From Labilibacter sediminis (GTDB lineage Bacteria; Bacteroidota; Bacteroidia; Bacteroidales; Marinilabiliaceae): a stretch of 64,000 nucleotides of DNA. The notes under the pieces are model-generated. The model ran no database searches and was not told the origin of the DNA. It worked only from the letters and a program-made list of their open reading frames with translations. Each line of letters starts with the position of its first letter. Within the stretch, counting starts at the first letter, position 1. A program made the translations under genes and the position numbers. The stretch spans positions 372,001 to 436,000 of the forward strand of contig NZ_VCHY01000002.1 of assembly GCF_005877885.1 (NCBI RefSeq). Reading direction: 5' to 3'. This document shows positions 1-64,000 of the stretch, piece by piece.

Positions 1-326
1 AGCTGATAGCCTGCATGGAACTTCATACATTTAGCAGTTTGAACAAAGAATTTTTACCTGAGTATTACAATACCATGCAGAATGCAGACAAAGCATATAT
101 TTACTTTAATCCGGAAGTGGTAAAGCACAAAAAACTACCTGAAATTACAAAAGAAGAAGTATACAAAGCCTTTGGTAGTGATAACATTGAAGTTTTTTCA
201 GACACCAATGAACTGCAGGCTCAACTCAAAAAAACAGAATGGAAAGACAAAAACCTGCTATTTATGAGCTCTGGTAACTTTTCGGGCATAGATTTCCCAG
301 AGTTTACCCAAATGCTAATAACCTGA
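1..326 (+). CDS. mpl: Mur ligase C-terminal fragment, probably Mpl (murein peptide ligase)
   Basis: The reading frame is open from the left edge (first full codon at base 3) and stops at 326, so only about the last 107 residues of the protein are present. The segment ELHTFSSLN followed by a short alpha/beta domain resembles the C-terminal domain of the UDP-N-acetylmuramate ligase family, in particular Mpl, which joins recycled L-Ala-gamma-D-Glu-mDAP tripeptide to UDP-MurNAc in the cytoplasm. The presence of dapD nearby is consistent with mDAP-type peptidoglycan. MurC is the alternative; the catalytic and ATP-binding domains that would decide lie outside the window. The ATG at base 15 is internal, not the start. 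Confidence 0.65.
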   Translation, partial: LIACMELHTFSSLNKEFLPEYYNTMQNADKAYIYFNPEVVKHKKLPEITKEEVYKAFGSDNIEVFSDTNELQAQLKKTEWKDKNLLFMSSGNFSGIDFPEFTQMLIT

Positions 327-351
327 GTTCCACGTAAAATTATTGGCTCAG

Positions 352-515
352 ACCGCTTATAAATATTGAGTTTAAAGGAATATTTATGAAGGCATAGCGG
401 GCTATGTCGAACAAATACGAAGCAGGAAATTGATGTTTATAAGTGGTTTCGCTTGAGCTTTTCATTAAATCACTCATCTACTTCATTAAATTCTTTTAAC
501 ATAGCTCGCTATGCC
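352..515. repeat. Intergenic inverted-repeat cluster (GGCATAGCGGGCTATG motif)
   Basis: The 394 bases between mpl and rpsP hold no gene. They hold two inverted pairs. Bases 391-407 (GGCATAGCGGGCTATGT) match the complement of 499-515 with one mismatch. Bases 352-364 match the complement of about 433-445 with one mismatch. The pairs interlock rather than nest. The 391-407 motif is itself partly palindromic. The block looks like an interspersed intergenic repeat; its role is unknown. Confidence 0.6.
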
Positions 516-636
516 AATAGAATTTAATTAGTATATCAGTATCTTCAATGAAATCTGAGCATTATAATATTAATCGAACTCAAGTTAATAAAATAAGACT
601 TAAGGATTTAAATACTTAATATTTAAGCCCAAAAGA

Positions 637-666
637 GTTGAGAAGAAAAAATAATTATTACCTTTG
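637..666 (+). promoter_or_regulatory. Predicted Bacteroidota promoter for rpsP
   Basis: A GTTG -33-like element at 637-640 is followed after 18 bases by TACCTTTG at 659-666, a match to the Bacteroidota -7 consensus TAnnTTTG. Transcription would begin near 673, about 48 bases before the rpsP ATG at 721. This also argues against translation beginning upstream of 721. Confidence 0.6.
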
Positions 667-720
667 CACCCGCAAAACAGAGTTTTTGCATCATTTGTTG
701 AACAAATAAAAATTATTCTC

Positions 721-1275
721 ATGCCTGTAAAAATTAGATTGGCAAGACACGGACGTAAAAGAAATGCTTTCTATCACATTGTGGTAGCAGACAGCAGAGC
801 GCCACGTGACGGTAAGTACATTGAGCGTATTGGATCATACAATCCAAATACCAATCCTGCAACTATCGACTTAAACTTCGATAAAGCTTTAAATTGGTTA
901 ACAAACGGAGCACAACCTACTGATACTGCAAGAGCAATTTTGTCGTACAAAGGTGTAATGATGAAAAAACACTTATTAGAAGGTGTTAAAAAAGGTGCTT
1001 TTGATGAGGCTGAAGCTGAAAAGCGTTTTGAAGCTTGGTCATCTCAAAAAGAACAAAAAATTCAAGCTAAAGTAGATGGTCTTCAAGGTGATGCTGATGC
1101 TGCCGCTAAAGAAAATCTTGAGCGCGAAGCAAAAATCAACAGCGAAAGAGCAGAAGCTATTGCTAAAAGAAATTCAGAATTAGCTGCTGAAGCTGAGGCT
1201 GCTAAAGCAGAGGCTGAGGCCACTGAAGAAGCTCCTGCTGAAGAAGGTGCTGACGAAGCTCCTGCTGCAGAGTAA
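721..1275 (+). CDS. rpsP: 30S ribosomal protein bS16 with long acidic C-terminal tail
   Basis: The N-terminal ~80 residues ([20 protein letters not shown], then [20 protein letters not shown]) are the bS16 fold that binds 16S rRNA in the small subunit. Start chosen at 721 because the family begins MPVKIRL and an upstream in-frame start would lie within the promoter. The protein is 184 residues, about twice the usual 80-90. The extension from about residue 85 is charged, helical-looking and ends in an Ala/Glu-rich stretch ([15 protein letters not shown]). Extended bS16 tails are known in Bacteroidota; their function is unclear. A terminator follows, then rimM, the classic rpsP-rimM neighbourhood. 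Confidence 0.95.
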
Positions 1276-1283
1276 TTCTGTAA

Positions 1284-1347
1284 TTTAATTATCGCACGAT
1301 AATTAAATGATAAAAAACAACCTCCATTTTTTAATGGGGGTTTTTTT
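1284..1347 (+). terminator. Tandem hairpins and rho-independent terminator after rpsP
   Basis: A perfect 11-bp AT-rich hairpin (1284-1294 with 1297-1307) is followed by CCTCCATT/AATGGGGG (1321-1328 with 1333-1340) and a run of seven Ts (1341-1347). The second is a typical intrinsic terminator. It separates rpsP from rimM, so rimM expression probably depends on read-through or a weak local promoter. Confidence 0.8.
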
Positions 1348-1395
1348 GTGCCTTTGTTTTACGTATTTTTAAACCGAAATAAACAAGCTATTCAA

Positions 1396-1959
1396 ATGAT
1401 AGATAAAGATCAATGTATTAAGATAGGATATATCCAAAAACCACATGGTGTAAAAGGAGAACTACAACTTTCTTTAAACAGTGGTATATACGCAGATAAT
1501 TTTGAAACCAATTTTTTATTACTGGATATCGACAACGGATTAGTACCTTTCTTTATCGAATCAAAAAGAGAGAAGAGCAACAAAAGCATCCTGGTTGTGC
1601 TGGAAAGTGTAGACTCCGAATCAAAAGCCAAAAATTTATGTGGCTGCGAAGTTTATGTTGAATCTTCTGTATTTAAAAGCACCGACACGCTTCCTTCCAA
1701 CTCATTTGTTGGCTATCAGGTATACGACAAACAAAAAGGCGACATCGGTACAATTACCGAGATCCAGGAAATTTCAAACAATCCTTTATTTGTATTAGAT
1801 TTTGAAGGAAATGAAATACTTTTCCCGGTAAATCCGGATTTTATTTTAGGTGTAGATGAAAAAGAAAAAGTGATGGATGTAGATCTTCCGGAAGGATTAA
1901 TAGATCTATATCTTGAAGAGGATGAATTTGAAGAAGATGAATGGGAACAAGACGAATAA
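1396..1959 (+). CDS. rimM: 16S rRNA processing protein RimM
   Basis: RimM is an assembly factor that binds bS16/uS19 and promotes maturation of the 30S head. The 187-residue product begins MIDKDQCIKIGYIQKPHGVK. The G-x-I-x-K-P-H-G-V-K-G-E motif is diagnostic for the N-terminal RimM beta-barrel. A PRC-barrel domain follows (about residues 95-170, with LFVLDFEGNEILFPVNPDFI). The C-terminus is strongly acidic. The start is placed at the ATG at 1396, because an in-frame GTG at 1348 lies directly after the terminator T-run and would add 16 non-conserved residues. Confidence 0.93.
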   Translation: MIDKDQCIKIGYIQKPHGVKGELQLSLNSGIYADNFETNFLLLDIDNGLVPFFIESKREKSNKSILVVLESVDSESKAKNLCGCEVYVESSVFKSTDTLPSNSFVGYQVYDKQKGDIGTITEIQEISNNPLFVLDFEGNEILFPVNPDFILGVDEKEKVMDVDLPEGLIDLYLEEDEFEEDEWEQDE

Positions 1960-1974
1960 GCCCTTCATCCTGAT

Positions 1975-2403
1975 TTAAAAATTACAATCTTCTTCAATCT
2001 TATTGATGAGTAATCTCCATTCGTTAGGAATGGCAATGGAGATTTGTTTTTTCTGATCGAACCCAACCATCACCGAAGCACAAATGGCTTTTAAATTGTC
2101 CTTATCATCCACTAAATACTGGGCTAATTTCATGCTTTTGGTTCCAATGCCTGTAATTTTGGTTTTCACCCATAATTGATCTTTCAAAAAAACAGGTAAT
2201 ACAAAATCTGTTTTTATGGATGCAATAATGGCAGCAAACTCGTTCCAGTTTACATCGTAATTAAACACTGCATTAAAATACTCCAATCTCCCCAGATCAA
2301 AATACTCCTGAACGGTAGTATTATTCACATGACCTAATCCATCAATATCATTAAATCGGATTTGAATCTTAGTCTTATGGAAAAACTGAATATTTTCGCT
2401 CAT
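1975..2403 (-). CDS. Acyl-CoA thioesterase, 4HBT/YbgC-type hotdog fold
   Basis: A 142-residue single-domain hotdog protein. The segment RFNDIDGLGHVNNTTVQEYF is the usual 4-hydroxybenzoyl-CoA-thioesterase signature (D-x-D-x-x-G-H-V-N-N), with the catalytic aspartate near residue 19. Such enzymes hydrolyse short or medium acyl-CoA thioesters in the cytoplasm; the substrate cannot be read from sequence. The gene lies five bases downstream of tsaC on the same strand and is probably cotranscribed with it. Convergent with rimM. Confidence 0.85.
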   Translation of the reverse strand: MSENIQFFHKTKIQIRFNDIDGLGHVNNTTVQEYFDLGRLEYFNAVFNYDVNWNEFAAIIASIKTDFVLPVFLKDQLWVKTKITGIGTKSMKLAQYLVDDKDNLKAICASVMVGFDQKKQISIAIPNEWRLLINKIEEDCNF

Positions 2404-2408
2404 GGCTA

Positions 2409-2972
2409 TTACTCCCTAATGATTTTAATTTGACCATCAACCTCCAGTTTAATAATGCTTGAAGGTGCCGGATTAGAGGTTTCGCCCTGACGAAATTTAA
2501 CCACGTAATCAACATGGCTCCTTATGTCATCTGAAATATCTTCGAAAGACGCTGGCGAAGGTTGCCCGCTAATATTAGCAGAAGTAGAAACTATAGGCTT
2601 TTTAAATCGCTGACAAAGTTGTTGAGAGAAGGTTTCTTTACTAATCCTAATACCCACACTATTATCCTCAGCCAGTAGATTCCCGGCCAAATTTTTAGCA
2701 TTCGGATATATAATGGTTGTAGGCTTTGTACTTAACTCAATGATATCCCAGGCCATTTCAGGCACTTCTTCAACATAGGAATTTAACTTAGCCTCGTTAT
2801 CCAGCAAAACCAACATACTTTTACTGTCTTCACGTTGTTTAAGCTTGTAAATACGTTTTACCGCTTCTTCATTGGTGGCATCACAACCTATCCCCCAAAT
2901 GGTATCAGTCGGATATAAAATAATTCCTCCCTGCTGTAAAACTTCAACCGCTTTTTTTAAATCGTCGTGCAT
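2409..2972 (-). CDS. tsaC: L-threonylcarbamoyladenylate synthase (TsaC/Sua5 family)
   Basis: The 187-residue YrdC-fold protein makes threonylcarbamoyl-AMP from threonine, bicarbonate and ATP, the first step of the t6A37 tRNA modification. The phosphate-binding KLKQREDSKSM segment, the early ILYPTDTIWGIGCDA motif and the late STSANISGQP motif are family hallmarks. The start at 2972 gives MHDDLKKAVEVL. An upstream in-frame start would add residues encoded by the adjacent heptamer repeat. There is no Sua5 C-terminal domain, so it is the short TsaC/YciO form. Confidence 0.9.
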   Translation of the reverse strand: MHDDLKKAVEVLQQGGIILYPTDTIWGIGCDATNEEAVKRIYKLKQREDSKSMLVLLDNEAKLNSYVEEVPEMAWDIIELSTKPTTIIYPNAKNLAGNLLAEDNSVGIRISKETFSQQLCQRFKKPIVSTSANISGQPSPASFEDISDDIRSHVDYVVKFRQGETSNPAPSSIIKLEVDGQIKIIRE

Positions 2973-2983
2973 ATTTTTTCCAA

Positions 2984-3071
2984 TATAAAGTATAAAGTAT
3001 AAAGACAAAAGTATAAAGATTTATCTCTTGATAATGAGCTAATCTTTATACCTTATACTTAATACTTTTGT
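2984..3071. repeat. Inverted arrays of a TATAAAG heptamer (empty cassette-like pair)
   Basis: Five heptamers run left to right: three TATAAAG copies (2984-3004), ACAAAAG (3005-3011) and TATAAAG (3012-3018). After a ~25-base spacer come four inverted heptamers: CTTTATA, CCTTATA, CTTAATA and CTTTTGT (3044-3071). The same heptamer arrays flank the four-helix-bundle gene at 41142-41173 and 41543-41570, and another array lies at 53895-53922. This copy encloses no gene. Confidence 0.75.
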
Positions 3072-3083
3072 CTAATAAAATAA

Positions 3084-3902
3084 TTAAACAGCTACATTAT
3101 TTTCACGCAAAGCATTGTTTAATGATGTCTTTTTATCTGTTGACTCCTTACGCTTTCCGATAATCAAAGCAGCAGGAACCTGAAAATCACCAGCTGGGAA
3201 TTTCTTAGTATAGCTTCCCGGAATAACCACAGAACGAGGAGGCACATATCCTTTGTACTCAACAGGCTCATCACCAGTTACATCAATAATTTTTGTAGAA
3301 CCAGTCAATACTACATTAGCACCAAGAACAGCTTCTTTACCTACTCTGCAACCTTCAACAACAATACATCTTGATCCAATAAAAGCATCGTCCTCAATAA
3401 TAACCGGAGCAGCTTGAATTGGCTCTAGTACTCCACCAATACCAACACCTCCACTTAAGTGAACGTTTTTACCAATTTGTGCACAACTACCAACAGTTGC
3501 CCATGTATCAACCATAGTACCTGCATCAACATAAGCCCCAATATTTGTATAAGATGGCATTAATACAACACCACTCGAAATATAAGCACCATAGCGAGCA
3601 ACAGCATGAGGAACAACGCGAATACCTAACTCAGCATAGTTCTTTTTAAGTGCCATTTTATCATGAAACTCTAATGGGCCAGCCTCAATAGTTTCCATTT
3701 TTTGAATAGGGAAATAAAGAATAACGGCTTTTTTCACCCACTCATTCACTTTCCAATCATCACCATCAGGCTCAGCTACTCTAATTTTACCTTTGTCAAG
3801 CATTTCCATTAACTCACGAATAACATCCTGAGTTTCTGCTTTCTCTAAAAGGGATCTGTCTTCCCACGCTTTTTCTACAAGTTCTTTGTATTGCTCTAAC
3901 AT
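3084..3902 (-). CDS. dapD: 2,3,4,5-tetrahydropyridine-2,6-dicarboxylate N-succinyltransferase
   Basis: The 272-residue protein uses succinyl-CoA to acylate tetrahydrodipicolinate in the lysine/meso-diaminopimelate pathway. It has an N-terminal helical domain (MLEQYKELVEKAWEDRSL). Hexapeptide left-handed beta-helix repeats follow from about residue 100 (GAYISSGVVLMPSYTNIGAY, then VDAGTMVDTWATVGSCAQIG), and the C-terminal cap includes PPRSVVIPG. The length fits the family (~270-275). The start at 3902 places the protein 27 bases downstream of a good promoter -7 box. An upstream in-frame ATG lies in or beyond that promoter. Confidence 0.95.
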   Translation of the reverse strand: MLEQYKELVEKAWEDRSLLEKAETQDVIRELMEMLDKGKIRVAEPDGDDWKVNEWVKKAVILYFPIQKMETIEAGPLEFHDKMALKKNYAELGIRVVPHAVARYGAYISSGVVLMPSYTNIGAYVDAGTMVDTWATVGSCAQIGKNVHLSGGVGIGGVLEPIQAAPVIIEDDAFIGSRCIVVEGCRVGKEAVLGANVVLTGSTKIIDVTGDEPVEYKGYVPPRSVVIPGSYTKKFPAGDFQVPAALIIGKRKESTDKKTSLNNALRENNVAV

Positions 3903-3928
3903 GATAGTTCTAAATTTATAATTTGATG

Positions 3929-3960
3929 CGAAAATACAATGAAACGATACTAATTGCAAA
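3929..3960 (-). promoter_or_regulatory. Predicted promoter for dapD
   Basis: On the minus strand, TTTG (3960-3957) is followed by a 20-base spacer and TATTTTCG (3936-3929), which differs from the Bacteroidota -7 consensus TAnnTTTG at one position. This implies a transcription start about 20 bases before the dapD ATG. Confidence 0.55.
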
Positions 3961-4104
3961 TCATTAAGCTAATTATGTAAGGATCTGTAATTGATTATGA
4001 CTAAACCATAAACCACAAAAAGGTTAAAGTTAGGTTAAGAGCTCATTAACAGAAGTGTAAATTGTATTATTCATGGTTATTTTATACTTGAAATACCAAA
4101 ATTG

Positions 4105-4878
4105 ATGATTAAAAACGCACATACAGTTACCTCTGGTAAAACTATAGTCTGGTTAATTATATTCTACCCTTTTACTATGGTTTATTCTCAAAACTCTAAA
4201 TCCGATTCTCTAATATGGATAAAGGGTATTGTAATTGATGAGCAAAGTCAACTACCCATTGGCAATGTACAAATGGTCAGCTACAAAACACAAATGCTTT
4301 TTGTTGCCAATGAAGAAGGAGTATTCCGAAACAGCTTTCATATTTCTGACTCCGTCAAAATTTTCGGTTTAGGTTTTGAGGCCAAAACATTTAAGGTAAA
4401 AGATTACATCAATTGCGATACGCTTATTACAGTTGTGCTTTCACGCAGGTCGTACCTTATACGTGCTGTTGATGTAGCTCCCAAACGAAAGCTGGCATTA
4501 CATCTACCCCCCGACATTAAACTAGCCGAAAAAAACGAAACCCCGCCAGCTTTAAGAAACGACAATTTTTCGGGTAAACCCCCGGTATTAGCAGCCGTTG
4601 TTAGCCCTTTAAGCTTTATACACTATTACACCAGCAAAAGCGAAAAAAGAAAAAGAGCTTTTAGAGAGGAACTGGTAAAACATGAAAAACAAAGCCAAAT
4701 AAATCAGTTTTATAACCGTTCTGTAATTGAAAAGATATCTGGTTACTCAGGAGCAAGTTTGGATAGCTTTGTGGTGTACTGTAACATTAACCTTAAAATA
4801 ACAGAACGACACAATCCTGTAATTGTAAAACAAATGATTAGCGATTTATACGACATATACAAAACCAAGGATAATTAA
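4105..4878 (+). CDS. Secreted protein, carboxypeptidase-regulatory-like domain plus unknown C-terminal domain
   Basis: The 257-residue product begins with a signal peptide ending near VYSQ. From about residue 35 it has a beta-sandwich of the CarboxypepD_reg-like type (IKGIVIDEQSQLPIGNVQMV, through DSVKIFGLGFEAKTF). A linker and a C-terminal helical domain follow, with ISGYSGASLDSFVVYCNINL near residue 215. The neighbouring gene at 4956 has the same architecture and the matching LTGYKGVCLDSFMVFLNTQY segment, so the two are paralogs. The likely location is periplasm or cell surface. The start is the ATG at 4105, three bases after an in-frame TTG. The function is unknown. Confidence 0.75.
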   Translation: MIKNAHTVTSGKTIVWLIIFYPFTMVYSQNSKSDSLIWIKGIVIDEQSQLPIGNVQMVSYKTQMLFVANEEGVFRNSFHISDSVKIFGLGFEAKTFKVKDYINCDTLITVVLSRRSYLIRAVDVAPKRKLALHLPPDIKLAEKNETPPALRNDNFSGKPPVLAAVVSPLSFIHYYTSKSEKRKRAFREELVKHEKQSQINQFYNRSVIEKISGYSGASLDSFVVYCNINLKITERHNPVIVKQMISDLYDIYKTKDN

Positions 4879-4955
4879 ACTGGTTACACCAATAAGCAAT
4901 CAGTAAATGGATTTTCCCAAACAAATTATCTAGTAACGAATTAATAAATTAAAAG

Positions 4956-5762
4956 ATGAAAAAGCTACTGACTATATATACTATGCTAACCTTATGCATA
5001 GTGCTGCAGGCACAAGATTTTGAAAGCAAACTATTCAGTGGACAAATACAGGAACAAAAATCGGGCAAGTCCATTGAATATGGAGCCATAAAAAATATTA
5101 ACACTGGCGAAACAGTATTAACAGACGAAGATGGATATTTTGAAATCTCGGGAACCGCAGGAGATTCACTACGTTTTCATAGCCTGGGTTTTGAAGACAA
5201 CAATTGGATTATTCCGGGCATCTGGTATACCATGCAACAAGAGATATTATTAAATGTAAACAAACGATTTTATGCTTTAGATGAAGTTGAAGTTATACGA
5301 TATTACTCATATGCTCATTTTAAACAAGCCTTTAAAGACTTAAAACTTCCTGAAGATGAAAAACAAAAAGTAAAAGAAAAAATTAATTCATGGACCTTTG
5401 AAGACGCCATTGCCTGGGGAAAATCAGACAGGAAAGCAGCTGAAGGAACATTTGGCTTATCCTTTTCAACCGGAAGAAAAGACAAAGTTGTACAACAACG
5501 CGAAGCCGTGCACAAACTTGAAGAAATTCAGGAAAAAAGTACACGGTTTAATTATTTCACTTCCAGAGATAACCTCGCATACCTTACCGGATACAAAGGT
5601 GTTTGCCTTGATTCCTTTATGGTATTTTTAAACACACAATACAGCATCAATTACAAAATGCCGGAATTAGAATTGCTTACAGCTATCATGATGGCTTCTG
5701 ACGATTTTAAAATTTTAAAAGGAGCACAGGAATGGTTTAACGACAGTACCTGCACGCAATAA
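4956..5762 (+). CDS. Secreted protein, paralog of the upstream gene
   Basis: This is a 268-residue protein with a signal peptide (cleavage near LQAQ). Residues ~25-100 form a CarboxypepD_reg-like beta-sandwich (FSGQIQEQKSGKSIEYGAIK, with DSLRFHSLGFED). The C-terminal domain from ~110 to 268 has no assigned family and shares the G-Y-x-G-x-x-L-D-S-F-x-V pattern with the previous gene. The 77-base gap suggests one transcription unit with it. In SusC-like receptors this beta-sandwich precedes a barrel, but no barrel or plug follows here. Confidence 0.75.
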   Translation: MKKLLTIYTMLTLCIVLQAQDFESKLFSGQIQEQKSGKSIEYGAIKNINTGETVLTDEDGYFEISGTAGDSLRFHSLGFEDNNWIIPGIWYTMQQEILLNVNKRFYALDEVEVIRYYSYAHFKQAFKDLKLPEDEKQKVKEKINSWTFEDAIAWGKSDRKAAEGTFGLSFSTGRKDKVVQQREAVHKLEEIQEKSTRFNYFTSRDNLAYLTGYKGVCLDSFMVFLNTQYSINYKMPELELLTAIMMASDDFKILKGAQEWFNDSTCTQ

Positions 5763-5790
5763 AAAAGCCGCACTCTAATTCGAATGCGGC
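5761..5790 (-). terminator. Terminator for the 5814-7589 gene
   Basis: The hairpin GCCGCA/TGCGGC (5767-5772 with 5785-5790) is followed on the minus strand by six Ts (complement of 5761-5766). It terminates minus-strand transcription and also lies at the end of the convergent plus-strand gene. Confidence 0.75.
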
Positions 5791-5813
5791 ATTATAAAAG
5801 CTTTAATCCGGAC

Positions 5814-7589
5814 TTATTTCGTAGCTACCTGAAATTGAATTTCTTTACTGTTTTTATTACCTAAATTATCTGTAGCATCAACAACTACCGAATATATTTT
5901 CTCTTCTTTAAACATCTCTACATCCGCCGGCGAACCTGTACTTGAATATATTTTTTGCGGTTTACCATCAATAGAATACCAGATAGATTTTGCTCCACAT
6001 TTTTGATCGGTAGCCCCTATATACATCTTTACAAATGGAGGATAAACATTAATTTCTTTACCATCTTTTACTATTTTCCTGATTGGCTTAATAGAGAAAT
6101 TAACAAATAGTTCAGGACCTACATTATCAACAACAACTTCACTTTCTTTTTGAGTTTCCTTATTATTTACCTTGTCGATTGACGAAAACTTAATAGAATG
6201 AAATCCATCCTTTTCAATATTAAAACTATTTCCATTCAATAAATTTCCATTCAATAAATTTCCATTGTCAATTACATAACCGGTTTTTAAAACTCCGGAA
6301 GCATTATCCATTGAATTTAATACTATTTGAGTTTTAGCATTAATAAACATTGTGTCTCTATTAAAAAACTGCGGTCCTTTATAATCTATTCCTGTCACCG
6401 GCGCTTCGTTGTCCAAATAAACCACAATATTTTCGATATTTGATTTATTGGCAACCATATCATATGACTGATAATAAATAGATTGCAATCCTTGTGCTTC
6501 ATGAAACGCCAGAGGCTCCGCATAAATATTATCAAGCTTTTGGTTACCAAAACTATAGGTTATTTTATTAATCCCTAACAAATCATCTTTACCATCCAAT
6601 TTACATCTACTCCTGGACGATACAAACAAATATTTACCAGCAAACTGATCTCCCTCAATTAAGGCTGAAGCTGTTGGTGCTACATCATCAACAATAAAAG
6701 CATATACTTTTATATCCCCCCCCAGTCCATCAACCTCATTTGACACATTACCAACATTATCTTCGACCCAATATTTAAAGTCATGCTCACCATTACCTAC
6801 CAAATTCAATGGAATAGGCGACTTATAAATACGTGCAGGATTATCATCAATTTGATATTTAATATTTTTAACTCCAGATAAAGCATCTGCAGCCATAAGT
6901 TCAATATATGACCTGCCGGAAGCTGTATTACCAGAAACATCTCCATTTAATTTCCAATTAGAAGTAGGCGCTGTACGATCAATGGAAAACTCTTTAACGA
7001 TTGACTTTTCAACATTGCCAACATTATCAACACTATAATAAGATAGTCTATACGCTTTTTCTTCTTTAAAACTTAAACTATCCTTATATATTTGATAAGG
7101 ATTATCATCAACACTAAAATAAATATTTTCAGTACCTGATGTTTTATCAGCAGAGGATAATGCCACCTTTAACGAAGAGCTATAGTATGTTATATTACCT
7201 TCAATGCTGTTTTTTGATAAGTTAAATGTACTTTTTGTGCCAGGTGCAACTCCATCTGCATATACTTCAAAAACTACATCAGCTATTGGATATATCAGCT
7301 CTTTGGTAACCGGATCAATCTGAGACGGGGTTCTAACTGTATTTAATCCTTCTGTATCGAAGTAGAAGGGATTGGCATACTTAGCACTTGATTCACTATC
7401 GAGCTTTTGCGCCTCACCGGCGCTATCAGGATCTGTTCCTAAGAACAAATACATGGGTTGATTTTTATTCACATACAGCTTCCCATCTTCACTTTTATAC
7501 ATTTTTTTTGTATGTGTTGGATGTACCTGAGATAAAATTACTGTTAGAGGCAGACTAAAAAGCAGAAGAGCTAGCAATCTTTTTTTCAT
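5814..7589 (-). CDS. Secreted protein with repeated Ig-like (OmpL47-type) domains
   Basis: The 591-residue product has a signal peptide (MKKRLLALLLFSLPLTVILS). At least four repeats follow of a ~90-100-residue beta domain. Each has a D-x-x-A-P-T or D-N-x-A-P opening, a K-x-I-x-Y-x-x-D/G core and a Y-x-x-x-D-x-x-G-N ending (for example DRTAPTSNWKL, DDVAPTASALI, DNEAPVTGIDY, DNVGPELFVNF). This resembles the OmpL47-type or bacterial Ig-like domains of surface proteins. No catalytic domain or sorting signal is visible. A 15-base tandem duplication near 6233-6262 encodes the doubled LLNGNLLNGN. The protein is probably structural or adhesive at the envelope. Confidence 0.7.
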   Translation of the reverse strand: MKKRLLALLLFSLPLTVILSQVHPTHTKKMYKSEDGKLYVNKNQPMYLFLGTDPDSAGEAQKLDSESSAKYANPFYFDTEGLNTVRTPSQIDPVTKELIYPIADVVFEVYADGVAPGTKSTFNLSKNSIEGNITYYSSSLKVALSSADKTSGTENIYFSVDDNPYQIYKDSLSFKEEKAYRLSYYSVDNVGNVEKSIVKEFSIDRTAPTSNWKLNGDVSGNTASGRSYIELMAADALSGVKNIKYQIDDNPARIYKSPIPLNLVGNGEHDFKYWVEDNVGNVSNEVDGLGGDIKVYAFIVDDVAPTASALIEGDQFAGKYLFVSSRSRCKLDGKDDLLGINKITYSFGNQKLDNIYAEPLAFHEAQGLQSIYYQSYDMVANKSNIENIVVYLDNEAPVTGIDYKGPQFFNRDTMFINAKTQIVLNSMDNASGVLKTGYVIDNGNLLNGNLLNGNSFNIEKDGFHSIKFSSIDKVNNKETQKESEVVVDNVGPELFVNFSIKPIRKIVKDGKEINVYPPFVKMYIGATDQKCGAKSIWYSIDGKPQKIYSSTGSPADVEMFKEEKIYSVVVDATDNLGNKNSKEIQFQVATK

Positions 7590-7930
7590 ATGATTTAGTG
7601 TTTATAAATTAGTTTTTTATAATGATTATAGGTTTATCAGGTATATAATAATGATAATGCGGCATTAAACACATTTCTCAAGCAGCTATTAAAGAGAAGG
7701 TTTTGGGGCTGATATTAAATACGCCATTAATGCATTGAGGTTACCTTTTTAAGATAAAATACCAGAAATATTTTCAGACATATTTTTTATGTATGTGAAG
7801 CTATATTATTCTGGTGTTTACAAGCTGTAAAAAATGATCTATCTTCGGCAAAATTTTGCACCATACAATAAACATGACTAATTTAATTATCAATTTACCT
7901 AAACAATGAATAATTAAGTTTGGATGAATT

Positions 7931-8061
7931 TCATTGTACAATGATGAAAAATATTAACAAATGAAACGAGCATAAAAATTCAATTATCTAATTTATACAA
8001 AGTAGGATGATTGAATTTTCTTGGGAGTTCCATGCAGCAATTGAAAATTATAAACGCATGA
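7931..8061 (+). repeat. Interspersed element, copy A, in the helicase leader
   Basis: Bases 7961-8002 are identical over 42 bases to the reverse complement of 47887-47928. Similarity continues outward, with a shared GAGTTCCAT block near 8026-8034 and shared ATGAAA-type ends, giving a ~130-base element. It fills the region just before the helicase start. The rest of the 468-base gap from 7590 is AT-rich and holds a possible -7 box TATCTTCG at 7840-7847 and no gene. Confidence 0.75.
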
Positions 8062-10298
8062 AAAATCAATTAACCTTACCTCAAATAGTATCACGTTTTA
8101 TCAACAACACCAACCAAAATGTTTTTCTCACCGGAAAAGCAGGAACCGGTAAAACTACATTCCTAAGAAACATTACCAAACATACACATAAAAGTGTTAT
8201 AGTGGCAGCTCCCACCGGAATTGCAGCCATCAATGCAGGCGGAGTTACCCTACACTCACTCTTTCAACTTCCTTTTGGATCCTTTATCCCTGATAACAAC
8301 GGGTTGCAAAATCAGCGTGTAAATGCCCTGGTAAATACTCCACGTACTTTACTTAGCTCATTTCAAATGCATAAGACCAAGCGTAATATGCTTAAAAAAA
8401 TGGAGTTGCTGATTATTGATGAGGTAAGTATGCTGAGAGCAGATTTACTAGATGCCATCGACCTGATTTTACGTAGTGTTAGGCGAGAAAGAAACCTGCC
8501 TTTTGGAGGAGTTCAGGTATTATTTATTGGCGACATGCTGCAGTTACCTCCTGTAATTAAGGATGAAGAATGGAATTTATTGGCCCCCTATTACCCCGGC
8601 GTTTATTTTTTTCATGCACAGGTACTAAGGCAAACTCCTTCTTTATATGTGGAACTGGAAAAAATCTATCGCCAATCAGATTCAAGCTTTATCCATTTAC
8701 TCAACAACCTGCGCAACAATAAAATGACACAGGCAGATGCCGATCTGCTAAATCAATACTATCAGCCCGGCTTTGAGCAAAAAAGCGATGACGGTATTAT
8801 ATTATTAACCACTCATAACCGTATTGCCAACGACAAAAACCTAAATGCTTTGCGCGATATCAAAGAGAAATCGGTATTTTTTAATGCAGAGATCAGTGGT
8901 GATTTTAGCGAATACAGCTACCCTGCCGATCAACGCCTTGAACTTAAAAAAGGTGCCCAGGTGATGTTTACCAAAAATGATTACTCGGGCGAACAAAGAT
9001 ATTTTAACGGCAAAATAGGTATCGTCAGCAAACTGAACAAAGATGAAATTGAAGTAAGCTTTAACGATGGTTCGGAACCAGCCATAGCAGAACCTTACCT
9101 CTGGGAAAACAAAAAATATACGGTAAACAAAGAAACCAACGAAATTGAAGAAAATATAGTCGGCAAATTCGAACAGTACCCCTTAAAACTAGCCTGGGCT
9201 ATTACCGTGCATAAGAGTCAGGGCTTAACATTTGATAAAGCCATTATAGATGTGGCCAATGCCTTTGCGCCCGGACAAATATATGTGGCTCTTTCCAGAC
9301 TGAGTTCACTTAACGGACTCATCTTAACTTCTCCAATACCCCAGGAAGGCATTAAAATAGATCAGTCCTTATCTGAATTTGCAGTTCATAAAAAAACAGC
9401 TGAAGATCTGATGCCTATCCTTCAGCAAGAATCAAAAAAGTACTTTAACTATTTTATATTGACTTCTTTTGATTTTGGCAAATTATTACAAGAGCTCAAC
9501 ATTCATTTAGCGAGCTATACTAAGGATGCTAAAAGGTCAGTAAAACAGCAGCACAAAGATTGGGCTTACACCTTACTAAAGGCAACTGAGCCCCTTAAGG
9601 GCATTGGCGATTCTTTTAGAGCGCAAGTGAATCACATTATACAAACTGGCGATTCAACTTACTTATCTCATCTAAAAGAAAGAGTAGATAAAGCTGTTGC
9701 CTACTTTGAGCCATTGATAAAAAACCTTCACGATCAGGTTCGAACGCAATGTGGCGAACTCAAAGGTGTTAAGGGCACAAAAGCATATCACACAGAATTA
9801 ATAGAGCTTTCGAACTTATATTACGGACAGCTACAAACCATTTACAAAGCACAATCTTTGGTTGATTCTTCCATAAACGGAACCGATTTTGATAAAGAAT
9901 CCATTAAAAAACCAAACCTGTCTGATAGCAGAGCGGAAGAAGTAAAATCAAAAAAGAAAAAGAAAACCAAAACAGTTAAAGAAAAGAAGTCTGATACAAA
10001 ACTCATTACATTTCAGTTGTATAAGGAAGGAAAATCTGTTAGGGAAATTGCCAAAGAACGTTCATTAACCTCTGGAACTATTGAAGGACATCTTGCACAT
10101 TATATTCAAAGTGGTGAGCTGGACATCAATGATTTTGTGGGGAAAAGCAAACAAATCGCCATTGAAAAGGCCATTCATAAAACAGATACTTTTGCACTAA
10201 CCCCAATTAAAGAAGGACTTGGCTCAGACTATACGTACGGAGAAATTAAAATGATGGTGGCTCACATGCAGTCTGAAGCAAAGAAAAAGGACAGCTAG
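8058..10298 (+). CDS. PIF1/RecD-like ATP-dependent helicase with C-terminal HTH domain
   Basis: The 746-residue superfamily 1B helicase has a Walker A motif GKAGTGKTT (about residue 26), Walker B LLIIDEVSM and motif III FIGDMLQLPPV. A UvrD/RecD-type C-terminal motif reads LAWAITVHKSQGLTFDKAII, followed by YVALSRLSSLNG. The C-terminal ~110 residues follow a lysine-rich linker (KKKKKTKTVKEKK) and form a helix-turn-helix of the kind found at the end of RecQ proteins (REIAKERSLTSGTIEGHLAH). It probably unwinds DNA in repair or replication. The start at 8058 (MKNQLTLPQIV) is preferred because the upstream in-frame ATG at 8007 lies inside repeat copy A. Confidence 0.88.
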   Translation: MKNQLTLPQIVSRFINNTNQNVFLTGKAGTGKTTFLRNITKHTHKSVIVAAPTGIAAINAGGVTLHSLFQLPFGSFIPDNNGLQNQRVNALVNTPRTLLSSFQMHKTKRNMLKKMELLIIDEVSMLRADLLDAIDLILRSVRRERNLPFGGVQVLFIGDMLQLPPVIKDEEWNLLAPYYPGVYFFHAQVLRQTPSLYVELEKIYRQSDSSFIHLLNNLRNNKMTQADADLLNQYYQPGFEQKSDDGIILLTTHNRIANDKNLNALRDIKEKSVFFNAEISGDFSEYSYPADQRLELKKGAQVMFTKNDYSGEQRYFNGKIGIVSKLNKDEIEVSFNDGSEPAIAEPYLWENKKYTVNKETNEIEENIVGKFEQYPLKLAWAITVHKSQGLTFDKAIIDVANAFAPGQIYVALSRLSSLNGLILTSPIPQEGIKIDQSLSEFAVHKKTAEDLMPILQQESKKYFNYFILTSFDFGKLLQELNIHLASYTKDAKRSVKQQHKDWAYTLLKATEPLKGIGDSFRAQVNHIIQTGDSTYLSHLKERVDKAVAYFEPLIKNLHDQVRTQCGELKGVKGTKAYHTELIELSNLYYGQLQTIYKAQSLVDSSINGTDFDKESIKKPNLSDSRAEEVKSKKKKKTKTVKEKKSDTKLITFQLYKEGKSVREIAKERSLTSGTIEGHLAHYIQSGELDINDFVGKSKQIAIEKAIHKTDTFALTPIKEGLGSDYTYGEIKMMVAHMQSEAKKKDS

Positions 10299-10559
10299 CG
10301 AAACCCGTATTTAAGGTGGCGAAATGGTCATCCAAGTGAGCGAAACGTATAAAAAATGAGCGAACTACTCAAAAAGTTTTCAATGTACATTTCGCCCACT
10401 CAAATTACCTTTTCGCTCTGTCATCAATTAATTTCGCTTACTGTTTATGAAGTTCATTTGGTTTTGAAGCACTTCGCTTGCTTTAATATTTATTTCTCCA
10501 ACTAATTTACCTGATGGGCTTACTTCTATAGCTTTTCGCTGAATGATTTAAGAGTTCGC
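10298..10559. repeat. Dyad-symmetric array of GCGAAA/TTTCGC motifs with 20-21-base period
   Basis: The 373-base gap after the helicase holds no intact gene. GCGAAA or GCGAAC starts at 10298, 10319, 10340 and 10360. The inverse (T/C/G)TTCGC starts at 10390, 10411, 10432, 10472, 10534 and 10554, and degenerate units fall at 10452 and 10493. Spacings are 20 or 21 bases, except across the centre (30) and one skipped unit (41). The four left units mirror the first four right units about base 10378. Units often end in AAGTGA-like bases. The function is unknown; it looks like a multi-site protein-binding region or a long imperfect RNA hairpin. Confidence 0.75.
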
Positions 10560-10591
10560 CGACTCGTGAAGAAGAATAGCCCTAATCTCTT

Positions 10592-10610
10592 CCAAAGTTT
10601 CGAACTTTGG
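10592..10610. repeat. CCAAAGTT hairpin, first copy
   Basis: A perfect 8-bp stem CCAAAGTT/AACTTTGG encloses a 3-base loop TCG. A longer version of the same hairpin lies at 13316-13344, so the AraC-ilvC segment is bracketed by two copies. It has no T-run and is not a clear terminator. Confidence 0.6.
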
Positions 10611-10671
10611 TTAAGGTCTCTCAACCCTTCCATGATTTTACTATCTTTAAACGCTCATTACAAAACAGAAA

Positions 10672-11559
10672 GTGGCCAAAGCAAAACAAAACATACCAAC
10701 TTATAGTCTGCAATCATTTAGTCACCCACAATATGCCGGGCGACAGTTTCATGTGGAACCTTTTGATGCACATCGCCATTTTCAGGTAAGTTACCCGCAC
10801 CGCCACGATTTTTTTGAAGTTTTGTTTTTAACCAAAGGTTCAGGCTATCATGTTATTGACAGCTCAAAATACAAGATTGAACCACCTTGTATCTTCTTTA
10901 TGTCTCCAGGACAGGCCCATAAACTTGAACTTTCTTCCGACATAGAAGGCTATATTTTTATTTTTACGGCAGAGTTTTACCTCATCAATAAAAACAACCA
11001 AAACCGCTTACTCGAGTTCCCTTTCTTTTTTACCATCAACCAGGATAACCCTCCTTTATTGCTATCGCAAGAATCGGAGTTTTCCTTTTTAGAGCAACTG
11101 TTTTTAAAAGGTATTGATGAACTGGAAAAAGGCGAAGATTTTAGCACCGAACTATTACGCTCATTACTGGATACCATCCTAAATTACTCATCATCATTAT
11201 ACCAATCAGATGATAAAAGTGTGAGTTCGGGGAAAGGACATCTGTTGGTAAAAAGATTTTTTCAGCTGGTTGAGGAAAACTACCAAAACAACTTAAGCGT
11301 TAATCAATATGCCGAAGCGCTGGCCATTACACCCAACCACCTGACACAAACCCTGAAACAATTAACCGGGCGCACTTCCAACGACATACTGCAATCGAAA
11401 CAAATACTCGAAATAAAACGATTACTGGTTCATACTAATCTGTCTGTGACTCAGATAGCCGACCAGCTTCATTTCACAGATCAATCATATTTCACAAAGT
11501 TCTTTAAAAAGGCAACAGGTGTTACTCCCCTGAAATTCAGATCTGAATTCATACGATAA
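10672..11559 (+). CDS. AraC-family transcriptional regulator
   Basis: The 295-residue product has an N-terminal cupin sensor domain, with PHRHDFFEVLFLTKGSGYHV near residue 43 and a later MSPGQAHKLEL segment. A C-terminal pair of helix-turn-helix motifs spans about 195-295 (SVNQYAEALAITPNHLTQTL and LSVTQIADQLHFTDQSYFTK, then FFKKATGVTPLKFR). It should bind DNA in response to a small ligand. The start is a GTG at 10672; no better ATG is in frame. The gene lies between the GCGAAA array and ilvC, with 198 bases to ilvC. Its target is unknown. Confidence 0.88.
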   Translation: MAKAKQNIPTYSLQSFSHPQYAGRQFHVEPFDAHRHFQVSYPHRHDFFEVLFLTKGSGYHVIDSSKYKIEPPCIFFMSPGQAHKLELSSDIEGYIFIFTAEFYLINKNNQNRLLEFPFFFTINQDNPPLLLSQESEFSFLEQLFLKGIDELEKGEDFSTELLRSLLDTILNYSSSLYQSDDKSVSSGKGHLLVKRFFQLVEENYQNNLSVNQYAEALAITPNHLTQTLKQLTGRTSNDILQSKQILEIKRLLVHTNLSVTQIADQLHFTDQSYFTKFFKKATGVTPLKFRSEFIR

Positions 11560-11757
11560 ACCAAATTACAGCCTGAGTAAAATTTACAAATCCATGAAAA
11601 GTACCTAAAACAAGTGCTTTTTTACGATTACAATTCCATTTTTTATCTGTTGATTTGTATCGTGATGTTACGTACCTTGCAGCTCGTAAAACACAAGCTT
11701 GTATCAATCGTAAAATCAATACTTTAAACAATAATATAATATTAAATATTTTACAAG

Positions 11758-13233
11758 ATGGCTAATTATTTTAATACATTACCGTTACGTGAGCAATTAA
11801 ACCAATTGGGTGTTTGCGAATTTATGGATAGCTCAGAATTTTCTAAAGGCGTTGAAGCGCTTAAAGGAAAGAAAGTTGTAATTGTTGGTTGTGGAGCTCA
11901 AGGGCTTAACCAGGGATTAAACATGAGAGATTCTGGTTTAGATGTATCTTATACTTTACGTCCTGCTGCTATTAAAGAGCAACGTCAGTCGTACAAAAAT
12001 GCAACTGAAAACAACTTTGCTGTTGGAACTTACGAAGAGATGATTCCTACTGCTGACCTGGTAATTAACCTTACTCCGGATAAGCAACACACTAACGTTG
12101 TATCTGAAGTAATGCCATTAATGAAAGAAGGTGCTACTTTATCTTATTCTCACGGTTTTAACATCGTAGAAGAAGGAATGCAAATTCGTAAAGACCTTAC
12201 AGTAATTATGGTTGCGCCTAAGTCTCCGGGTTCTGAGGTTCGCGAAGAGTACAAAAGAGGATTTGGTGTTCCAACGCTTATTGCTGTTCACCCTGAGAAT
12301 GATCCTAAAGGAGAAGGTTTAGAGCAAGCTAAAGCTTATGCTGTTGCAACTGGTGGTCACAGAGCTGGTGTTCTTCATTCATCTTTTGTTGCTGAGGTTA
12401 AGTCTGACTTAATGGGTGAGCAAACTATTCTTTGTGGTTTATTACAAACCGGATCTATTCTTTCATTCAACAAAATGGTTGAAAAAGGAATTGATAAAGG
12501 ATATGCTTCTAAATTAATTCAGTACGGATGGGAAGTAATCACCGAAGCTTTAAAAATTGGTGGTATCACTAACATGATGGATCGTTTATCTAACCCTGCA
12601 AAAATTGAAGCTTTCAAAATTGCTGAAGAGTTAAAAACAATCATGCGTCCTTTATTCGAAAAGCATATGGATGATATCATGAGCGGAGAGTTTTCTTCAA
12701 CAATGATGGCTGACTGGGCTAACGATGATAAAAACCTTTTAGGTTGGAGAGCTGCTACAGGCGAAACTGAATTCGAAAAAACGCCTGCCGGAGATGTTGA
12801 AATCAGTGAGCAAGAGTATTTCGATAACGGTACTTTAATGGTTGCTTTTGTAAAGTCTGGTGTTGAGCTAGCTTTTGAAGCAATGACTGATGCCGGTATC
12901 AAAGAAGAGAGTGCTTACTACGAGTCTCTTCACGAAACTCCATTGATTGCAAACACAATTGCACGTAGAAAATTATATGAAATGAATAGCGTAATTTCCG
13001 ATACTGCTGAATACGGATGTTACTTATTCGATCATGCTTGTAAGCCTTTATTAGCTGACTTCATGAAAAAAGTTGAAACCAACATTATTGGTAAAAACTT
13101 TAACGAAGGTGTTGAAGCTGGCGTAAGCAACAAAGAATTGGTAGATGTAAACGAAGCTATTCGTTTACACGATATTGAAATTGTTGGAGCTGAGTTGCGT
13201 GATGCAATGACTGCTATGAAAGCAATTATCTAA
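11758..13233 (+). CDS. ilvC: Ketol-acid reductoisomerase, class II
   Basis: IlvC converts acetolactate or acetohydroxybutyrate to dihydroxy acids using NADPH and Mg2+ in branched-chain amino acid synthesis. The 491-residue length and duplicated C-terminal knotted domain identify the class II (Escherichia coli-like) form. The Rossmann motif is [20 protein letters not shown] near residue 40, with metal-binding acidic residues in the [12 protein letters not shown] region. Other ilv genes are not adjacent, so it appears to be monocistronic, followed by its own terminator. Confidence 0.97.
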
Positions 13234-13256
13234 TCTGACTGATCAGATCAAAAAAC

Positions 13257-13292
13257 AAAACCCTGATTGCAAATTGCAGTCAGGGTTTTTTA
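13257..13292 (+). terminator. Terminator of ilvC
   Basis: The 10-bp stem AAAACCCTGA/TCAGGGTTTT (13257-13266 with 13280-13289) ends in a T-run. Confidence 0.85.
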
Positions 13293-13315
13293 ATACCTAT
13301 ATTTTTGAGATAAAC

Positions 13316-13344
13316 CTTTTCCAAAGTTCGAAACTTTGGAAAAG
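13316..13344. repeat. CCAAAGTT hairpin, second copy
   Basis: A perfect 13-bp stem CTTTTCCAAAGTT/AACTTTGGAAAAG has a 3-base loop CGA. It lies between ilvC and the convergent MBL gene. The core is the same as 10592-10610. Confidence 0.7.
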
Positions 13345-13355
13345 ATGATTGGCTT

Positions 13356-14195
13356 CTACTTTATCTCCTCCAGCTTAAAACTCTCTGTGTTTTTTATGCC
13401 TTTATCGGTAAGTTCTACCCTGCAGCATTCGTTATATAAGTCGTGCTCAAAAAACAGGATATAATTCTTATCTAAGGCTTCCTTCACAAAATCCCTTTTT
13501 TCCTGCATGGCAGTCACCGGATCAGTATCGTAGGCCGCTACCCAGGCCTCAGGTATACTGGCCATCAGAGGAATCAGATCAGCCATAAAAACTATGGTTT
13601 CATTCTTATATTTCACCATAGGTATCAATTGCCCCTTAGTGTGACCATGAAAACATCTCACTTCAATTTCAGGAATAAGGTGCATATGATCTTCAATAAA
13701 ATTAAGCTTACCTGCTTCTAAAACCGGAATTATATTTTCTTTAAAATAAACAGAACCTTCACGAATATTAGGTTTCTGGAAGTTTTGCCATTGCACACCC
13801 GAAACCCAGTAGGTTGCATTTGGAAATGTAAGCTCCAGCTCTCCGTCTGTATTTTTTGATACTGCTCCTCCACAATGATCGAAATGCAGGTGTGTTAACA
13901 CTACATCAGTAACCTCCTCAAATGTAGTATTTACATTCTTAAAGGATTTAGCCATGGAATCATCACCATTTAAATGCTGATACGAAAAAAACTTTTCGCT
14001 CTGTTTATCCCCAACACCACAATCAATTAAAACAACCCTGTCTTCTGTTTTAACCAACAAACATCGCATGGATAAGTTACAATAGTTGTTCTCATCGCAT
14101 GGATATTTTTTTCCCCACATCACTTTAGGAACTACACCAAAAATGGCTCCGCCATCAGCCATAAAGTTCCCTGTTTCAATCTTATGAATCTCCAT
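13356..14195 (-). CDS. MBL-fold metallo-hydrolase
   Basis: This is a 279-residue metallo-beta-lactamase-fold protein. The zinc motif HLHFDHCGG lies near residue 102, with further ligands expected in CFHGHTKGQ and in MADLIPL (residues ~180-205). The family spans lactonases, glyoxalase II and others. The overall layout is like N-acyl-homoserine-lactone lactonase-type hydrolases, but substrate assignment is not justified. No signal peptide, so cytoplasmic. It is the last gene of the parE-parC-aroK run, 23 bases after aroK. Confidence 0.85.
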   Translation of the reverse strand: MEIHKIETGNFMADGGAIFGVVPKVMWGKKYPCDENNYCNLSMRCLLVKTEDRVVLIDCGVGDKQSEKFFSYQHLNGDDSMAKSFKNVNTTFEEVTDVVLTHLHFDHCGGAVSKNTDGELELTFPNATYWVSGVQWQNFQKPNIREGSVYFKENIIPVLEAGKLNFIEDHMHLIPEIEVRCFHGHTKGQLIPMVKYKNETIVFMADLIPLMASIPEAWVAAYDTDPVTAMQEKRDFVKEALDKNYILFFEHDLYNECCRVELTDKGIKNTESFKLEEIK

Positions 14196-14218
14196 TGCTA
14201 ATATTAATCGAAAAGTAT

Positions 14219-14731
14219 TTATGCTTTCTCTATTGCTGAAATATAATCTTCCACCTGCCAGTTTTCAGCATCGGCACTTAAAATAGCCTGTTTGTAAAAA
14301 CCTTCACGCTCCGAAAGTTTAGCCGCAATAAAATCCAGTAGTTCATCACCGGCTTTTCCGGCAATCAACGGACGTTTGGATTTTGATGTTTGTAAGCGAT
14401 CGTAAATCACCTGAGGTGTCAGCTGCAAGTATATCGAAAGACCCGTATCATTCATGATATCCATATTATTAAAAAAACATGGCGTACCACCACCGGCTCC
14501 CACAATCACCTTTTCAAAGGCACTTACCTCTTTCAGGCAACTGGCTTCCATTTCTCTAAAACCATCCTCCCCATACTCTTCAAATATTTGAGGAATGGTT
14601 TTATGGTATTTGTTTTCAATAAAGTGGTCCAGGTCAATAAAACTCCACTCCATAGCCTCAGCAAGCCAACGACCAAGCGTTGATTTACCGCTACCCATAA
14701 AGCCTATCAGATATACTCTTTCCGTTTTCAT
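14219..14731 (-). CDS. aroK: Shikimate kinase
   Basis: The 170-residue P-loop kinase phosphorylates shikimate at O3 in the aromatic amino acid pathway. The Walker A motif is GFMGSGKST near residue 9. The shikimate-binding region is FIDLDHFIE, followed by FREMEASCLKEV and VVGAGGGTPC-like GAGGGTP. The LID arginine lies in SKRPLI. It begins five bases after the parC stop, implying cotranscription with topoisomerase IV. Confidence 0.95.
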   Translation of the reverse strand: MKTERVYLIGFMGSGKSTLGRWLAEAMEWSFIDLDHFIENKYHKTIPQIFEEYGEDGFREMEASCLKEVSAFEKVIVGAGGGTPCFFNNMDIMNDTGLSIYLQLTPQVIYDRLQTSKSKRPLIAGKAGDELLDFIAAKLSEREGFYKQAILSADAENWQVEDYISAIEKA

Positions 14732-14736
14732 ACTTG

Positions 14737-17340
14737 TTAAAACAACGACATTTGGTCCTTTTCATCAAGATTTTCAGCATCCTGATCCTTTTTACTTTCT
14801 TCCTCTTCTACCGGTTCTTCCTTTTTAATGATAGGTTCCAATTCATTAATTTTAGATACCTGGTAAGTAGTTAGTCGCTTTCCTCTGGCTTTAAAGCTCT
14901 TCACTCCAATAAACTCATCCACCTCTACTATCATTTTATCACGCTCTTTGTCTTCTCCTCCAAATTTAACTTCGAGACGCGGATAATCCACCGTTGTTAC
15001 ACGAACCAGATACGACTTATCATTATCTCCGATAAAACTTTGTTGTTTTGTGGAAGCTTCCATCTGGAATCTTTTCAGATAATAATATTTCTGATCGGCA
15101 TCATAATAAGCCACAGACCAAACCTTATCCGGATTAAATTTCTCTATCAATAAAATGTTGTCTTCATAATGATTTGAGAGGTCGAAGTTTGTGTGATGGA
15201 ATTTACCATCTTTTGTAATCACAAGAATTAAATCATCCGCATGAAACTCGCCCAGGTAATCACCTCTGCTATCCGAATTCAAACGCAAAACATCTTTATC
15301 AAACCAAATTTTTCGCCCGCCTAAAGTAGATACTCCCTTTCGGCGCATAGTGATCTTCTGAACCTCGTACTTGCTTAAAATATTACCCATAGCACCGCGC
15401 CCTTTAATGGCCAAATCAGCCATATCGTACTCAAAAATTAAGTTCCTGATACGTGCCTTGGGCTTAAGCACCACTCTTAATACTTCAGCCTCTCCATTCG
15501 GGTTGGCACTAAAATAAAGTATATCCGATCCTTTGGTTCCTTTGGTTACATTATATTCTTTATCGCGCGTAATACCCGTAACAGCAAAACGCTTCACGTA
15601 CGTGCTACCTGCTTTCCCATCGCGGTATATCAGGTTATAGATGGTACGCGTATCTGCCTTTTTAAATACCGCCAGATGTATAATTCCTTTCCCAATAAAA
15701 GCTTTATCCGACACCTTGGTAATCATATATCGACCATCCTTATAAAAGATAATGATGTCGTCAATATCTGAACAATCGCACACAAACTCATCACGACGAA
15801 GAGAGGTTCCCATAAAACCTTCCTTACGGTTTATATACAGCTTTTCGTTCTTCACCACCACCTTGCTGGCTTCAATATTTTCGAAGCTTCGGATTTCAGT
15901 TTGACGCGGATAATTCTTTCCGTATGTTTTTTTAATGTGCTTATAATAGTTGATTGAATAAGGAATAATATTCTCCAGATTATAAGCTATTTGTTCCATC
16001 TCTTCTTCAAGAGATGCGATATATTCATCCGCTTTTTTGGCATCAAATTTAGAGATACGCTTAATCTTAATCTCAGTTAGTTTTAAGATATCATCACGCG
16101 TCACCTCTCTTCTTAAATTCTTTTTAAAAGGCTCCAAACCGTGATCGATAGTCTGAATAATCGCCTCCATCGTTTCACACTCTTCAATCTTTTGATAGAT
16201 TTTATTTTCGATAAAGATGCGCTCCAACGAAGCAAAGTGCCACGATTCTTCCAGCTCACCCCTGCGAATTTCCAGCTCTCGTGTTAACAGATGAACCGTA
16301 TTATCGGTATTTCGACGAAGTATCTCTGACACGCCGACAAACTTAGGCGTATTATCCTCAATCAAACAGCTGTTTGGGGATATGGACACCTCACAATCGG
16401 AAAATGCATACAATGCATCAATAGTTTTATCAGTAGAAACTCCATTTGGAAGATGTATCAAAATCTCAACCTTATCGGCAGTGTTGTCATCAATCTTCTT
16501 AATCTTTATTTTTCCTTTTTCATTGGCTTTTAAGATGGATTCAATGAGTGTAGATGTATTCTTACCAAAAGGAATATCTGTGATATTTAAGGTACGATTA
16601 TCCTCTTTGGTAATTTTTGCTCTTACTTTAATAGCACCACCTCTTAATCCATCGTTATAACGAGACACATCCACCATTCCACCAGTATGGAAGTCTGGAA
16701 AAATTTCAAAACTTTTCCCTTCCAAATGATTGATAGATGCATCAATAAGTTCATTAAAGTTATGTGGTAATATTTTTGAAGCCAGACCAACCGCAATCCC
16801 TTCTACTCCCTGAGCCAATAACAATGGAAACTTAACAGGAAGCGTAATTGGTTCCTTATTTCTTCCATCATAACTCATTTTCCAATGTGTAGTTTTTGGA
16901 TTAAAAACTACTTCCTGGGCAAACTTTGTGAGTCGGGCTTCGATGTAACGAGGTGCAGCAGCTCTATCTCCAGTAGCCACATTACCCCAGTTACCCTGTG
17001 TATCAATAAGTAAGTTTTTTTGTCCGAGTTGCACCAAGGCATCTCCAATTGAAGCATCTCCGTGCGGATGAAACTGCATGGTAAAACCAATAATATTGGC
17101 CACCTTATTATATCTTCCATCATCCATGCGGCGCATGGCATGTAATATTCTTCGCTGTACAGGCTTTAACCCATCATTAAGGTGCGGTACTGCACGTTCT
17201 AAAATTACATATGATGCATAATCCAGAAACCAGCTCTTATACATGCCGCCCAGATGAGCAACTTTTGTTTCTCCTACTGAATTATTTTCTTCGTGACTTG
17301 ACTCTAGTTCTTCTTCGTTTGGTGTTAAATTGTCGCTCAT
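14737..17340 (-). CDS. parC: DNA topoisomerase IV subunit A
   Basis: The 867-residue type IIA topoisomerase breakage-reunion subunit works with ParE to decatenate chromosomes. The N-terminal core holds LKPVQRRILHAMRRM and FHPHGDASIGDALV. The catalytic tyrosine lies in AAPRYIEARLTKFA near residue 130. A C-terminal beta-propeller-type domain spans ~500-800 but lacks a clear GyrA box, supporting ParC rather than GyrA. The last ~45 residues are acidic and end DEKDQMSLF. QMSLF resembles the QLSLF-type sliding-clamp binding motif. It starts 28 bases after parE. Confidence 0.93.
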   Translation of the reverse strand: MSDNLTPNEEELESSHEENNSVGETKVAHLGGMYKSWFLDYASYVILERAVPHLNDGLKPVQRRILHAMRRMDDGRYNKVANIIGFTMQFHPHGDASIGDALVQLGQKNLLIDTQGNWGNVATGDRAAAPRYIEARLTKFAQEVVFNPKTTHWKMSYDGRNKEPITLPVKFPLLLAQGVEGIAVGLASKILPHNFNELIDASINHLEGKSFEIFPDFHTGGMVDVSRYNDGLRGGAIKVRAKITKEDNRTLNITDIPFGKNTSTLIESILKANEKGKIKIKKIDDNTADKVEILIHLPNGVSTDKTIDALYAFSDCEVSISPNSCLIEDNTPKFVGVSEILRRNTDNTVHLLTRELEIRRGELEESWHFASLERIFIENKIYQKIEECETMEAIIQTIDHGLEPFKKNLRREVTRDDILKLTEIKIKRISKFDAKKADEYIASLEEEMEQIAYNLENIIPYSINYYKHIKKTYGKNYPRQTEIRSFENIEASKVVVKNEKLYINRKEGFMGTSLRRDEFVCDCSDIDDIIIFYKDGRYMITKVSDKAFIGKGIIHLAVFKKADTRTIYNLIYRDGKAGSTYVKRFAVTGITRDKEYNVTKGTKGSDILYFSANPNGEAEVLRVVLKPKARIRNLIFEYDMADLAIKGRGAMGNILSKYEVQKITMRRKGVSTLGGRKIWFDKDVLRLNSDSRGDYLGEFHADDLILVITKDGKFHHTNFDLSNHYEDNILLIEKFNPDKVWSVAYYDADQKYYYLKRFQMEASTKQQSFIGDNDKSYLVRVTTVDYPRLEVKFGGEDKERDKMIVEVDEFIGVKSFKARGKRLTTYQVSKINELEPIIKKEEPVEEEESKKDQDAENLDEKDQMSLF

Positions 17341-17368
17341 GCTTACAAGTGCATTATGGTTTTTATAA

Positions 17369-19201
17369 TTAAGCTGGATCTTCTTCTACTACAAGATTCT
17401 CGATAATAAAATTCTGACGGTTAGGCGTATTCTTGCCCATATAAAAAGTGAGTAATTCCTGAACAGCATCTTCTTTTTTCATCCTTACCGGCTCAAGGCG
17501 AATATCCTTTCCTATAAAATGCTTAAACTCATCGGGACTAATTTCACCAAGTCCTTTAAATCGAGTAATCTCGGGATTGGCCCCACATTTTTTAATGGCT
17601 TTTACTTTCTCTTCATCGGAATAACAGTAAAAGGTTTTCTTTTTGTTTCGCACCCTAAAAAGTGGTGTCTGCAATATATATAGATGTCCATTTTTTACCA
17701 ATTCAGGAAAAAACTGCAAAAAGAAAGTAATCAATAATAGTCTGATGTGCATGCCATCCACATCTGCATCCGTACTGATAATAACGTGATTGTATCGAAG
17801 TGTTTCTAATCCGTCTTCAATATTTAAGGCCGCCTGCAAGAGATTAAACTCCTCATTCTCATATACCACCTTTCGCGTTAAACCATATGTATTTAAAGGC
17901 TTACCCTTTAAACTAAATACAGCTTGTGTATTTACATCACGCGCTTTAGTGATGGAACCACTAGCAGAATCCCCTTCAGTAATAAATATGGCAGAATCAA
18001 TTCCTCCTTCTTTCTGTGTATTATAATGAGCACGACAATCGCGTAGTTTTTTATTATGAAGACTTACCTTCTTGGCTCTTTCTTTAGCCAGCTTTTGAAT
18101 ACCAGATATAGCCTTACGCTCTTTTTCCGATTCCAAAATCTTTTTCATTAAAAGCTCAGCAGTTTCTGTGTTTCTATGCAGATAATTATCGAGTTCTTTT
18201 TTTACAAAATCAACGATATAATTCCTTACTGAAGGTCCATTGGGCCCCATATCCTTTGAACCTAATTTTGTTTTGGTTTGAGATTCAAAAACAGGCTCCT
18301 CAATTTTAATACTGATAGCTGCAATAACGCCGGTTCTGATATCTGACACATCAAAGTTCTTGTTATAAAACTCGCGAACGGTTTTTACCAAAGCTTCTCT
18401 AAATGCTATTTGATGCGTACCGCCTTGTGTCGTATGCTGTCCGTTTACAAAAGTATAATACTCCTCTCCATATTGATTCCCGTGTGTAATAGCTACCTCG
18501 AAGTCATCCGTTTTCAGCTGAATTAAGGGATAAATTCCGGGAGAAGTCATGTTATCGTTTAATAGATCTAAAAGACCATTTTTCGATTTATAAACTGTTC
18601 CGTTATAATGAATACCCAATCCTGCATTTAGATAGGTATAATTTTTTAATAGCGGCTCAATATATTCATCACGGTAATTATATTTTTCAAATATCTCCTT
18701 ATCCGGCTTAAAGCTCACAAAGGTTCCGTTGCTTTCGGTGGTAGGCTCAACATCATGTTCTTTAATAATGTTACCCTTTGAAAACTCCACCTTCTTGCAT
18801 TCTCCTTCTCGGTAGGCTGTAACAGAAAACTCAGTTGATAAGGCATTTACTGCTTTAATACCTACCCCATTTAACCCTACTGACTTTTTAAACACTTTAG
18901 AATCGTACTTGGCTCCTGTATTCATTTTAGAAGCCACGTCAATTACTTTCCCCAGCGGAATACCACGACCATAGTCACGTATGGTTACTTCTCCTTCCTG
19001 AACGGTTACGTCAATTTTTTTACCAAAACCCATCATATATTCATCGATGGAGTTATCCATAACCTCCTTAAGTAATACATAAATTCCATCATCAGGATAT
19101 GAACCATCTCCAAGCTTACCAATATACATACCTGGACGTTTTCGGATATGCTCTTTCCAGTCTAAGGTTCTAATAGCATCTTCTGAATACTGCTGCGACA
19201 T
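17369..19201 (-). CDS. parE: DNA topoisomerase IV subunit B
   Basis: The 610-residue ATPase subunit has GHKL motifs ([36 protein letters not shown]), a transducer domain (~220-380) and a TOPRIM domain. The TOPRIM Mg2+ residues are [11 protein letters not shown] near residue 400 and [12 protein letters not shown] near residue 480. The length fits ParE, shorter than many GyrB, and the adjacent parC confirms the assignment. It is the first gene of parE-parC-aroK-MBL on the minus strand. Confidence 0.94.
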
Positions 19202-19390
19202 ATGATAATAATTATAAGATTACGTCAAATTAATATGAGGTACGAGAATGACCTGCCTTGAAAAAATTCCCTCAAATATAGTTAAAACCCATTTTGTATG
19301 GTAATTCTTTTTTCAACATATGAAGGAAAATTGAAAGGAAGTTAAGCGAACAAAGAATTTCTGCTGTTGGCAACTTTCCTAAAGAAAAAA

Positions 19391-19418
19391 AAGCGAACCC
19401 AGATCAATGAGTTCGCTT
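19391..19418 (-). terminator. Hairpin in the parE upstream gap
   Basis: The 8-bp stem AAGCGAAC/GTTCGCTT (19391-19398 with 19411-19418) is followed on the minus strand by a T-run (complement of the As at 19383-19390). It acts as a second minus-strand terminator after the one at 19541-19576. The remaining ~390 bases between parE and the MutS-like gene hold no gene. Confidence 0.6.
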
Positions 19419-19540
19419 ATTGCAAATTTCGTGAACCGAAAAACAAATTGACGGTATACATACTCTCCTTTTGAATTTGTTTATTTCCATAAATTAGATT
19501 CAATTGGATTCTGAGTAAAGTGTTGTAAAAAAAACCAAAA

Positions 19541-19576
19541 AAATCCTGAAAACATAGCGTTTAGGAGATTTTTTTG
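19541..19576 (-). terminator. Terminator of the MutS-like gene
   Basis: An imperfect hairpin pairs AAATCCT (19541-19547) with AGGAGATTT (19563-19571), followed by T/A runs on both sides. It lies 19 bases past the stop of the MutS-like gene. Confidence 0.6.
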
Positions 19577-19594
19577 ATCTGAAACATAAATTTC

Positions 19595-21421
19595 TTAATT
19601 CTTGATTATGCCCATCTGCTTCATTAAAAATGTTGCATTATGATTTTGGGTTACCCCGGCATGTAATTTATAATCGAAATACAGCTTATTTTTCCGGTTC
19701 TCAACCTCAAAACACTGATTCACAATTTTTCCTTTTGTTTCTTCCTGTAGCACACCCAGCTCCAAATCGTGCGTTGCAATCATTCCAAATGCATTTAATG
19801 AAAGCAGATGTGTTATAAGCTCCATTGAGCCATATGTTTTATCCTTTGAATTAGTTCCTTTTAAAATCTCATCAAGAATAATAAACACGTCATTTCCTTT
19901 ATTTAATTCTTTAATGATATATTTCAACTTTTTTAGTTCTGCAAAAAAATAAGATTCATGTTTCATTAATGAATCCGTAGTACGCATGTTGGTAATCAAC
20001 GACATTGCCTTAAATTTCATATCCTTTGCACATATGGTCATTCCACACCGCGCAATTACAAGATTAAGTCCCACAGTACGCAAAAATGTACTTTTACCCG
20101 ACATATTTGCTCCGGTAATCAACGCAAAAATCGACTTCTTAAAATCATAATCATTACAAACCCTTTCGTCTCTGCCAAGCAGCGGATGACCAATTTCTGA
20201 AACACTAAAAGTTTTTTCATTACAAGGTTCCGGATATATAAAGTCCGGATGATTATATACATAACCTGCCATGCTATTTAAGGCATCAAACTCATGCACT
20301 ATATCAATCCAGTTAAAAATATGACTGTTATATTTTACTATCCACTTCTCAATTTTTAGAACATATTTAAAATCCCATAACAGCATACCATTTAACAGCA
20401 CTCCGGCAATCATACCATTTCGCTGATCGAACTGATTCATATAGCCGCTTAACTGCTTAATAAGCCTGGATGCATTTAAGGAATCACTAGTAACCAGCTT
20501 ACCTGATAATTCCCTGACCTCATCAGCACCGAACTCCTCACTACAAATAGCATCAGTTAAAATGGCATATTTTTGCAAAATTCCTGTTAATGAAGAAAAT
20601 TTCTGATTAACCTGGTTTACCGTTTTTAGATGCGATGCCACAAAAATTAAATTCACCACAAATAACACACCGGACACTCCGGCAGGCAATCCTGCAAAAG
20701 CGAGAAGAAAACTTGCCAGAAACAGCCAAGGCATTGCTATTACAGCCAGCCTAAACAACCTGCTCTTCTTTAAAAATATATACTGATACTCCTTAAATGA
20801 TTCTATTTTTCGTAAATCTTCCAAAGATTCATTTATGGATTTACCTTTGGCATAGAAATACTGTCTGAAATCTAACTTATTAGACAGTTCCCGTAAAATA
20901 TTCTGCTGCTTCAGGATATGTTCAGTGCCAACAGTTGGCGAAGTGAGTTTCTCTGCCAATAACTCTTTCCCTGCTAAAGTCGATGTTCTATTGATATATT
21001 GATAAAATGAACCCTGCCCAAACAAATCTAAATCGTAAGAAAAATCGTGCTGGGGATTAATAAATTCATCGCCGGTTTCAAAATCATTCCAATTTCCATC
21101 CAAAGCCTGAACCTCACTCAGATTCAATTCTTTCAGAAATTGTAACTCCTGCCTTATCTTCTTTAATACTATAGATCGTTTTATAAGAATGCCAAAGCAA
21201 ATGGCAAATGCCAGCAAAAAAACCAAAGCCACTGTAGGCATTAGAGCATACAAATAACTTGGGGTGGCTATCATACCTATAAATACAAAAAGCCTTAACC
21301 AGCCAAGCTGAACAATTTTATTGGAAAGTAATTTAAGCTGATCATTATATTGACCAGCTCTTATTGAGTATTTTTTTTTGAGCTCTATATATCTTTGTTC
21401 GACTCCTCCAGAGACTTCCAT
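19595..21421 (-). CDS. Membrane-associated MutS-family ATPase
   Basis: This 608-residue protein has the MutS-type ABC ATPase at its C-terminus: Walker [18 protein letters not shown] (~residue 415), then the [20 protein letters not shown] switch, Walker [17 protein letters not shown] and IATHDLELG. Part of the MutS core helical region lies before it. It lacks the mismatch-recognition and connector domains. Instead it has hydrophobic segments near residues 42-80 ([20 protein letters not shown], then [17 protein letters not shown]) and 225-265. This is not classical MutS or MutS2 (no Smr domain), so a role in mismatch repair is not implied. Its first 37 bases overlap the end of obgE, so the two are coupled. 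Confidence 0.8.
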
Positions 21422-22389
21422 ATCATATCTTTTAGTTCGGTAATACCAAAATTGGCCACCGAAGATATAAAAGTATATGGAATATCAGGTAGATCGGTTT
21501 TTATTTCCGCCATTAATTCTTCATCAAGCAAATCACTCTTTGAAATAGCTAACAAGCGCTGTTTATCAAGCAATTCAGGATTATAAACCTTAAGCTCATT
21601 TAATAAAATATGGTATTGCTCTTTAATATCATCAGCATCGGAAGGAACTACGAATAACAATATTGAATTGCGCTCAATATGTCTTAAAAAGCGAATTCCA
21701 AGACCTTTCCCTTCACTTGCTCCTTCAATAATACCAGGAATATCGGCCATTACAAATGACTTGTAATCGCGATAATTAACAATACCTAAATTTGGCACGA
21801 GTGTTGTAAACGGATAATCTGCAATCTCAGGTTTAGCCGCAGAAACAGCTGACAATAAAGTTGATTTACCTGCATTTGGAAAACCAACCAAACCTACATC
21901 GGCCAATACTTTAAGCTCAAGTATAACTGCTCTTTCAATTAAATCCTGACCAGGCTGTGCATACCTTGGTGTTTGATTGGTTGAGGTTTTAAAATGCATA
22001 TTACCTCTTCCTCCTTTACCCCCGGTTACAATGATAAACTCTTGCCCTTCTTCAGTAATTTCACAAATCACCTCACCTGTTTCGGCATCTTTAGCTATTG
22101 TACCCAAAGGAACCAATATGGTTTTATCCTCTCCTTGAGCACCAGAACTACCTTGTCCACCACCTGACATACCATGGCCCGCAAACACGTGGCGCTTAAA
22201 CTTAAGGTGCAACAAAGTCCAGTGATTACGGCTTCCTTTAACAATTACATGACCTCCTCTTCCGCCATCTCCACCGTCAGGACCTCCTTTAGGAATAAAT
22301 TTTTCGCGACGCATATGAGCAGAACCAGCTCCACCTTTACCCGATCGACAAAAAATCTTCACATAATCAACAAAATTACTACCAGCCAT
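21385..22389 (-). CDS. obgE: GTPase Obg/CgtA
   Basis: The 334-residue ribosome-associated GTPase acts in 50S assembly and stress control. The glycine-rich Obg fold (residues 1-160) includes [16 protein letters not shown] and [12 protein letters not shown]. The G domain has G1 [10 protein letters not shown]3 [16 protein letters not shown] and the G4-like motif SKSD. No C-terminal OCT or TGS domain is present, as is common in this phylum. It follows adk on the same strand, with a terminator-like hairpin between them. Confidence 0.95.
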
Positions 22390-22408
22390 AATCTAATAAT
22401 TAAAAAAT

Positions 22409-22439
22409 AAGCCACGAAAAGATTTACATTCCGTGGCTT
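22409..22439 (-). terminator. Terminator between adk and obgE
   Basis: The perfect 8-bp stem AAGCCACG/CGTGGCTT (22409-22416 with 22432-22439) is followed on the minus strand by T-rich sequence. It lies only 20 bases from the obgE start, so it may attenuate rather than fully end transcription from adk into obgE. Confidence 0.7.
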
Positions 22440-22457
22440 ACACAATTGTATAATATT

Positions 22458-23030
22458 TTATTGTACTGATTCGATAGCCTCTGAGATAGAACCAAAGATA
22501 TCTTCTATTGATCCTACTCCTTCAATAGACTTGTACACTTCCTTCTCTTTATAAAAGTCGATAACAGGCTTTGTTTGCGACTCATACACAGAAATTCTTT
22601 TTTCAATTGTCTCCATGTTATCATCTGAACGACCTGAAGTTTCGCCTCGCTTCAACAAACGAGTTACAAGCTCTTCTTTAGGTACTTCAAGATTTACCAT
22701 TACAGAAACTTTTGATTTGTAATCAGCCAACAACTCATCAAGCGCTTTAGCCTGTGCTACTGTCCTTGGAAATCCATCAAAGATCACCCCTTTGTTTCCA
22801 ACCAAAGCTTCAATTTTATTATCGATCATACCAATGATTGTTTCATCCGGTACAAGTTCTCCTTTATCAATAAAACTTTTTGCAATGGTTCCCAATTGAG
22901 TATGGCCACTAATTTCTGCTCTCAAAAGGTCTCCAGTAGAGATGTGAGCTAAATTAAATTTTTCAATAATTCCCTCACTTTGAGTTCCCTTACCTGACCC
23001 TGGAGGGCCAAAAATTACTACATTCAACAT
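22458..23030 (-). CDS. adk: Adenylate kinase
   Basis: The 190-residue enzyme interconverts ATP plus AMP and two ADP. The P-loop is FGPPGSGKGTQ near residue 7; the AMP-binding segment is FDGFPRTVAQAKAL, and the LID region is short (RLLKRGETSGRSDD), lacking the zinc Cys cluster. This is the short-LID type. It lies 18 bases downstream of hpt, joining two purine-nucleotide genes. Confidence 0.96.
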   Translation of the reverse strand: MLNVVIFGPPGSGKGTQSEGIIEKFNLAHISTGDLLRAEISGHTQLGTIAKSFIDKGELVPDETIIGMIDNKIEALVGNKGVIFDGFPRTVAQAKALDELLADYKSKVSVMVNLEVPKEELVTRLLKRGETSGRSDDNMETIEKRISVYESQTKPVIDFYKEKEVYKSIEGVGSIEDIFGSISEAIESVQ

Positions 23031-23048
23031 TTTAGCTATAATTTATTA

Positions 23049-23585
23049 TTATTCTACAACGGTATATATATCGGCTAAATTTCTACCGTATCCATCATAA
23101 TCTAAACCGTAACCAACAATAAAATCATTAGGAATATCCAAACCTGAATAATCCACATCAACATCTACCTTACAAGCTTCCGGTTTAAACAATAAGGATG
23201 CAATTTTTAAATCTGCAGGCTGATAGGCAAGCAATTGATTTTTAATTTTATCAATGGTTACCCCGGTATCAATAATATCTTCAAGCAACACTATTGTTCT
23301 GCCCTCAATATTCTCTGTAAGTCCAATTAACTCCTTTACCTTACCTGTGGTTTTTGTTCCTTCGTATGACGAAAGTTTAACAAAACTAATCTCACAAGGA
23401 AAATCTAGTTTTTTCATTAAATCGGCAGCAAACATAAACGATCCATTAAGTATACATATCATTAATGGATTTTTATCAGCCAATTCCTCATTCATTTTTT
23501 TTGCAATTTCACCTATTGCCTGATCAATTTTGCTAAATGGGATAGACAGCTCAAACTCTCTGTCTAATAACTTAATGCGTTTCAT
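23049..23585 (-). CDS. hpt: Hypoxanthine phosphoribosyltransferase
   Basis: The 178-residue type I phosphoribosyltransferase salvages hypoxanthine/guanine with PRPP to IMP/GMP. The PRPP loop is VLLEDIIDTGVTI near residue 98, and the substrate loop is SFVKLSSYEGTKTTG. It is divergent from purE across a 125-base region, so purine salvage (hpt-adk) and de novo synthesis (purE) share this promoter region. Confidence 0.94.
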   Translation of the reverse strand: MKRIKLLDREFELSIPFSKIDQAIGEIAKKMNEELADKNPLMICILNGSFMFAADLMKKLDFPCEISFVKLSSYEGTKTTGKVKELIGLTENIEGRTIVLLEDIIDTGVTIDKIKNQLLAYQPADLKIASLLFKPEACKVDVDVDYSGLDIPNDFIVGYGLDYDGYGRNLADIYTVVE

Positions 23586-23667
23586 CTAGTGGGGGATTAT
23601 TTTTAATTCTGTGGCGCAAAAGTACAAAAAAATACCATGTTAGAATCATTTTCTCTTTATAACTTAT

Positions 23668-23675
23668 TAATTTTG
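23668..23675 (+). promoter_or_regulatory. Predicted -7 box for purE
   Basis: TAATTTTG fits TAnnTTTG exactly and lies 35 bases before the purE ATG. No convincing TTTG -33 element is seen at the usual spacing. On the other strand TACTTTTG (23624-23617) is a comparable -7 box for hpt. Confidence 0.4.
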
Positions 23676-23710
23676 CGCTACTTTAAATATTTATTACAAA
23701 TAAATTCACT

Positions 23711-24217
23711 ATGCAAGCAGTAGTTAGTATTATTATGGGAAGCACATCTGATTTGCCAGTTATGGAAAAGGCAGCCCAAGTGCTTAATGATTTAAAAATT
23801 CCTTTTGAGATTAATGCGTTATCTGCACACAGAACACCCGGAGCAGTTGAAAAATTCGCTAAAGAAGCTGAAAGCAAAGGCATAAAGGTAATTATTGCTG
23901 CTGCTGGAATGGCCGCTCATTTACCTGGTGTAATTGCATCAATGACCAAACTACCTATTATTGGTGTACCTATCAAGGCTTCTCTTGACGGTTTAGATGC
24001 TTTATTATCAATTGTACAAATGCCTCCGGGAATTCCTGTTGCCACAGTTGGTATCAATGGTGCTCAAAATGCAGGTATCCTTGCTGCACAAATGATTTCA
24101 TTAGGTGATAGAGAATTGGCTCAGCGAGTTGCAGATTTTAAAGACAACCTGGCGGTTAAAATCGAAAACGCTAACAAGGAACTAAGTAAAGTTAAATACG
24201 ACTTTAAAACAAATTAA
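23711..24217 (+). CDS. purE: 5-(carboxyamino)imidazole ribonucleotide mutase
   Basis: Class I PurE converts N5-CAIR to CAIR in de novo purine synthesis. The 168-residue product begins MQAVVSIIMGSTSDLPVMEK, with the phosphate-binding GSTSD motif. It then shows the SAHRTP segment with the catalytic His and the AGMAAHLPGVIASMT loop. The length is typical. It ends before a strong terminator. Confidence 0.96.
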   Translation: MQAVVSIIMGSTSDLPVMEKAAQVLNDLKIPFEINALSAHRTPGAVEKFAKEAESKGIKVIIAAAGMAAHLPGVIASMTKLPIIGVPIKASLDGLDALLSIVQMPPGIPVATVGINGAQNAGILAAQMISLGDRELAQRVADFKDNLAVKIENANKELSKVKYDFKTN

Positions 24218-24353
24218 GATTAGATTTAAATATGTTGAATTCTTATACTAACATTTCAACATAGAATCTAAAACAAGGCAATTATTAAGATCATATAACA
24301 AACTACATTCCAAAGTTATTGATCAACATAATCTTGTTATTTTATAAAAAATT

Positions 24354-24390
24354 AGGTAGCTTTTGGAAATAACCAAAGCTACCTTTTTTT
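24354..24390 (+). terminator. Terminator of purE, abutting the next start codon
   Basis: A long stem pairs AGGTAGCTTTTGG (24354-24366) with CCAAAGCTACCT (24373-24384), with seven Ts to 24390. The ATG of the next gene begins at 24391, directly after the T-run. Transcripts ending here would stop just before the coding region. Confidence 0.85.
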
Positions 24391-25218
24391 ATGTCTACCA
24401 AAACAAAGCTGCATTTATGCATACTGTTATTGACATGCAGCACTTCTCATGCTCAATCATTATATTACCGCTCACCAAGCTCAATAGGCATGGGCGGCAC
24501 AGGCATAACACAAACTGACGTTTGGTCTGCCATTTTAAATCCGGCAGGAACAACCCACATTAAAAACTCATCGTTTGCTACCGGCTATCTTTTACCTTAC
24601 TTCACACAAGAACTTAGCCACAAAAGCATCATTGCGACACTCCCAACAAAACTTGGTGTAATTTCATCATCACTCAATCATTTTGGATACCGCTTATATC
24701 ACGAAACGCAAATTAACTTTAATTACGCCCGTTCAATCACCCCCAACTTTAGCTTCTCTTTCTCGCTCCACATTCAAAATAATCACATAGCAAATACGGG
24801 ATCAGGACAGCAGGTATACTCCGGAATTGGAATATTATATAACATCAGTGAAAATCTGTCATTTGGCACCACGATTACAAACCCTGAGAAAACTAGAATT
24901 AAAATAGGAGAAGAAAAGATAGAAATACCTACATTTTTTATCACTGGATTGAGCTGGAAACCTAACAGCACCTTCACCATCAATACCGAATTAGAAAAGC
25001 AATCCGGATTAAAGTCACTGGTAAAATTAGGACTGAACTACAACATCCACAAACAAATATGGATTAAGACAGGCATTTTAGGAAAACCCGTTAATTACAC
25101 CATGGGAATGGGAGTAAAATTTAACGACCTGAAAATTGATACCGGCATAAGCCATGATCAAACACTAGGCATATCATCAGGAATTGGATTATCATTTGTT
25201 ATACCAGAGAACAAATGA
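24391..25218 (+). CDS. PorV/PorQ-like outer-membrane protein
   Basis: The 275-residue product has a signal peptide (cleavage near SHAQ). Its N-terminal region SSIGMGGTGITQTDVWSAIL plus NPAG is like PorV/FadL-type barrels (G-M-G-G-T, D-V-W-x-x-x-x-N-P-A-G), followed by alternating amphipathic beta strands to the end. It is probably an outer-membrane beta-barrel. No full type IX secretion locus surrounds it, so a T9SS shuttle role is only a possibility. Its stop overlaps the start of the next gene (ATGA), showing translational coupling. Confidence 0.7.
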   Translation: MSTKTKLHLCILLLTCSTSHAQSLYYRSPSSIGMGGTGITQTDVWSAILNPAGTTHIKNSSFATGYLLPYFTQELSHKSIIATLPTKLGVISSSLNHFGYRLYHETQINFNYARSITPNFSFSFSLHIQNNHIANTGSGQQVYSGIGILYNISENLSFGTTITNPEKTRIKIGEEKIEIPTFFITGLSWKPNSTFTINTELEKQSGLKSLVKLGLNYNIHKQIWIKTGILGKPVNYTMGMGVKFNDLKIDTGISHDQTLGISSGIGLSFVIPENK

Positions 25219-27245
25219 GAAAATTAGTATTGATATTAACCTTCGCTATTGCAAATTCAATTATGTATGCCCAGATTGCCCAAACACCTGAACAAATCAT
25301 AGGCAATATCATGGAATCCGTTAGCGAAAAAAATCTGGAGCTAAATGATCACTCGCAGGTGTTTGATGATCTGGTTGAACTTTACGAAAATCCAGTTAAC
25401 CTAAACAACGCTAAAGCCGTTGATTTTGAAAAACTTATTTTTTTAACTGATATACAAATACAGAACACATTACAATACTTAAAAGACAATTATCCGATTT
25501 ACTCCAAATATCAACTTCAGGGAATTTGGGGGATGACCATTTCCGATATTGAAAACCTACTTGTGTTTTTTTACATTGGTGACGAACCAACCACAAAATA
25601 CAACCAAAAGTATTTTAAAGGCCAGACTATTGTTCGTGATCAGTTTTATATTGAAAAACAAGATGGATACCTGCAAAATGAGAACAATCACTACATTGGA
25701 AACAAACATCACATTTATTCCAAAACATTCTTACAATATGGAAATAACCTGTCGGCAGGAATTACATTTGACAAAGATCCCGGAGAGATACTTTTAACTA
25801 AAGGACACCCTCCAATCGATTTTATATCTGCCCACATAGCCTACGAAGGGAAGAAACTTTTGAAAACATTAATTATCGGTGACTTTCATGCAAATTTTGG
25901 TCAAGGATTAGCTTTATGGTCGGGTACCAATATGGGAAAATCCACCGAACCTATTCAGACAAGAAAACGCGGACAGGGTTTTAAAAAATATACTTCTGCG
26001 AACGAATATGCCTTCTTCAGAGGAGTTGCCACTACACTGCAACTAAAAAAAATGGAGTTATCTATGTTTGCCTCTCTTAAAAAATTAGATGCCAGCATAA
26101 ATTTTGACAGTCTAAACCACAAAACCTTCATTACATCCATTACAAAAACAGGCTATCACCGTACGCCTTCCGAATTAAACAAACGAAATAACCTAACCTA
26201 CAACACATTTGGATCTAACCTGAAATTTTATCACAATAACCTGAATTTATCCATAGGGGCATTTTACAACCATTTTTTAGCTCACAGTTTTGAGACCAAA
26301 CAATTATATCAACAATTCGCCAAACCAAATATCGAAAGCAGTCATTATTGGATAAGCTACAACTACGGTTATAAAAACATCATTGCTTTTGGTGAATCTT
26401 CACTTACAAACAAAGGCTATTGGGCCACATTAAACGGTGTAGTATTAAATCCTGCAAACAATGTTTCACTAACATTACTTCATCGATATTATCATTTGAA
26501 GTACTTTTCACTATGGACAAATTCCTTTTCTGAATACTCAAATCCCTCAGGTGAATCAGGATTCTACCTCGGTCTCTCTTCATACCCTTTGGCAAAACTA
26601 AAGTTTTCGGGATACATGGATGTTTTTAAAACAGAATGGCTGAAATACAGCCTCAACAAACCATCAAATGGCTATGAAATTTCTCTCCAGGGAGATTACA
26701 TCATTAACGACCAGATCTCTGCTTACCTAAGATATAGAGAAAAAGAAAAAGCCATAAACACTCGTGGAACGTTAGATCCTGCCTTTAATACTACCAAATA
26801 TAATAGCAAGAAAATACGCTTACACACTTCCTTTATAGTCGATAACAATTGGAGTCTACAATTCAGAATAGAAAAATCTCTCTATAAAGAACTAAACAAC
26901 AATACTTCAGAAGGCCTACTCGCTTTTACAGGAATTAAATACATTAGCAACACTACTAAACTAACTTGCTGGGCCAGATATACAATATTTGAGACTGATG
27001 ATTATAACAGTAGGATTTATGCCTATGAAAATGATTTACTGTACAATTTCTACACTCCATCATTCCAAAGAGATGGTAGCAGGGTATATTTCCTGTTTAG
27101 ATATGAATTACTTAAAAACCTGAGATTTTGGTTTAAAGCCGGACAAACCCACTATAACAACGTAGAAGAAATAGGCTCCGGCTTACAAAAAATCCACGGA
27201 AACACCCGCACACAAATTAAAATGCAGGTGCAGCTAAAATTTTAG
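25215..27245 (+). CDS. Outer-membrane protein with N-terminal helix-hairpin-helix-like domain
   Basis: The 676-residue product has a signal peptide (MRKLVLILTFAIANSIMYAQ). Residues 35-115 form a ComEA-like HhH region (NPVNLNNAKAVDFEKLIFLT and YPIYSKYQLQGIWGMTISDI). Beta-rich sequence follows to the C-terminus, ending QIKMQVQLKF as outer-membrane barrels do. Similar secreted HhH-plus-barrel proteins occur in Bacteroidota without known function; here HhH may be a structural leftover rather than DNA-binding. It overlaps the upstream gene by 4 bases and the convergent recQ stop by 4 bases. Confidence 0.7.
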   Translation: MRKLVLILTFAIANSIMYAQIAQTPEQIIGNIMESVSEKNLELNDHSQVFDDLVELYENPVNLNNAKAVDFEKLIFLTDIQIQNTLQYLKDNYPIYSKYQLQGIWGMTISDIENLLVFFYIGDEPTTKYNQKYFKGQTIVRDQFYIEKQDGYLQNENNHYIGNKHHIYSKTFLQYGNNLSAGITFDKDPGEILLTKGHPPIDFISAHIAYEGKKLLKTLIIGDFHANFGQGLALWSGTNMGKSTEPIQTRKRGQGFKKYTSANEYAFFRGVATTLQLKKMELSMFASLKKLDASINFDSLNHKTFITSITKTGYHRTPSELNKRNNLTYNTFGSNLKFYHNNLNLSIGAFYNHFLAHSFETKQLYQQFAKPNIESSHYWISYNYGYKNIIAFGESSLTNKGYWATLNGVVLNPANNVSLTLLHRYYHLKYFSLWTNSFSEYSNPSGESGFYLGLSSYPLAKLKFSGYMDVFKTEWLKYSLNKPSNGYEISLQGDYIINDQISAYLRYREKEKAINTRGTLDPAFNTTKYNSKKIRLHTSFIVDNNWSLQFRIEKSLYKELNNNTSEGLLAFTGIKYISNTTKLTCWARYTIFETDDYNSRIYAYENDLLYNFYTPSFQRDGSRVYFLFRYELLKNLRFWFKAGQTHYNNVEEIGSGLQKIHGNTRTQIKMQVQLKF

Positions 27246-29422
27246 TTTCCAACCTCAGATAAAAACTTAACCCTCACTAATCTGATATTTTCTTCAGGAT
27301 ACTCATCTTCTCCAAGCTCCTCCAGGGCACTGGCAATATCATCAGTTTCAGCATCTTCCTTGTAGTAATAAAAAATATCGTCCCTATGGTCTTCATCCAT
27401 CACCTGATCAATATAATAATCGATATTTACGCGTGTACCCGAATAAACAATGGACTCTATTTCATCCAGCAATTCATTCATGTCCATACCTCGTGATTCG
27501 GCTATATCATCAAGCGGAACTTTACGATCAATACTTTGTATGACAGCAATTTTATTTTTCGACTTATTGGCTACAGACTTAACCACCATATCAACAGGAC
27601 GCTCAATCTCATTCTCCTCAACATGGCTTTTAATCAGTTTTACAAAGTCTTTACCAAAACGATTTGCCTTACCCGAACCTACCCCGGGAATATTTTGCAA
27701 TTCTTCCAAAGAAATTGGATAATGAATGGCCATAGCCTCAAGTGATGGATCCTGAAAAATCACAAAAGGAGGTAGATTTTTAGCTTTTGAAATCTTTTTC
27801 CTTAAGTCTTTTAGCATACCAAACAACTGTGGATCAACAGCTGCAGTTCCTCCCACTGCCTTTTCTTCAACATCGTCCATATCAAAATCATGCTCCTGAG
27901 TTATCATGAACGACTTAGGATTTTCAAGATAAGCTTTACCTGCATCACTTACCTTTAATATACCATAGTTCTCAATTTCCTTAATCAGAAAACCTGCCAC
28001 CAATAATTGACGAACAACCGCATTCCAATATTTTTCCTCCTTCTCTTTTCCTGCACCAAACAAATCATGCTCATTATGCTTATATGATTTGATGGCCGAA
28101 TTGGCATTTCCTGACAGGAATGGAACAATATGGTCTGCTTTAAAGCGCTCTTTTAACTCTAAAATCGTTTTGATCATCAAAGTTACAAAAGGCTTACCTT
28201 CACTCTGTTCTTTAGGATTAACACAGTTATCACAGGTATCACAATTGTCTTCATGAAACTTCTCACCGAAATAATGCAACAGAATCTTTCTTCGACAGAT
28301 AGAAGACTCTGCATATGAGACAGTTTCCAACAAGAGCTGTTTACCAATTTCCTGCTCGGCTATCGGCTTGCCCTGCATAAACTTCTCTAATTTTTGTATA
28401 TCCTTATAACTGTAAAAAGTAATACACTTACCCTCTCCTCCATCACGTCCGGCACGACCAGTTTCCTGATAATACCCCTCTAAACTCTTAGGAATATCGT
28501 AATGAATTACCAACCGAACATCGGGCTTATCAATACCCATTCCAAAAGCAATGGTGGCCACAATTACATCCGTATCCTCCATCAAAAAGGCATCCTGATT
28601 ACCAGCCCGCGTTGCAGCATCCATGCCTGCATGATATGGTCGTGCATTTATCCCGTTAACAACCAGATTCTCAGCCAGCTCTTCTACTTTTTTTCGACTT
28701 AAACAATATATAATTGCCGACTTACCAACATTTTCCTTTAAGATTTTAATAATTTGTTTGGTTGCCTGATTCTTAGCGCGTACTTCATAATACAAATTAG
28801 GCCTGTTAAACGACGATTTAAATACCATCGCCCCAGTCATTCCTAAACTCTTCTGAATATCATTTTGAACCTTAGGGGTTGCTGTAGCAGTTAATGCCAT
28901 CAAAGGCTTATTTCCAATTTCTTCAATTATGGGTCTTATACGTCGGTATTCAGGTCTAAAATCATGCCCCCATTCTGAAATACAATGAGCTTCATCAACG
29001 GCATAAAAAGAAATTTCTACCTGCTTAAGAAATTCTATATTTTCTTCTTTTGTAAGTGATTCCGGAGCTACGTATAAAAGTTTGGTTTTACCACCAAGCA
29101 TATCTTCCTTTACCTTTGCAATAGCCGCTTTGGTTAACGAAGAGTTTAAAAAATGAGCAACACTATCATTTTCACTAAAGTTCCTCATTGCATCTACCTG
29201 ATTCTTCATCAACGCTATTAATGGCGAAATAATGATAGCTGTTCCCGGAAGCATTAGGGAAGGTAATTGATAACACAACGATTTACCACCACCTGTAGGC
29301 ATTAGCACAAAGGTATCTTCACCTTTTAGTACATTTTCTATGACTTCCTCTTGATTTCCCTTAAATGTATCAAATCCAAAATGCTTTTTAAGATGCGCAT
29401 TAAGATCAACCTTTTTTCCCAT
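27242..29422 (-). CDS. recQ: ATP-dependent DNA helicase RecQ
   Basis: The 726-residue 3'-5' helicase acts in recombinational repair. Motif 0 QEEVIENVLKGED, Walker A LMPTGGGKSLCYQLP, DEAH box AVDEAHCISEWGHDFRPEYR and motif VI QETGRAGRDG are all present. An RQC zinc-binding domain follows (CRRKILLHYFGE, then CDTCDNC) with winged helix, and an HRDC domain lies near 535-610 (PPFVIFQDPSLEAMAIHYPI). A ~115-residue acidic C-terminal extension follows. Length and order are typical for the phylum. Confidence 0.95.
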   Translation of the reverse strand: MGKKVDLNAHLKKHFGFDTFKGNQEEVIENVLKGEDTFVLMPTGGGKSLCYQLPSLMLPGTAIIISPLIALMKNQVDAMRNFSENDSVAHFLNSSLTKAAIAKVKEDMLGGKTKLLYVAPESLTKEENIEFLKQVEISFYAVDEAHCISEWGHDFRPEYRRIRPIIEEIGNKPLMALTATATPKVQNDIQKSLGMTGAMVFKSSFNRPNLYYEVRAKNQATKQIIKILKENVGKSAIIYCLSRKKVEELAENLVVNGINARPYHAGMDAATRAGNQDAFLMEDTDVIVATIAFGMGIDKPDVRLVIHYDIPKSLEGYYQETGRAGRDGGEGKCITFYSYKDIQKLEKFMQGKPIAEQEIGKQLLLETVSYAESSICRRKILLHYFGEKFHEDNCDTCDNCVNPKEQSEGKPFVTLMIKTILELKERFKADHIVPFLSGNANSAIKSYKHNEHDLFGAGKEKEEKYWNAVVRQLLVAGFLIKEIENYGILKVSDAGKAYLENPKSFMITQEHDFDMDDVEEKAVGGTAAVDPQLFGMLKDLRKKISKAKNLPPFVIFQDPSLEAMAIHYPISLEELQNIPGVGSGKANRFGKDFVKLIKSHVEENEIERPVDMVVKSVANKSKNKIAVIQSIDRKVPLDDIAESRGMDMNELLDEIESIVYSGTRVNIDYYIDQVMDEDHRDDIFYYYKEDAETDDIASALEELGEDEYPEENIRLVRVKFLSEVGN

Positions 29423-29652
29423 AACTATTTTATTATCCTCTTGCTATTCGAACGAAATCAGAGGCTAAAAGTTTCTATTTTCCCAACAATTGTATAATAA
29501 CAAAAATAGTTTTTCTTATATAAAAACCATGTTTTTGTCTTAAAAAATTATTTATTCATCAACAGAAATTGCTGATTCAACCGACCAATTCTATAATCTA
29601 TCCATCATTAACCCATGTTGAATTTATGAAAAATAGCGATCATATTCAATAA

Positions 29653-29683
29653 TTGGCATTGTGAAATTACTATACTATCTTCG
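29653..29683 (+). promoter_or_regulatory. Predicted promoter for tatC-lptB
   Basis: TTG at 29653-29655, a 20-base spacer and TATCTTCG at 29676-29683 fit the Bacteroidota pattern with one -7 mismatch. The start would be near 29690, about 40 bases before tatC. The remainder of the 308-base recQ-tatC gap shows nothing else recognisable. Confidence 0.5.
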
Positions 29684-29730
29684 CAAAGATCATTTTTAAA
29701 GAATTTCAGTTAATAACAACCAATAATTTA

Positions 29731-30543
29731 ATGGCAAACAAAAAACAGGAAGAGATGACTTTTTTAGAACATCTTGAAGAATTAAGATGGCATCTAGTTA
29801 GATCTTTCATATCTGTATTTGTAGTGGCAGTGCTTGCCTTTTTATACAAGGAAATACTTTTTGACGTTATTATATTTGGACCGAGCAATCCTGACTTCCT
29901 TACTAACGCATTATTAACAAAACTTGCTGTTAAATTTGACATGCCTGCACTTAGTATCAATCAGGAAGTCATACAATTTCAAAATATTTTAATGGCAGGA
30001 CAATTTACCACTCACCTCAAAGTAGCTTTTATTGCAGGCCTGGTAGTTGCCTTTCCCTATATATTTTGGGAATTCTGGCGCTTTGTAAAGCCAGCACTAT
30101 ACCAACAGGAGGTGAAGCATTCAAGAGGTGCTATATTCTTTGCTTCAATTTTATTTTCGGTAGGCATTCTTTTTGCATACTATGTTATTTGTCCACTATC
30201 GGTACATTTTTTGGCTAATTACTATGTCAGTAGCAAAGTAGAAAACATCCTTAATTTAGGATCTTACATATCTACCATAAGCTCCATTGTACTAGCCGGA
30301 GGAATCATCTTTGAATTACCCATTCTGATATTTTTCCTGGCAAAAGTAGGGCTGGTATCTTCACAATCGCTAAAAAAATATAGGAAACATGCCATTGTGG
30401 CAAGCTTGTTACTTGCTGCAATCATCACGCCACCTGATGTTATAAGTCAGATACTTGTATGTTTCCCTTTAATATTTTTATATGAAGGAGGTATAATTAT
30501 TGCTCGTAATATTGAGCGTAAGAGGTTGAGAGAAGAATTGTAA
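29731..30543 (+). CDS. tatC: Sec-independent translocase protein TatC
   Basis: TatC is the multispanning membrane receptor for twin-arginine signal peptides. The 270-residue product has the conserved cytoplasmic start EEMTFLEHLEELRWHLVRS. Six hydrophobic segments follow, with the FPYIFWEFWRFVKPALYQQE loop between TM2 and TM3. There is an insertion between TM1 and TM2 (residues ~45-95), as in other Bacteroidota TatC. No tatA/B gene is in this window. lptB follows after 29 bases. Confidence 0.94.
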   Translation: MANKKQEEMTFLEHLEELRWHLVRSFISVFVVAVLAFLYKEILFDVIIFGPSNPDFLTNALLTKLAVKFDMPALSINQEVIQFQNILMAGQFTTHLKVAFIAGLVVAFPYIFWEFWRFVKPALYQQEVKHSRGAIFFASILFSVGILFAYYVICPLSVHFLANYYVSSKVENILNLGSYISTISSIVLAGGIIFELPILIFFLAKVGLVSSQSLKKYRKHAIVASLLLAAIITPPDVISQILVCFPLIFLYEGGIIIARNIERKRLREEL

Positions 30544-30572
30544 TTCATTAAAAGATTAACACTTTATATATC

Positions 30573-31328
30573 ATGTCTGAGTCTAATCTAGTACTACACA
30601 CCAGCAATTTGGTGAAAAAATATAAGAATCGAACAGTTGTTAAAGGAGTTTCGGTTAAAGTTGAGCAAGGAGAAATTGTTGGTTTACTAGGTCCCAACGG
30701 AGCAGGAAAAACAACAACATTTTACATGACCGTAGGATTGGTCACTCCAAATTCTGGTGAAATATATTTAAATGACCAGGTTATTACCAAAGAGCCTGTA
30801 TACAGAAGAGCACAAAGAGGAATTGGCTATTTGGCACAAGAAGCATCCGTATTTCGGAAATTAAGCATAGAAGATAACCTAAAGGCAGTTTTAGAAATGA
30901 CTGACTTTACCAAAGAATACCAAAAGCATCGCCTGGAAGAATTGCTGGATGAATTTAGCTTAAATCATATACGCAAAAGTTTGGGCATACAGCTTTCCGG
31001 GGGAGAACGAAGAAGATGCGAAATAGCCAGAGCCTTGGCGATTAACCCGAAGTTTATATTACTCGATGAGCCTTTTGCCGGTGTAGACCCAATAGCCGTA
31101 CAGGACATTCAGGAAATTGTGGCTAAGCTTAAATACAAAAACATCGGAATTTTAATTACCGACCATAATGTTCACGAGACACTTTCCATTACAGATAGAG
31201 CTTATTTGTTGTTTGAAGGAAACATTTTAAAGGCAGGAACAGCGGAAGAATTAGCAGAAGATCCGGAGGTAAGAAGACTATATCTTGGAAACGATTTTGA
31301 ATTAAAGCGAAGAACCTTCGATGTATAA
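30573..31328 (+). CDS. lptB: LPS export ABC transporter ATP-binding protein
   Basis: The 251-residue ABC ATPase powers LptFG extraction of lipopolysaccharide from the inner membrane. Walker A is [16 protein letters not shown], the Q-loop lies in [15 protein letters not shown], the signature is [16 protein letters not shown], and Walker B is [16 protein letters not shown] with H-loop ITDHNV. The sequence is characteristic of LptB rather than general ABC proteins. Probably cotranscribed with tatC. Confidence 0.94.
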
Positions 31329-31378
31329 ACCTGATAATGTGGGAAATAAAAATAAGTTTGATTTTTTTTGAAATAAAA

Positions 31379-31411
31379 TTTGGAAAAACAATTAAAAAGA
31401 ACTTATCTTTG
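31379..31411 (+). promoter_or_regulatory. Promoter for tRNA-Leu
   Basis: TTTG at 31379-31382, a 21-base spacer and TATCTTTG at 31404-31411 match the Bacteroidota consensus (TTTG / TAnnTTTG). The tRNA begins 19 bases after the -7 box. Confidence 0.75.
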
Positions 31412-31429
31412 CATCGCAAAAAAAATAAC

Positions 31430-31511
31430 GCGGATGTGGCGTAATTGGTAGCCGCGCTAGACTTAGGATCTAGTGCCGAGAGGCGTGGGGGTTCGAGTCC
31501 CTTCATCCGCA
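31430..31511 (+). tRNA. tRNA-Leu (anticodon UAG)
   Basis: An 82-base cloverleaf is visible. Acceptor GCGGATG pairs with CATCCGC. The anticodon stem CTAGA/TCTAG has loop CTTAGGA and anticodon TAG at 31464-31466, reading CUA/CUN leucine codons. A long class II variable arm and a TTCGAGT T-loop are present. CCA is not encoded. Confidence 0.95.
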
Positions 31512-31530
31512 CAAAATTTAAAAAATATGA

Positions 31531-31579
31531 AAAACCGTCTCACGAACGATATAACAATCGGCAGTAAGACGGTTTTTTT
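31531..31579 (+). terminator. Terminator after tRNA-Leu
   Basis: AAAACCGTCT (31531-31540) pairs with AGACGGTTTT (31567-31576), followed by Ts. It ends the tRNA transcript ~20 bases downstream of the tRNA. Confidence 0.8.
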
Positions 31580-31774
31580 AAGTTTAGGTTGTTAATGATT
31601 CGTATTTATACATTCTGCAACAATCAATTATTATCAGAACTTCAGGCATTTAAAGACTAATGGTGGGATTAAAAAGGTAAAGTTCGATCATTTTTGATTA
31701 AGCTTTCAGCCGCAAATATGATTAAATGGAAGTTCAATTATAAAAAAAGCAAGTTCACTAACAATTTTTAGCTG

Positions 31775-33136
31775 ATGAACATCTCAAAAGAAAACATCGA
31801 TGATTTAAATGCAGTATTAAAACTTACTGTAGAGAAAGAAGATTACGAAAATCGTGTAAATGATGTACTAAAGGATTATCGTAAGAAAGCCAACATACCT
31901 GGATTCCGTCCTGGAAAAGTTCCTTTTGGTATGATTAAAAAAATGTACGGTAAACATGTTATCGCCGAACAAGTGAACAAAATTGTTTCAGAAGAAATTT
32001 CGAAATATTTATACGAGAGCAAACTTAATGTTTTAGGAGAGCCTCTTCCAAGTGAATCTCAGGAAACAATTGACTTTGATAATCAGGAAAGCTTCAACTT
32101 TAATTTTGATGTAGCTGTTGCTCCGGAATTTGAAGTTAAACTTTCAAAAAGAGAAAAACTTCCTTTCTATTCAATCGAAGTAAACGACGAAATGTTAGAG
32201 CAGCAAATTAAGCAAGCTACTGGTCGTTTCGCTACTTCTGAAACTGCTGAGGAAGCAACAGAAGAATCTATGATCAAAGGTGACTTTGTTCAATTAGATC
32301 AAGACGGAAACTTCCTTGAAGGAGGTATTTCTTCTGAAGATGCTGTTGTATCTCCAATAAACGTTAAAGATGCTGATGCTAAATCTAAATTTGTAGGTGC
32401 TAAAGCAAGTGATATTATTGTTGTAAATCCAAAAGAGGCTTTTGCAAACGAATCAGAGATTTCTTACAACCTAAAAATTTCTCAAGAAGAGGCTGCTCAG
32501 GTTGATGGAGATTTTCAATTTGTAGTGAAAGAAATCACTAACTATATACCTGCTGAATTAAACCAAGAGTTATTTGATCAGGTTTTAGGTAAAGACATTG
32601 CTTCAACAGAAGAAGAGTTTAAAGCTAAAATGAAGGAAGATTTAGAGAAGACTTTAGCTTTTGAAAGCGAGTACAAATTCTCTTTAGATGCTAAAGAAAA
32701 GCTTATGAAGAAAGTTGACATTTCTTTACCGGAAGCTTTCTTAAAGCGTTGGATTTTAACAATCAACCACGACAAAGAAGATATTACAGCTGAGTCAGTA
32801 GAGAAAGATATGCCAAAATATCTTGAGGACTTAAAGTGGCAGTTGATCAAAAATGAGATTATTAAAGCTAATGAACTTAAAATTGAAGAAGCTGATGTTC
32901 TTGAAGTAGCGAAGAAGTCTGCTAAAATGCAATTTATGCAGTATGGTTTAACTAACATTCCTGATGAGCACGTAGAAAACTACGCTAAGGATATGTTAAA
33001 GCAGGAAGAACAGCAAAGAAATATTACTGAAACTGCAGCTCAGGATAAAGTATTGAATTTCATTAAAGAAGCTGTTAAAGTTGACGAAAAAAGTTTAAGT
33101 CGCGAAGATTTCAACAAGCTGTTTGAAAAAAACTAA
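31775..33136 (+). CDS. tig: Trigger factor
   Basis: The ribosome-bound chaperone meets nascent chains at the exit tunnel. The 453-residue product has the ribosome-binding N-domain with IPGFRPGKVPFGMIKKMYGK near residue 40. The central region (about 145-250) corresponds to the PPIase domain but is divergent, and the helical C-terminal chaperone domain ends at 453. It heads the tig-clpP-clpX cluster, linking folding and degradation. Confidence 0.95.
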   Translation: MNISKENIDDLNAVLKLTVEKEDYENRVNDVLKDYRKKANIPGFRPGKVPFGMIKKMYGKHVIAEQVNKIVSEEISKYLYESKLNVLGEPLPSESQETIDFDNQESFNFNFDVAVAPEFEVKLSKREKLPFYSIEVNDEMLEQQIKQATGRFATSETAEEATEESMIKGDFVQLDQDGNFLEGGISSEDAVVSPINVKDADAKSKFVGAKASDIIVVNPKEAFANESEISYNLKISQEEAAQVDGDFQFVVKEITNYIPAELNQELFDQVLGKDIASTEEEFKAKMKEDLEKTLAFESEYKFSLDAKEKLMKKVDISLPEAFLKRWILTINHDKEDITAESVEKDMPKYLEDLKWQLIKNEIIKANELKIEEADVLEVAKKSAKMQFMQYGLTNIPDEHVENYAKDMLKQEEQQRNITETAAQDKVLNFIKEAVKVDEKSLSREDFNKLFEKN

Positions 33137-33218
33137 GTCAAAATCACTAGTTCAAGGTTATTATTTTTTAATTTAGCTTTTCAAATCATTAGAATTAGAA
33201 AAGGATAATATAAAAATC

Positions 33219-33896
33219 ATGATAGATCCAAAAGATTTTCAAAAATACGCCACAAAACATGTGGGAATTAATAGCCTTGCACTAGATAAGTATACTTCTG
33301 TTACCAGCGGTTATATATCTCCAACTATTATTGAAGAACGTCAGTTAAATGTTGCTTCAATGGATGTATTTTCTCGTTTGATGATGGACCGTATTATATT
33401 TTTGGGCTTACCTATTGATGATACTGTAGCCAACATTATACAAGCTCAGCTTTTATATCTTGAGTCTGCAGATCCTCAAAAAGATATCTCAATTTATTTT
33501 AACTCGCCGGGAGGGTCAGTGTATGCAGGTTTAGGTATTTACGATACCATGCAATATATTTCCTCTGACGTAGCTACCATTTGTACTGGAATGGCTGCTT
33601 CAATGGGTGCTGTATTGTTAACAGCAGGAACCAAAGGCAAGCGATCCGCTTTACAACACTCAAGAGTGATGATTCATCAGCCTATGGGTGGAGCGCAAGG
33701 ACAGGCATCTGATATTGAAATTACAGCACGCGAAATTCAGAAACTGAAGAAGGAGTTGTATACCATTATTGCAAACCACACCGGAAACACCTTTAAAAAG
33801 GTTGAAAAGGATTCTGATCGTGATTACTGGATGACAGCTAACGAAGCGAAGGAGTATGGAATGATTGATGAAGTATTGGTTAGAGAGCCTAAATAA
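33219..33896 (+). CDS. clpP: ATP-dependent Clp protease proteolytic subunit
   Basis: The 225-residue serine protease forms the tetradecameric chamber that partners ClpX. The catalytic Ser lies in [11 protein letters not shown], the His in [20 protein letters not shown], and the Asp in KDSDRDYWM. An N-terminal ~30-residue segment precedes the conserved [20 protein letters not shown]. It lies 82 bases after tig. Confidence 0.96.
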
Positions 33897-33925
33897 CAGA
33901 AAAATTTAAGTCATTATATACCCAT

Positions 33926-33954
33926 GCAGAATACCATAAATTATGGTATTCTGC
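33926..33954. other. Perfect 13-bp hairpin between clpP and clpX
   Basis: GCAGAATACCATA pairs perfectly with TATGGTATTCTGC around the 3-base loop AAT. Only a weak T-rich tract follows. It may be an attenuator, processing site or operator between the two genes rather than a full terminator. Confidence 0.65.
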
Positions 33955-33986
33955 ATTGTTGTTTATATATTTTCAACAAATTAATT

Positions 33987-35201
33987 ATGGATAAGTGTTC
34001 ATTTTGTGGTAGGGAAAGAAAGGATACAAACCTTTTAATCGCTGGAGTTTCAGGGCATATTTGCGATAGCTGTATTGAGCAGGCAAATGGCATTTTAGAA
34101 GAGGAGTTTAAAAAGAAGGGCGGATTTAACGTTGAAGACATTACCCTGCTTAAGCCAAAAGAAATTAAACTTTTCCTCGATCAATATATCATTGGTCAGG
34201 ATGAAGCAAAGAAATATCTTTCGGTGGCTGTTTACAATCACTATAAAAGATTACAACAGCGTAGCAATACAGATGACATTGAGATTGAAAAGTCCAATAT
34301 TATTCTTGTTGGAGAAACTGGTACCGGTAAAACATTACTGGCTCGTACCATTGCCCGCATGCTTCATGTTCCTTTTACCATTGTTGATGCAACTGTACTT
34401 ACAGAAGCTGGTTATGTAGGTGAAGATATTGAGAGCATTTTAACCCGTTTATTACAGGCTGCTGATTACAATGTTGAAGCGGCCGAAAAAGGAATTGTAT
34501 TTATTGATGAAATAGATAAAATTGCCCGTAAAGGAGATAATCCAAGCATCACTCGCGATGTTTCAGGAGAAGGTGTTCAGCAGGGATTACTTAAGCTATT
34601 AGAAGGATCAATTGTTAATGTTCCACCACAAGGAGGACGTAAACATCCTGAGCAAAAAATGATTCCGGTAGATACCAAAAATATTTTATTTGTATGCGGA
34701 GGAGCATTTGACGGTATCGAAAGAAAAATTGGTCAGCGATTAAACACCAAAGTGGTGGGTTATGCAGCCAGTAAAGCTAAAGATAAAGTGGATCACTCCA
34801 ATTTATTACAGTATGTGGCACCACAGGATTTAAAATCATTCGGCTTAATACCAGAAATCATTGGTCGTTTACCTGTACTAACATACTTGAATCCGTTGGA
34901 TAGAGATATTTTACGCAGGATTTTACACGAGCCTAAAAACTCTATTATTAAGCAGTACGAAAAGCTTTTTGGTATTGATGATATTACTTTAACCTTTACG
35001 GATGAAGTATTGGATTATATTGTTGATAAAGCTGTAGAATTTAAACTTGGTGCTCGTGGATTACGCTCTATATGTGAAACCATTATGATGGATATGATGT
35101 TTGAAGCTCCATCTAAAGACGAAAAAGAATTGGTAATTACCATTGAGTATGCCAAAGAAAAAATTGATAAGGAAAGCTTAGCGCGTTTAAAAGCAAGTTA
35201 A
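33987..35201 (+). CDS. clpX: ATP-dependent Clp protease ATP-binding subunit ClpX
   Basis: The 404-residue AAA+ unfoldase has the N-terminal zinc-binding domain (MDKCSFCGRERKDTNLLIAG, with a later CDSC). Walker A is LVGETGTGKT, Walker B is GIVFIDEIDKIA, and the pore and ClpP-contact regions include the IGR/IGQ loop GIERKIGQRL. The start at 33987 is chosen by the zinc-finger N-terminus. An upstream in-frame start at 33924 would run through the hairpin. Terminator follows. Confidence 0.96.
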   Translation: MDKCSFCGRERKDTNLLIAGVSGHICDSCIEQANGILEEEFKKKGGFNVEDITLLKPKEIKLFLDQYIIGQDEAKKYLSVAVYNHYKRLQQRSNTDDIEIEKSNIILVGETGTGKTLLARTIARMLHVPFTIVDATVLTEAGYVGEDIESILTRLLQAADYNVEAAEKGIVFIDEIDKIARKGDNPSITRDVSGEGVQQGLLKLLEGSIVNVPPQGGRKHPEQKMIPVDTKNILFVCGGAFDGIERKIGQRLNTKVVGYAASKAKDKVDHSNLLQYVAPQDLKSFGLIPEIIGRLPVLTYLNPLDRDILRRILHEPKNSIIKQYEKLFGIDDITLTFTDEVLDYIVDKAVEFKLGARGLRSICETIMMDMMFEAPSKDEKELVITIEYAKEKIDKESLARLKAS

Positions 35202-35223
35202 TCTTTACATACGATATAAATTA

Positions 35224-35260
35224 AAATCCCTCATCAAAATTCTGGTGAGGGATTTTTTTT
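35224..35260 (+). terminator. Terminator of clpX
   Basis: AAATCCCTCA (35224-35233) pairs with TGAGGGATTT (35246-35255), with a T-run. Confidence 0.85.
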
Positions 35261-35284
35261 GCTCTTACTTCTGTTCTCTTAAAT

Positions 35285-36103
35285 TTATATCAAATAACTG
35301 CACCCTGTAAATGCATATTCTATTTGCGCATCTAAGGCCTCATTAAAAAGCGGAATATTCTGCATACCTGAACAATGGTTGAAAGCTGCTCTTTTTAAGT
35401 TGAAGCCTTTAAGACTCTGGATGGTATTTTGCACCTGATCAGCAGAAGCTCTGTTTAAATGAGTTCCTCCAACAATCAGTTCAATGTCATTAATTTTAAA
35501 ATGATCAATGGCAGTGTCAATCATATTCTCAATGCCATTATGGGCACATCCGGTAAATACAACTAATTTATCATGATGCTTTGCAACAAGAAACAACTCG
35601 TCCTCAAATGTGTCTGGTACTAATTGCCCATCTTTTTGAACAAATAAATTGGAGTCTGTATAAGATTGTCGAATAGGTCGATTTATCTTTGTAATTACAC
35701 AAAAGTCATTAAACAACTCTTGGTTTTCTTCAACAAAAAGGAATCTATTATTTAATTGCTTAAACCTCTTGGCTAATGGGAATCCAATTTTTCTGTTGTA
35801 TCCTGCGGATATGCTCCATCTTTCCTGTAAAACTTCTTTTTTAAGAATTACTTTGGCTGTTTTATTAAGCATCAAAAATTCCTCTAAACCTCCTGTATGA
35901 TCATAATGAGAATGACTTAACACCACATAATCAACCCTGGTTAAATCTTTACCCAGCGTTTTAGCATTTTGAATAAAGGCATCCGTCTTCCCTGTATCAA
36001 ACAATACTGTTTCACCCTTAAACTCTATGAGGATTGACAATCCATGCTCAGTAAGATAAGTGGAATTATTTTTTTTATTATCGATTAGGACTGTAATTTC
36101 CAT
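35285..36103 (-). CDS. MBL-fold metallo-hydrolase, dihydropterin-type subgroup
   Basis: The 272-residue metallo-beta-lactamase-fold protein has LFDTGKTDAFIQNAKTLG near residue 35 and the zinc motif SHSHYDHTGGLEEF near 65. It also has GCAHNGIENM and VGGTHLNRA. This layout fits the archaeal/bacterial subgroup that includes the 7,8-dihydropterin-6-methyl ribofuranosylaminobenzene 5'-phosphate synthase-like proteins. That name is homology-based; the physiological substrate here is unknown. Likely cytoplasmic and monocistronic. Confidence 0.85.
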   Translation of the reverse strand: MEITVLIDNKKNNSTYLTEHGLSILIEFKGETVLFDTGKTDAFIQNAKTLGKDLTRVDYVVLSHSHYDHTGGLEEFLMLNKTAKVILKKEVLQERWSISAGYNRKIGFPLAKRFKQLNNRFLFVEENQELFNDFCVITKINRPIRQSYTDSNLFVQKDGQLVPDTFEDELFLVAKHHDKLVVFTGCAHNGIENMIDTAIDHFKINDIELIVGGTHLNRASADQVQNTIQSLKGFNLKRAAFNHCSGMQNIPLFNEALDAQIEYAFTGCSYLI

Positions 36104-36136
36104 GATAAGTTATATCTGAGCATAAGAATACTATTA

Positions 36137-36577
36137 CTATTGAATTCTGGTCCATTCCACTTTTCTTCCCATTAACGAAAAACCAATGTAACCTTTTACA
36201 TTCAGGGTATGTTCATCACCATCAAACCACATATAGCACTTATATGTATTGCCAGACTTTGGATCATAAATACTGCCACCAGTCCACTCTTCATCTCCAT
36301 CATTATATTTAAAACCTTCCAACAGTTTTAATCCCATAATTTTTCTGCTTTGTAAATCCTCATCAGGATTGTTTTTATCAATACGCGGTTTACCATTTTC
36401 CAAAGGCTCTTTCAGCCATATTATTGTCCCGTAAAACAAACCATCTTTACCTTGAGTAATTTCTACTTTTGAATCAGCATCCTGCGTAAGCCAAACTCCA
36501 ACTACTTTATCATTGGCACTCAGAGAAAGTGCGGACAGCAAAATTATAAGACTTAAAATAAGGTTTTTGATAGTCAT
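36137..36577 (-). CDS. DUF2147-domain secreted protein
   Basis: The 146-residue product has a signal peptide (MTIKNLILSLIILLSALSLS, then AN). A DUF2147 domain follows: VGVWLTQDADSKVEITQGKD near the start, a KNNPDEDLQSRKIMGLKLL segment and a WTGGSIYDPKSGNTYKCYMW core, ending MGRKVEWTRIQ. Such small beta-barrel-like periplasmic proteins are widespread, with no established biochemical role. Start chosen at 36577, where the signal peptide begins. Confidence 0.85.
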   Translation of the reverse strand: MTIKNLILSLIILLSALSLSANDKVVGVWLTQDADSKVEITQGKDGLFYGTIIWLKEPLENGKPRIDKNNPDEDLQSRKIMGLKLLEGFKYNDGDEEWTGGSIYDPKSGNTYKCYMWFDGDEHTLNVKGYIGFSLMGRKVEWTRIQ

Positions 36578-36636
36578 CTTTATTAAATTTATATGGTTGA
36601 ATAAAATGTAAATATATCTCCTTAAAACCAATAAGT

Positions 36637-36927
36637 ATGAAAAATAACAGAAATTTGATGTTACTGGTAAGTGTTATATTCATCACTCTACTCTTTACAG
36701 CCTGTATTCCGGGAGGAGGGTCCTACAACCCTGTTAAACCTGCAGGTTTCTTCTCGGGAATCTGGCATGGATGGATAGCCCCTTTTACTTTAATAATTAG
36801 TCTCTTCAATAAGTCCATATCTATTTACGAGCCCTTTAACACAGGTTGGTGGTACGATTTTGGGTTTTACATTTCAATCATTGCCGGTTTTGGTGGTATT
36901 CAATTTTTCAGAAAAAAGAAAAGCTAA
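36637..36927 (+). CDS. Small predicted membrane lipoprotein
   Basis: The 96-residue product has an N-terminal lipobox-like LLFTAC (Cys near 23). A conserved-looking short region GGGSYNPVKPAGFFSGIWHG follows. There are then two hydrophobic stretches (WIAPFTLIISLFNKSISI and WWYDFGFYISIIAGFGGIQF) and a basic tail FRKKKS. It is divergent from the DUF2147 gene. No function assigned; membrane location is inferred. Confidence 0.7.
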   Translation: MKNNRNLMLLVSVIFITLLFTACIPGGGSYNPVKPAGFFSGIWHGWIAPFTLIISLFNKSISIYEPFNTGWWYDFGFYISIIAGFGGIQFFRKKKS

Positions 36928-37019
36928 TGACACTATCTCATTCATCTTCTTAACATTATTAACACATTAAATAATTGAAAATAAATTGGTTTAGATGGTA
37001 ATTATGTGATTTATTACAT

Positions 37020-37027
37020 TACCTTTG
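37020..37027 (+). promoter_or_regulatory. Predicted -7 box of the cold-shock gene
   Basis: TACCTTTG at 37020-37027 fits TAnnTTTG. It gives a short leader of ~20 bases before the ATG at 37054. It also places the upstream in-frame start at 37006 outside the transcript. No clear -33 is seen. Confidence 0.45.
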
Positions 37028-37053
37028 ATGCCATAATATTATTTAAGAAGAAA

Positions 37054-37245
37054 ATGAATAAAGGAACAGTAAAATTTTTCAATGAGTCTAAAGGTTTTGG
37101 ATTCATTAAAGAAGACGAATCAAGCAACGAGTACTTCGTACACGTATCAGGATTAATTGACGAAATCCGTGAAAACGACGAAGTTGAATTCGACCTTAAA
37201 GAAGGAAGAAAAGGAATGAACGCAGTAAACGTTAGAGTAATATAA
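37054..37245 (+). CDS. Cold-shock domain protein
   Basis: The 63-residue CSD protein binds single-stranded RNA/DNA. RNP1 is KGFGFIKED and RNP2 is YFVHVSGL. It begins MNKGTVKFFNESKGFGF, the usual start, and ends NVRVI, a typical length for CspA-like proteins. A strong terminator follows; monocistronic. Confidence 0.95.
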   Translation: MNKGTVKFFNESKGFGFIKEDESSNEYFVHVSGLIDEIRENDEVEFDLKEGRKGMNAVNVRVI

Positions 37246-37265
37246 TATATTATTCAAAGAATTAG

Positions 37266-37301
37266 AAAAAGCCGGTTTGTATTACAAACCGGCTTTTTTA
37301 T
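37266..37301 (+). terminator. Terminator of the cold-shock gene
   Basis: A perfect 15-bp stem AAAAAGCCGGTTTGT/ACAAACCGGCTTTTT (37266-37280 with 37284-37298) continues into Ts. Confidence 0.9.
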
Positions 37302-37460
37302 GCCCCTATCATTTCATCCTATCATAACCTACATCCCTTTTAATTAGCTATATTTCTTTTGTAAGTTGAACTTCAACTCAAAAGAAATAAATTCCTTATT
37401 TATCGCAACCCTACTAACTACCATTGCGTACATGCTCTTTTACCAATAAAAAATATGTAT

Positions 37461-38852
37461 ATGAAGAAATTTTTACTCTTAAATTTCATGGGATTGATAT
37501 GCCTTGGCATTAGTGCACAACCATTTACACAAAACATTGTAGTAAGCAACATTGCTTCGCCTGATAATATTATCAGGGTCGACCTTAATCAGGATGGCCA
37601 TCTGGATATTTTATCATTTGAAGGAGATAATGATATTGAATACTTTAAGAACCTTGGCGACGGTACTTATAGCCAAACAAATATTTATTCTTTTTTGGAT
37701 AGTCCTCGAGAATTTGAAGTGGCTGATATGGATAACGATAATGACCTTGATATTGTAGCCTGTTCTATTGGTGACGACCAAACGGTTTTACTTACCAATG
37801 ATGGTAACGAGAATTTTACACAATCATTTATTACGAATGGAAATGCAGAATTAACAAACCCTGGATTCTTTGTTATAGGTAACTTTGATGACGATAACCT
37901 AAAAGATATTGTGATTTCCGGATCTTCAGTAGCAGGTGATATGGTAGGTTTATACTACATTAAAAATCAAGGTTCAGGGAGCTTTGCTTCTCCATCAGAA
38001 ATTGTAGGAGAAGATGAAATGATATGGCAGGTAGTTTCCGGCGATTTTGATAAAGATAACGACCTGGATATTATTGCTACCCGTAATTCTCCGTATGGTG
38101 ATGGAGGTTTATATAAAGCCGTAAATAATGGCAGTGGTAGCTTTACCTATACAGCTATAGATGAATCTTTTGAATGCGATGAGTTAAAAGAAGCCGACAT
38201 CGATGGTGATAACGATTTGGATTTTGTAATTAGAAAGAGTGACAATACCGTGTATTGGTACGAAAACAACGGTAACTTTTCTTTTACTGCTCATCAAATA
38301 CCTCACACTTTCACCGATTTAATCAGATTTCAGCCGGTTAATGCCGATGGTGATGCTGATATGGACTTGTTTTTTTATACGTATATAAATGCATCCATAA
38401 CTGAATCACGTTTTAAGGTAGGCTATTTTGAAAATGATGGCAACGAAGCTTTCACTGAAACCGTTCTGTTAGATGGCCATCATGAAATTGAATCTGCAGT
38501 TGCACTTGATTTAAGTGAAGATGGAGATTTAGACTTCATTTTAGGTTCAAAACAAGATAATAACATTGTATTTTATACCAACACAGCCATTGATACACCT
38601 ACTTCTATTGTTGGTGCTAAACATAATACCGTTCAAGTTTTTCCTAATCCCGTAAATGATAGAATAAATGTGGTTGCAGAAGAGCCAATCACAGAGCTTA
38701 CTATATTTGATGTTACAGGAGCTATTATAAAGAAGCACACAGTTGTTGGCGAAACAGCAGCACTAAACGTACAAGATTTAAAACAAGGCGTTTATATATT
38801 AACTATTGTTACCGAAAACCAGACGATTTCACAACGATTTGTAAAAAAATAA
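37461..38852 (+). CDS. Type IX-secreted FG-GAP/VCBS repeat protein
   Basis: The 463-residue product has a signal peptide (cleavage near ISAQ). Seven calcium-binding-type FG-GAP/VCBS repeats follow (such as DLNQDGHLDILSF, DMDNDNDLDIVAC, DIDGDNDLDFVIR, NADGDADMDLFF, DLSEDGDLDFILG). The last ~75 residues (VQVFPNPVNDRINVVAEEPI, through LKQGVYILTIVTENQ to QRFVKK) are a type A T9SS C-terminal sorting domain. It is predicted to be exported across the outer membrane and attached to the surface. Whether it begins at 37455 or 37461 makes a two-residue difference. Confidence 0.88.
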   Translation: MKKFLLLNFMGLICLGISAQPFTQNIVVSNIASPDNIIRVDLNQDGHLDILSFEGDNDIEYFKNLGDGTYSQTNIYSFLDSPREFEVADMDNDNDLDIVACSIGDDQTVLLTNDGNENFTQSFITNGNAELTNPGFFVIGNFDDDNLKDIVISGSSVAGDMVGLYYIKNQGSGSFASPSEIVGEDEMIWQVVSGDFDKDNDLDIIATRNSPYGDGGLYKAVNNGSGSFTYTAIDESFECDELKEADIDGDNDLDFVIRKSDNTVYWYENNGNFSFTAHQIPHTFTDLIRFQPVNADGDADMDLFFYTYINASITESRFKVGYFENDGNEAFTETVLLDGHHEIESAVALDLSEDGDLDFILGSKQDNNIVFYTNTAIDTPTSIVGAKHNTVQVFPNPVNDRINVVAEEPITELTIFDVTGAIIKKHTVVGETAALNVQDLKQGVYILTIVTENQTISQRFVKK

Positions 38853-38920
38853 GTGCATTATTCCTTAGTATGAAGTACCAGGAATATTCTTTTCTGTCTT
38901 TATATTAAGCCTGGATACAA

Positions 38921-38960
38921 AATAAAAGCCATCCCGTTTTCACGAGATGGCTTTATTATA
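38921..38960. terminator. Bidirectional terminator between FG-GAP gene and mutB
   Basis: AAAGCCATC (38925-38933) pairs with GATGGCTTT (38946-38954), flanked by A-rich and T-rich sequence, between two convergent genes. Confidence 0.75.
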
Positions 38961-38983
38961 TCTAAAACTCTTAGTTGCTTAAC

Positions 38984-41140
38984 TTACTCAGCAGCTTGAA
39001 GTAATAAGTTTAAGATGTCGGTAGCAGCTTTTGATACTGAAGTACCAGGACCAAAGATGGCTACTGCACCAGCTTCGTATAGGTAATCGTAATCTTGCGC
39101 CGGAATTACACCACCACAAATTACCATAATATCCTCACGACCAAGTTTCTTAAGTTCTTCAATAATTTGAGGAACTAAAGTTTTGTGACCAGCAGCTAAT
39201 GAAGATACACCTACTACGTGTACGTCATTTTCAACAGCTTGTTTAGCCGACTCAGCAGGCGTTTGGAACAATGGTCCCATATCTACATCGAAACCTATAT
39301 CTGCATATCCTGTCGCAACTACTTTGGCACCACGGTCGTGACCGTCTTGTCCCATTTTTGCAATCATAATACGAGGTTGACGACCTTCTTTCTCAGCAAA
39401 TTCTTTAGCTAAAGCACAAGCCTTTTCAAACTCTTCGTCTTTACCAGCTTCGCTAGAGTATACACCACTAATTGAACGGATCACAGCTTTATATCTTCCT
39501 ACAATTTTTTCACAAGCATCAGAAATCTCACCTAAAGAAGCTCCTTTTTGAGCAGCATCTACAGCTAACTCAAGTAAATTTCCTTCTTCTGTTTCAACAG
39601 CTTTGGTGATAGCAGCAAGAGCAGCCTGACATTCGTCTTCGTTACGCTCCTCTTTTAATTGCTTTAAGCGATCAATCTGAGATAAACGTACAGCTGAGTT
39701 ATCAATATCTAAGATGTCGATTGGATCTTCTTTCTCCAAACGATATTTGTTAGTACCAACGATAGTTTGAGTACCAGCATCAATTTTAGCTTGTGTGCGA
39801 GCAGCAGCTTCTTCGATACGCATTTTAGGTACACCGCTTTCTATCGCTTTGGCCATTCCACCTAATTCTTCAACCTCTTCGATTAAAGCCCAGGCTTTTT
39901 CAACTAATTCCTGCGTTAATGACTCAACGTAGTAAGAACCAGCCCACGGGTCAACAGCCTTACAAATTTGAGTTTCGTCCTGAATATAAATCTGCGTGTT
40001 ACGAGCAATACGAGCAGAGAAATCTGTTGGTAATGCAATCGCCTCATCTAATGCGTTAGTGTGTAACGACTGAGTGTGACCTAAAGCAGCACCCATTGCC
40101 TCAACACAAGTACGACCTACGTTATTAAATGGATCTTGCTCAGTTAACGACCAACCTGAAGTTTGTGAGTGGGTACGTAATGCTAAAGACTTAGGGTTTT
40201 TAGGGTTAAATTTCTTAACGATTTTAGCCCAAAGTAAACGACCAGCACGCATTTTAGCAATCTCCATAAAGTGGTTCATTCCGATAGCCCAGAAGAACGA
40301 CAAACGTGGAGCAAATGCATCAATATCCATACCTGCATTAACACCTGCACGTAAGTACTCTAATCCATCAGCTAAAGTATAAGCTAATTCAATATCTGCA
40401 GTTGCACCAGCCTCTTGCATGTGGTAACCTGAGATAGAAATTGAATTAAACTTAGGCATGTTTTTAGAAGTGTACTCAAAGATATCAGCGATAACTTTCA
40501 TAGAGAATTTTGGTGGGTAGATGTATGTGTTACGCACCATAAACTCTTTTAAGATATCGTTTTGGATAGTACCAGAAAGCTCCTCTAATTTAGCTCCCTG
40601 CTCTAAACCAGCAACAATGTAAAATGCTAATACTGGAAGTACAGCCCCATTCATTGTCATCGATACCGACATCTTGTTCAATGGAATACCGTCGAAAAGA
40701 ATACGCATATCTTTTATAGAATCGATAGCCACACCTGCTTTACCTACATCACCCTCTACACGCTCATGATCTGAATCGTAACCACGGTGAGTAGCCAGGT
40801 CAAAAGCAACAGAAAGACCTTTCTGTCCTGAAGCTAAGTTTCTTTTATAAAATGCATTTGATTCCTCAGCAGTAGAGAAACCTGCATACTGACGAACGGT
40901 CCAAGGACGCATAGCGTACATACCTGAGTATGGTCCGCGTAGGTATGGAGGAAGACCTGCAGCATAATTTAAATGCTCCATTCCTTCTAGGTCAGTTGCT
41001 GAATATGTACTTTTTACAGGGATACGCTCTGGAGTAACCCAGTCTTTTTTAATCCCATGTTTTTTCTCCCACTCTTTGGCGTTAACACCACCACAAGGAG
41101 AACTTTTTTTGAAATCTATATTTTTAAAATCTGGTCGCAT
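38984..41140 (-). CDS. mutB: Methylmalonyl-CoA mutase large subunit
   Basis: The 718-residue adenosylcobalamin enzyme interconverts succinyl-CoA and (R)-methylmalonyl-CoA in propionate metabolism. The N-terminal TIM barrel includes [20 protein letters not shown] and [20 protein letters not shown]. The C-terminal B12-binding domain has the cobalamin-ligating [20 protein letters not shown] (~residue 600), followed by [14 protein letters not shown] and GGVIPAQDY. The substrate-binding residues around TAEESNAFY support methylmalonyl rather than isobutyryl mutase. It is paired with mutA upstream, separated by the four-helix-bundle gene. Confidence 0.95.
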
Positions 41141-41141
41141 G

Positions 41142-41605
<464 letters not shown>

Positions 41606-41609
41606 CTAA

Positions 41610-43475
41610 TTATAGTCCTAACTCTTTGCTGAAACCTTGTAGTGTTTCAAGAACGTTAGAACGTACATTGATAAAGTTTGTGATGCCTTGCGCTTTTAAA
41701 TCATCAGCGCATTTTGGTGCACCGGCAACAACAAATAAAGCTTCTCCATTGATAGCTTTAAATGCAGCAGGAGCAGCATCTACATACTCATCATCAGAAG
41801 AACAAAGAACGATAATGTCAGCACCAGCAGCTTTGGCAGCTTCAACACCAGCTTCAACAGTTTCAAAACCGTTGTTATCGATTACTTCGTATCCTGCACA
41901 AGCAAAGAAGTTACATGAGAACTGAGAACGTGCTAAACGCATATTTAAATTACCATAAGTAAGCATAAATACTTTAGGCGTTTTTCCTGATTTCTCAGTA
42001 GCTAAACGTAATGCTTCAAACTCTTCAGCTCCACGGAATTTAACGATAGGCTCAATTACTGTATCTCCTGAACAACACTTAGTTGAACAAGTGCTGCCTT
42101 CGCCTACAGTTTCAGCAACTTTTTCAGTGAAATTAGGGAACTGGTTAGTTCCTAATAAGTTTTCGCGGCGAGTAGCGATAGCTTTTTTACGTTTATCAGC
42201 GCTTTCTTTTACTTTAGCCTGAACAAAACCTTCTTGTAAAGCAGCTAAATAACCACCTTTTTCTTCAACCTCAACAAATAATGCCCAAGCTTCTTGTGCA
42301 ATACTGTTAGTAAGGTTTTCGATATAATATGAACCAGCAGAAGGGTCAGTTACTTTATCAAAGTGCGACTCCTCTTTTAATAATAACTGTTGGTTACGTG
42401 CAATTCTTTCTGAGAATACATCTGACTCTTTATAAATAGCGTCAAATGGTTGAACAGTTAACGAGTCAGCTCCACCTAAAGTAGCAGACATAGCTTCTGT
42501 TTGAGTACGTAGCATGTTTACATAAGGATCGTAAACAGTTTTATTCCACTGGGAAGTTTCACAGTGAATAGCCATTTTAGTTGGTTCTAAACCTGCTGGT
42601 TTATACGACTTAACGATGGTAGCCCAAAGCATACGTGCAGCTCGTAGTTTAGCAATCTCCATAAAGTAATTACCACCTACACCAAAGTTAAACTTCAATG
42701 CCGATGCAGCGTCATTTACAGAAACACCTCTTTCAGTTAATTGAGTTAAATACTCAGTACCCATAGAAAGTGCAAAAGCTAACTCTTGTACAATTGAAGA
42801 ACCTGCGTTGTTGAAAAGACGACCGTTTACACAAACTGTTTTGAAGTTTGGAAGATTAGCTCCTGCTTCAACAATTTCTTTGGCGTGATCGAACATTGCT
42901 TCAAAACCATGACAAGTTTTACCAGATTTAGTTAAACATCCTAAAGCATCAAAGTTGATAGAACCTTTAACTTTAGTTAAATCACGGTTGGTCTTTTTTA
43001 GGTTAGCAACAACGGCGTTTAATAATTTTTTACTTCCGTGCTTGGTAGAAAAATTAAGTTCTACTCCTTCTGAAATAATATTTTTCAATACTGTTTCAAC
43101 TTCAGCATCAAAATCCTCTACTTCATTGCAAAAACAAAAACCTAAAGAAGTAATACCTTTGGTTAGAACATCTAAAGCCTTTTTGTTTGAGGCAACAGCA
43201 TTAACTACTTTTATGTCCTGACGAACATCCCAGTCGTTGTCTTTTTTTGTTCCTCTGATATAAGGGAACTCACCAGGAAGGCTATCCAGGTATTTAACCC
43301 CTTCAAGGTCTTCTGATCGATAAAAAGGATTAACGTTAAAGCCTTCGTTTGTTCTCCAAACAAGCTTTTTTTCAAAGTCAGCTCCTTTTAAATCCGCTGT
43401 GATTTTTTCCATCCACTGTTCAGTGGTAATGGCTGGAAAATCACTTAATAACGGTTTTTTAGTTTTATCTGCCAT
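41610..43475 (-). CDS. mutA: Methylmalonyl-CoA mutase small subunit
   Basis: The 621-residue non-catalytic partner is homologous to MutB but with a degenerate cobalamin site. The barrel region has YLDSLPGEFPYIRGTKKDND, and the C-terminal domain has FMLTYGNLNMRLARSQFSCN where MutB has DGHDRG. A Cys-containing linker CSTKCCSGD lies near residue 475. The start at 43475 gives MADKTKKPLLSDFPAI. It is the first gene of mutA-fourhelix-mutB. Confidence 0.93.
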   Translation of the reverse strand: MADKTKKPLLSDFPAITTEQWMEKITADLKGADFEKKLVWRTNEGFNVNPFYRSEDLEGVKYLDSLPGEFPYIRGTKKDNDWDVRQDIKVVNAVASNKKALDVLTKGITSLGFCFCNEVEDFDAEVETVLKNIISEGVELNFSTKHGSKKLLNAVVANLKKTNRDLTKVKGSINFDALGCLTKSGKTCHGFEAMFDHAKEIVEAGANLPNFKTVCVNGRLFNNAGSSIVQELAFALSMGTEYLTQLTERGVSVNDAASALKFNFGVGGNYFMEIAKLRAARMLWATIVKSYKPAGLEPTKMAIHCETSQWNKTVYDPYVNMLRTQTEAMSATLGGADSLTVQPFDAIYKESDVFSERIARNQQLLLKEESHFDKVTDPSAGSYYIENLTNSIAQEAWALFVEVEEKGGYLAALQEGFVQAKVKESADKRKKAIATRRENLLGTNQFPNFTEKVAETVGEGSTCSTKCCSGDTVIEPIVKFRGAEEFEALRLATEKSGKTPKVFMLTYGNLNMRLARSQFSCNFFACAGYEVIDNNGFETVEAGVEAAKAAGADIIVLCSSDDEYVDAAPAAFKAINGEALFVVAGAPKCADDLKAQGITNFINVRSNVLETLQGFSKELGL

Positions 43476-43713
43476 AATATAACTGTATAACTGTTTGTTT
43501 TTTTCAGACCGCAAAATTAAGGCTTTTAAGCCATTAATCGAATATATTTTTTGTGTTTATAACCTGTTATGTAGCATGATTATCAGAATAGTACCATTGA
43601 TTGAAGATTTTTTTCTTTAATATGCTATTGTAATAAGGTGATTGATAGAGTGATAAATAACTACTAAAAGCTAATTATGACTTTAAAACTTGAGAATATT
43701 TAAAGGTATAATC

Positions 43714-43752
43714 ATAAAAAAAGCTGTTAATATCATCATTTAACAGCCTTTA
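43714..43752 (-). terminator. Hairpin upstream of mutA/after the fusion gene
   Basis: AAGCTGTTAA (43721-43730) pairs with TTAACAGCCTT (43740-43750), with a T-run on the minus strand. It ends transcription of the nucleotidyltransferase-kinase gene before mutA. The rest of the 43476-43776 gap is AT-rich with no gene. Confidence 0.75.
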
Positions 43753-43776
43753 TCTCTTACTATATTTTCAACAATA

Positions 43777-44919
43777 TTATAATATCCACCTTCTTATTTT
43801 TACTTTCATGGCATTTTTAACGGGCTCTTCAGAAATAAGAACCAAATATCCTCCACCACCTGCACCTGAAAGTTTCCAACCTAATGCAGTATCTTTATAT
43901 TTATCAATTACTTTCTCTATTTTATCATTCACCATATTTGGGAACAATTTAACCTGAGCATCAAACGACTCTTTTACTGCTGCTCCAAAAGATTTAACAT
44001 CTTTATTTAAAATAGCATTCCAACATTGATCAGCAGCCCTGGTTAATGGAATAATATTATCTTTAGAAATATTACTATTTATAAGTAAATCAGTATTTTC
44101 AGGTCTTGGCCATAAATTAATTAAATATATATGGTCTTCAAGCCAAGCCAGAGTTTCTTCATCTATAATCTTTTCAATATGAGATGGCCAATATTCGCCC
44201 TCATAATAATGACGAACCAAACCAGGCACACAAATACCAATCGCATCTTGGGCTCCCGATACAATCTTATTTCCCGGCTTATTTTCATACCTAAATAAAA
44301 TCTCTGCAAGTTTTTCAGATTTTTCGAGAGGTAATTGATGTGGCCAAAGACCTTTAGCTGCATTTCTCGTTGAAGTAGACATTCCACTTCGTTCATTATA
44401 CTCTATAACTGGCTCTAAAGAAATTGTAAGCGCCCAGCCAGAATAAATTTTGGATAATTCCGGCTGATCAATCCATGTCCCTGCCAAATCGAGTCTGTAT
44501 GGCAAAAGACATGTTCCATTATTTCGAATTGACGTAGTAGACCGAGTTGGTAATCCTGCATCCGGAATTCGTTTAAGAACATGATACTCTATACCTAGTT
44601 CTGCGCACAATTCTTCTTTAGCAGGAGAATGACCATCTTCATTTACAACATATCTTTCAGGATTTAATTTCTTTAAATCTTCAACAAAATCAAGAATACC
44701 TGAACCCGAATTAATCCATGCATCAGTTACATATCGAACAGACTTTACCATGTATAATCTCTCTTGTTCATTATTCATGGTATCCCTACCCTTAAGCTCT
44801 GATATTGTACTGTCAGAACCTATGCCAACATACAAATTACCATATTGAGAAGCCTCTTTAAAAAATGCTACATGACCACTATGAAGCATATCATAGCAAC
44901 CGGAAACAAAAACTTTCAT
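43777..44919 (-). CDS. Fused cytidylyltransferase-like nucleotidyltransferase and GHMP-type kinase
   Basis: The 380-residue product has two domains. Residues 1-133 are a class I nucleotidyltransferase: MKVFVSGCYDMLHSGH with the HxGH motif at 13-16, an R-x-x-E-R-like EQERLYMVKSVRYV segment and a closing RSTTSIR. Residues ~137-380 are GHMP-kinase-like: PYRLDLAGTWIDQP at 140-153, GMSTST at 179-184, SGAQDAIG at 221-228 and SGAGGGG at 351-357. The pair suggests phosphorylation then nucleotide activation of a sugar or polyol, as in HldE but with different kinase fold and order. The substrate is unknown. The start at 44919 begins the beta-alpha-beta core. Confidence 0.8.
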   Translation of the reverse strand: MKVFVSGCYDMLHSGHVAFFKEASQYGNLYVGIGSDSTISELKGRDTMNNEQERLYMVKSVRYVTDAWINSGSGILDFVEDLKKLNPERYVVNEDGHSPAKEELCAELGIEYHVLKRIPDAGLPTRSTTSIRNNGTCLLPYRLDLAGTWIDQPELSKIYSGWALTISLEPVIEYNERSGMSTSTRNAAKGLWPHQLPLEKSEKLAEILFRYENKPGNKIVSGAQDAIGICVPGLVRHYYEGEYWPSHIEKIIDEETLAWLEDHIYLINLWPRPENTDLLINSNISKDNIIPLTRAADQCWNAILNKDVKSFGAAVKESFDAQVKLFPNMVNDKIEKVIDKYKDTALGWKLSGAGGGGYLVLISEEPVKNAMKVKIRRWIL

Positions 44920-45017
44920 TGAACTATTGTATTTATTAAAGAACGCTAAATATAGTAGAAAATTATTGATAAACATTTTGTTTATCCCATAACATCCATG
45001 TTGTGCAGAATGTAATC

Positions 45018-45470
45018 TTAATATTTCTGAATAAGAAAAATACCACTCAACAATAACAGTATCCCGGCTATTTTACCAACACTTATTTGATGTACAGACA
45101 GTCCGAAAAATCCATAATGATCAATAATTGAAGAGGCTATCAACTGCCCGGCAATAGAAGCTGCCAGTACAGTAGTAACACCAATTTTAGGAATAAAGAA
45201 TATCACTGACGAAACAAAAACTGCTCCCAACATTCCTCCAAGGAACAAATACCACGGTGCAGCCTTTACTGCATTCATATCCGGCACCTGCGTTTTAAAT
45301 ATAAAGTTAAGTCCAACTAAACAGATGGCTCCCACTACAAAATTTACCAATGCACCCTGTAGCGGATGTTTAAGATAAGACGTTAACTGGGTATTTATAC
45401 TTCCCTGAATGGCCAAAAAGCAACCAATAAAAATAACAATGAGTGTGTAAATATATTTTACCATAACCAT
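45018..45470 (-). CDS. DMT-superfamily membrane protein (YdcZ/DUF606)
   Basis: The 150-residue protein has about five hydrophobic helices, including YTLIVIFIGCFLAIQGSINT, GALVNFVVGAICLVGLNFIF, FLGGMLGAVFVSSVIFFIPK and VGKIAGILLLLSGIFLIQK. The pattern fits the DUF606/YdcZ inner-membrane family related to drug/metabolite transporters. A half-size protein like this probably works as a dimer. No substrate can be inferred. Confidence 0.85.
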   Translation of the reverse strand: MVMVKYIYTLIVIFIGCFLAIQGSINTQLTSYLKHPLQGALVNFVVGAICLVGLNFIFKTQVPDMNAVKAAPWYLFLGGMLGAVFVSSVIFFIPKIGVTTVLAASIAGQLIASSIIDHYGFFGLSVHQISVGKIAGILLLLSGIFLIQKY

Positions 45471-45518
45471 GTGTTTGTTTATTCAATGCACGAAGTTAGA
45501 TAATAACTGGTGCTTTGA

Positions 45519-45686
45519 ACCCGCAATATGCAATAGAAATTCTATTACGCATTGAAATTGCTTCAAAACAAGGTGTTTCACTAACTTGATTCAACTCACC
45601 GTAGCGGTGCTACGTTTCGTCTCAACAAGTCCTTGTTTTATGGCACTTTCAATGCTCATAACAAACCTCTATTGCATAATCCGGGT
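45519..45686. mobile_element. MITE-like element, copy 1 (168 bases)
   Basis: The terminal inverted repeats have the pattern ACCCGnnnTATGCAATAG, with mismatches at the inner bases. The 168-base body contains a central CACCGTAGCGGTG palindrome. It is an inverted copy of 52261-52428 of exactly equal length. A 3-base TGA flanks both ends, an apparent target duplication. No transposase is encoded. Confidence 0.75.
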
Positions 45687-45722
45687 TGAACGAACTTTTA
45701 TAAATATACCTGCATAAAAACT

Positions 45723-47687
45723 TTATTCCACTATGCTAAGACCCCCGTTTTTATATAATTCATAAGCCGACTGATAATAAGCAACAGCTTCCTGTATAAA
45801 CAAGGTATCTCCTTTTACGTTACTCATTTTGCAATTTGTACTATCCCACTTGTAACAGATATGCTTTTGAGGTGTTTCCAGAATCATTAACTGATTGTTT
45901 TTTAACAAACCAAGTTTTCTGTGATTGGCAATAAAAGTGCGTTCTTCATCTTTGGTCATTTTTGAAATATCTTTTCCGAAAAGATTGGTAGTATAACTCC
46001 AGTTTAAATAACCAAATAAAGTAGGAAAGATATCAATTTGCGAAGCCAGCTTATCTACTTCTACGGGCTCCTGCTCATTTAAATTATAAATACATGCAGG
46101 AATATGATGCTTTTTAATATCCAGCTCTTTCCGGCCGGCACTATAAGCACAATGATCTGCCGCGATAACAAATACTGTATTTTTAAACCATGGTTTATCC
46201 TTCGCCGTTGCAAAAAAATCTTTAAATGTTTTATCTGCATACGCAATAGCACGCTTTCTGGCATTTCCTGATGTTGCATTTATTACACCATCAGGATAAG
46301 TATAAGGCGGATGATTAGAGTTGGTCATCATTAAATAGAAAAAAGGCTGATCCTTCTTATAATCCTCATCGGCTTTTGCCAACATCACGTTATATATATC
46401 TCCATCACAAGCTCCCCAGGCATTTTCAAAGGTCACCTGATCATCTGTTATTTGCGTTCTTTGGGTTGGAATTGAATCCTGGTCCCTGAACGATTTCATA
46501 CGATCAACCACATCAAAACCATTATGACCAAAATAATTGGCCATATTATCAAAAAGACCGTCACCACCACAAATAAAAGTCCGCGAGTATCCTTTTTGCT
46601 TAAATACCTCTCCAATGGTAAAAAGATTTTTATTGTAGTCGCGCTTTACAATACTTCGTCCGGGAGTTGGCGGTATACAAAGCGTTAAGGCCTCTAATCC
46701 TCGAATAGTACGTGTACCGGTTGCATACATGTTGGTAAACGACACTGACTGTTTTAAAATACTATCCAATGTAGGGGTTAACTGATTCTTATTGCCATAT
46801 CTCTTTAAAAAAGATGCACTCATACTTTCCAATCCTATAAAAATAACATTTGGTGTTTGCTCCATACCGGGATTATGCACATAACGCGTAATGCAATTGT
46901 CTGTATGATACAGGCTATCATTTGAAGCTGAAACAATATTTTTAATTTTAGGAAACAATTGAGCATTAGGAATGGTATCGTAAAATTCACTGTAGTTTAA
47001 CTCATTGCTTTTGTAAGCTGCAAAAAAAGAATACAAACCCGACTTGGCCAATTCGTTTTCATTGACATTAGTAAATACCTCAGCCTGAACATTTTTAATA
47101 TTGAAATGATAAATGGCAAAAATTGAAATACAAATAAACGTAGGTATAAGTCTCGATTTAAGTTTGGTATGCTTTGAATAACACTCTCCAAAAACGTTCC
47201 TTCTTTTTGCGATAACTATAATGGCAATGGTAATAATCAACATGATTCCAACCAACAAAGGAATAGGGAACGACTCATTAATATTTTGAACTACCTCATA
47301 GGTGTACAGCAAATAATCAATGGCAATAAAGTTAAAGCGGCGCTGGTATTCATTCCAAAAAGGAATTTCAGCTAAAAATGCAAACACCATTACAAACACT
47401 ATTAATCCAAAGGCCACATTAGTAATTGTTTTATCAAATTTACTACCATGAAGACGGGATGGAATGATCAGAAGATATATCGCATAAAATGCAATGATAT
47501 ACGACAAACTTCCGATATCAAACAGAAATCCAATGCCTATGATTTCAAGAGTATTTAACATGGAAAAATCCATATACGAAAAGGACATCACATAAAGTGT
47601 AACTCGTATAATGGTTGATAACAACAAATAGGTTAAGCTAAAACTTTTTAATAAGGCAAAGCGTTTAGGGAAGAAAATTGATTTCAT
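45723..47687 (-). CDS. LTA synthase-like membrane sulfatase
   Basis: The 654-residue protein has about five N-terminal membrane spans (residues ~15-195) followed by an extracytoplasmic alkaline-phosphatase-fold sulfatase domain (~285-590). Metal-site motifs are VIFIGLESMSASFL, the TGTRTIRGLEALT segment with the likely Thr nucleophile, CGGDGLFDN and VIAADHCAYS. This is the LtaS/OpgB/EptA-like phosphotransferase layout. In Gram-negative bacteria such proteins add phosphoglycerol or similar groups to envelope glycans or lipids. The exact substrate is unknown. Confidence 0.85.
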   Translation of the reverse strand: MKSIFFPKRFALLKSFSLTYLLLSTIIRVTLYVMSFSYMDFSMLNTLEIIGIGFLFDIGSLSYIIAFYAIYLLIIPSRLHGSKFDKTITNVAFGLIVFVMVFAFLAEIPFWNEYQRRFNFIAIDYLLYTYEVVQNINESFPIPLLVGIMLIITIAIIVIAKRRNVFGECYSKHTKLKSRLIPTFICISIFAIYHFNIKNVQAEVFTNVNENELAKSGLYSFFAAYKSNELNYSEFYDTIPNAQLFPKIKNIVSASNDSLYHTDNCITRYVHNPGMEQTPNVIFIGLESMSASFLKRYGNKNQLTPTLDSILKQSVSFTNMYATGTRTIRGLEALTLCIPPTPGRSIVKRDYNKNLFTIGEVFKQKGYSRTFICGGDGLFDNMANYFGHNGFDVVDRMKSFRDQDSIPTQRTQITDDQVTFENAWGACDGDIYNVMLAKADEDYKKDQPFFYLMMTNSNHPPYTYPDGVINATSGNARKRAIAYADKTFKDFFATAKDKPWFKNTVFVIAADHCAYSAGRKELDIKKHHIPACIYNLNEQEPVEVDKLASQIDIFPTLFGYLNWSYTTNLFGKDISKMTKDEERTFIANHRKLGLLKNNQLMILETPQKHICYKWDSTNCKMSNVKGDTLFIQEAVAYYQSAYELYKNGGLSIVE

Positions 47688-47761
47688 TACAAGGTGATGC
47701 TCTTTATTTAAGATATAGAAATTATACTGTGTGTGCGTGTTTTACCAATAAATTTGGTCTG

Positions 47762-47769
47762 CAAAAATA
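47762..47769 (-). promoter_or_regulatory. Predicted -7 box for the sulfatase gene
   Basis: TATTTTTG on the minus strand (47769-47762) fits TAnnTTTG. A TTCG lies 21 bases upstream. Transcription would start ~70 bases before the ATG, downstream of repeat copy B. Confidence 0.4.
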
Positions 47770-47820
47770 CTCATCTTTACAAAATAATAACGAAAATCTA
47801 TTACGCTAAATCTGTAAGAT

Positions 47821-47950
47821 GGTTTCATATGGTTATGTTTTCTTCCATTTGCCATATGGAACTCGCCAGAAAAAACAATCATTCTCCTTTGTATAAATTA
47901 GATAATTGAATTTTTATGCTCGTTTCATATGAAGTAAATATTTGCAATGA
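47821..47950 (-). repeat. Interspersed element, copy B
   Basis: On the minus strand this matches copy A (7931-8061). A 42-base core (47887-47928) is identical, and flanking similarity includes GAGTTCCAT and ATGAAA motifs. Like copy A, it precedes a gene in the same orientation (the sulfatase, 134 bases away). The 356-base gap otherwise holds only the promoter. Confidence 0.75.
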
Positions 47951-48043
47951 CTATGCTTCAAAAAAAAAGAATTCCCTTCTGCAGCACTGCATAAGGGAAA
48001 TTCTAATTATTATAGAATATATTTAACTGTAATGGATTATCTG

Positions 48044-48385
48044 CTACAAAATTTCATCCACCTTTTCGGCAGGACGGGCAACAACTGCTTTGGAACCATT
48101 AATCACAATCGGACGCTCAATTAATTTTGGATTTTCAGCCATGGCATAAATAAGCTCCACATCAGAAAAATCCTTGCCTTTAATTTCCTTTTTATAGTAG
48201 TCTTCGTTTTTTCTGATTAAGTCGGTAGGTTTCATATCGAGCTTTGTCAATATTTGTTTTATCTCATCAGAGTTTAAAGGCGTATCTAAATACTTTACAA
48301 TCATTGGCGTTATACCTTTCTTTTCTAAATACTCTAATCCCAAGCGACTTTTTGAACATCTTGGGTTATGTAAATACATGATCAT
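48044..48385 (-). CDS. ArsC-family reductase (Spx/ArsC thioredoxin fold)
   Basis: The 113-residue ArsC-type protein carries the catalytic Cys in LHNPRCSKSRLGLEYLEKKG. The conserved Arg residues are present in LIRKNEDYYKKE, ERPIVI and AVVARPAEKV, as in glutaredoxin-dependent arsenate reductases. It is a good ArsC homolog, but no arsenic-resistance genes surround it, so a general thiol-reductase role is equally possible. The start could be 48385 or 48379 (MI-M). Cytoplasmic. Confidence 0.85.
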   Translation of the reverse strand: MIMYLHNPRCSKSRLGLEYLEKKGITPMIVKYLDTPLNSDEIKQILTKLDMKPTDLIRKNEDYYKKEIKGKDFSDVELIYAMAENPKLIERPIVINGSKAVVARPAEKVDEIL

Positions 48386-48429
48386 AATATTGCGTTTTAA
48401 TTTGTTTCTTTTTATTCAAACAGCACACG

Positions 48430-48711
48430 TTAGTATGTACCTAACATCTATTTTAACATCTTGTTCTTCACTTTACACCGAAAAATAATCTCAATGTACA
48501 ACCAAAATCTTCTTCATTTTTGGCATCGCTCCAAAAACGAAGCAAAAAAATCTAGATCAATAGAATCCTTCATCGCTCATCAGCCTTCAATTCCAGCCTG
48601 CCCACAAACCACCTCAAGTGCGCCCTTGAAGTCCTCTCACCAACGCGCCGGCACGGTCTATTGGTCTGGCCAACGCTACAATTTACAGCTGAACATTTTC
48701 TTCATCAAGGT
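48430..48711. repeat. Intergenic region with diverged repeat-family sequence
   Basis: The 326 bases between arsC and prfB have no convincing gene. The segment with CTTCATTTTTGGCATCGCTC and AAAACGAAGCAAAAAAATCT resembles the hairpin section (CTTCAtTTTTT...AGAAGCAAAAAAAATC) of the ~297-base repeat at 49886. A CG-richer tail (GTGCGCCCTTGAAGTCC... CCGGCACGGTC) differs in base composition from its surroundings. Confidence 0.4.
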
Positions 48712-49807
48712 TTAATTATCCTTGCCTCCAAACTCCATCAGGTAAGCTTTGGTAAACAGATCAATATTTCCATCCATTACCGCCTGTACATTTGAAGTTT
48801 CGGTATTGGTTCTTAAATCCTTTACCATTTTATACGGCTGAAAAACGTAGGATCTGATTTGCGAGCCCCATTCTATTTTCTTTTTATTGCTCTCAATTTT
48901 ATTTTGTTCTTCCATACGCTTACGAATTTCCATCTCGTATAACTGAGATTTTAACAGACGCATGGCATTTTCTTTATTACCCAGCTGCGAACGAGATTCG
49001 GTATTTTCAATAATAATACCTGTTGGTGCATGGCGCAACCTTACTCCGGTTTCTACCTTATTCACATTTTGACCTCCGGCACCCCCTGACCTGAATGTTT
49101 CCCAGGTAATTTCGGAAGGCGATACTTCAATCTCTATACTATCATCAATTAAAGGGGCCACAAAAACTGAGGTAAAAGAGGTCATTCGTTTATTGGCGGC
49201 ATTAAATGGCGACAAGCGAACAAGGCGATGCACACCATTTTCACTTTTCAGATATCCATAGGCAAAATCACCTTCAAATTGAAGCGTAACGGTTTTGATA
49301 CCTGCATCATCACCAGGCTGATAGTTCATCTCCTTTACCTTGTAATTATGCTTCTCGCCCCAGCGAATATACATGCGCATAAGCATTTCTGCCCAATCCT
49401 GACTCTCTGTCCCTCCGGCTCCGGCATTAATTTTTAAAACAGCACCAAGCTTGTCTTCTTCTCTTCGAAGCATGTTTTTAAGCTCCAGCGCTTCTGTTTT
49501 GGCAAGTGTATCGGCAAATAACTCATCTACATCCTCCTGACTGGCTTCACCTTCTTTCATAAAGTCAAACAGAACATTGATGTCTTCTATCTGAGTCTCT
49601 ATTTCTTTATAATCATTCACCCAGGATTTGAGCTCCCTGAGTTTTTTCATATGAATTTCTGCGGCCTTGGCATCCTTCCAAAAATCAGGTGCCTGTGAAC
49701 GCATTTCTTCTTCTTCTATCTCAATCGTTTTTTTATCGATGTCAAAGATACCTCCTTAACGCCAGCTGACGTCCCGCTAAATCTTTTAGCTGTTCAATTG
49801 TTGTCAT
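48712..49807 (-). CDS. prfB: Peptide chain release factor 2, with programmed +1 frameshift
   Basis: RF2 recognises UGA/UAA. Codons 1-21 run from ATG at 49807 (MTTIEQLKDLAGRQLALRRY, then L) to CTT. An in-frame UGA lies at 49744-49742, preceded by AGGAGG and followed by C. Shifting +1 at CTT-T continues as DIDKKTIEIEEEEMRSQAPD through to 48712, giving ~364 residues. The GGQ motif lies in RSGGAGGQNVNKVETGVRLR and the SPF-type anticodon mimic in LVRLSPFNAANKR. The 330-residue frame beginning at 49704 alone would lack the true N-terminus. Autoregulation by RF2 levels is the known role of this frameshift. Confidence 0.96.
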
Positions 49808-49885
49808 GACTTAAAATTTGAAGCAAAATTAGTTTTTTTTCGCTTGAATGTTTTTTAGTGCAGGTATTATTTTATGGTATTCATC

Positions 49886-50180
49886 CGAATCAAGAATTAA
49901 AACTTCGGTAATAAAAACTACCATTTCAGGGACTTCATCCCTAAAACCCTGACTTCATTTTTTGTCTTAATACAAAAAACAGAAGCAAAAAAAATCAAGA
50001 CTGCGCCCGCTTTGCTATAAAAACTTACGATTGATTCGTCTAAATCGCTAAAACTCCCTTCTTCCTTCGTCAGAAGCTCAAACATATCGCAATTTAACGA
50101 CAAACAACCTTGTTTTTATGCTCACCGGACGAGGTCAAAGCGAAGACAAGCTGGCTTTGATAAAAAAAATTTTTTTCAGC
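49886..50180. repeat. ~297-base interspersed repeat, copy 1
   Basis: A direct repeat of 57902-58199. Shared blocks include TCAGGGA-TTCAT-CCTAAAACCCTGACTTC, a hairpin of the form CTTCnTTTTnnT...AnAAnnGAAGC, AATCAAGACTGCGCCCGCTT, AGAAGCTCAAACA and TTTTTATGCTCACCGGACGA. Both copies keep a ~60-codon open frame on the minus strand (containing SKAGAVLIFFAS), likely incidental. It fills the prfB upstream gap. Confidence 0.75.
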
Positions 50181-50236
50181 TATTGCAACAAAAGGCTCCC
50201 TCTTTTTCGACACACAAAGAAATATTTACTCTCGTA

Positions 50237-51685
50237 TTATTTTGAAGTAATATTGTTGCAGTAGCGCGAAATGTATTTAATGGACTTATAATGACCCCGC
50301 TGCCCTGCTGCCTCCCAATCAAGGCATGAATTTTCTTTCATCCCCAGGTTATAGTAGGCTATGCCACGGTTGAAAAGAGCATGTATATCATTGGGATCAA
50401 TATTAATGGCTTTATCGAAATCACTAATGGCCTCCAGGTAGTTTTCTGATCGCATTTTTAAGGTGCCTCTGATGGAAAAAACACCTGGCAAGAAACTGTC
50501 CAGGTTACAAGCCCGGGTAATATCTTCCATAGCAGTTCCTTCATCCTCAAAATACTGTTGCAGCAATCGGCTTCGTTCATAGTAAGCATTTGCATATAAA
50601 GGGGTAGAAATTATGGCTTTGTTAAAGCATTTCATAGCCGTTTCAGTATCATTTCGTAAATCTACCACCAGCAAACCAAACTCAATCAATGCCGGTGAGA
50701 AACTTTGGTGCGCTTCAATGCAACTGATAAAACTTAAAAAAGCGTTATTGAGCTGACGTTCTTCCATATGTTTTTGGGCCTCGAAGTAATGAATTAAAAA
50801 ATGATTTGGAGCTTTTCCCTTCGCATATGCATAGTCAGCGCGCATACCTATAAAATTCTCATATCTTCTTCTGGCCTCGGCTCTAAATATAAAAGCCTCT
50901 ATATTGGTTGAATCATTTTTAATCACCCGGGTAAAGTTTTTTGCCGACTCCACCCAATTCTCCATCATAAAAAACAAAATTCCTTTATTCATATCAGGAG
51001 CCAGCGTTTTCTGATGCTGATGATACAACGACTTTTTCCAGCTGTTATAAGGATGATTTATCCATAAAGAGTCATTTAAGATATAGGTACTTAAAAAAAA
51101 AGTTTCCCTTTCCTTTTTTAAATAACCGGCAATTCCCACCAGCTTTCCTTCTGAATTAATGACAGGTGATCCAACAGACTTAGGTCCGAAATTGGCATTA
51201 ACAGATACAAAACGATCAATATATGGTGCCTGATAAACCTTTTTTATGGTTCCTAAAGTCACTCCTTCTTCCGACTCTTCAGGATGACCAAATATCAACA
51301 CTTCGCCCAACGACCTGTCGGTATTTTGAGTTGGAATAATATAATCAAAGCCTTTTTCGCGATGATCGTGTGTTTTAAACATAGCCAGGTTGGCCATTTT
51401 GTGAGTAGAAAGTACCCTTGAAATGGCATACTCACGCCCATTACGTAAGGTAATACTTAATGAATCTCCACGAGCAAAAATACTTGCAGGTGCTATACCT
51501 ATACCATCCGGACTAATAAAAAAACCTGTTGAAGTAACAATTTCTGAATCCACACTCCCATATGAAGTAATAGAGAATACTGCTTTTTCGATATTCGAAA
51601 TTTTATCCATCACATTCTGTGCCTTTAAATATCCTCCGCAAAGGATTACTAAAAAACTTAATGCATAAATAATTTTCGATAGCAT
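50237..51685 (-). CDS. Secreted pseudo-protease (HtrA-like, triad lost) with TPR repeats
   Basis: The 482-residue product has a signal peptide (cleavage near LKAQ). Residues ~30-210 form a trypsin/HtrA-like domain: TSTGFFISPDGIGIAPASIF, STHKMANLAMFK, GPKSVGSPVINSEGKLVGIA. Against the usual NAHV, D-L-A and GNSGGP signatures, the His is replaced (PASI), the Asp position reads N and the Ser position reads V, so catalysis is unlikely. Residues ~235-475 contain TPR-type helices, such as PLYANAYYERSRLLQQYFED and YLEAISDFDKAINIDPNDIH. It is probably a periplasmic binding or scaffold protein. Confidence 0.8.
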   Translation of the reverse strand: MLSKIIYALSFLVILCGGYLKAQNVMDKISNIEKAVFSITSYGSVDSEIVTSTGFFISPDGIGIAPASIFARGDSLSITLRNGREYAISRVLSTHKMANLAMFKTHDHREKGFDYIIPTQNTDRSLGEVLIFGHPEESEEGVTLGTIKKVYQAPYIDRFVSVNANFGPKSVGSPVINSEGKLVGIAGYLKKERETFFLSTYILNDSLWINHPYNSWKKSLYHQHQKTLAPDMNKGILFFMMENWVESAKNFTRVIKNDSTNIEAFIFRAEARRRYENFIGMRADYAYAKGKAPNHFLIHYFEAQKHMEERQLNNAFLSFISCIEAHQSFSPALIEFGLLVVDLRNDTETAMKCFNKAIISTPLYANAYYERSRLLQQYFEDEGTAMEDITRACNLDSFLPGVFSIRGTLKMRSENYLEAISDFDKAINIDPNDIHALFNRGIAYYNLGMKENSCLDWEAAGQRGHYKSIKYISRYCNNITSK

Positions 51686-51715
51686 AGTGTGGTTTTTCTT
51701 CTTAATAATTTAACC

Positions 51716-51795
51716 AATTGGGCTTTCCGCCCAAACCCGACTTCATTTTTTGCCTTGAAGCAAAAAACTGAAGCTAAAAAAATTCAAGGCTGATT
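51716..51795. repeat. Short relative of the ~297-base repeat
   Basis: GCTTTCCGCCCAAACCCGAC followed by TTCATTTTTTGCCTTGAAGC and AAAAAACTGAAGC matches the hairpin part of the 49886 repeat. It lies at the start of the 816-base gap before pheS. That gap also holds a possible tiny ORF (51985), a terminator (52044) and MITE copy 2 (52261). Confidence 0.55.
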
Positions 51796-51984
51796 TATTA
51801 ATGATCTTTTTTATTTAGCTTAAGCTATTAATAAATAGGCCAATTAAGATAGCACAGAGGCATAATCCTCAAAAAGCAGTAATACAACAAACTTAAGAAA
51901 ATTGATTTTCAGATTAAAATCACTTATTTATTTGTGTGCTATAGTTTGATTAGTAGATGGATTGACAAGAGCAATGAGTCAAGA

Positions 51985-52050
51985 ATGATATATACTCCTG
52001 CTGACAGAAAGAAGAAACACAATAAAAATAAAGAGCAAAAAACAAGGTAG
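51985..52050 (+). CDS. Possible 21-residue basic peptide
   Basis: A small open frame MIYTPADRKKKHNKNKEQKT-R starts at 51985. Its TAG stop lies in the left arm of a terminator hairpin (52044-52070). A short promoter-like TAGTTTG is seen ~35 bases upstream. The coding potential of so short a frame is unproven; the unit could instead be a small RNA. Confidence 0.25.
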   Translation: MIYTPADRKKKHNKNKEQKTR

Positions 52051-52076
52051 CCCTAGGATGGAGCTACCTTATGTTT
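52044..52076 (+). terminator. Terminator in the pheS downstream gap
   Basis: AAGGTAGC (52044-52051) pairs with GCTACCTT (52063-52070), followed by a T-rich tract. It implies a plus-strand transcript ending here, though no recognised plus-strand gene lies upstream. Confidence 0.65.
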
Positions 52077-52260
52077 TTGTTGGTGGGTACATTGTGCGAT
52101 CAATACCGGCACTTTTTTAATCTAAACTGCAATTAATATAAGGCCTTTTTATTTGTTTGTCAATACATACCGCTGGAAAAAAATTTATGTAGTGGCATTG
52201 CTAGCGATTTTAGTATTCTATCATTGCACGAAATAATTATGCGATAGCGGGATATATTTA

Positions 52261-52428
52261 ACCCGAATTATGCAATAGAGGTACGTAATGAGCATATAAA
52301 ATGTGATAAAACAAGAGTTTGCTGAAATGATCCATAGCACCGCTACGGTGAATTGAAGCAAAGTAGCATAGTGACTTGTTTTGAAGCAGTTTGGATGCGT
52401 AATAGTATTTCTAATGCATATTTCGGGT
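52261..52428. mobile_element. MITE-like element, copy 2 (168 bases)
   Basis: This is the inverted counterpart of 45519-45686, same length, with terminal inverted repeats ACCCGAATTATGCAATAG / CTAATGCATATTTCGGGT. A central AGCACCGCTACGGTG palindrome is present. TTA flanks both sides, an apparent 3-base target duplication. The two copies bracket 6.6 kb holding the sulfatase, arsC-like, prfB and pseudo-protease genes. Confidence 0.75.
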
Positions 52429-52447
52429 TTAACACCCTAAAACACAA

Positions 52448-52478
52448 AAAAGCCGATCCTCAAAGAGAACCGGCTTCT
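52448..52478 (-). terminator. Terminator of pheS
   Basis: AAGCCG (52450-52455) pairs with CGGCTT (52471-52476) around an AGAGAA-type loop. A T-run follows on the minus strand. Confidence 0.75.
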
Positions 52479-52501
52479 TATAAATATGGTGTATTATTAT
52501 T

Positions 52502-53521
52502 TTATATCGTTGATTTAAACTGCTCAAGGAATCGAACGTCGTTTTCGAAGAATAACCTGATGTCTTTAATTTGATATTTAAGCATAGTGATACGTTCAAT
52601 ACCCATACCAAAGGCAAATCCTGTATATTTTTCACTATCGATGTCGGAGTATTCTAACACATGTGGGTCAACCATTCCACAACCTAAAATCTCAACCCAT
52701 CCGGTATACTTACACACATTACATCCTTTTCCGCCACAAAGCGTACATGAAATATCCATTTCTGCCGATGGCTCGGTGAAAGGGAAATACGAAGGACGCA
52801 ACCTGATTTGTGTTTTCTCTCCAAACATTTCCTTTGCAAAATAAAGCAGTGTTTGCTTTAAGTCGGCAAAAGAAACATTCTCATCAATATATAAACCTTC
52901 AACCTGATGGAAGATACAATGCGCTCTGGCCGAAATAGCCTCATTACGGAAAACACGACCCGGGAAAATAGAACGAATAGGCGGTTGCTTTTTCTCCATC
53001 ACTCTCACCTGTACAGATGAAGTATGCGTACGCAACAATACATCAGGATCTTTTTCGATAAAGAACGTATCCTGCATATCACGCGCCGGGTGCTCCTCAG
53101 GGAAGTTTAATGCTGTAAATACATGAAAATCATCTTCAATCTCCGGACCTTCAGCCACATTAAAACCTAAGCGGGCAAAAATGTCAACTATCTCATTTCG
53201 AACGATCGATAAAGGATGGCGGCTACCTAGTTTCATGGTAGTTCCCGGAAGCGTTAAATCAACTCCGGCACCTTTAACCTGTGTATTCGCAAACTGCTCT
53301 TTAAGATTGTTAATAAACTCCTGAGCCTCGTTTTTTAATACATTAATCACCTGTCCTACCTCGCGCTTTTGCTCATTAGGAATGGTTTTAAAGTCGTTAA
53401 ACAACTCAGAAATTTTACCTTTTTTACTCAGGTACTTAATTCTTAAATGTTCCGCTTCGTCCGCCGATTTAGCAGTTAACTGCTTAATCTCTTCTTGTAA
53501 GGCCTTTATCTTGTCAAGCAT
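52502..53521 (-). CDS. pheS: Phenylalanine-tRNA ligase alpha subunit
   Basis: The 339-residue class II synthetase subunit has an N-terminal coiled coil (MLDKIKALQEEIKQLTAKSA), followed by motif 2-like RSIFPGRVFRNEAISARAHC and HQVEGLYIDENVSFADLKQT. It ends with motif 3 GFAFGMGIERITMLKYQI. The Cys-rich CTLCGGKGCNVCKYTGW segment is typical of this subfamily. The start at 53521 matches the family coiled coil; longer in-frame starts run into repeat sequence. pheT is not adjacent. Confidence 0.95.
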   Translation of the reverse strand: MLDKIKALQEEIKQLTAKSADEAEHLRIKYLSKKGKISELFNDFKTIPNEQKREVGQVINVLKNEAQEFINNLKEQFANTQVKGAGVDLTLPGTTMKLGSRHPLSIVRNEIVDIFARLGFNVAEGPEIEDDFHVFTALNFPEEHPARDMQDTFFIEKDPDVLLRTHTSSVQVRVMEKKQPPIRSIFPGRVFRNEAISARAHCIFHQVEGLYIDENVSFADLKQTLLYFAKEMFGEKTQIRLRPSYFPFTEPSAEMDISCTLCGGKGCNVCKYTGWVEILGCGMVDPHVLEYSDIDSEKYTGFAFGMGIERITMLKYQIKDIRLFFENDVRFLEQFKSTI

Positions 53522-53633
53522 TGCTTTTGATTTTTCGTTATTCTGAAGCTGCAAATTTAATAAAAGCTTACAATAGATCAATTTAAAAATGTTATAAGTA
53601 TAGTATTTAGATAATAGTGTCGAAATTATTTTT

Positions 53634-53922
53634 TCACTCAAGCCGTGAAGGCTCTTACTTTTTTCTACAGTCAAAAAAGTAAGCAAAAAGACCGTCGACT
53701 ACACCCATTTCGCTCAAAAAACTAGGTTTCATGACTGAAATTGTTTTAAACTCACACTTTATCGTTCCTCAAAGTGCTCAAACAAAAAACAATTTTTAAT
53801 CGTCATCTCAATCCTGTTTTTTGGCTCTCTGGCTGAGGTCGAGACTAAACAAGGCGACCAGCACATTTCATTAAAACATTTAGGACGTTATTGGTATAAA
53901 GGCAAAAGTATAAGGAATAAAG
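53634..53922. repeat. Diverged repeat and heptamer array upstream of pheS
   Basis: From 53640, GTGAAGGCTCTTACTTTTTT...AAAAAAGTAAGC forms the hairpin, followed by a TTCGCTCAAA segment and GCTGAGGTCGAGACTAAACA. The layout is that of the ~297-base repeat but with low identity. At the end, four heptamers (TATAAAG 53895, GCAAAAG, TATAAGG, AATAAAG to 53922) continue the 2984/41142 array family. No gene in this 412-base gap. Confidence 0.5.
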
Positions 53923-53933
53923 ACCATATAACC

Positions 53934-55238
53934 TTACTTCAATATCTCTATGGAATAAACCCTGATATCCTTAACCGGACGATCTACAGCATAAGTTTTT
54001 ACGCCGGCAATTTTATCCACCACATCCATTCCTCGTGTCACCTCACCAAACACGGTATAATCACCATCTAAATGAGGAGCTCCGCCAACGCTGCCATAGG
54101 TAGCTATCTGTTTTTGCGTGAATTTTATTCCTTTTTCTTTTTCAATATCTTTTAATTCCTCGGCATTAAACACCCGACCTGCTACAATATAAAACTGCGA
54201 GCCGTCCGATCTGTCTTTTGGGTTTCGTTCGGGCGGTAATTTAGAGGCAGCCACGGCACCCCTTTTATGAAATAAACCAGGCACAACATTAGTTTCGAGC
54301 ATATAGCCGGGCCCCTGCCATCCTACCACATCATCCTTAGCCGCATACTTACTATCAGCTGCACCGGTTTGAATCAGAAAGTTTTTTAACACACGATGTA
54401 CCAACAAACTATCGTAAAACTGATCGCTTACCAGCTTAATAAAATTATCTCTAAACTTAGGGGTTTGATTGTAAAGCTTTATATCAATGTTACCCATGCT
54501 GGTCTTTATACGAAATCCTTTGATGGATTTATACGAGGGGTACACTTTATTTGTCTTGGTACGCAATTCATACACCGAAACCGGTTCTTTCATCTGCTTT
54601 TTACTCAAAGCCATAATTTCTGAAGAAGGTACCAGGTAAGATACCTTTTCTTTACCTTCTTTTTGGGTTTGAATAATGCCCAGCAAATGATGCAGGTAAG
54701 TAAAAGCCGGTTGTCCCCCATAAGATCCTTTGCTAAGTCGGTATTTTTTTATGGAATCTTGCTTTTCGCTCTTATCCACCGCAAACTTTGGGGCATAAAT
54801 TTTCCTTGATTTTCGATACAAACCTGCTATTGAATCAGGTATGCTTTTTATGGACCTGTCAAGATGCAGATAATTGAGGTTCTCGGTCCAGGTTTTTAGG
54901 ATAACCAGATTTTTGTCAATATCGTAAGCGGTATACCCGGCTGCTTCATTATAATCATCGGTACCCACAATGGCCACCTTTACTTTATAGCTTCCTTTAA
55001 TTAAATCGAGATTGGTAACCAATGTTTTAGGGGAGATGTAAAAACCATAGCCTCGTTTTAAAGATCGTGAGTAATGATCAAAGGTTTCAATGGAAACAAC
55101 ACCCTTTATATTTCGTTGATACGATCCTTTGGGTATAGAATACTCTTCTTTTGAAATATTCTGTTTAGATGAGTTTTGCTGACATCCATTGAAAACAAGA
55201 ACAGCAATTGCAAACACAACTATTTTTATCCAATTCAT
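53934..55238 (-). CDS. Secreted pseudo-protease fused to cyclophilin-type prolyl isomerase
   Basis: The 434-residue product has a lipoprotein-type signal (VLVFNGCQQN, Cys near 19). Residues ~45-215 form a degenerate trypsin/HtrA-like domain: GYGFYISPKTLVTNLDLIKG, YDIDKNLVILK, GSYGGQPAF. His, Asp and Ser of the triad are replaced by L, N and Y. Residues ~245-434 form a cyclophilin: RDNFIKLVSDQFYDSLLVHR, VLKNFLIQTGAAD, DGSQFYIVAGRVFNAEELKD and LDGDYTVFGEV. The catalytic Arg in VHRV is kept. It is the first of three clustered PPIases. Predicted anchored in periplasm or outer membrane. Confidence 0.82.
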   Translation of the reverse strand: MNWIKIVVFAIAVLVFNGCQQNSSKQNISKEEYSIPKGSYQRNIKGVVSIETFDHYSRSLKRGYGFYISPKTLVTNLDLIKGSYKVKVAIVGTDDYNEAAGYTAYDIDKNLVILKTWTENLNYLHLDRSIKSIPDSIAGLYRKSRKIYAPKFAVDKSEKQDSIKKYRLSKGSYGGQPAFTYLHHLLGIIQTQKEGKEKVSYLVPSSEIMALSKKQMKEPVSVYELRTKTNKVYPSYKSIKGFRIKTSMGNIDIKLYNQTPKFRDNFIKLVSDQFYDSLLVHRVLKNFLIQTGAADSKYAAKDDVVGWQGPGYMLETNVVPGLFHKRGAVAASKLPPERNPKDRSDGSQFYIVAGRVFNAEELKDIEKEKGIKFTQKQIATYGSVGGAPHLDGDYTVFGEVTRGMDVVDKIAGVKTYAVDRPVKDIRVYSIEILK

Positions 55239-55773
55239 TTATCTATAATATTTTTATGTACTAATCAAGGGTTACAATTTACGACCAGGGATTTCGCTTT
55301 TAAACCAAAAAAATTATTAAAACCAAAAATCTCACGGATTAACACGAATTATTTTTCTTCGGAAAATAAAAATCTGTCCAAATTTCGTATCAATCTGTGG
55401 TTGAATATTTTCAAACAACCCATTACTGGCTTAAAGGCGATTTCCCTAAATTTACGACAACAAAGGCATTTTTCATCAGGGATTTTTTGACATAAATATT
55501 AAATCATTTTTTGAATGTCATAGATTTTCAATTCATCCCTCTTACCCTGACTTCCCTTCCTTTTCTTGATAAAAGAAAGGAAACCAGATTACCGGCAGGC
55601 AGGCAAAAAAACTTTTTTAATATTCAACCACGTTGTGGTTGTGAAAATATGAATTATCGTATACCCTGCACTTCATACAGGGCTATTCATATTTTAATCC
55701 TTTCAAGATTACATTTATCCAAAACCAACACCTAATAACTAACAACCAACAGCTAAAAGCCAAAGGCCAAACA
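55239..55773. repeat. Mosaic of short intergenic repeats
   Basis: No gene is supported in these 535 bases. Recognisable pieces include a segment near 55325-55405 (CACGGATTAACACGAATTAT, AAATCTGTCCAAATTTCGTA, CAATCTGTGG) of a type common in many genomes, and a hairpin CTTCCTTTTCTTG/ATAAAAGAAAGGAA near 55555-55580 of the ~297-base family. There is also a CCGGCAGGCAGGC motif (55592-55604), and an AACTAACAACCAACAGCTAA low-complexity tract near 55736. Confidence 0.5.
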
Positions 55774-56574
55774 TCACAGCACCCTCACCACTAATTTTAC
55801 ATCGGTATAAGGCCGACTGTTTTTATCGGTTTCTAAAGCCGCAATTTTATTTAATACACTTAAACCGCTTACCACTTCACCGAATACTGTATAATCACCA
55901 TCCAACTCCGGCAATCCTCCTTTGGTGGTGTATATTTCGCGCTGCTCGGGTGTAAACTCCAATTTGTCAGACAAAGAATATTCAAAAGCTATCTTTTCCT
56001 TAATTTCCCTTAACCTGCGATTAAACTCTTTTGGATTCTCCGTTTTTAGTTTTTGCAACTCCTCCTTATAAGGCAAATAAAATTCCTTCTTAAGCTTAAT
56101 TTTAATGGGATTATTGGTGGCTTTCTCTAATATATCAAGCTCTTCGTTACTGTACACCTTACCATGCACAATGTAAAACTGACTAATGTCGGACATTTTA
56201 AAATGGTTGATATCTTCGGGCTGCCGAGGTGCACAAATGGCGCCTTTTTTATGAATACGATTTTTCCTAAATTCTGAGTCAATCGTAAGTTTTGAACTGC
56301 CATAACCTATATGCTTACCTGCCGGAGCATTTTTAGAGTCGGAAGAACCTCCCTGTACCACAAAGTTTTTAACCACACGGTAAAACAGCGTACCATCGTA
56401 ATGCCCCTGGTTAGCCAATTTAATAAAGCTATCGCGATGTTTTGGCGTATCATCATAGATCATAATCTTAATATCGCCCAGGTTTGTAGATATAATCACT
56501 GTTTTGCTTTGCGCAGATATCATTCCACAAACAAATACCAAACAAAAGATTACCCAATTTCTAACGCTGCTCAT
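55774..56574 (-). CDS. Periplasmic cyclophilin-type prolyl isomerase with helical insertion
   Basis: The 266-residue product has a signal peptide (cleavage near ISAQ). The cyclophilin fold includes HRDSFIKLANQGHYDGTLFY, RVVKNFVVQGGSSDSKNA and LDGDYTVFGEVVSG, retaining the active-site Arg in FYRV. Between SQFYIVHGKV and LDGDYTVF is an ~85-residue charged helical insert (EELDILEKATNNPIKIKLKK, then EELQKLKTENPKEFNRRLRE), absent in short PpiA/B. It starts three bases after the upstream paralog's stop and is translationally coupled. Confidence 0.88.
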   Translation of the reverse strand: MSSVRNWVIFCLVFVCGMISAQSKTVIISTNLGDIKIMIYDDTPKHRDSFIKLANQGHYDGTLFYRVVKNFVVQGGSSDSKNAPAGKHIGYGSSKLTIDSEFRKNRIHKKGAICAPRQPEDINHFKMSDISQFYIVHGKVYSNEELDILEKATNNPIKIKLKKEFYLPYKEELQKLKTENPKEFNRRLREIKEKIAFEYSLSDKLEFTPEQREIYTTKGGLPELDGDYTVFGEVVSGLSVLNKIAALETDKNSRPYTDVKLVVRVL

Positions 56575-56577
56575 CAC

Positions 56578-57444
56578 TTATTTCTTTATTACTTTCACCT
56601 CTATTTCAATGTCTTTTAAAGGACGATCTCTACCATCCGTTTTTACAAATGCAATAGCCTCAACTACATCTAATCCATACTTAGCACCAAACCAAGACTT
56701 TACTGTTTCTATCCAGTTCTTTTCATTTATCACCTCTCCAAAAACGGTATAGCTTCCGTCTAACTGAGGAGTACCCCCTATGCTGGCATATACTTCCTTA
56801 ATATCGTCAGGAATAAGATCCTCATCATTTTGTTCAGCTTCTTGATTTACCCGGGCCATAATTTTTTGCTGCAGTTGCATTAATCCGGCCTGATCGCCTT
56901 TTGACTGTAGTAAATTCAAACTGTCATTGTACTCATCCAACAGTTGATTAAAAATAGCTCTTCGTTTGGCATCTTTAGCTCTGTTTTCTATCTGTGCTAT
57001 CTTTTTTTCATCAATCATTTCACCTTGAACAATATAAAATTGAGAACCCGACGAACGTCTTTCCGGGTTTACATTATCTCCTTGTCGGGCTGCGGCCAAA
57101 GCTCCCTTTTTATGAAAATATTTAGGATAATTGATTTCTGCCGGAAGGGTATAACCCGGACCACCACTTCCTAAAGGTTGTCCGGCTTCGGCATGCTTTG
57201 AATCAGGATCTCCCCCCTGAATCATAAAACCCTTGATTACACGATGAAACAAGGTAGAATCCAGAAAGCCTTCTTCCGCCAACTTAATGAAGTTATCTCT
57301 GTGCGCAGGCGTTTCATTATATAATTTAAGCCTGATATTGCCCATGTCGGTTTTAATTAAAACCACTGGTTCTGTCGATTTCTGTGCGCAACCAACCATT
57401 ACCATCATTAAGGCAATTGCCCATAAAACACTTCGTTTGTTCAT
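56578..57444 (-). CDS. Cyclophilin-type prolyl isomerase lipoprotein with helical insertion
   Basis: The 288-residue lipoprotein has a lipobox VMVGC near residue 18. Its cyclophilin core reads KTDMGNIRLKLYNETPAHRD, VIKGFMIQGGDPDSKHAEAG and LDGSYTVFGEV. The catalytic Arg in LFHRVIKG is present. An ~85-residue coiled insertion follows QFYIVQGEM (IAQIENRAKDAKRRAIFNQL, then LQQKIMARVNQEAEQNDEDL). Probably folds periplasmic or outer-membrane proteins. It is the first gene of a pair with the 55774 paralog. Confidence 0.88.
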   Translation of the reverse strand: MNKRSVLWAIALMMVMVGCAQKSTEPVVLIKTDMGNIRLKLYNETPAHRDNFIKLAEEGFLDSTLFHRVIKGFMIQGGDPDSKHAEAGQPLGSGGPGYTLPAEINYPKYFHKKGALAAARQGDNVNPERRSSGSQFYIVQGEMIDEKKIAQIENRAKDAKRRAIFNQLLDEYNDSLNLLQSKGDQAGLMQLQQKIMARVNQEAEQNDEDLIPDDIKEVYASIGGTPQLDGSYTVFGEVINEKNWIETVKSWFGAKYGLDVVEAIAFVKTDGRDRPLKDIEIEVKVIKK

Positions 57445-57477
57445 ACCTTTTCTTTTAAGCTCGTGTAGATCTTTTTA

Positions 57478-57813
57478 TTATAACTTATCACTTAAATACT
57501 CCATCATAGCCTCCTTTAAGATCTTTTCTCTTTCGGAAGGAAGCAGGTCATCCACTTTTTTAATCACCTCAAATGTTGGCCATCCATCATCATCAGTTCC
57601 ATTTTGTTTGTAATAACCTTTGGTTTCAAACAGAATGCACCGGGCCAGATTTATCATATCCATTTTTTCTTCTTTTGAATACTTGATAAAACCTTGTCCG
57701 CGCTCTTGAATTCCTATGATAAACAAAAGAAAATCAAAATCTGCCAACACATTAAACTTCTTACTTACCTTTAAAAGTAACTCTTCCCAGCTATTATCTT
57801 TATTACTTTCCAT
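57478..57813 (-). CDS. Conserved-looking small cytoplasmic protein
   Basis: The 111-residue product begins MESNKDNSWEELLLKVSKKF. It includes FDFLLFIIGIQERGQGFIKY and a middle KGYYKQNGTDDDGWPTFEVI. No signal peptide or known motif is recognised. It lies 33 bases upstream of the 56578 cyclophilin on the same strand. Composition and codon usage look like a real gene. The function is unknown. The start at 57813 avoids a nine-residue extension without support. Confidence 0.65.
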   Translation of the reverse strand: MESNKDNSWEELLLKVSKKFNVLADFDFLLFIIGIQERGQGFIKYSKEEKMDMINLARCILFETKGYYKQNGTDDDGWPTFEVIKKVDDLLPSEREKILKEAMMEYLSDKL

Positions 57814-57901
57814 TACGTTTATTTCGTTCAAAAATACCATAAATCAACTTTATCACAAATTGTAACAAGTTTACTTGTTTATAGTCAGTTAACTCTTTAT
57901 T

Positions 57902-58199
57902 CGAATCAAGGGTTAAAACTTCGATAATAAAAGCATTATTTTCAGGGATTTCATTCCTAAAACCCTGACTTCCTTTTCTTTTCTTGATAAAAGAAAGGAA
58001 GCAAAGAAAATCAAGACTGCGCCCGCTTTGCTATAAAAACATACGGTTGACACGTCTAAATTGCTAAAACTTGCTTCTTCCTTTGTCAGAAGCTCAAACA
58101 ATTCGCAATTTTACGACAATCAACCTTGTTTTTATGCTCACCGGACGAGGTCAGGGTGAAGACAAACTGGCTTTGCTAATGAAAAACCTTTTTCAACTC
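57902..58199. repeat. ~297-base interspersed repeat, copy 2
   Basis: A direct repeat of 49886-50180, with substitutions. The hairpin section is CTTCCTTTTCTTTTCTTGAT/ATAAAAGAAAGGAAGC, followed by AATCAAGACTGCGCCCGCTT. It lies between the 57478 gene and the HD-domain gene. Nothing else is seen in that 435-base gap. Confidence 0.75.
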
Positions 58200-58248
58200 T
58201 TGATTCGCATTCTTTATTATAATTTCTCTTAACTACCAGCCTGCTGGT

Positions 58249-58848
58249 TTACTTCAAAAAACCTTTTTGCTTTGAATCTTCAATGATATCTAACACCTTT
58301 TGCCATAAAAACTCTGATCCCTGTTGAATCGGCTTATTTCTTTCTTCTACCATTTTCGTTGTAACCTGATGCTTTTTCCACTGCATCCCCTGTGTTTTGT
58401 AATTATGCAAAATAGGCATAAAGCGATCAACGGCACCTACAAATTGAGCTTCAGGTGAATTTCCCTCCTCAAACTCCTGCCAAAGACTCATAAATTCATT
58501 CTGTAAATCTTCAGGCAACAAACCAAAAATTCTTTTGGCCGCTTTTAGCTCTCTTTCATACTTGTCATGGTTAGCTTGTATATCGTATGCATAAGTATCG
58601 CCGGCATCTATTTCAACAATATCATGTATCAATACCATTTTTACCGCCTTTACCAAATCCAGTTCTTCATAGCTGGCATAATCCTTTAATAAAAAAAGCG
58701 CCAGAGCCATATGCCACGAATGCTCTGCATCATTTTCATGTCGCGATTGGTCCATTAACAGCGTTTGCCTTACTATTTGCTTCACCTTATCTATTTCAAT
58801 AATGAAACGAATTATATTTTCGAAATCGCGTTCTTTTTGTTCAATCAT
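58249..58848 (-). CDS. HD-domain phosphohydrolase (YfbR/HDDC2-like)
   Basis: The 199-residue HD protein has metal ligands in RHENDAEHSWHMALA and VLIHDIVEIDAGD near residues 38-80, with a distal Asp in VDRFMPILHN. This arrangement matches the 5'-nucleotidase YfbR/HDDC2 group, which hydrolyse deoxynucleoside monophosphates. Cytoplasmic. The start at 58848 gives MIEQKERDFENIIRFI. Confidence 0.85.
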   Translation of the reverse strand: MIEQKERDFENIIRFIIEIDKVKQIVRQTLLMDQSRHENDAEHSWHMALALFLLKDYASYEELDLVKAVKMVLIHDIVEIDAGDTYAYDIQANHDKYERELKAAKRIFGLLPEDLQNEFMSLWQEFEEGNSPEAQFVGAVDRFMPILHNYKTQGMQWKKHQVTTKMVEERNKPIQQGSEFLWQKVLDIIEDSKQKGFLK

Positions 58849-58910
58849 AATTTTGGCATCAAAATTGATTATCAACCGATTATATTTTTAACCTTTAAAC
58901 AAAACAACAG

Positions 58911-59072
58911 ATGGAAAGAATAAAGAAAAATAATGAGCCATCCTTCAACCCTAATTATATCTGGTTCCCGATATTTACGCCCTCTGAGTTACACCATATA
59001 TTGGAAAGAATACGTCAGACTAACCCGGGACATCCTTTATTGGCCGATCCCATGTTAATAGGTAAAAACTAA
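58911..59072 (+). CDS. Small uncharacterised protein (53 residues)
   Basis: A full open frame begins at 58911 (MERIKKNNEPSFNPNYIWFP) and ends ...HPLLADPMLIGKN at 59072. The Pro/Trp/His-containing composition, with a predicted amphipathic helix SELHHILERIRQTN, looks coding rather than random. It fills the gap between the divergent HD gene and the convergent methyltransferase gene. No family recognised. Confidence 0.5.
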   Translation: MERIKKNNEPSFNPNYIWFPIFTPSELHHILERIRQTNPGHPLLADPMLIGKN

Positions 59073-59075
59073 ATT

Positions 59076-59675
59076 CTACAATGGTTTTAAAGCTTCAAAC
59101 TCAATTAATGATGCAGGTCCTTCATGACCTTCACCCTCTTCTAATGAAGTTTCAATTCTAATGTTTTTAATCACCTGAAGTTCTTTAAAATCCTCTGCCA
59201 GCTTACTTTCTGAATACAGCATATTCTTATCCTTTGGACCCCCGCTCGAATAATTAAGCTGCTCCGTAGAAAACCCAAGTACATATAACTTACCTCCCGG
59301 CTTTAGTAGCGAAACGAAAAACTGATGTAACTGAATTCTTATTTCAGGATTCAAATGAAAAAATATCGGGGCAATTACATCAAAACTCTCCAAGGCATAG
59401 TCCTGCTCCATTAAATCACCCAACGCATAATTAAAATTCACACCATATTTTTCGGACAACATTTTAGCTTTACGCATAGCTACCATGCTTTTATCAGCTG
59501 CATAAACGTCCCAACCCTGCTGTGCTGCAAAAACAGCATTGCGTCCTTCGCCTTCGCCAGGCAACAATATTTTACCAGGTTTATTGGAACTAATAAATGA
59601 TTTAAAACCCGGATTGGGCAGCTCTCCGTACAAATACGACTCCGATGAAAATTTTTGATCCCAGATGTTTTCCAT
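59076..59675 (-). CDS. Class I SAM-dependent methyltransferase
   Basis: The 199-residue protein binds S-adenosylmethionine. Motif I LLPGEGEGRNAVFAAQQGWD lies near residue 37, the acidic end of strand 2 is VYAADKS, and post-I is FNYALGDLMEQDYALESFDV. It resembles TehB-type small methyltransferases, with a distinct C-terminal EEGEGHEGPASLIEFEAL. The substrate is unknown. Confidence 0.85.
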   Translation of the reverse strand: MENIWDQKFSSESYLYGELPNPGFKSFISSNKPGKILLPGEGEGRNAVFAAQQGWDVYAADKSMVAMRKAKMLSEKYGVNFNYALGDLMEQDYALESFDVIAPIFFHLNPEIRIQLHQFFVSLLKPGGKLYVLGFSTEQLNYSSGGPKDKNMLYSESKLAEDFKELQVIKNIRIETSLEEGEGHEGPASLIEFEALKPL

Positions 59676-59800
59676 ACTCTAAAGTTTTTTTCAAAAGTAA
59701 ATATAAACGATTATAAACAGAGTCATACGCTGATTAGTTCATCCTTTATTTGTAAGTATTGCAACTATTAATATTATGTAATATAAGAGCGGGAAGGCCA

Positions 59801-59836
59801 AAAAAAAAGACCTGAGGGCAGCAGGTCTTTTTTTCT
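59801..59836. terminator. Hairpin in a 633-base gap (59676-60308)
   Basis: A long stem (AAAAAGACCTG/CAGGTCTTTTTT) could terminate transcripts in either direction. The rest of the gap is very AT-rich. A GCTTGTC/GACAGGC hairpin lies at 60265-60282, close to the next gene. No tRNA, rRNA or gene was found there. Confidence 0.6.
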
Positions 59837-60308
59837 TCTGGATTTTTTTTATCTGATTTAAGGGAAAAGGGTTTAAATTTTCCGAACGCTAATATAGAGT
59901 ATATTTTTTGTTTTTTAACAAACTTTTAACAATTATTTCAATACCTAATTCCAAAAACACCAACACCAATACCCTTTTAATAAAGACATAAGGCCCAATA
60001 CATAACCAATACACTCAAAAAAGGTATTTAGTAAATTCCTGAATTTTTATTAAAATTTTAACAAAACCAGTAAGTAATACGACAGAAAATTACATCGGTA
60101 TTTAAACCTTTTTATACTTTTACCATCTAACTACCAAAAGCATTATATTAATGGGTATATAAAACAGAGGATCATGAAACGAGCCATGAGAATAGCTTCT
60201 CATAAATGCATGGCCCTGAAACTTTAGCGTAAGTACGGGGAATGACAAAATTGGCAAATTCCCAGCTTGTCGGCTGACAGGCATATCGTTCATTAAAAAA
60301 ACAGACAT

Positions 60309-60647
60309 ATGAAACTATATTTATTATCTATAATATTACTGATTAGTTCAGTAACATTAGCACAGGAAACGGATAAAAAACCCGACACAGTAAAGCGGAA
60401 AAAGGTAGAATTACGCGACAACAGCAGAGAACAAGCCATTGTTAAAAGAGATAACTTCCATCAGAGAAGGGATACCAGAAATGTTCAAATGAACAGGGCA
60501 ATGCGTATTTCGAAACAAAAAAGAAATATGCAGAACAAGTCATTGCAGATGCAGAATAAGAATCGCAAGAAAATACAGACTAAACAACAAAAGCAAAGAA
60601 TGCAGAAGCAAAAACAACGTGCCATCAAAAACAGAGCTAAACGCTAA
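60309..60647 (+). CDS. Small secreted highly basic protein
   Basis: The 112-residue product has a signal peptide (cleavage near TLAQ). An extremely Lys/Arg/Gln/Asn-rich body follows (KRKKVELRDNSREQAIVKRD, RRDTRNVQMNRAMRISKQKR, then NMQNKSLQMQNKNRKK and on). It has no Cys and few hydrophobics, so probably an extended or nucleic-acid/polyanion-interacting secreted peptide. The TPR gene follows after 21 bases and may be cotranscribed. Confidence 0.6.
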   Translation: MKLYLLSIILLISSVTLAQETDKKPDTVKRKKVELRDNSREQAIVKRDNFHQRRDTRNVQMNRAMRISKQKRNMQNKSLQMQNKNRKKIQTKQQKQRMQKQKQRAIKNRAKR

Positions 60648-60668
60648 TTTCTTAAATAAGGAACAACC

Positions 60669-61382
60669 ATGACCACAATCAAATATATTTTTATCTTGTT
60701 GTTAAGCTTTGCCATTCACACCTCTGCACAAAACAACATTGAAGAACTAATAAAAAAAGGAAATAAACACCTTGATAAGGAACAATACTCTAAAGCCTAC
60801 GATACCTTTAAAGAGGCCATTGCAATGGACAAAGATAATGCTGACCTGTATTTTTATTTAGGCAATACCTGTTTCGATACCCAAAGCTATGAAGAAGCCA
60901 TTGAACATTACTCCACATCAGTAAAAATTGACTCAAAATACAAAGATGCCTTATACAATATGGGCAATGCTTATTACGAACTTACAAACTACAAAAAAGC
61001 CATAGAAACCTTTACACAATTAATAACAATAGACTCAGAATATTACGATGCGTATTTTGACAGAGCAAATGCCTATTATAACCTAAAAAGTTACGATTTG
61101 GCCATTAAGGATTTTAATGCAGGTATAAAGATAAAACCTGATTATTCCTTTGCCTATTACGATAGAGCCAACACCTGGTTTCAGCTGGGAAATTTTGAAG
61201 ATGCTGTTCTTGACTATTCAAAGGCTATTGATCTGAACGAAAATATAGCTGACTTTTTCTTTAACAGAGCCATTGCTCATTTTAACCTTGAAAATGATGA
61301 AGCAGGATGTCAGGACTTAAATAAAGCCTCTACACTGGGAGATGAGAGTGCTGATTTTTACATCATGGAATTCTGTAATTAA
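60669..61382 (+). CDS. Secreted TPR-repeat protein
   Basis: The 237-residue product has a signal peptide (cleavage near TSAQ) and about six tetratricopeptide repeats. Examples are YSKAYDTFKEAIAMDKDNAD, SYEEAIEHYSTSVKIDSKYK, NYKKAIETFTQLITIDSEYY and FEDAVLDYSKAIDLNENIA. Such repeats mediate protein-protein contacts in the periplasm. The pairing with the basic protein at 60309 suggests a shared operon. Confidence 0.82.
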   Translation: MTTIKYIFILLLSFAIHTSAQNNIEELIKKGNKHLDKEQYSKAYDTFKEAIAMDKDNADLYFYLGNTCFDTQSYEEAIEHYSTSVKIDSKYKDALYNMGNAYYELTNYKKAIETFTQLITIDSEYYDAYFDRANAYYNLKSYDLAIKDFNAGIKIKPDYSFAYYDRANTWFQLGNFEDAVLDYSKAIDLNENIADFFFNRAIAHFNLENDEAGCQDLNKASTLGDESADFYIMEFCN

Positions 61383-61383
61383 T

Positions 61384-62391
61384 CTACCAGGAAATAAAAT
61401 AAGCTAATCCAACATTGGAATACATTACCCAGGAATTTTGATTATAAGATGGCTGGTTAAGGGGCTTGTATGCTGACAAGCCCAAATTCACCATAAAATC
61501 GCCCCAACTATAAAATACAGGAAGGATAAAACCTATATTACTAAGATTAAAGCTGTTCTGCTCTTCAAACATACTGGCTATTACAAGGTCAGAAGGCAAA
61601 CTATCAACTCTCTTTTTTAACCGCGGCCTTGTCTCCAACTTATTCCTTAAAGATCGTTCAATCTGATTATCCGGCTCTTGTATTTGAATCAACATATCAT
61701 TTACCGTGACATTAGGGTATTCCTGAGCAAAAATGTACAGAAAATAATAATTACGATAGGCCTCCTCGTTATAGAAATTTATATTTCCGGCATAAGCAGA
61801 TATCATGGGCTGAATTGACAATAAGTTTCCCTCTTTAAAAACATCTTCAAATGTAAAATCAACTCCTGTTTCAACATTAACAAAAAACTCATTGGCCCTA
61901 CCCGAATAATACCCTGCCATAATATTCGAAACCCACCAGTCTACCTCTGTATACACACAGGAACTCAGTAAATCTGTATAATCAGATTGTATTGAATTTG
62001 AATTTTTACTATACCAGTAATGGTTATATGAAACAGAAGCATTTAACCATTCGGTGATGTCATAATCATAACCAAGAGATAAAGTTGTTTCCTGCGATGC
62101 TTTGGTATTTGTTTGATCCGAATTCCAAACATTAGAAAACACAAGCGTTGCATCAAAACCCAATTTATGGTAGTAGCTGACCATAGAAGAAAGTACAGGT
62201 TGTTTATTTAAGGTACTTACTCTTCCATTTAAATTATTATTACTGGTAAAGTCCTCACCAAAAGAAAAAGACGAAAATTTTTCAGATCCGGAAACAGCAC
62301 TACTTTGAGACCAACCAAACTTACCACTCAAAAACAGTACACTAGTGAGTACCAATATAATTTTAGTATACTTGTTTAAGAAGGGTATCAT
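61384..62391 (-). CDS. Predicted outer-membrane protein
   Basis: The 335-residue product has a signal peptide (cleavage near GWSQ). It is rich in aromatic, alternating beta-strand sequence (SSMVSYYHKLGFDATLVFSN, SLGYDYDITEWLNASVSYNH) and ends in strand-like SNVGLAYFISW. This fits a small outer-membrane beta-barrel. The charged NQIERSLRNKLETRPRLKKR segment near 245 is probably a loop. No family assigned. Confidence 0.65.
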   Translation of the reverse strand: MIPFLNKYTKIILVLTSVLFLSGKFGWSQSSAVSGSEKFSSFSFGEDFTSNNNLNGRVSTLNKQPVLSSMVSYYHKLGFDATLVFSNVWNSDQTNTKASQETTLSLGYDYDITEWLNASVSYNHYWYSKNSNSIQSDYTDLLSSCVYTEVDWWVSNIMAGYYSGRANEFFVNVETGVDFTFEDVFKEGNLLSIQPMISAYAGNINFYNEEAYRNYYFLYIFAQEYPNVTVNDMLIQIQEPDNQIERSLRNKLETRPRLKKRVDSLPSDLVIASMFEEQNSFNLSNIGFILPVFYSWGDFMVNLGLSAYKPLNQPSYNQNSWVMYSNVGLAYFISW

Positions 62392-62502
62392 ATAATAGAT
62401 GGTATGTTTTTTACAAGATTAAGATTATTAATCTCCGGTTTATTATTACGTACAACTAACGCAAGGGTTATAATATTTATTGTATTATCATTACGACCTC
62501 CG

Positions 62503-63735
62503 TCAACCAAAAAACAAATAACCAATAACAATAGATGCAACAATACCCACTATATCCGCAAAAAGGCCACAGCCAATAGCATGTCTTGTTTTTTTAATAC
62601 CTACCGATCCAAAGTAAACTGCAATAATATAAAAAGTAGTATCTGTAGCTCCCTGAACTGTTGAAGCTATTTTACCGGCAAAAGAATCTGCACCGAAAGT
62701 CTGCATTGCTTCTATCATCATTCCTCGTGCTCCACTACCACTTAAAGGTTTCATCAGGGCAGTAGGTAAGGCATCAACAAATCGTGTATCTAACCCCAAT
62801 ATCACACACACCTCTTTAATACCATCTATTAAAAAGTCCATGGCCCCTGAAGTTCGAAACAAGCCAATAGCTACCAATATGGCCACCAGGTATGGGATAA
62901 TTTTAATGGCTATTTGAAAACCTTCTTTTGCTCCATCTATAAAAGCCTCGTACACATTTACCCGTTTCCGGATAGCCGCCAGCAAAAAAACGATAATAAT
63001 AGAAAACAATATGACATTGGCACTTACCAGTGAGATATCTTTAATCTGGTCTTTTGGCAAGGTAGATAACCAATAAATAAGTCCGGATATTAATGCCGTT
63101 AGCCCTCCCAAGTAAGAAAGAATGACTTTATCCCAGAGTTTTATTTTTTGTACAAAGGATACAGACAATATACCTGCCAGGGTAGAGAAAAAAGTGGCCA
63201 GCAAAATAGGTATAAAAATATCTGCCGGATTAACCGCCCCTTCAATGGAGCGATAAACCATAATGCTAATAGGAATAATAGTTAATCCTGATGTATTGAG
63301 TACCAGAAACATGATTTGCGCATTACTGGCACTCTCTTTGGCTTTATTTTCTTCCTGCAATTGTTTCATGGCTTTAAGACCCATGGGGGTAGCTGCATTA
63401 TCTAACCCCAGCATATTTGCCGACAGGTTCATCATGATGGTACCAAAAACCGGATGATTTTTAGGTAAGGTTGGAAAGAGACGGTTAAACAACGGACCAA
63501 TAACACGAGATAAGGCATTGACCATTCCCCCTTGCTCCCCTATTTTCATAAATCCCAACCACAAGCTTAGTACACCGGTTAATCCCAATGAAATCTCAAA
63601 ACCTGCTTTGGCATTGGCAAAAGTTGAGTTCATCAATTCCGGAAATATTTCCATATCTCCAAAAACAATCAAGCGAACCAAGGCAACCAGAAAGGCAACC
63701 AGAAAGAAAGCAATCCAAATATAATTCAGAACCAT
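62503..63735 (-). CDS. SpmA/SpmB-like nucleoside-recognition membrane protein (fused form)
   Basis: The 410-residue protein has many hydrophobic helices and two 'Gate' nucleoside-recognition modules. The first is around GEQGGMVNALSRVIGPLFNR and TIMMNLSANMLGLDNAATPM; the second is around IDGIKEVCVILG and LPTALMKPLSGSGARGMMIE. In many bacteria SpmA and SpmB are separate; here they are fused. Despite the name 'spore maturation', non-sporing Bacteroidota carry it. A transport role is suspected. Confidence 0.85.
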   Translation of the reverse strand: MVLNYIWIAFFLVAFLVALVRLIVFGDMEIFPELMNSTFANAKAGFEISLGLTGVLSLWLGFMKIGEQGGMVNALSRVIGPLFNRLFPTLPKNHPVFGTIMMNLSANMLGLDNAATPMGLKAMKQLQEENKAKESASNAQIMFLVLNTSGLTIIPISIMVYRSIEGAVNPADIFIPILLATFFSTLAGILSVSFVQKIKLWDKVILSYLGGLTALISGLIYWLSTLPKDQIKDISLVSANVILFSIIIVFLLAAIRKRVNVYEAFIDGAKEGFQIAIKIIPYLVAILVAIGLFRTSGAMDFLIDGIKEVCVILGLDTRFVDALPTALMKPLSGSGARGMMIEAMQTFGADSFAGKIASTVQGATDTTFYIIAVYFGSVGIKKTRHAIGCGLFADIVGIVASIVIGYLFFG

Positions 63736-63825
63736 TAGATCATGTTTTATGCCCGAAACTTATGATAGTCTTTACCAAAGTTCAAAAAAAACGAACAATA
63801 TCCTACACAAAATCAGGAATTGAAC

Positions 63826-64000
63826 TTAAAAAGTTCTTTTTACACTATCATCACCCTGATATTTTTCGTGCGGTGCACCAAACTCCTTGCAGGTAATTTT
63901 ATCAACCGGAATCTCCCAGATTTTCACATTACGTATGGCAGGTCCGGAATATTTAAATTCCTTATCTGAATATTGCTGCATGATAATATTTAAGGCTTCT
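63826..64000 (-). CDS. C-terminal fragment, probable flavin-binding split-barrel (PPOX/Nim-like) protein
   Basis: A minus-strand frame is open from the right edge to a TAA at 63826 and encodes 57 complete residues ending EKYQGDDSVKRTF. The sequence begins EALNIIMQQYSDKEFKYSGP and continues AIRNVKIWEIPVDKITCKEF. The A-L-x-I-I-M-x-x-Y-S start and strand pattern resemble the end of pyridoxamine-5'-phosphate-oxidase-family proteins such as NimA-like oxidases. The assignment is tentative because only the end is present. Confidence 0.5.
   Translation of the reverse strand, partial: EALNIIMQQYSDKEFKYSGPAIRNVKIWEIPVDKITCKEFGAPHEKYQGDDSVKRTF

Follow-up and report, generated by a model that had tools for sequence, protein, structure and literature searches.

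A two-armed GCGAAA repeat array of Labilibacter sediminis belongs to a class dispersed over related genomes, some members of which lie upstream of PQLLE family genes

In plasmid iterons, direct repeats with a spacing of about two helical turns precede the gene that encodes the cognate binding protein (Rep). In TIGR-Tas, processing of the array units is reported to yield 36-nt RNAs, and the associated protein contains a Nop domain (PMC12045711), and in type III toxin-antitoxin RNA repeats inhibit an endoribonuclease (PMC5086642, PMC8860590). Here, we have analysed a repeat array in a 64-kb stretch of the L. sediminis genome (the stretch is called the window, and the genome is G000 in our numbering), and have found that it is a member of a two-armed GCGAAA class dispersed over unrelated places in related genomes. 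The arrays are not described in the papers covered, a coverage outside which most subscription papers and all bioRxiv-only preprints fall, and seemingly they form a repeat-array family without earlier description.

The whole array spans positions 10278 to 10560, on the evidence of core counts, chain search, shuffles and a model match. It holds ten GCGAA/TTCGC cores within 262 bp; the next densest 262 bp of the window have 3. The outermost left unit (10278 to 10297, plus strand) was found by the chain search, has one mismatch (GCAAAG) and lies within the 3' end of a helicase gene. Three GCGAAA units with exact cores follow on the same strand at 10298 to 10318, 10319 to 10339 and 10340 to 10359. 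The hinge (10360 to 10395) runs from the last left core, GCGAA at 10360, to the first right core, TTCGC at 10391, i.e., 31 bp from start to start, and the same step of 31–33 bp is seen in other arrays. Beyond it lie inverted units on the minus strand (10396 to 10437) with exact TTCGC cores at 10412 and 10433, followed by the outer right arm (10438 to 10560, minus strand), which is decayed and in register, with TTCGC at 10473, 10535 and 10555, a one-mismatch core at 10494, and empty slots near 10453 and 10514. In the chain search, the steps of which were constrained, the array reads 20, 21, 21, 20, 31, 21, 21, 40, 21, 41, 20, so that the 20/21-bp spacing is held across the empty slots. The hinge model, which had this array in its training set, matches it at 10319–10437 with an E of 2.8e-13. 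None of the listed ORFs of at least 80 aa crosses the array.

The original prediction had described ten 5-base cores mirrored about base 10378. All ten are present and the centre is correct, but the minus-strand starts were given 1 base early, the true ones being 10391, 10412, 10433, 10473, 10535 and 10555. The longer TTTCGC core is exact at 10390, 10411, 10432 and 10534 and absent at 10472 and 10554, and of the two degenerate units proposed, the one at 10494 is an in-register core with one mismatch, while the slot near 10453 carries two. The claimed excess over chance is borne out by 20,000 dinucleotide shuffles of the surrounding 400 bp, which have a mean of 1.06 cores and a maximum of 6; none of the 20,000 has ten cores, and none has a run of four at 20/21 spacing.

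According to the ORF list and domain scan, the left neighbour of the array is a PIF1-like helicase gene with HTH_40 (8007 to 10298, plus strand), whose last codons overlap the first units. The right neighbour is an AraC-type regulator gene (10672 to 11559, plus strand), which begins ~110 bp after the array end and whose homolog loci show no conserved link with the array. This gene pair is kept in G005, G007 and G008, and named genomes of Plebeiobacterium and Labilibacter have it as well; two of the named ones share their flank with G008 and G005. The gap between the two genes is 31–48 bp in five measured syntenic loci versus 373 bp in the window, which means that ~300 bp are extra in the window; in G007 it is short and array-free in the stretch printed, where the script did not locate the helicase stop. 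At the helicase–AraC site of the syntenic relatives the array is absent, and the AraC link of the original prediction is not supported.

The search of related genomes, which the original prediction had proposed, made use of a pattern of three cores, a pattern for the hinge and a sequence-only model trained on 15 hinge regions, two of which are near-duplicates. The same two-armed architecture appears at unrelated places in 11 of 71 family genomes. On reading, 8 of these genomes were judged clear (G000, G008, G016 with five places, G018, G027 with six places, G066, G067 and G071) and 3 to have one weak arm (G002, G033 and G065), while the array of G005 is doubtful and G026 and G068 carry one-armed relatives. 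Model matches at E ≤ 0.01 occur in 16 of the 71 genomes, and those of G075 and G082 and the second matches of G002 and G005 were read as chance. Order-wide, with stricter filters, only G000 and G163 among 393 genomes match at E ≤ 1e-4, the latter again being read as chance. The core may change throughout an array, as in two G027 arrays (GGGAAA) and in G026 (GCTAAA).

The chain search admitted only 20/21-bp steps and 31–33-bp hinges, and because of this restriction the spacings it gave (20 bp in 57 steps, 21 bp in 79 and more in 14, with hinges of 31–33 bp in 15 of 15) are partly so by construction. In 11 arrays obtained with the three-core pattern, which does not require the hinge, the flip between exact cores measures 31–33 bp in 8 and 52–53 bp in 3, the longer flips corresponding to one extra unit with a flawed core. 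The core phase in 11 GCGAAA arrays, both arms included, has a best period of 10.3–10.4 bp with a mean vector strength of ~0.9, in arrays detected by patterns that already demand 19–22-bp steps. This points to helical phasing of the sites, as had been suggested.

Repeats of other kinds were also observed in these genomes. Another array family, with an 11-bp period (TGCGAAGnnnn), i.e., one helical turn, occurs at L051:3981-4046, L007:1502-1567, L054:3289-3376 and L023:684-770 (G000, G005, G008), and the flanks are similar in two G000 copies. In G027, one-direction arrays with an exact 21-bp period lie at L049:5387-5555 and L050:6176-6365, and in L049 one strand can be read as heptad repeats (R-L-L-F-D-A-F like), which may be coding or chance. 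Decayed repeats resembling TTTTCGG/TTTCAATTT extend over a long stretch (L045:300-900) next to an array of the same genome.

Five of the ~20 GCGAAA-class arrays (in G008, G018, G027, G066 and G067) sit directly upstream of genes whose starts look alike on reading the flanks, with the nearest core roughly 50–110 bp from the start codon. The products, of ~218 aa, belong to NCBIfam NF052641, the 'PQLLE family' (E 2.1e-65 for the L091 protein), and all five places are among the PQLLE matches of the genome search. Of 71 family genomes, 49 have a PQLLE gene (48 above the cut-off), with up to 11 matches per genome; it was found in 0 of 14 control genomes, and order-wide in 40 of 393 (24 above the cut-off). 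The protein consists of two tandem similar halves of ~103 residues (hhalign probability 99.3, E 1.1e-20). No convincing Pfam domain, nuclease family, Nop domain or Rep domain was matched by the PQLLE proteins scanned, and no PDB relative was found by sequence. In L423 and L431, and among the matches of G062, G071 and G072, two PQLLE genes of differing type stand in tandem, ~1 kb apart. Of 142 neighbour proteins, 10 match DUF2027 and 10 match Smr, perhaps as the conserved setting of one PQLLE clade. A defence context was rejected, as among the first 25 Pfam families none occurs in more than 10 of the 142.

For a test that makes no use of the core, we have taken 91 distinct PQLLE genes from 95 loci, a set that does not include some over-cut-off matches, and have compared banded self-alignments at lag 20–22 with 30 shuffles, with z > 3 as positive. 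Upstream periodicity of 20–22 nt is present in 67 of the 91 genes (57 at z > 5) and absent at z > 3 in the other 24, whereas five other lag bands upstream are positive in 1–8 of 91, and lag 20–22 downstream in 7 of 88. A second set comprises 18 further genes from 26 order-wide loci, and in it 14 of the 17 genes outside the family are positive upstream, while the single gene inside the family is negative. Downstream, 3 of these 18 are positive, namely L506 (z 66, no upstream array) and L504 and L503 (upstream array present). Long arrays are plain by eye, with 19 units before L444, 18 before L460 and 12 before L503. We have further obtained 48 chains that score at least 3.5 (the best of 30 shuffles being 2.7), 19 of which contain both orientations, and in these the last core lies a median of 106 nt from the start codon. 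The promoter motif TAnnTTTG takes no clear position.

The PQLLE genes that have arrays come from many clades. The cores are uniform inside one array and differ between arrays and between PQLLE clades. In cross-genome pairs of 71 arrays, the array k-mers track protein similarity (Mantel r 0.208, with 0 of 2000 permutations as high), although common descent alone could yield this signal. By eye, the unit profile of many arrays shows two blocks, namely a strong core of 6 bp and, past a gap, a weaker one lying about one turn further, in an alignment that used the core and with 6-mer seeding that raises the core positions. In G026, a one-armed orphan array (L374) is built of the same unit as the array that precedes the PQLLE gene at L466, and in G027 the orphan arrays and the PQLLE-linked array are both GCGAAA. 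The G026 orphan (L374:2775-3060) is made of about a dozen near-identical 21-bp units with the core GCTAAA, and no PQLLE gene is present in 9 kb.

In the flanks fetched for the ~20 GCGAAA-class arrays, a PQLLE gene is missing in around 15 cases, one of them the array of the window. The link with PQLLE genes was not visible from the window. Its core and hinge are of the same type as in arrays upstream of PQLLE genes, but the window contains no PQLLE gene, and of the six matches in G000 none is on the same contig. Moreover, the five GCGAAA-clade PQLLE proteins are mutually 40–72% identical, while the three over-cut-off proteins of G000 show merely 21–39% identity to them. The array is therefore an orphan, as are others in G016, G065 and G071, and since G000 has no PQLLE protein of the matching clade, the copy is probably inert in this genome, or a relic.

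From the helical phase, the two blocks of the unit, the two halves of the protein, the match of core with protein and the tolerated inverted arms, we infer that protein–DNA binding fits best. That is, each unit, with its 6-bp core and the weaker block about one helical turn on, would be a putative site for the cognate PQLLE protein, which itself consists of two tandem repeats of ~103 residues. With two turns between sites, or three where the hinge intervenes, all would face the same side of the DNA, so cooperative loading of the protein is possible, and the loaded array might act as an autoregulatory or nucleoprotein platform; its purpose could be autoregulation, DNA organisation or something stranger. 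The copy in the window would have been dispersed, or left without its gene. Because there are many orphans and the hinge search was constrained, we give this reading somewhat less than even odds.

A different explanation is that the arrays are dispersed repeats which a transposase, either RAYT-like or of another kind, mobilises in trans, that they have no host function, and that the link with PQLLE is secondary. Empty sites speak for it. The window site is empty in relatives, and so is that of the G065 copy, which lies between the stop codon and the terminator-like hairpin of a gene; this locus is arrayless in G066 (protein 95%) and G069 (86%), while G070 (71%) is unalignable there. In G008, the array, the PQLLE gene and a DUF4377 gene fill ~2 kb that is absent before recG in G003, and the 1.5 kb before recG in seven other genomes has no match to the array or the PQLLE gene. 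The orphan majority of the GCGAAA arrays would also be explained, and a RAYT-like gene follows the PQLLE gene in G066 and G067 (NF047646, E 1.6e-13 and 1.8e-10, both below the 80-bit cut-off). Against this, Y1_Tnp is found in just 2 of 142 neighbour proteins, no target duplication is seen by eye, and the 67 of 91 upstream arrays are left unexplained; we regard such an origin as unlikely. Reading of ORF lists showed no transposase next to the arrays with one arm in G026, G068 and G027, and the idea of transposon ends was rejected.

A phage or plasmid origin was considered too and discarded. Two viral scans gave 104 and 26 stretches; 2 of the 104 passed the two-armed test, and the 11 stretches read from both scans resembled other repeats or chance. 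Blastn returned no match on plasmids and three on phages, all of them short (at most 12% of the query), and with one protein or a five-row alignment as query no PQLLE relative appeared in viral contigs, plasmids or phages. Two viral contigs (L331:3400-3600 and L280:8600-8760) carry alternating TTTCGCTCC/GCGAA short palindromic repeats, an array of a different kind.

The array might also act as a transcribed RNA, whose tandem or hairpin units bind the PQLLE protein in the way of type III toxin-antitoxin or of a sponge RNA. The position upstream of the gene, at a median of 106 nt in the 48 chains, would suit this, and as a single strand the window array folds better than its shuffles (z −2.5 and −3.2), but such folds are expected from the symmetry of the arms alone. 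Mirror partners have a mean score of 5.2 (n=54) and non-partners 5.1 (n=437), and while the inner pair alone is higher (6.6), its windows overlap at the hinge. A compensatory change is found in 0 of 5 predicted pairs, the inverted arm would carry a different RNA motif, and Rfam yields only sub-threshold miRNA matches, none near the gathering score. Since there is no covariation and mirror partners are no more alike than others, the long RNA hairpin put forward in the original prediction is disfavoured, and an RNA function in general seems to us quite unlikely.

A further explanation to consider is that an active diversifying process writes the units, which would then carry information in the manner of CRISPR or TIGR arrays, with short constant parts, changing inserts and one cognate protein. 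Close pairs hint at this: between G065 and G066 (protein 95%) the flank blocks agree by 77–95% and the array by 47–70%, between G013 and G031 (protein 99%) the distal flank agrees by 70–85%, the array by 40–55% and the gene side by 60–72%, and L472/L473 show a similar dip. The uniformity of cores within an array and their difference among arrays would fit as well, and so would the position of one PQLLE clade next to cas genes of type II. However, the array is weak in one member of each of the first two pairs (z 3.0 for L477 and z 1.7 for L434) and the stretch is AT-rich, 11 further pairs (protein 81–93%) are too diverged to read, a weaker conserved block lies inside the variable part, no nuclease or Nop domain was found, and some arrays have two mirrored arms. 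We consider active diversification improbable.

As to the cas genes, by Pfam domains the array and PQLLE gene are flanked in G066, G067 and G018 by a Cas9 gene on one side and cas1 on the other, and adjoin a Cas9 gene in G027; NCBIfam identifies Cas9 for L091 only and type II Cas1 for L088 and L091, and Cas1 of L087 is by Pfam. In G003, G006 and G019 the PQLLE gene is within ~1 kb of a cas1, three type II Cas1 are among the 142 neighbour proteins, and in G008 no cas gene stands beside PQLLE in the ORFs scanned. A solo-Cas1 or casposon was dropped once Cas9 and type II Cas1 appeared.

Finally, that the array is the operator of the AraC-type gene, for which its position alone speaks, is very improbable and as a conserved function not supported, as none of 80 AraC-homolog loci has an array (no run or hinge of the window type, and at most 5 cores per 600 bp upstream) and the gap is so much shorter in the five syntenic loci.

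With the arrays, the named family NF052641, to which no function is assigned, gains a genetic partner that is open to direct testing, each protein on its own array. PQLLE and the arrays could even be a new bacterial module, where a protein of two repeats would read, and might also rewrite, hypervariable two-turn DNA sites with lineage-specific cores, with one lineage drawn into type II CRISPR-Cas loci and the array of the window as its solitary relic; we offer this as a speculation that is rather unlikely in full. If the arrays are indeed actively diversified, they would add a further hypervariable non-coding array system in bacteria, and from the placement of one clade between cas9 and cas1 one may ask whether it has a role in CRISPR-Cas loci.

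The arrays may be compared with the closest systems described so far. NF052641 is the family of the partner gene, and its entry is a protein model, silent on array or function. As in type III toxin-antitoxin (PMC5086642, PMC8860590), repeats adjoin one gene, but the PQLLE proteins scanned match no nuclease family. Like TIGR-Tas (PMC12045711), the arrays have tandem units and locus-specific repeats beside a single protein gene, although the units are 20–21 bp and no Nop domain was found. REP/RAYT elements (PMC3733652, PMC6006769) are likewise short, dispersed, intergenic and palindromic, and a RAYT-like gene, with a match below the cut-off, is near two copies, whereas the PQLLE arrays are tandem 20–21-bp units at low copy number. 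With regard to iterons, the suggestion of an iteron-like region stands for the layout of two-turn phased repeats and fails for the Rep domain, which was found neither in the two neighbours nor in PQLLE. The PQLLE arrays also differ in lying on chromosomal contigs, with up to 11 PQLLE matches per genome, in having much diverged units and, in some cases, two arms, and in that the one PQLLE protein queried has no plasmid match. Yet they resemble plasmid iterons in being two-turn direct repeats just upstream of the gene of the presumed cognate binder.
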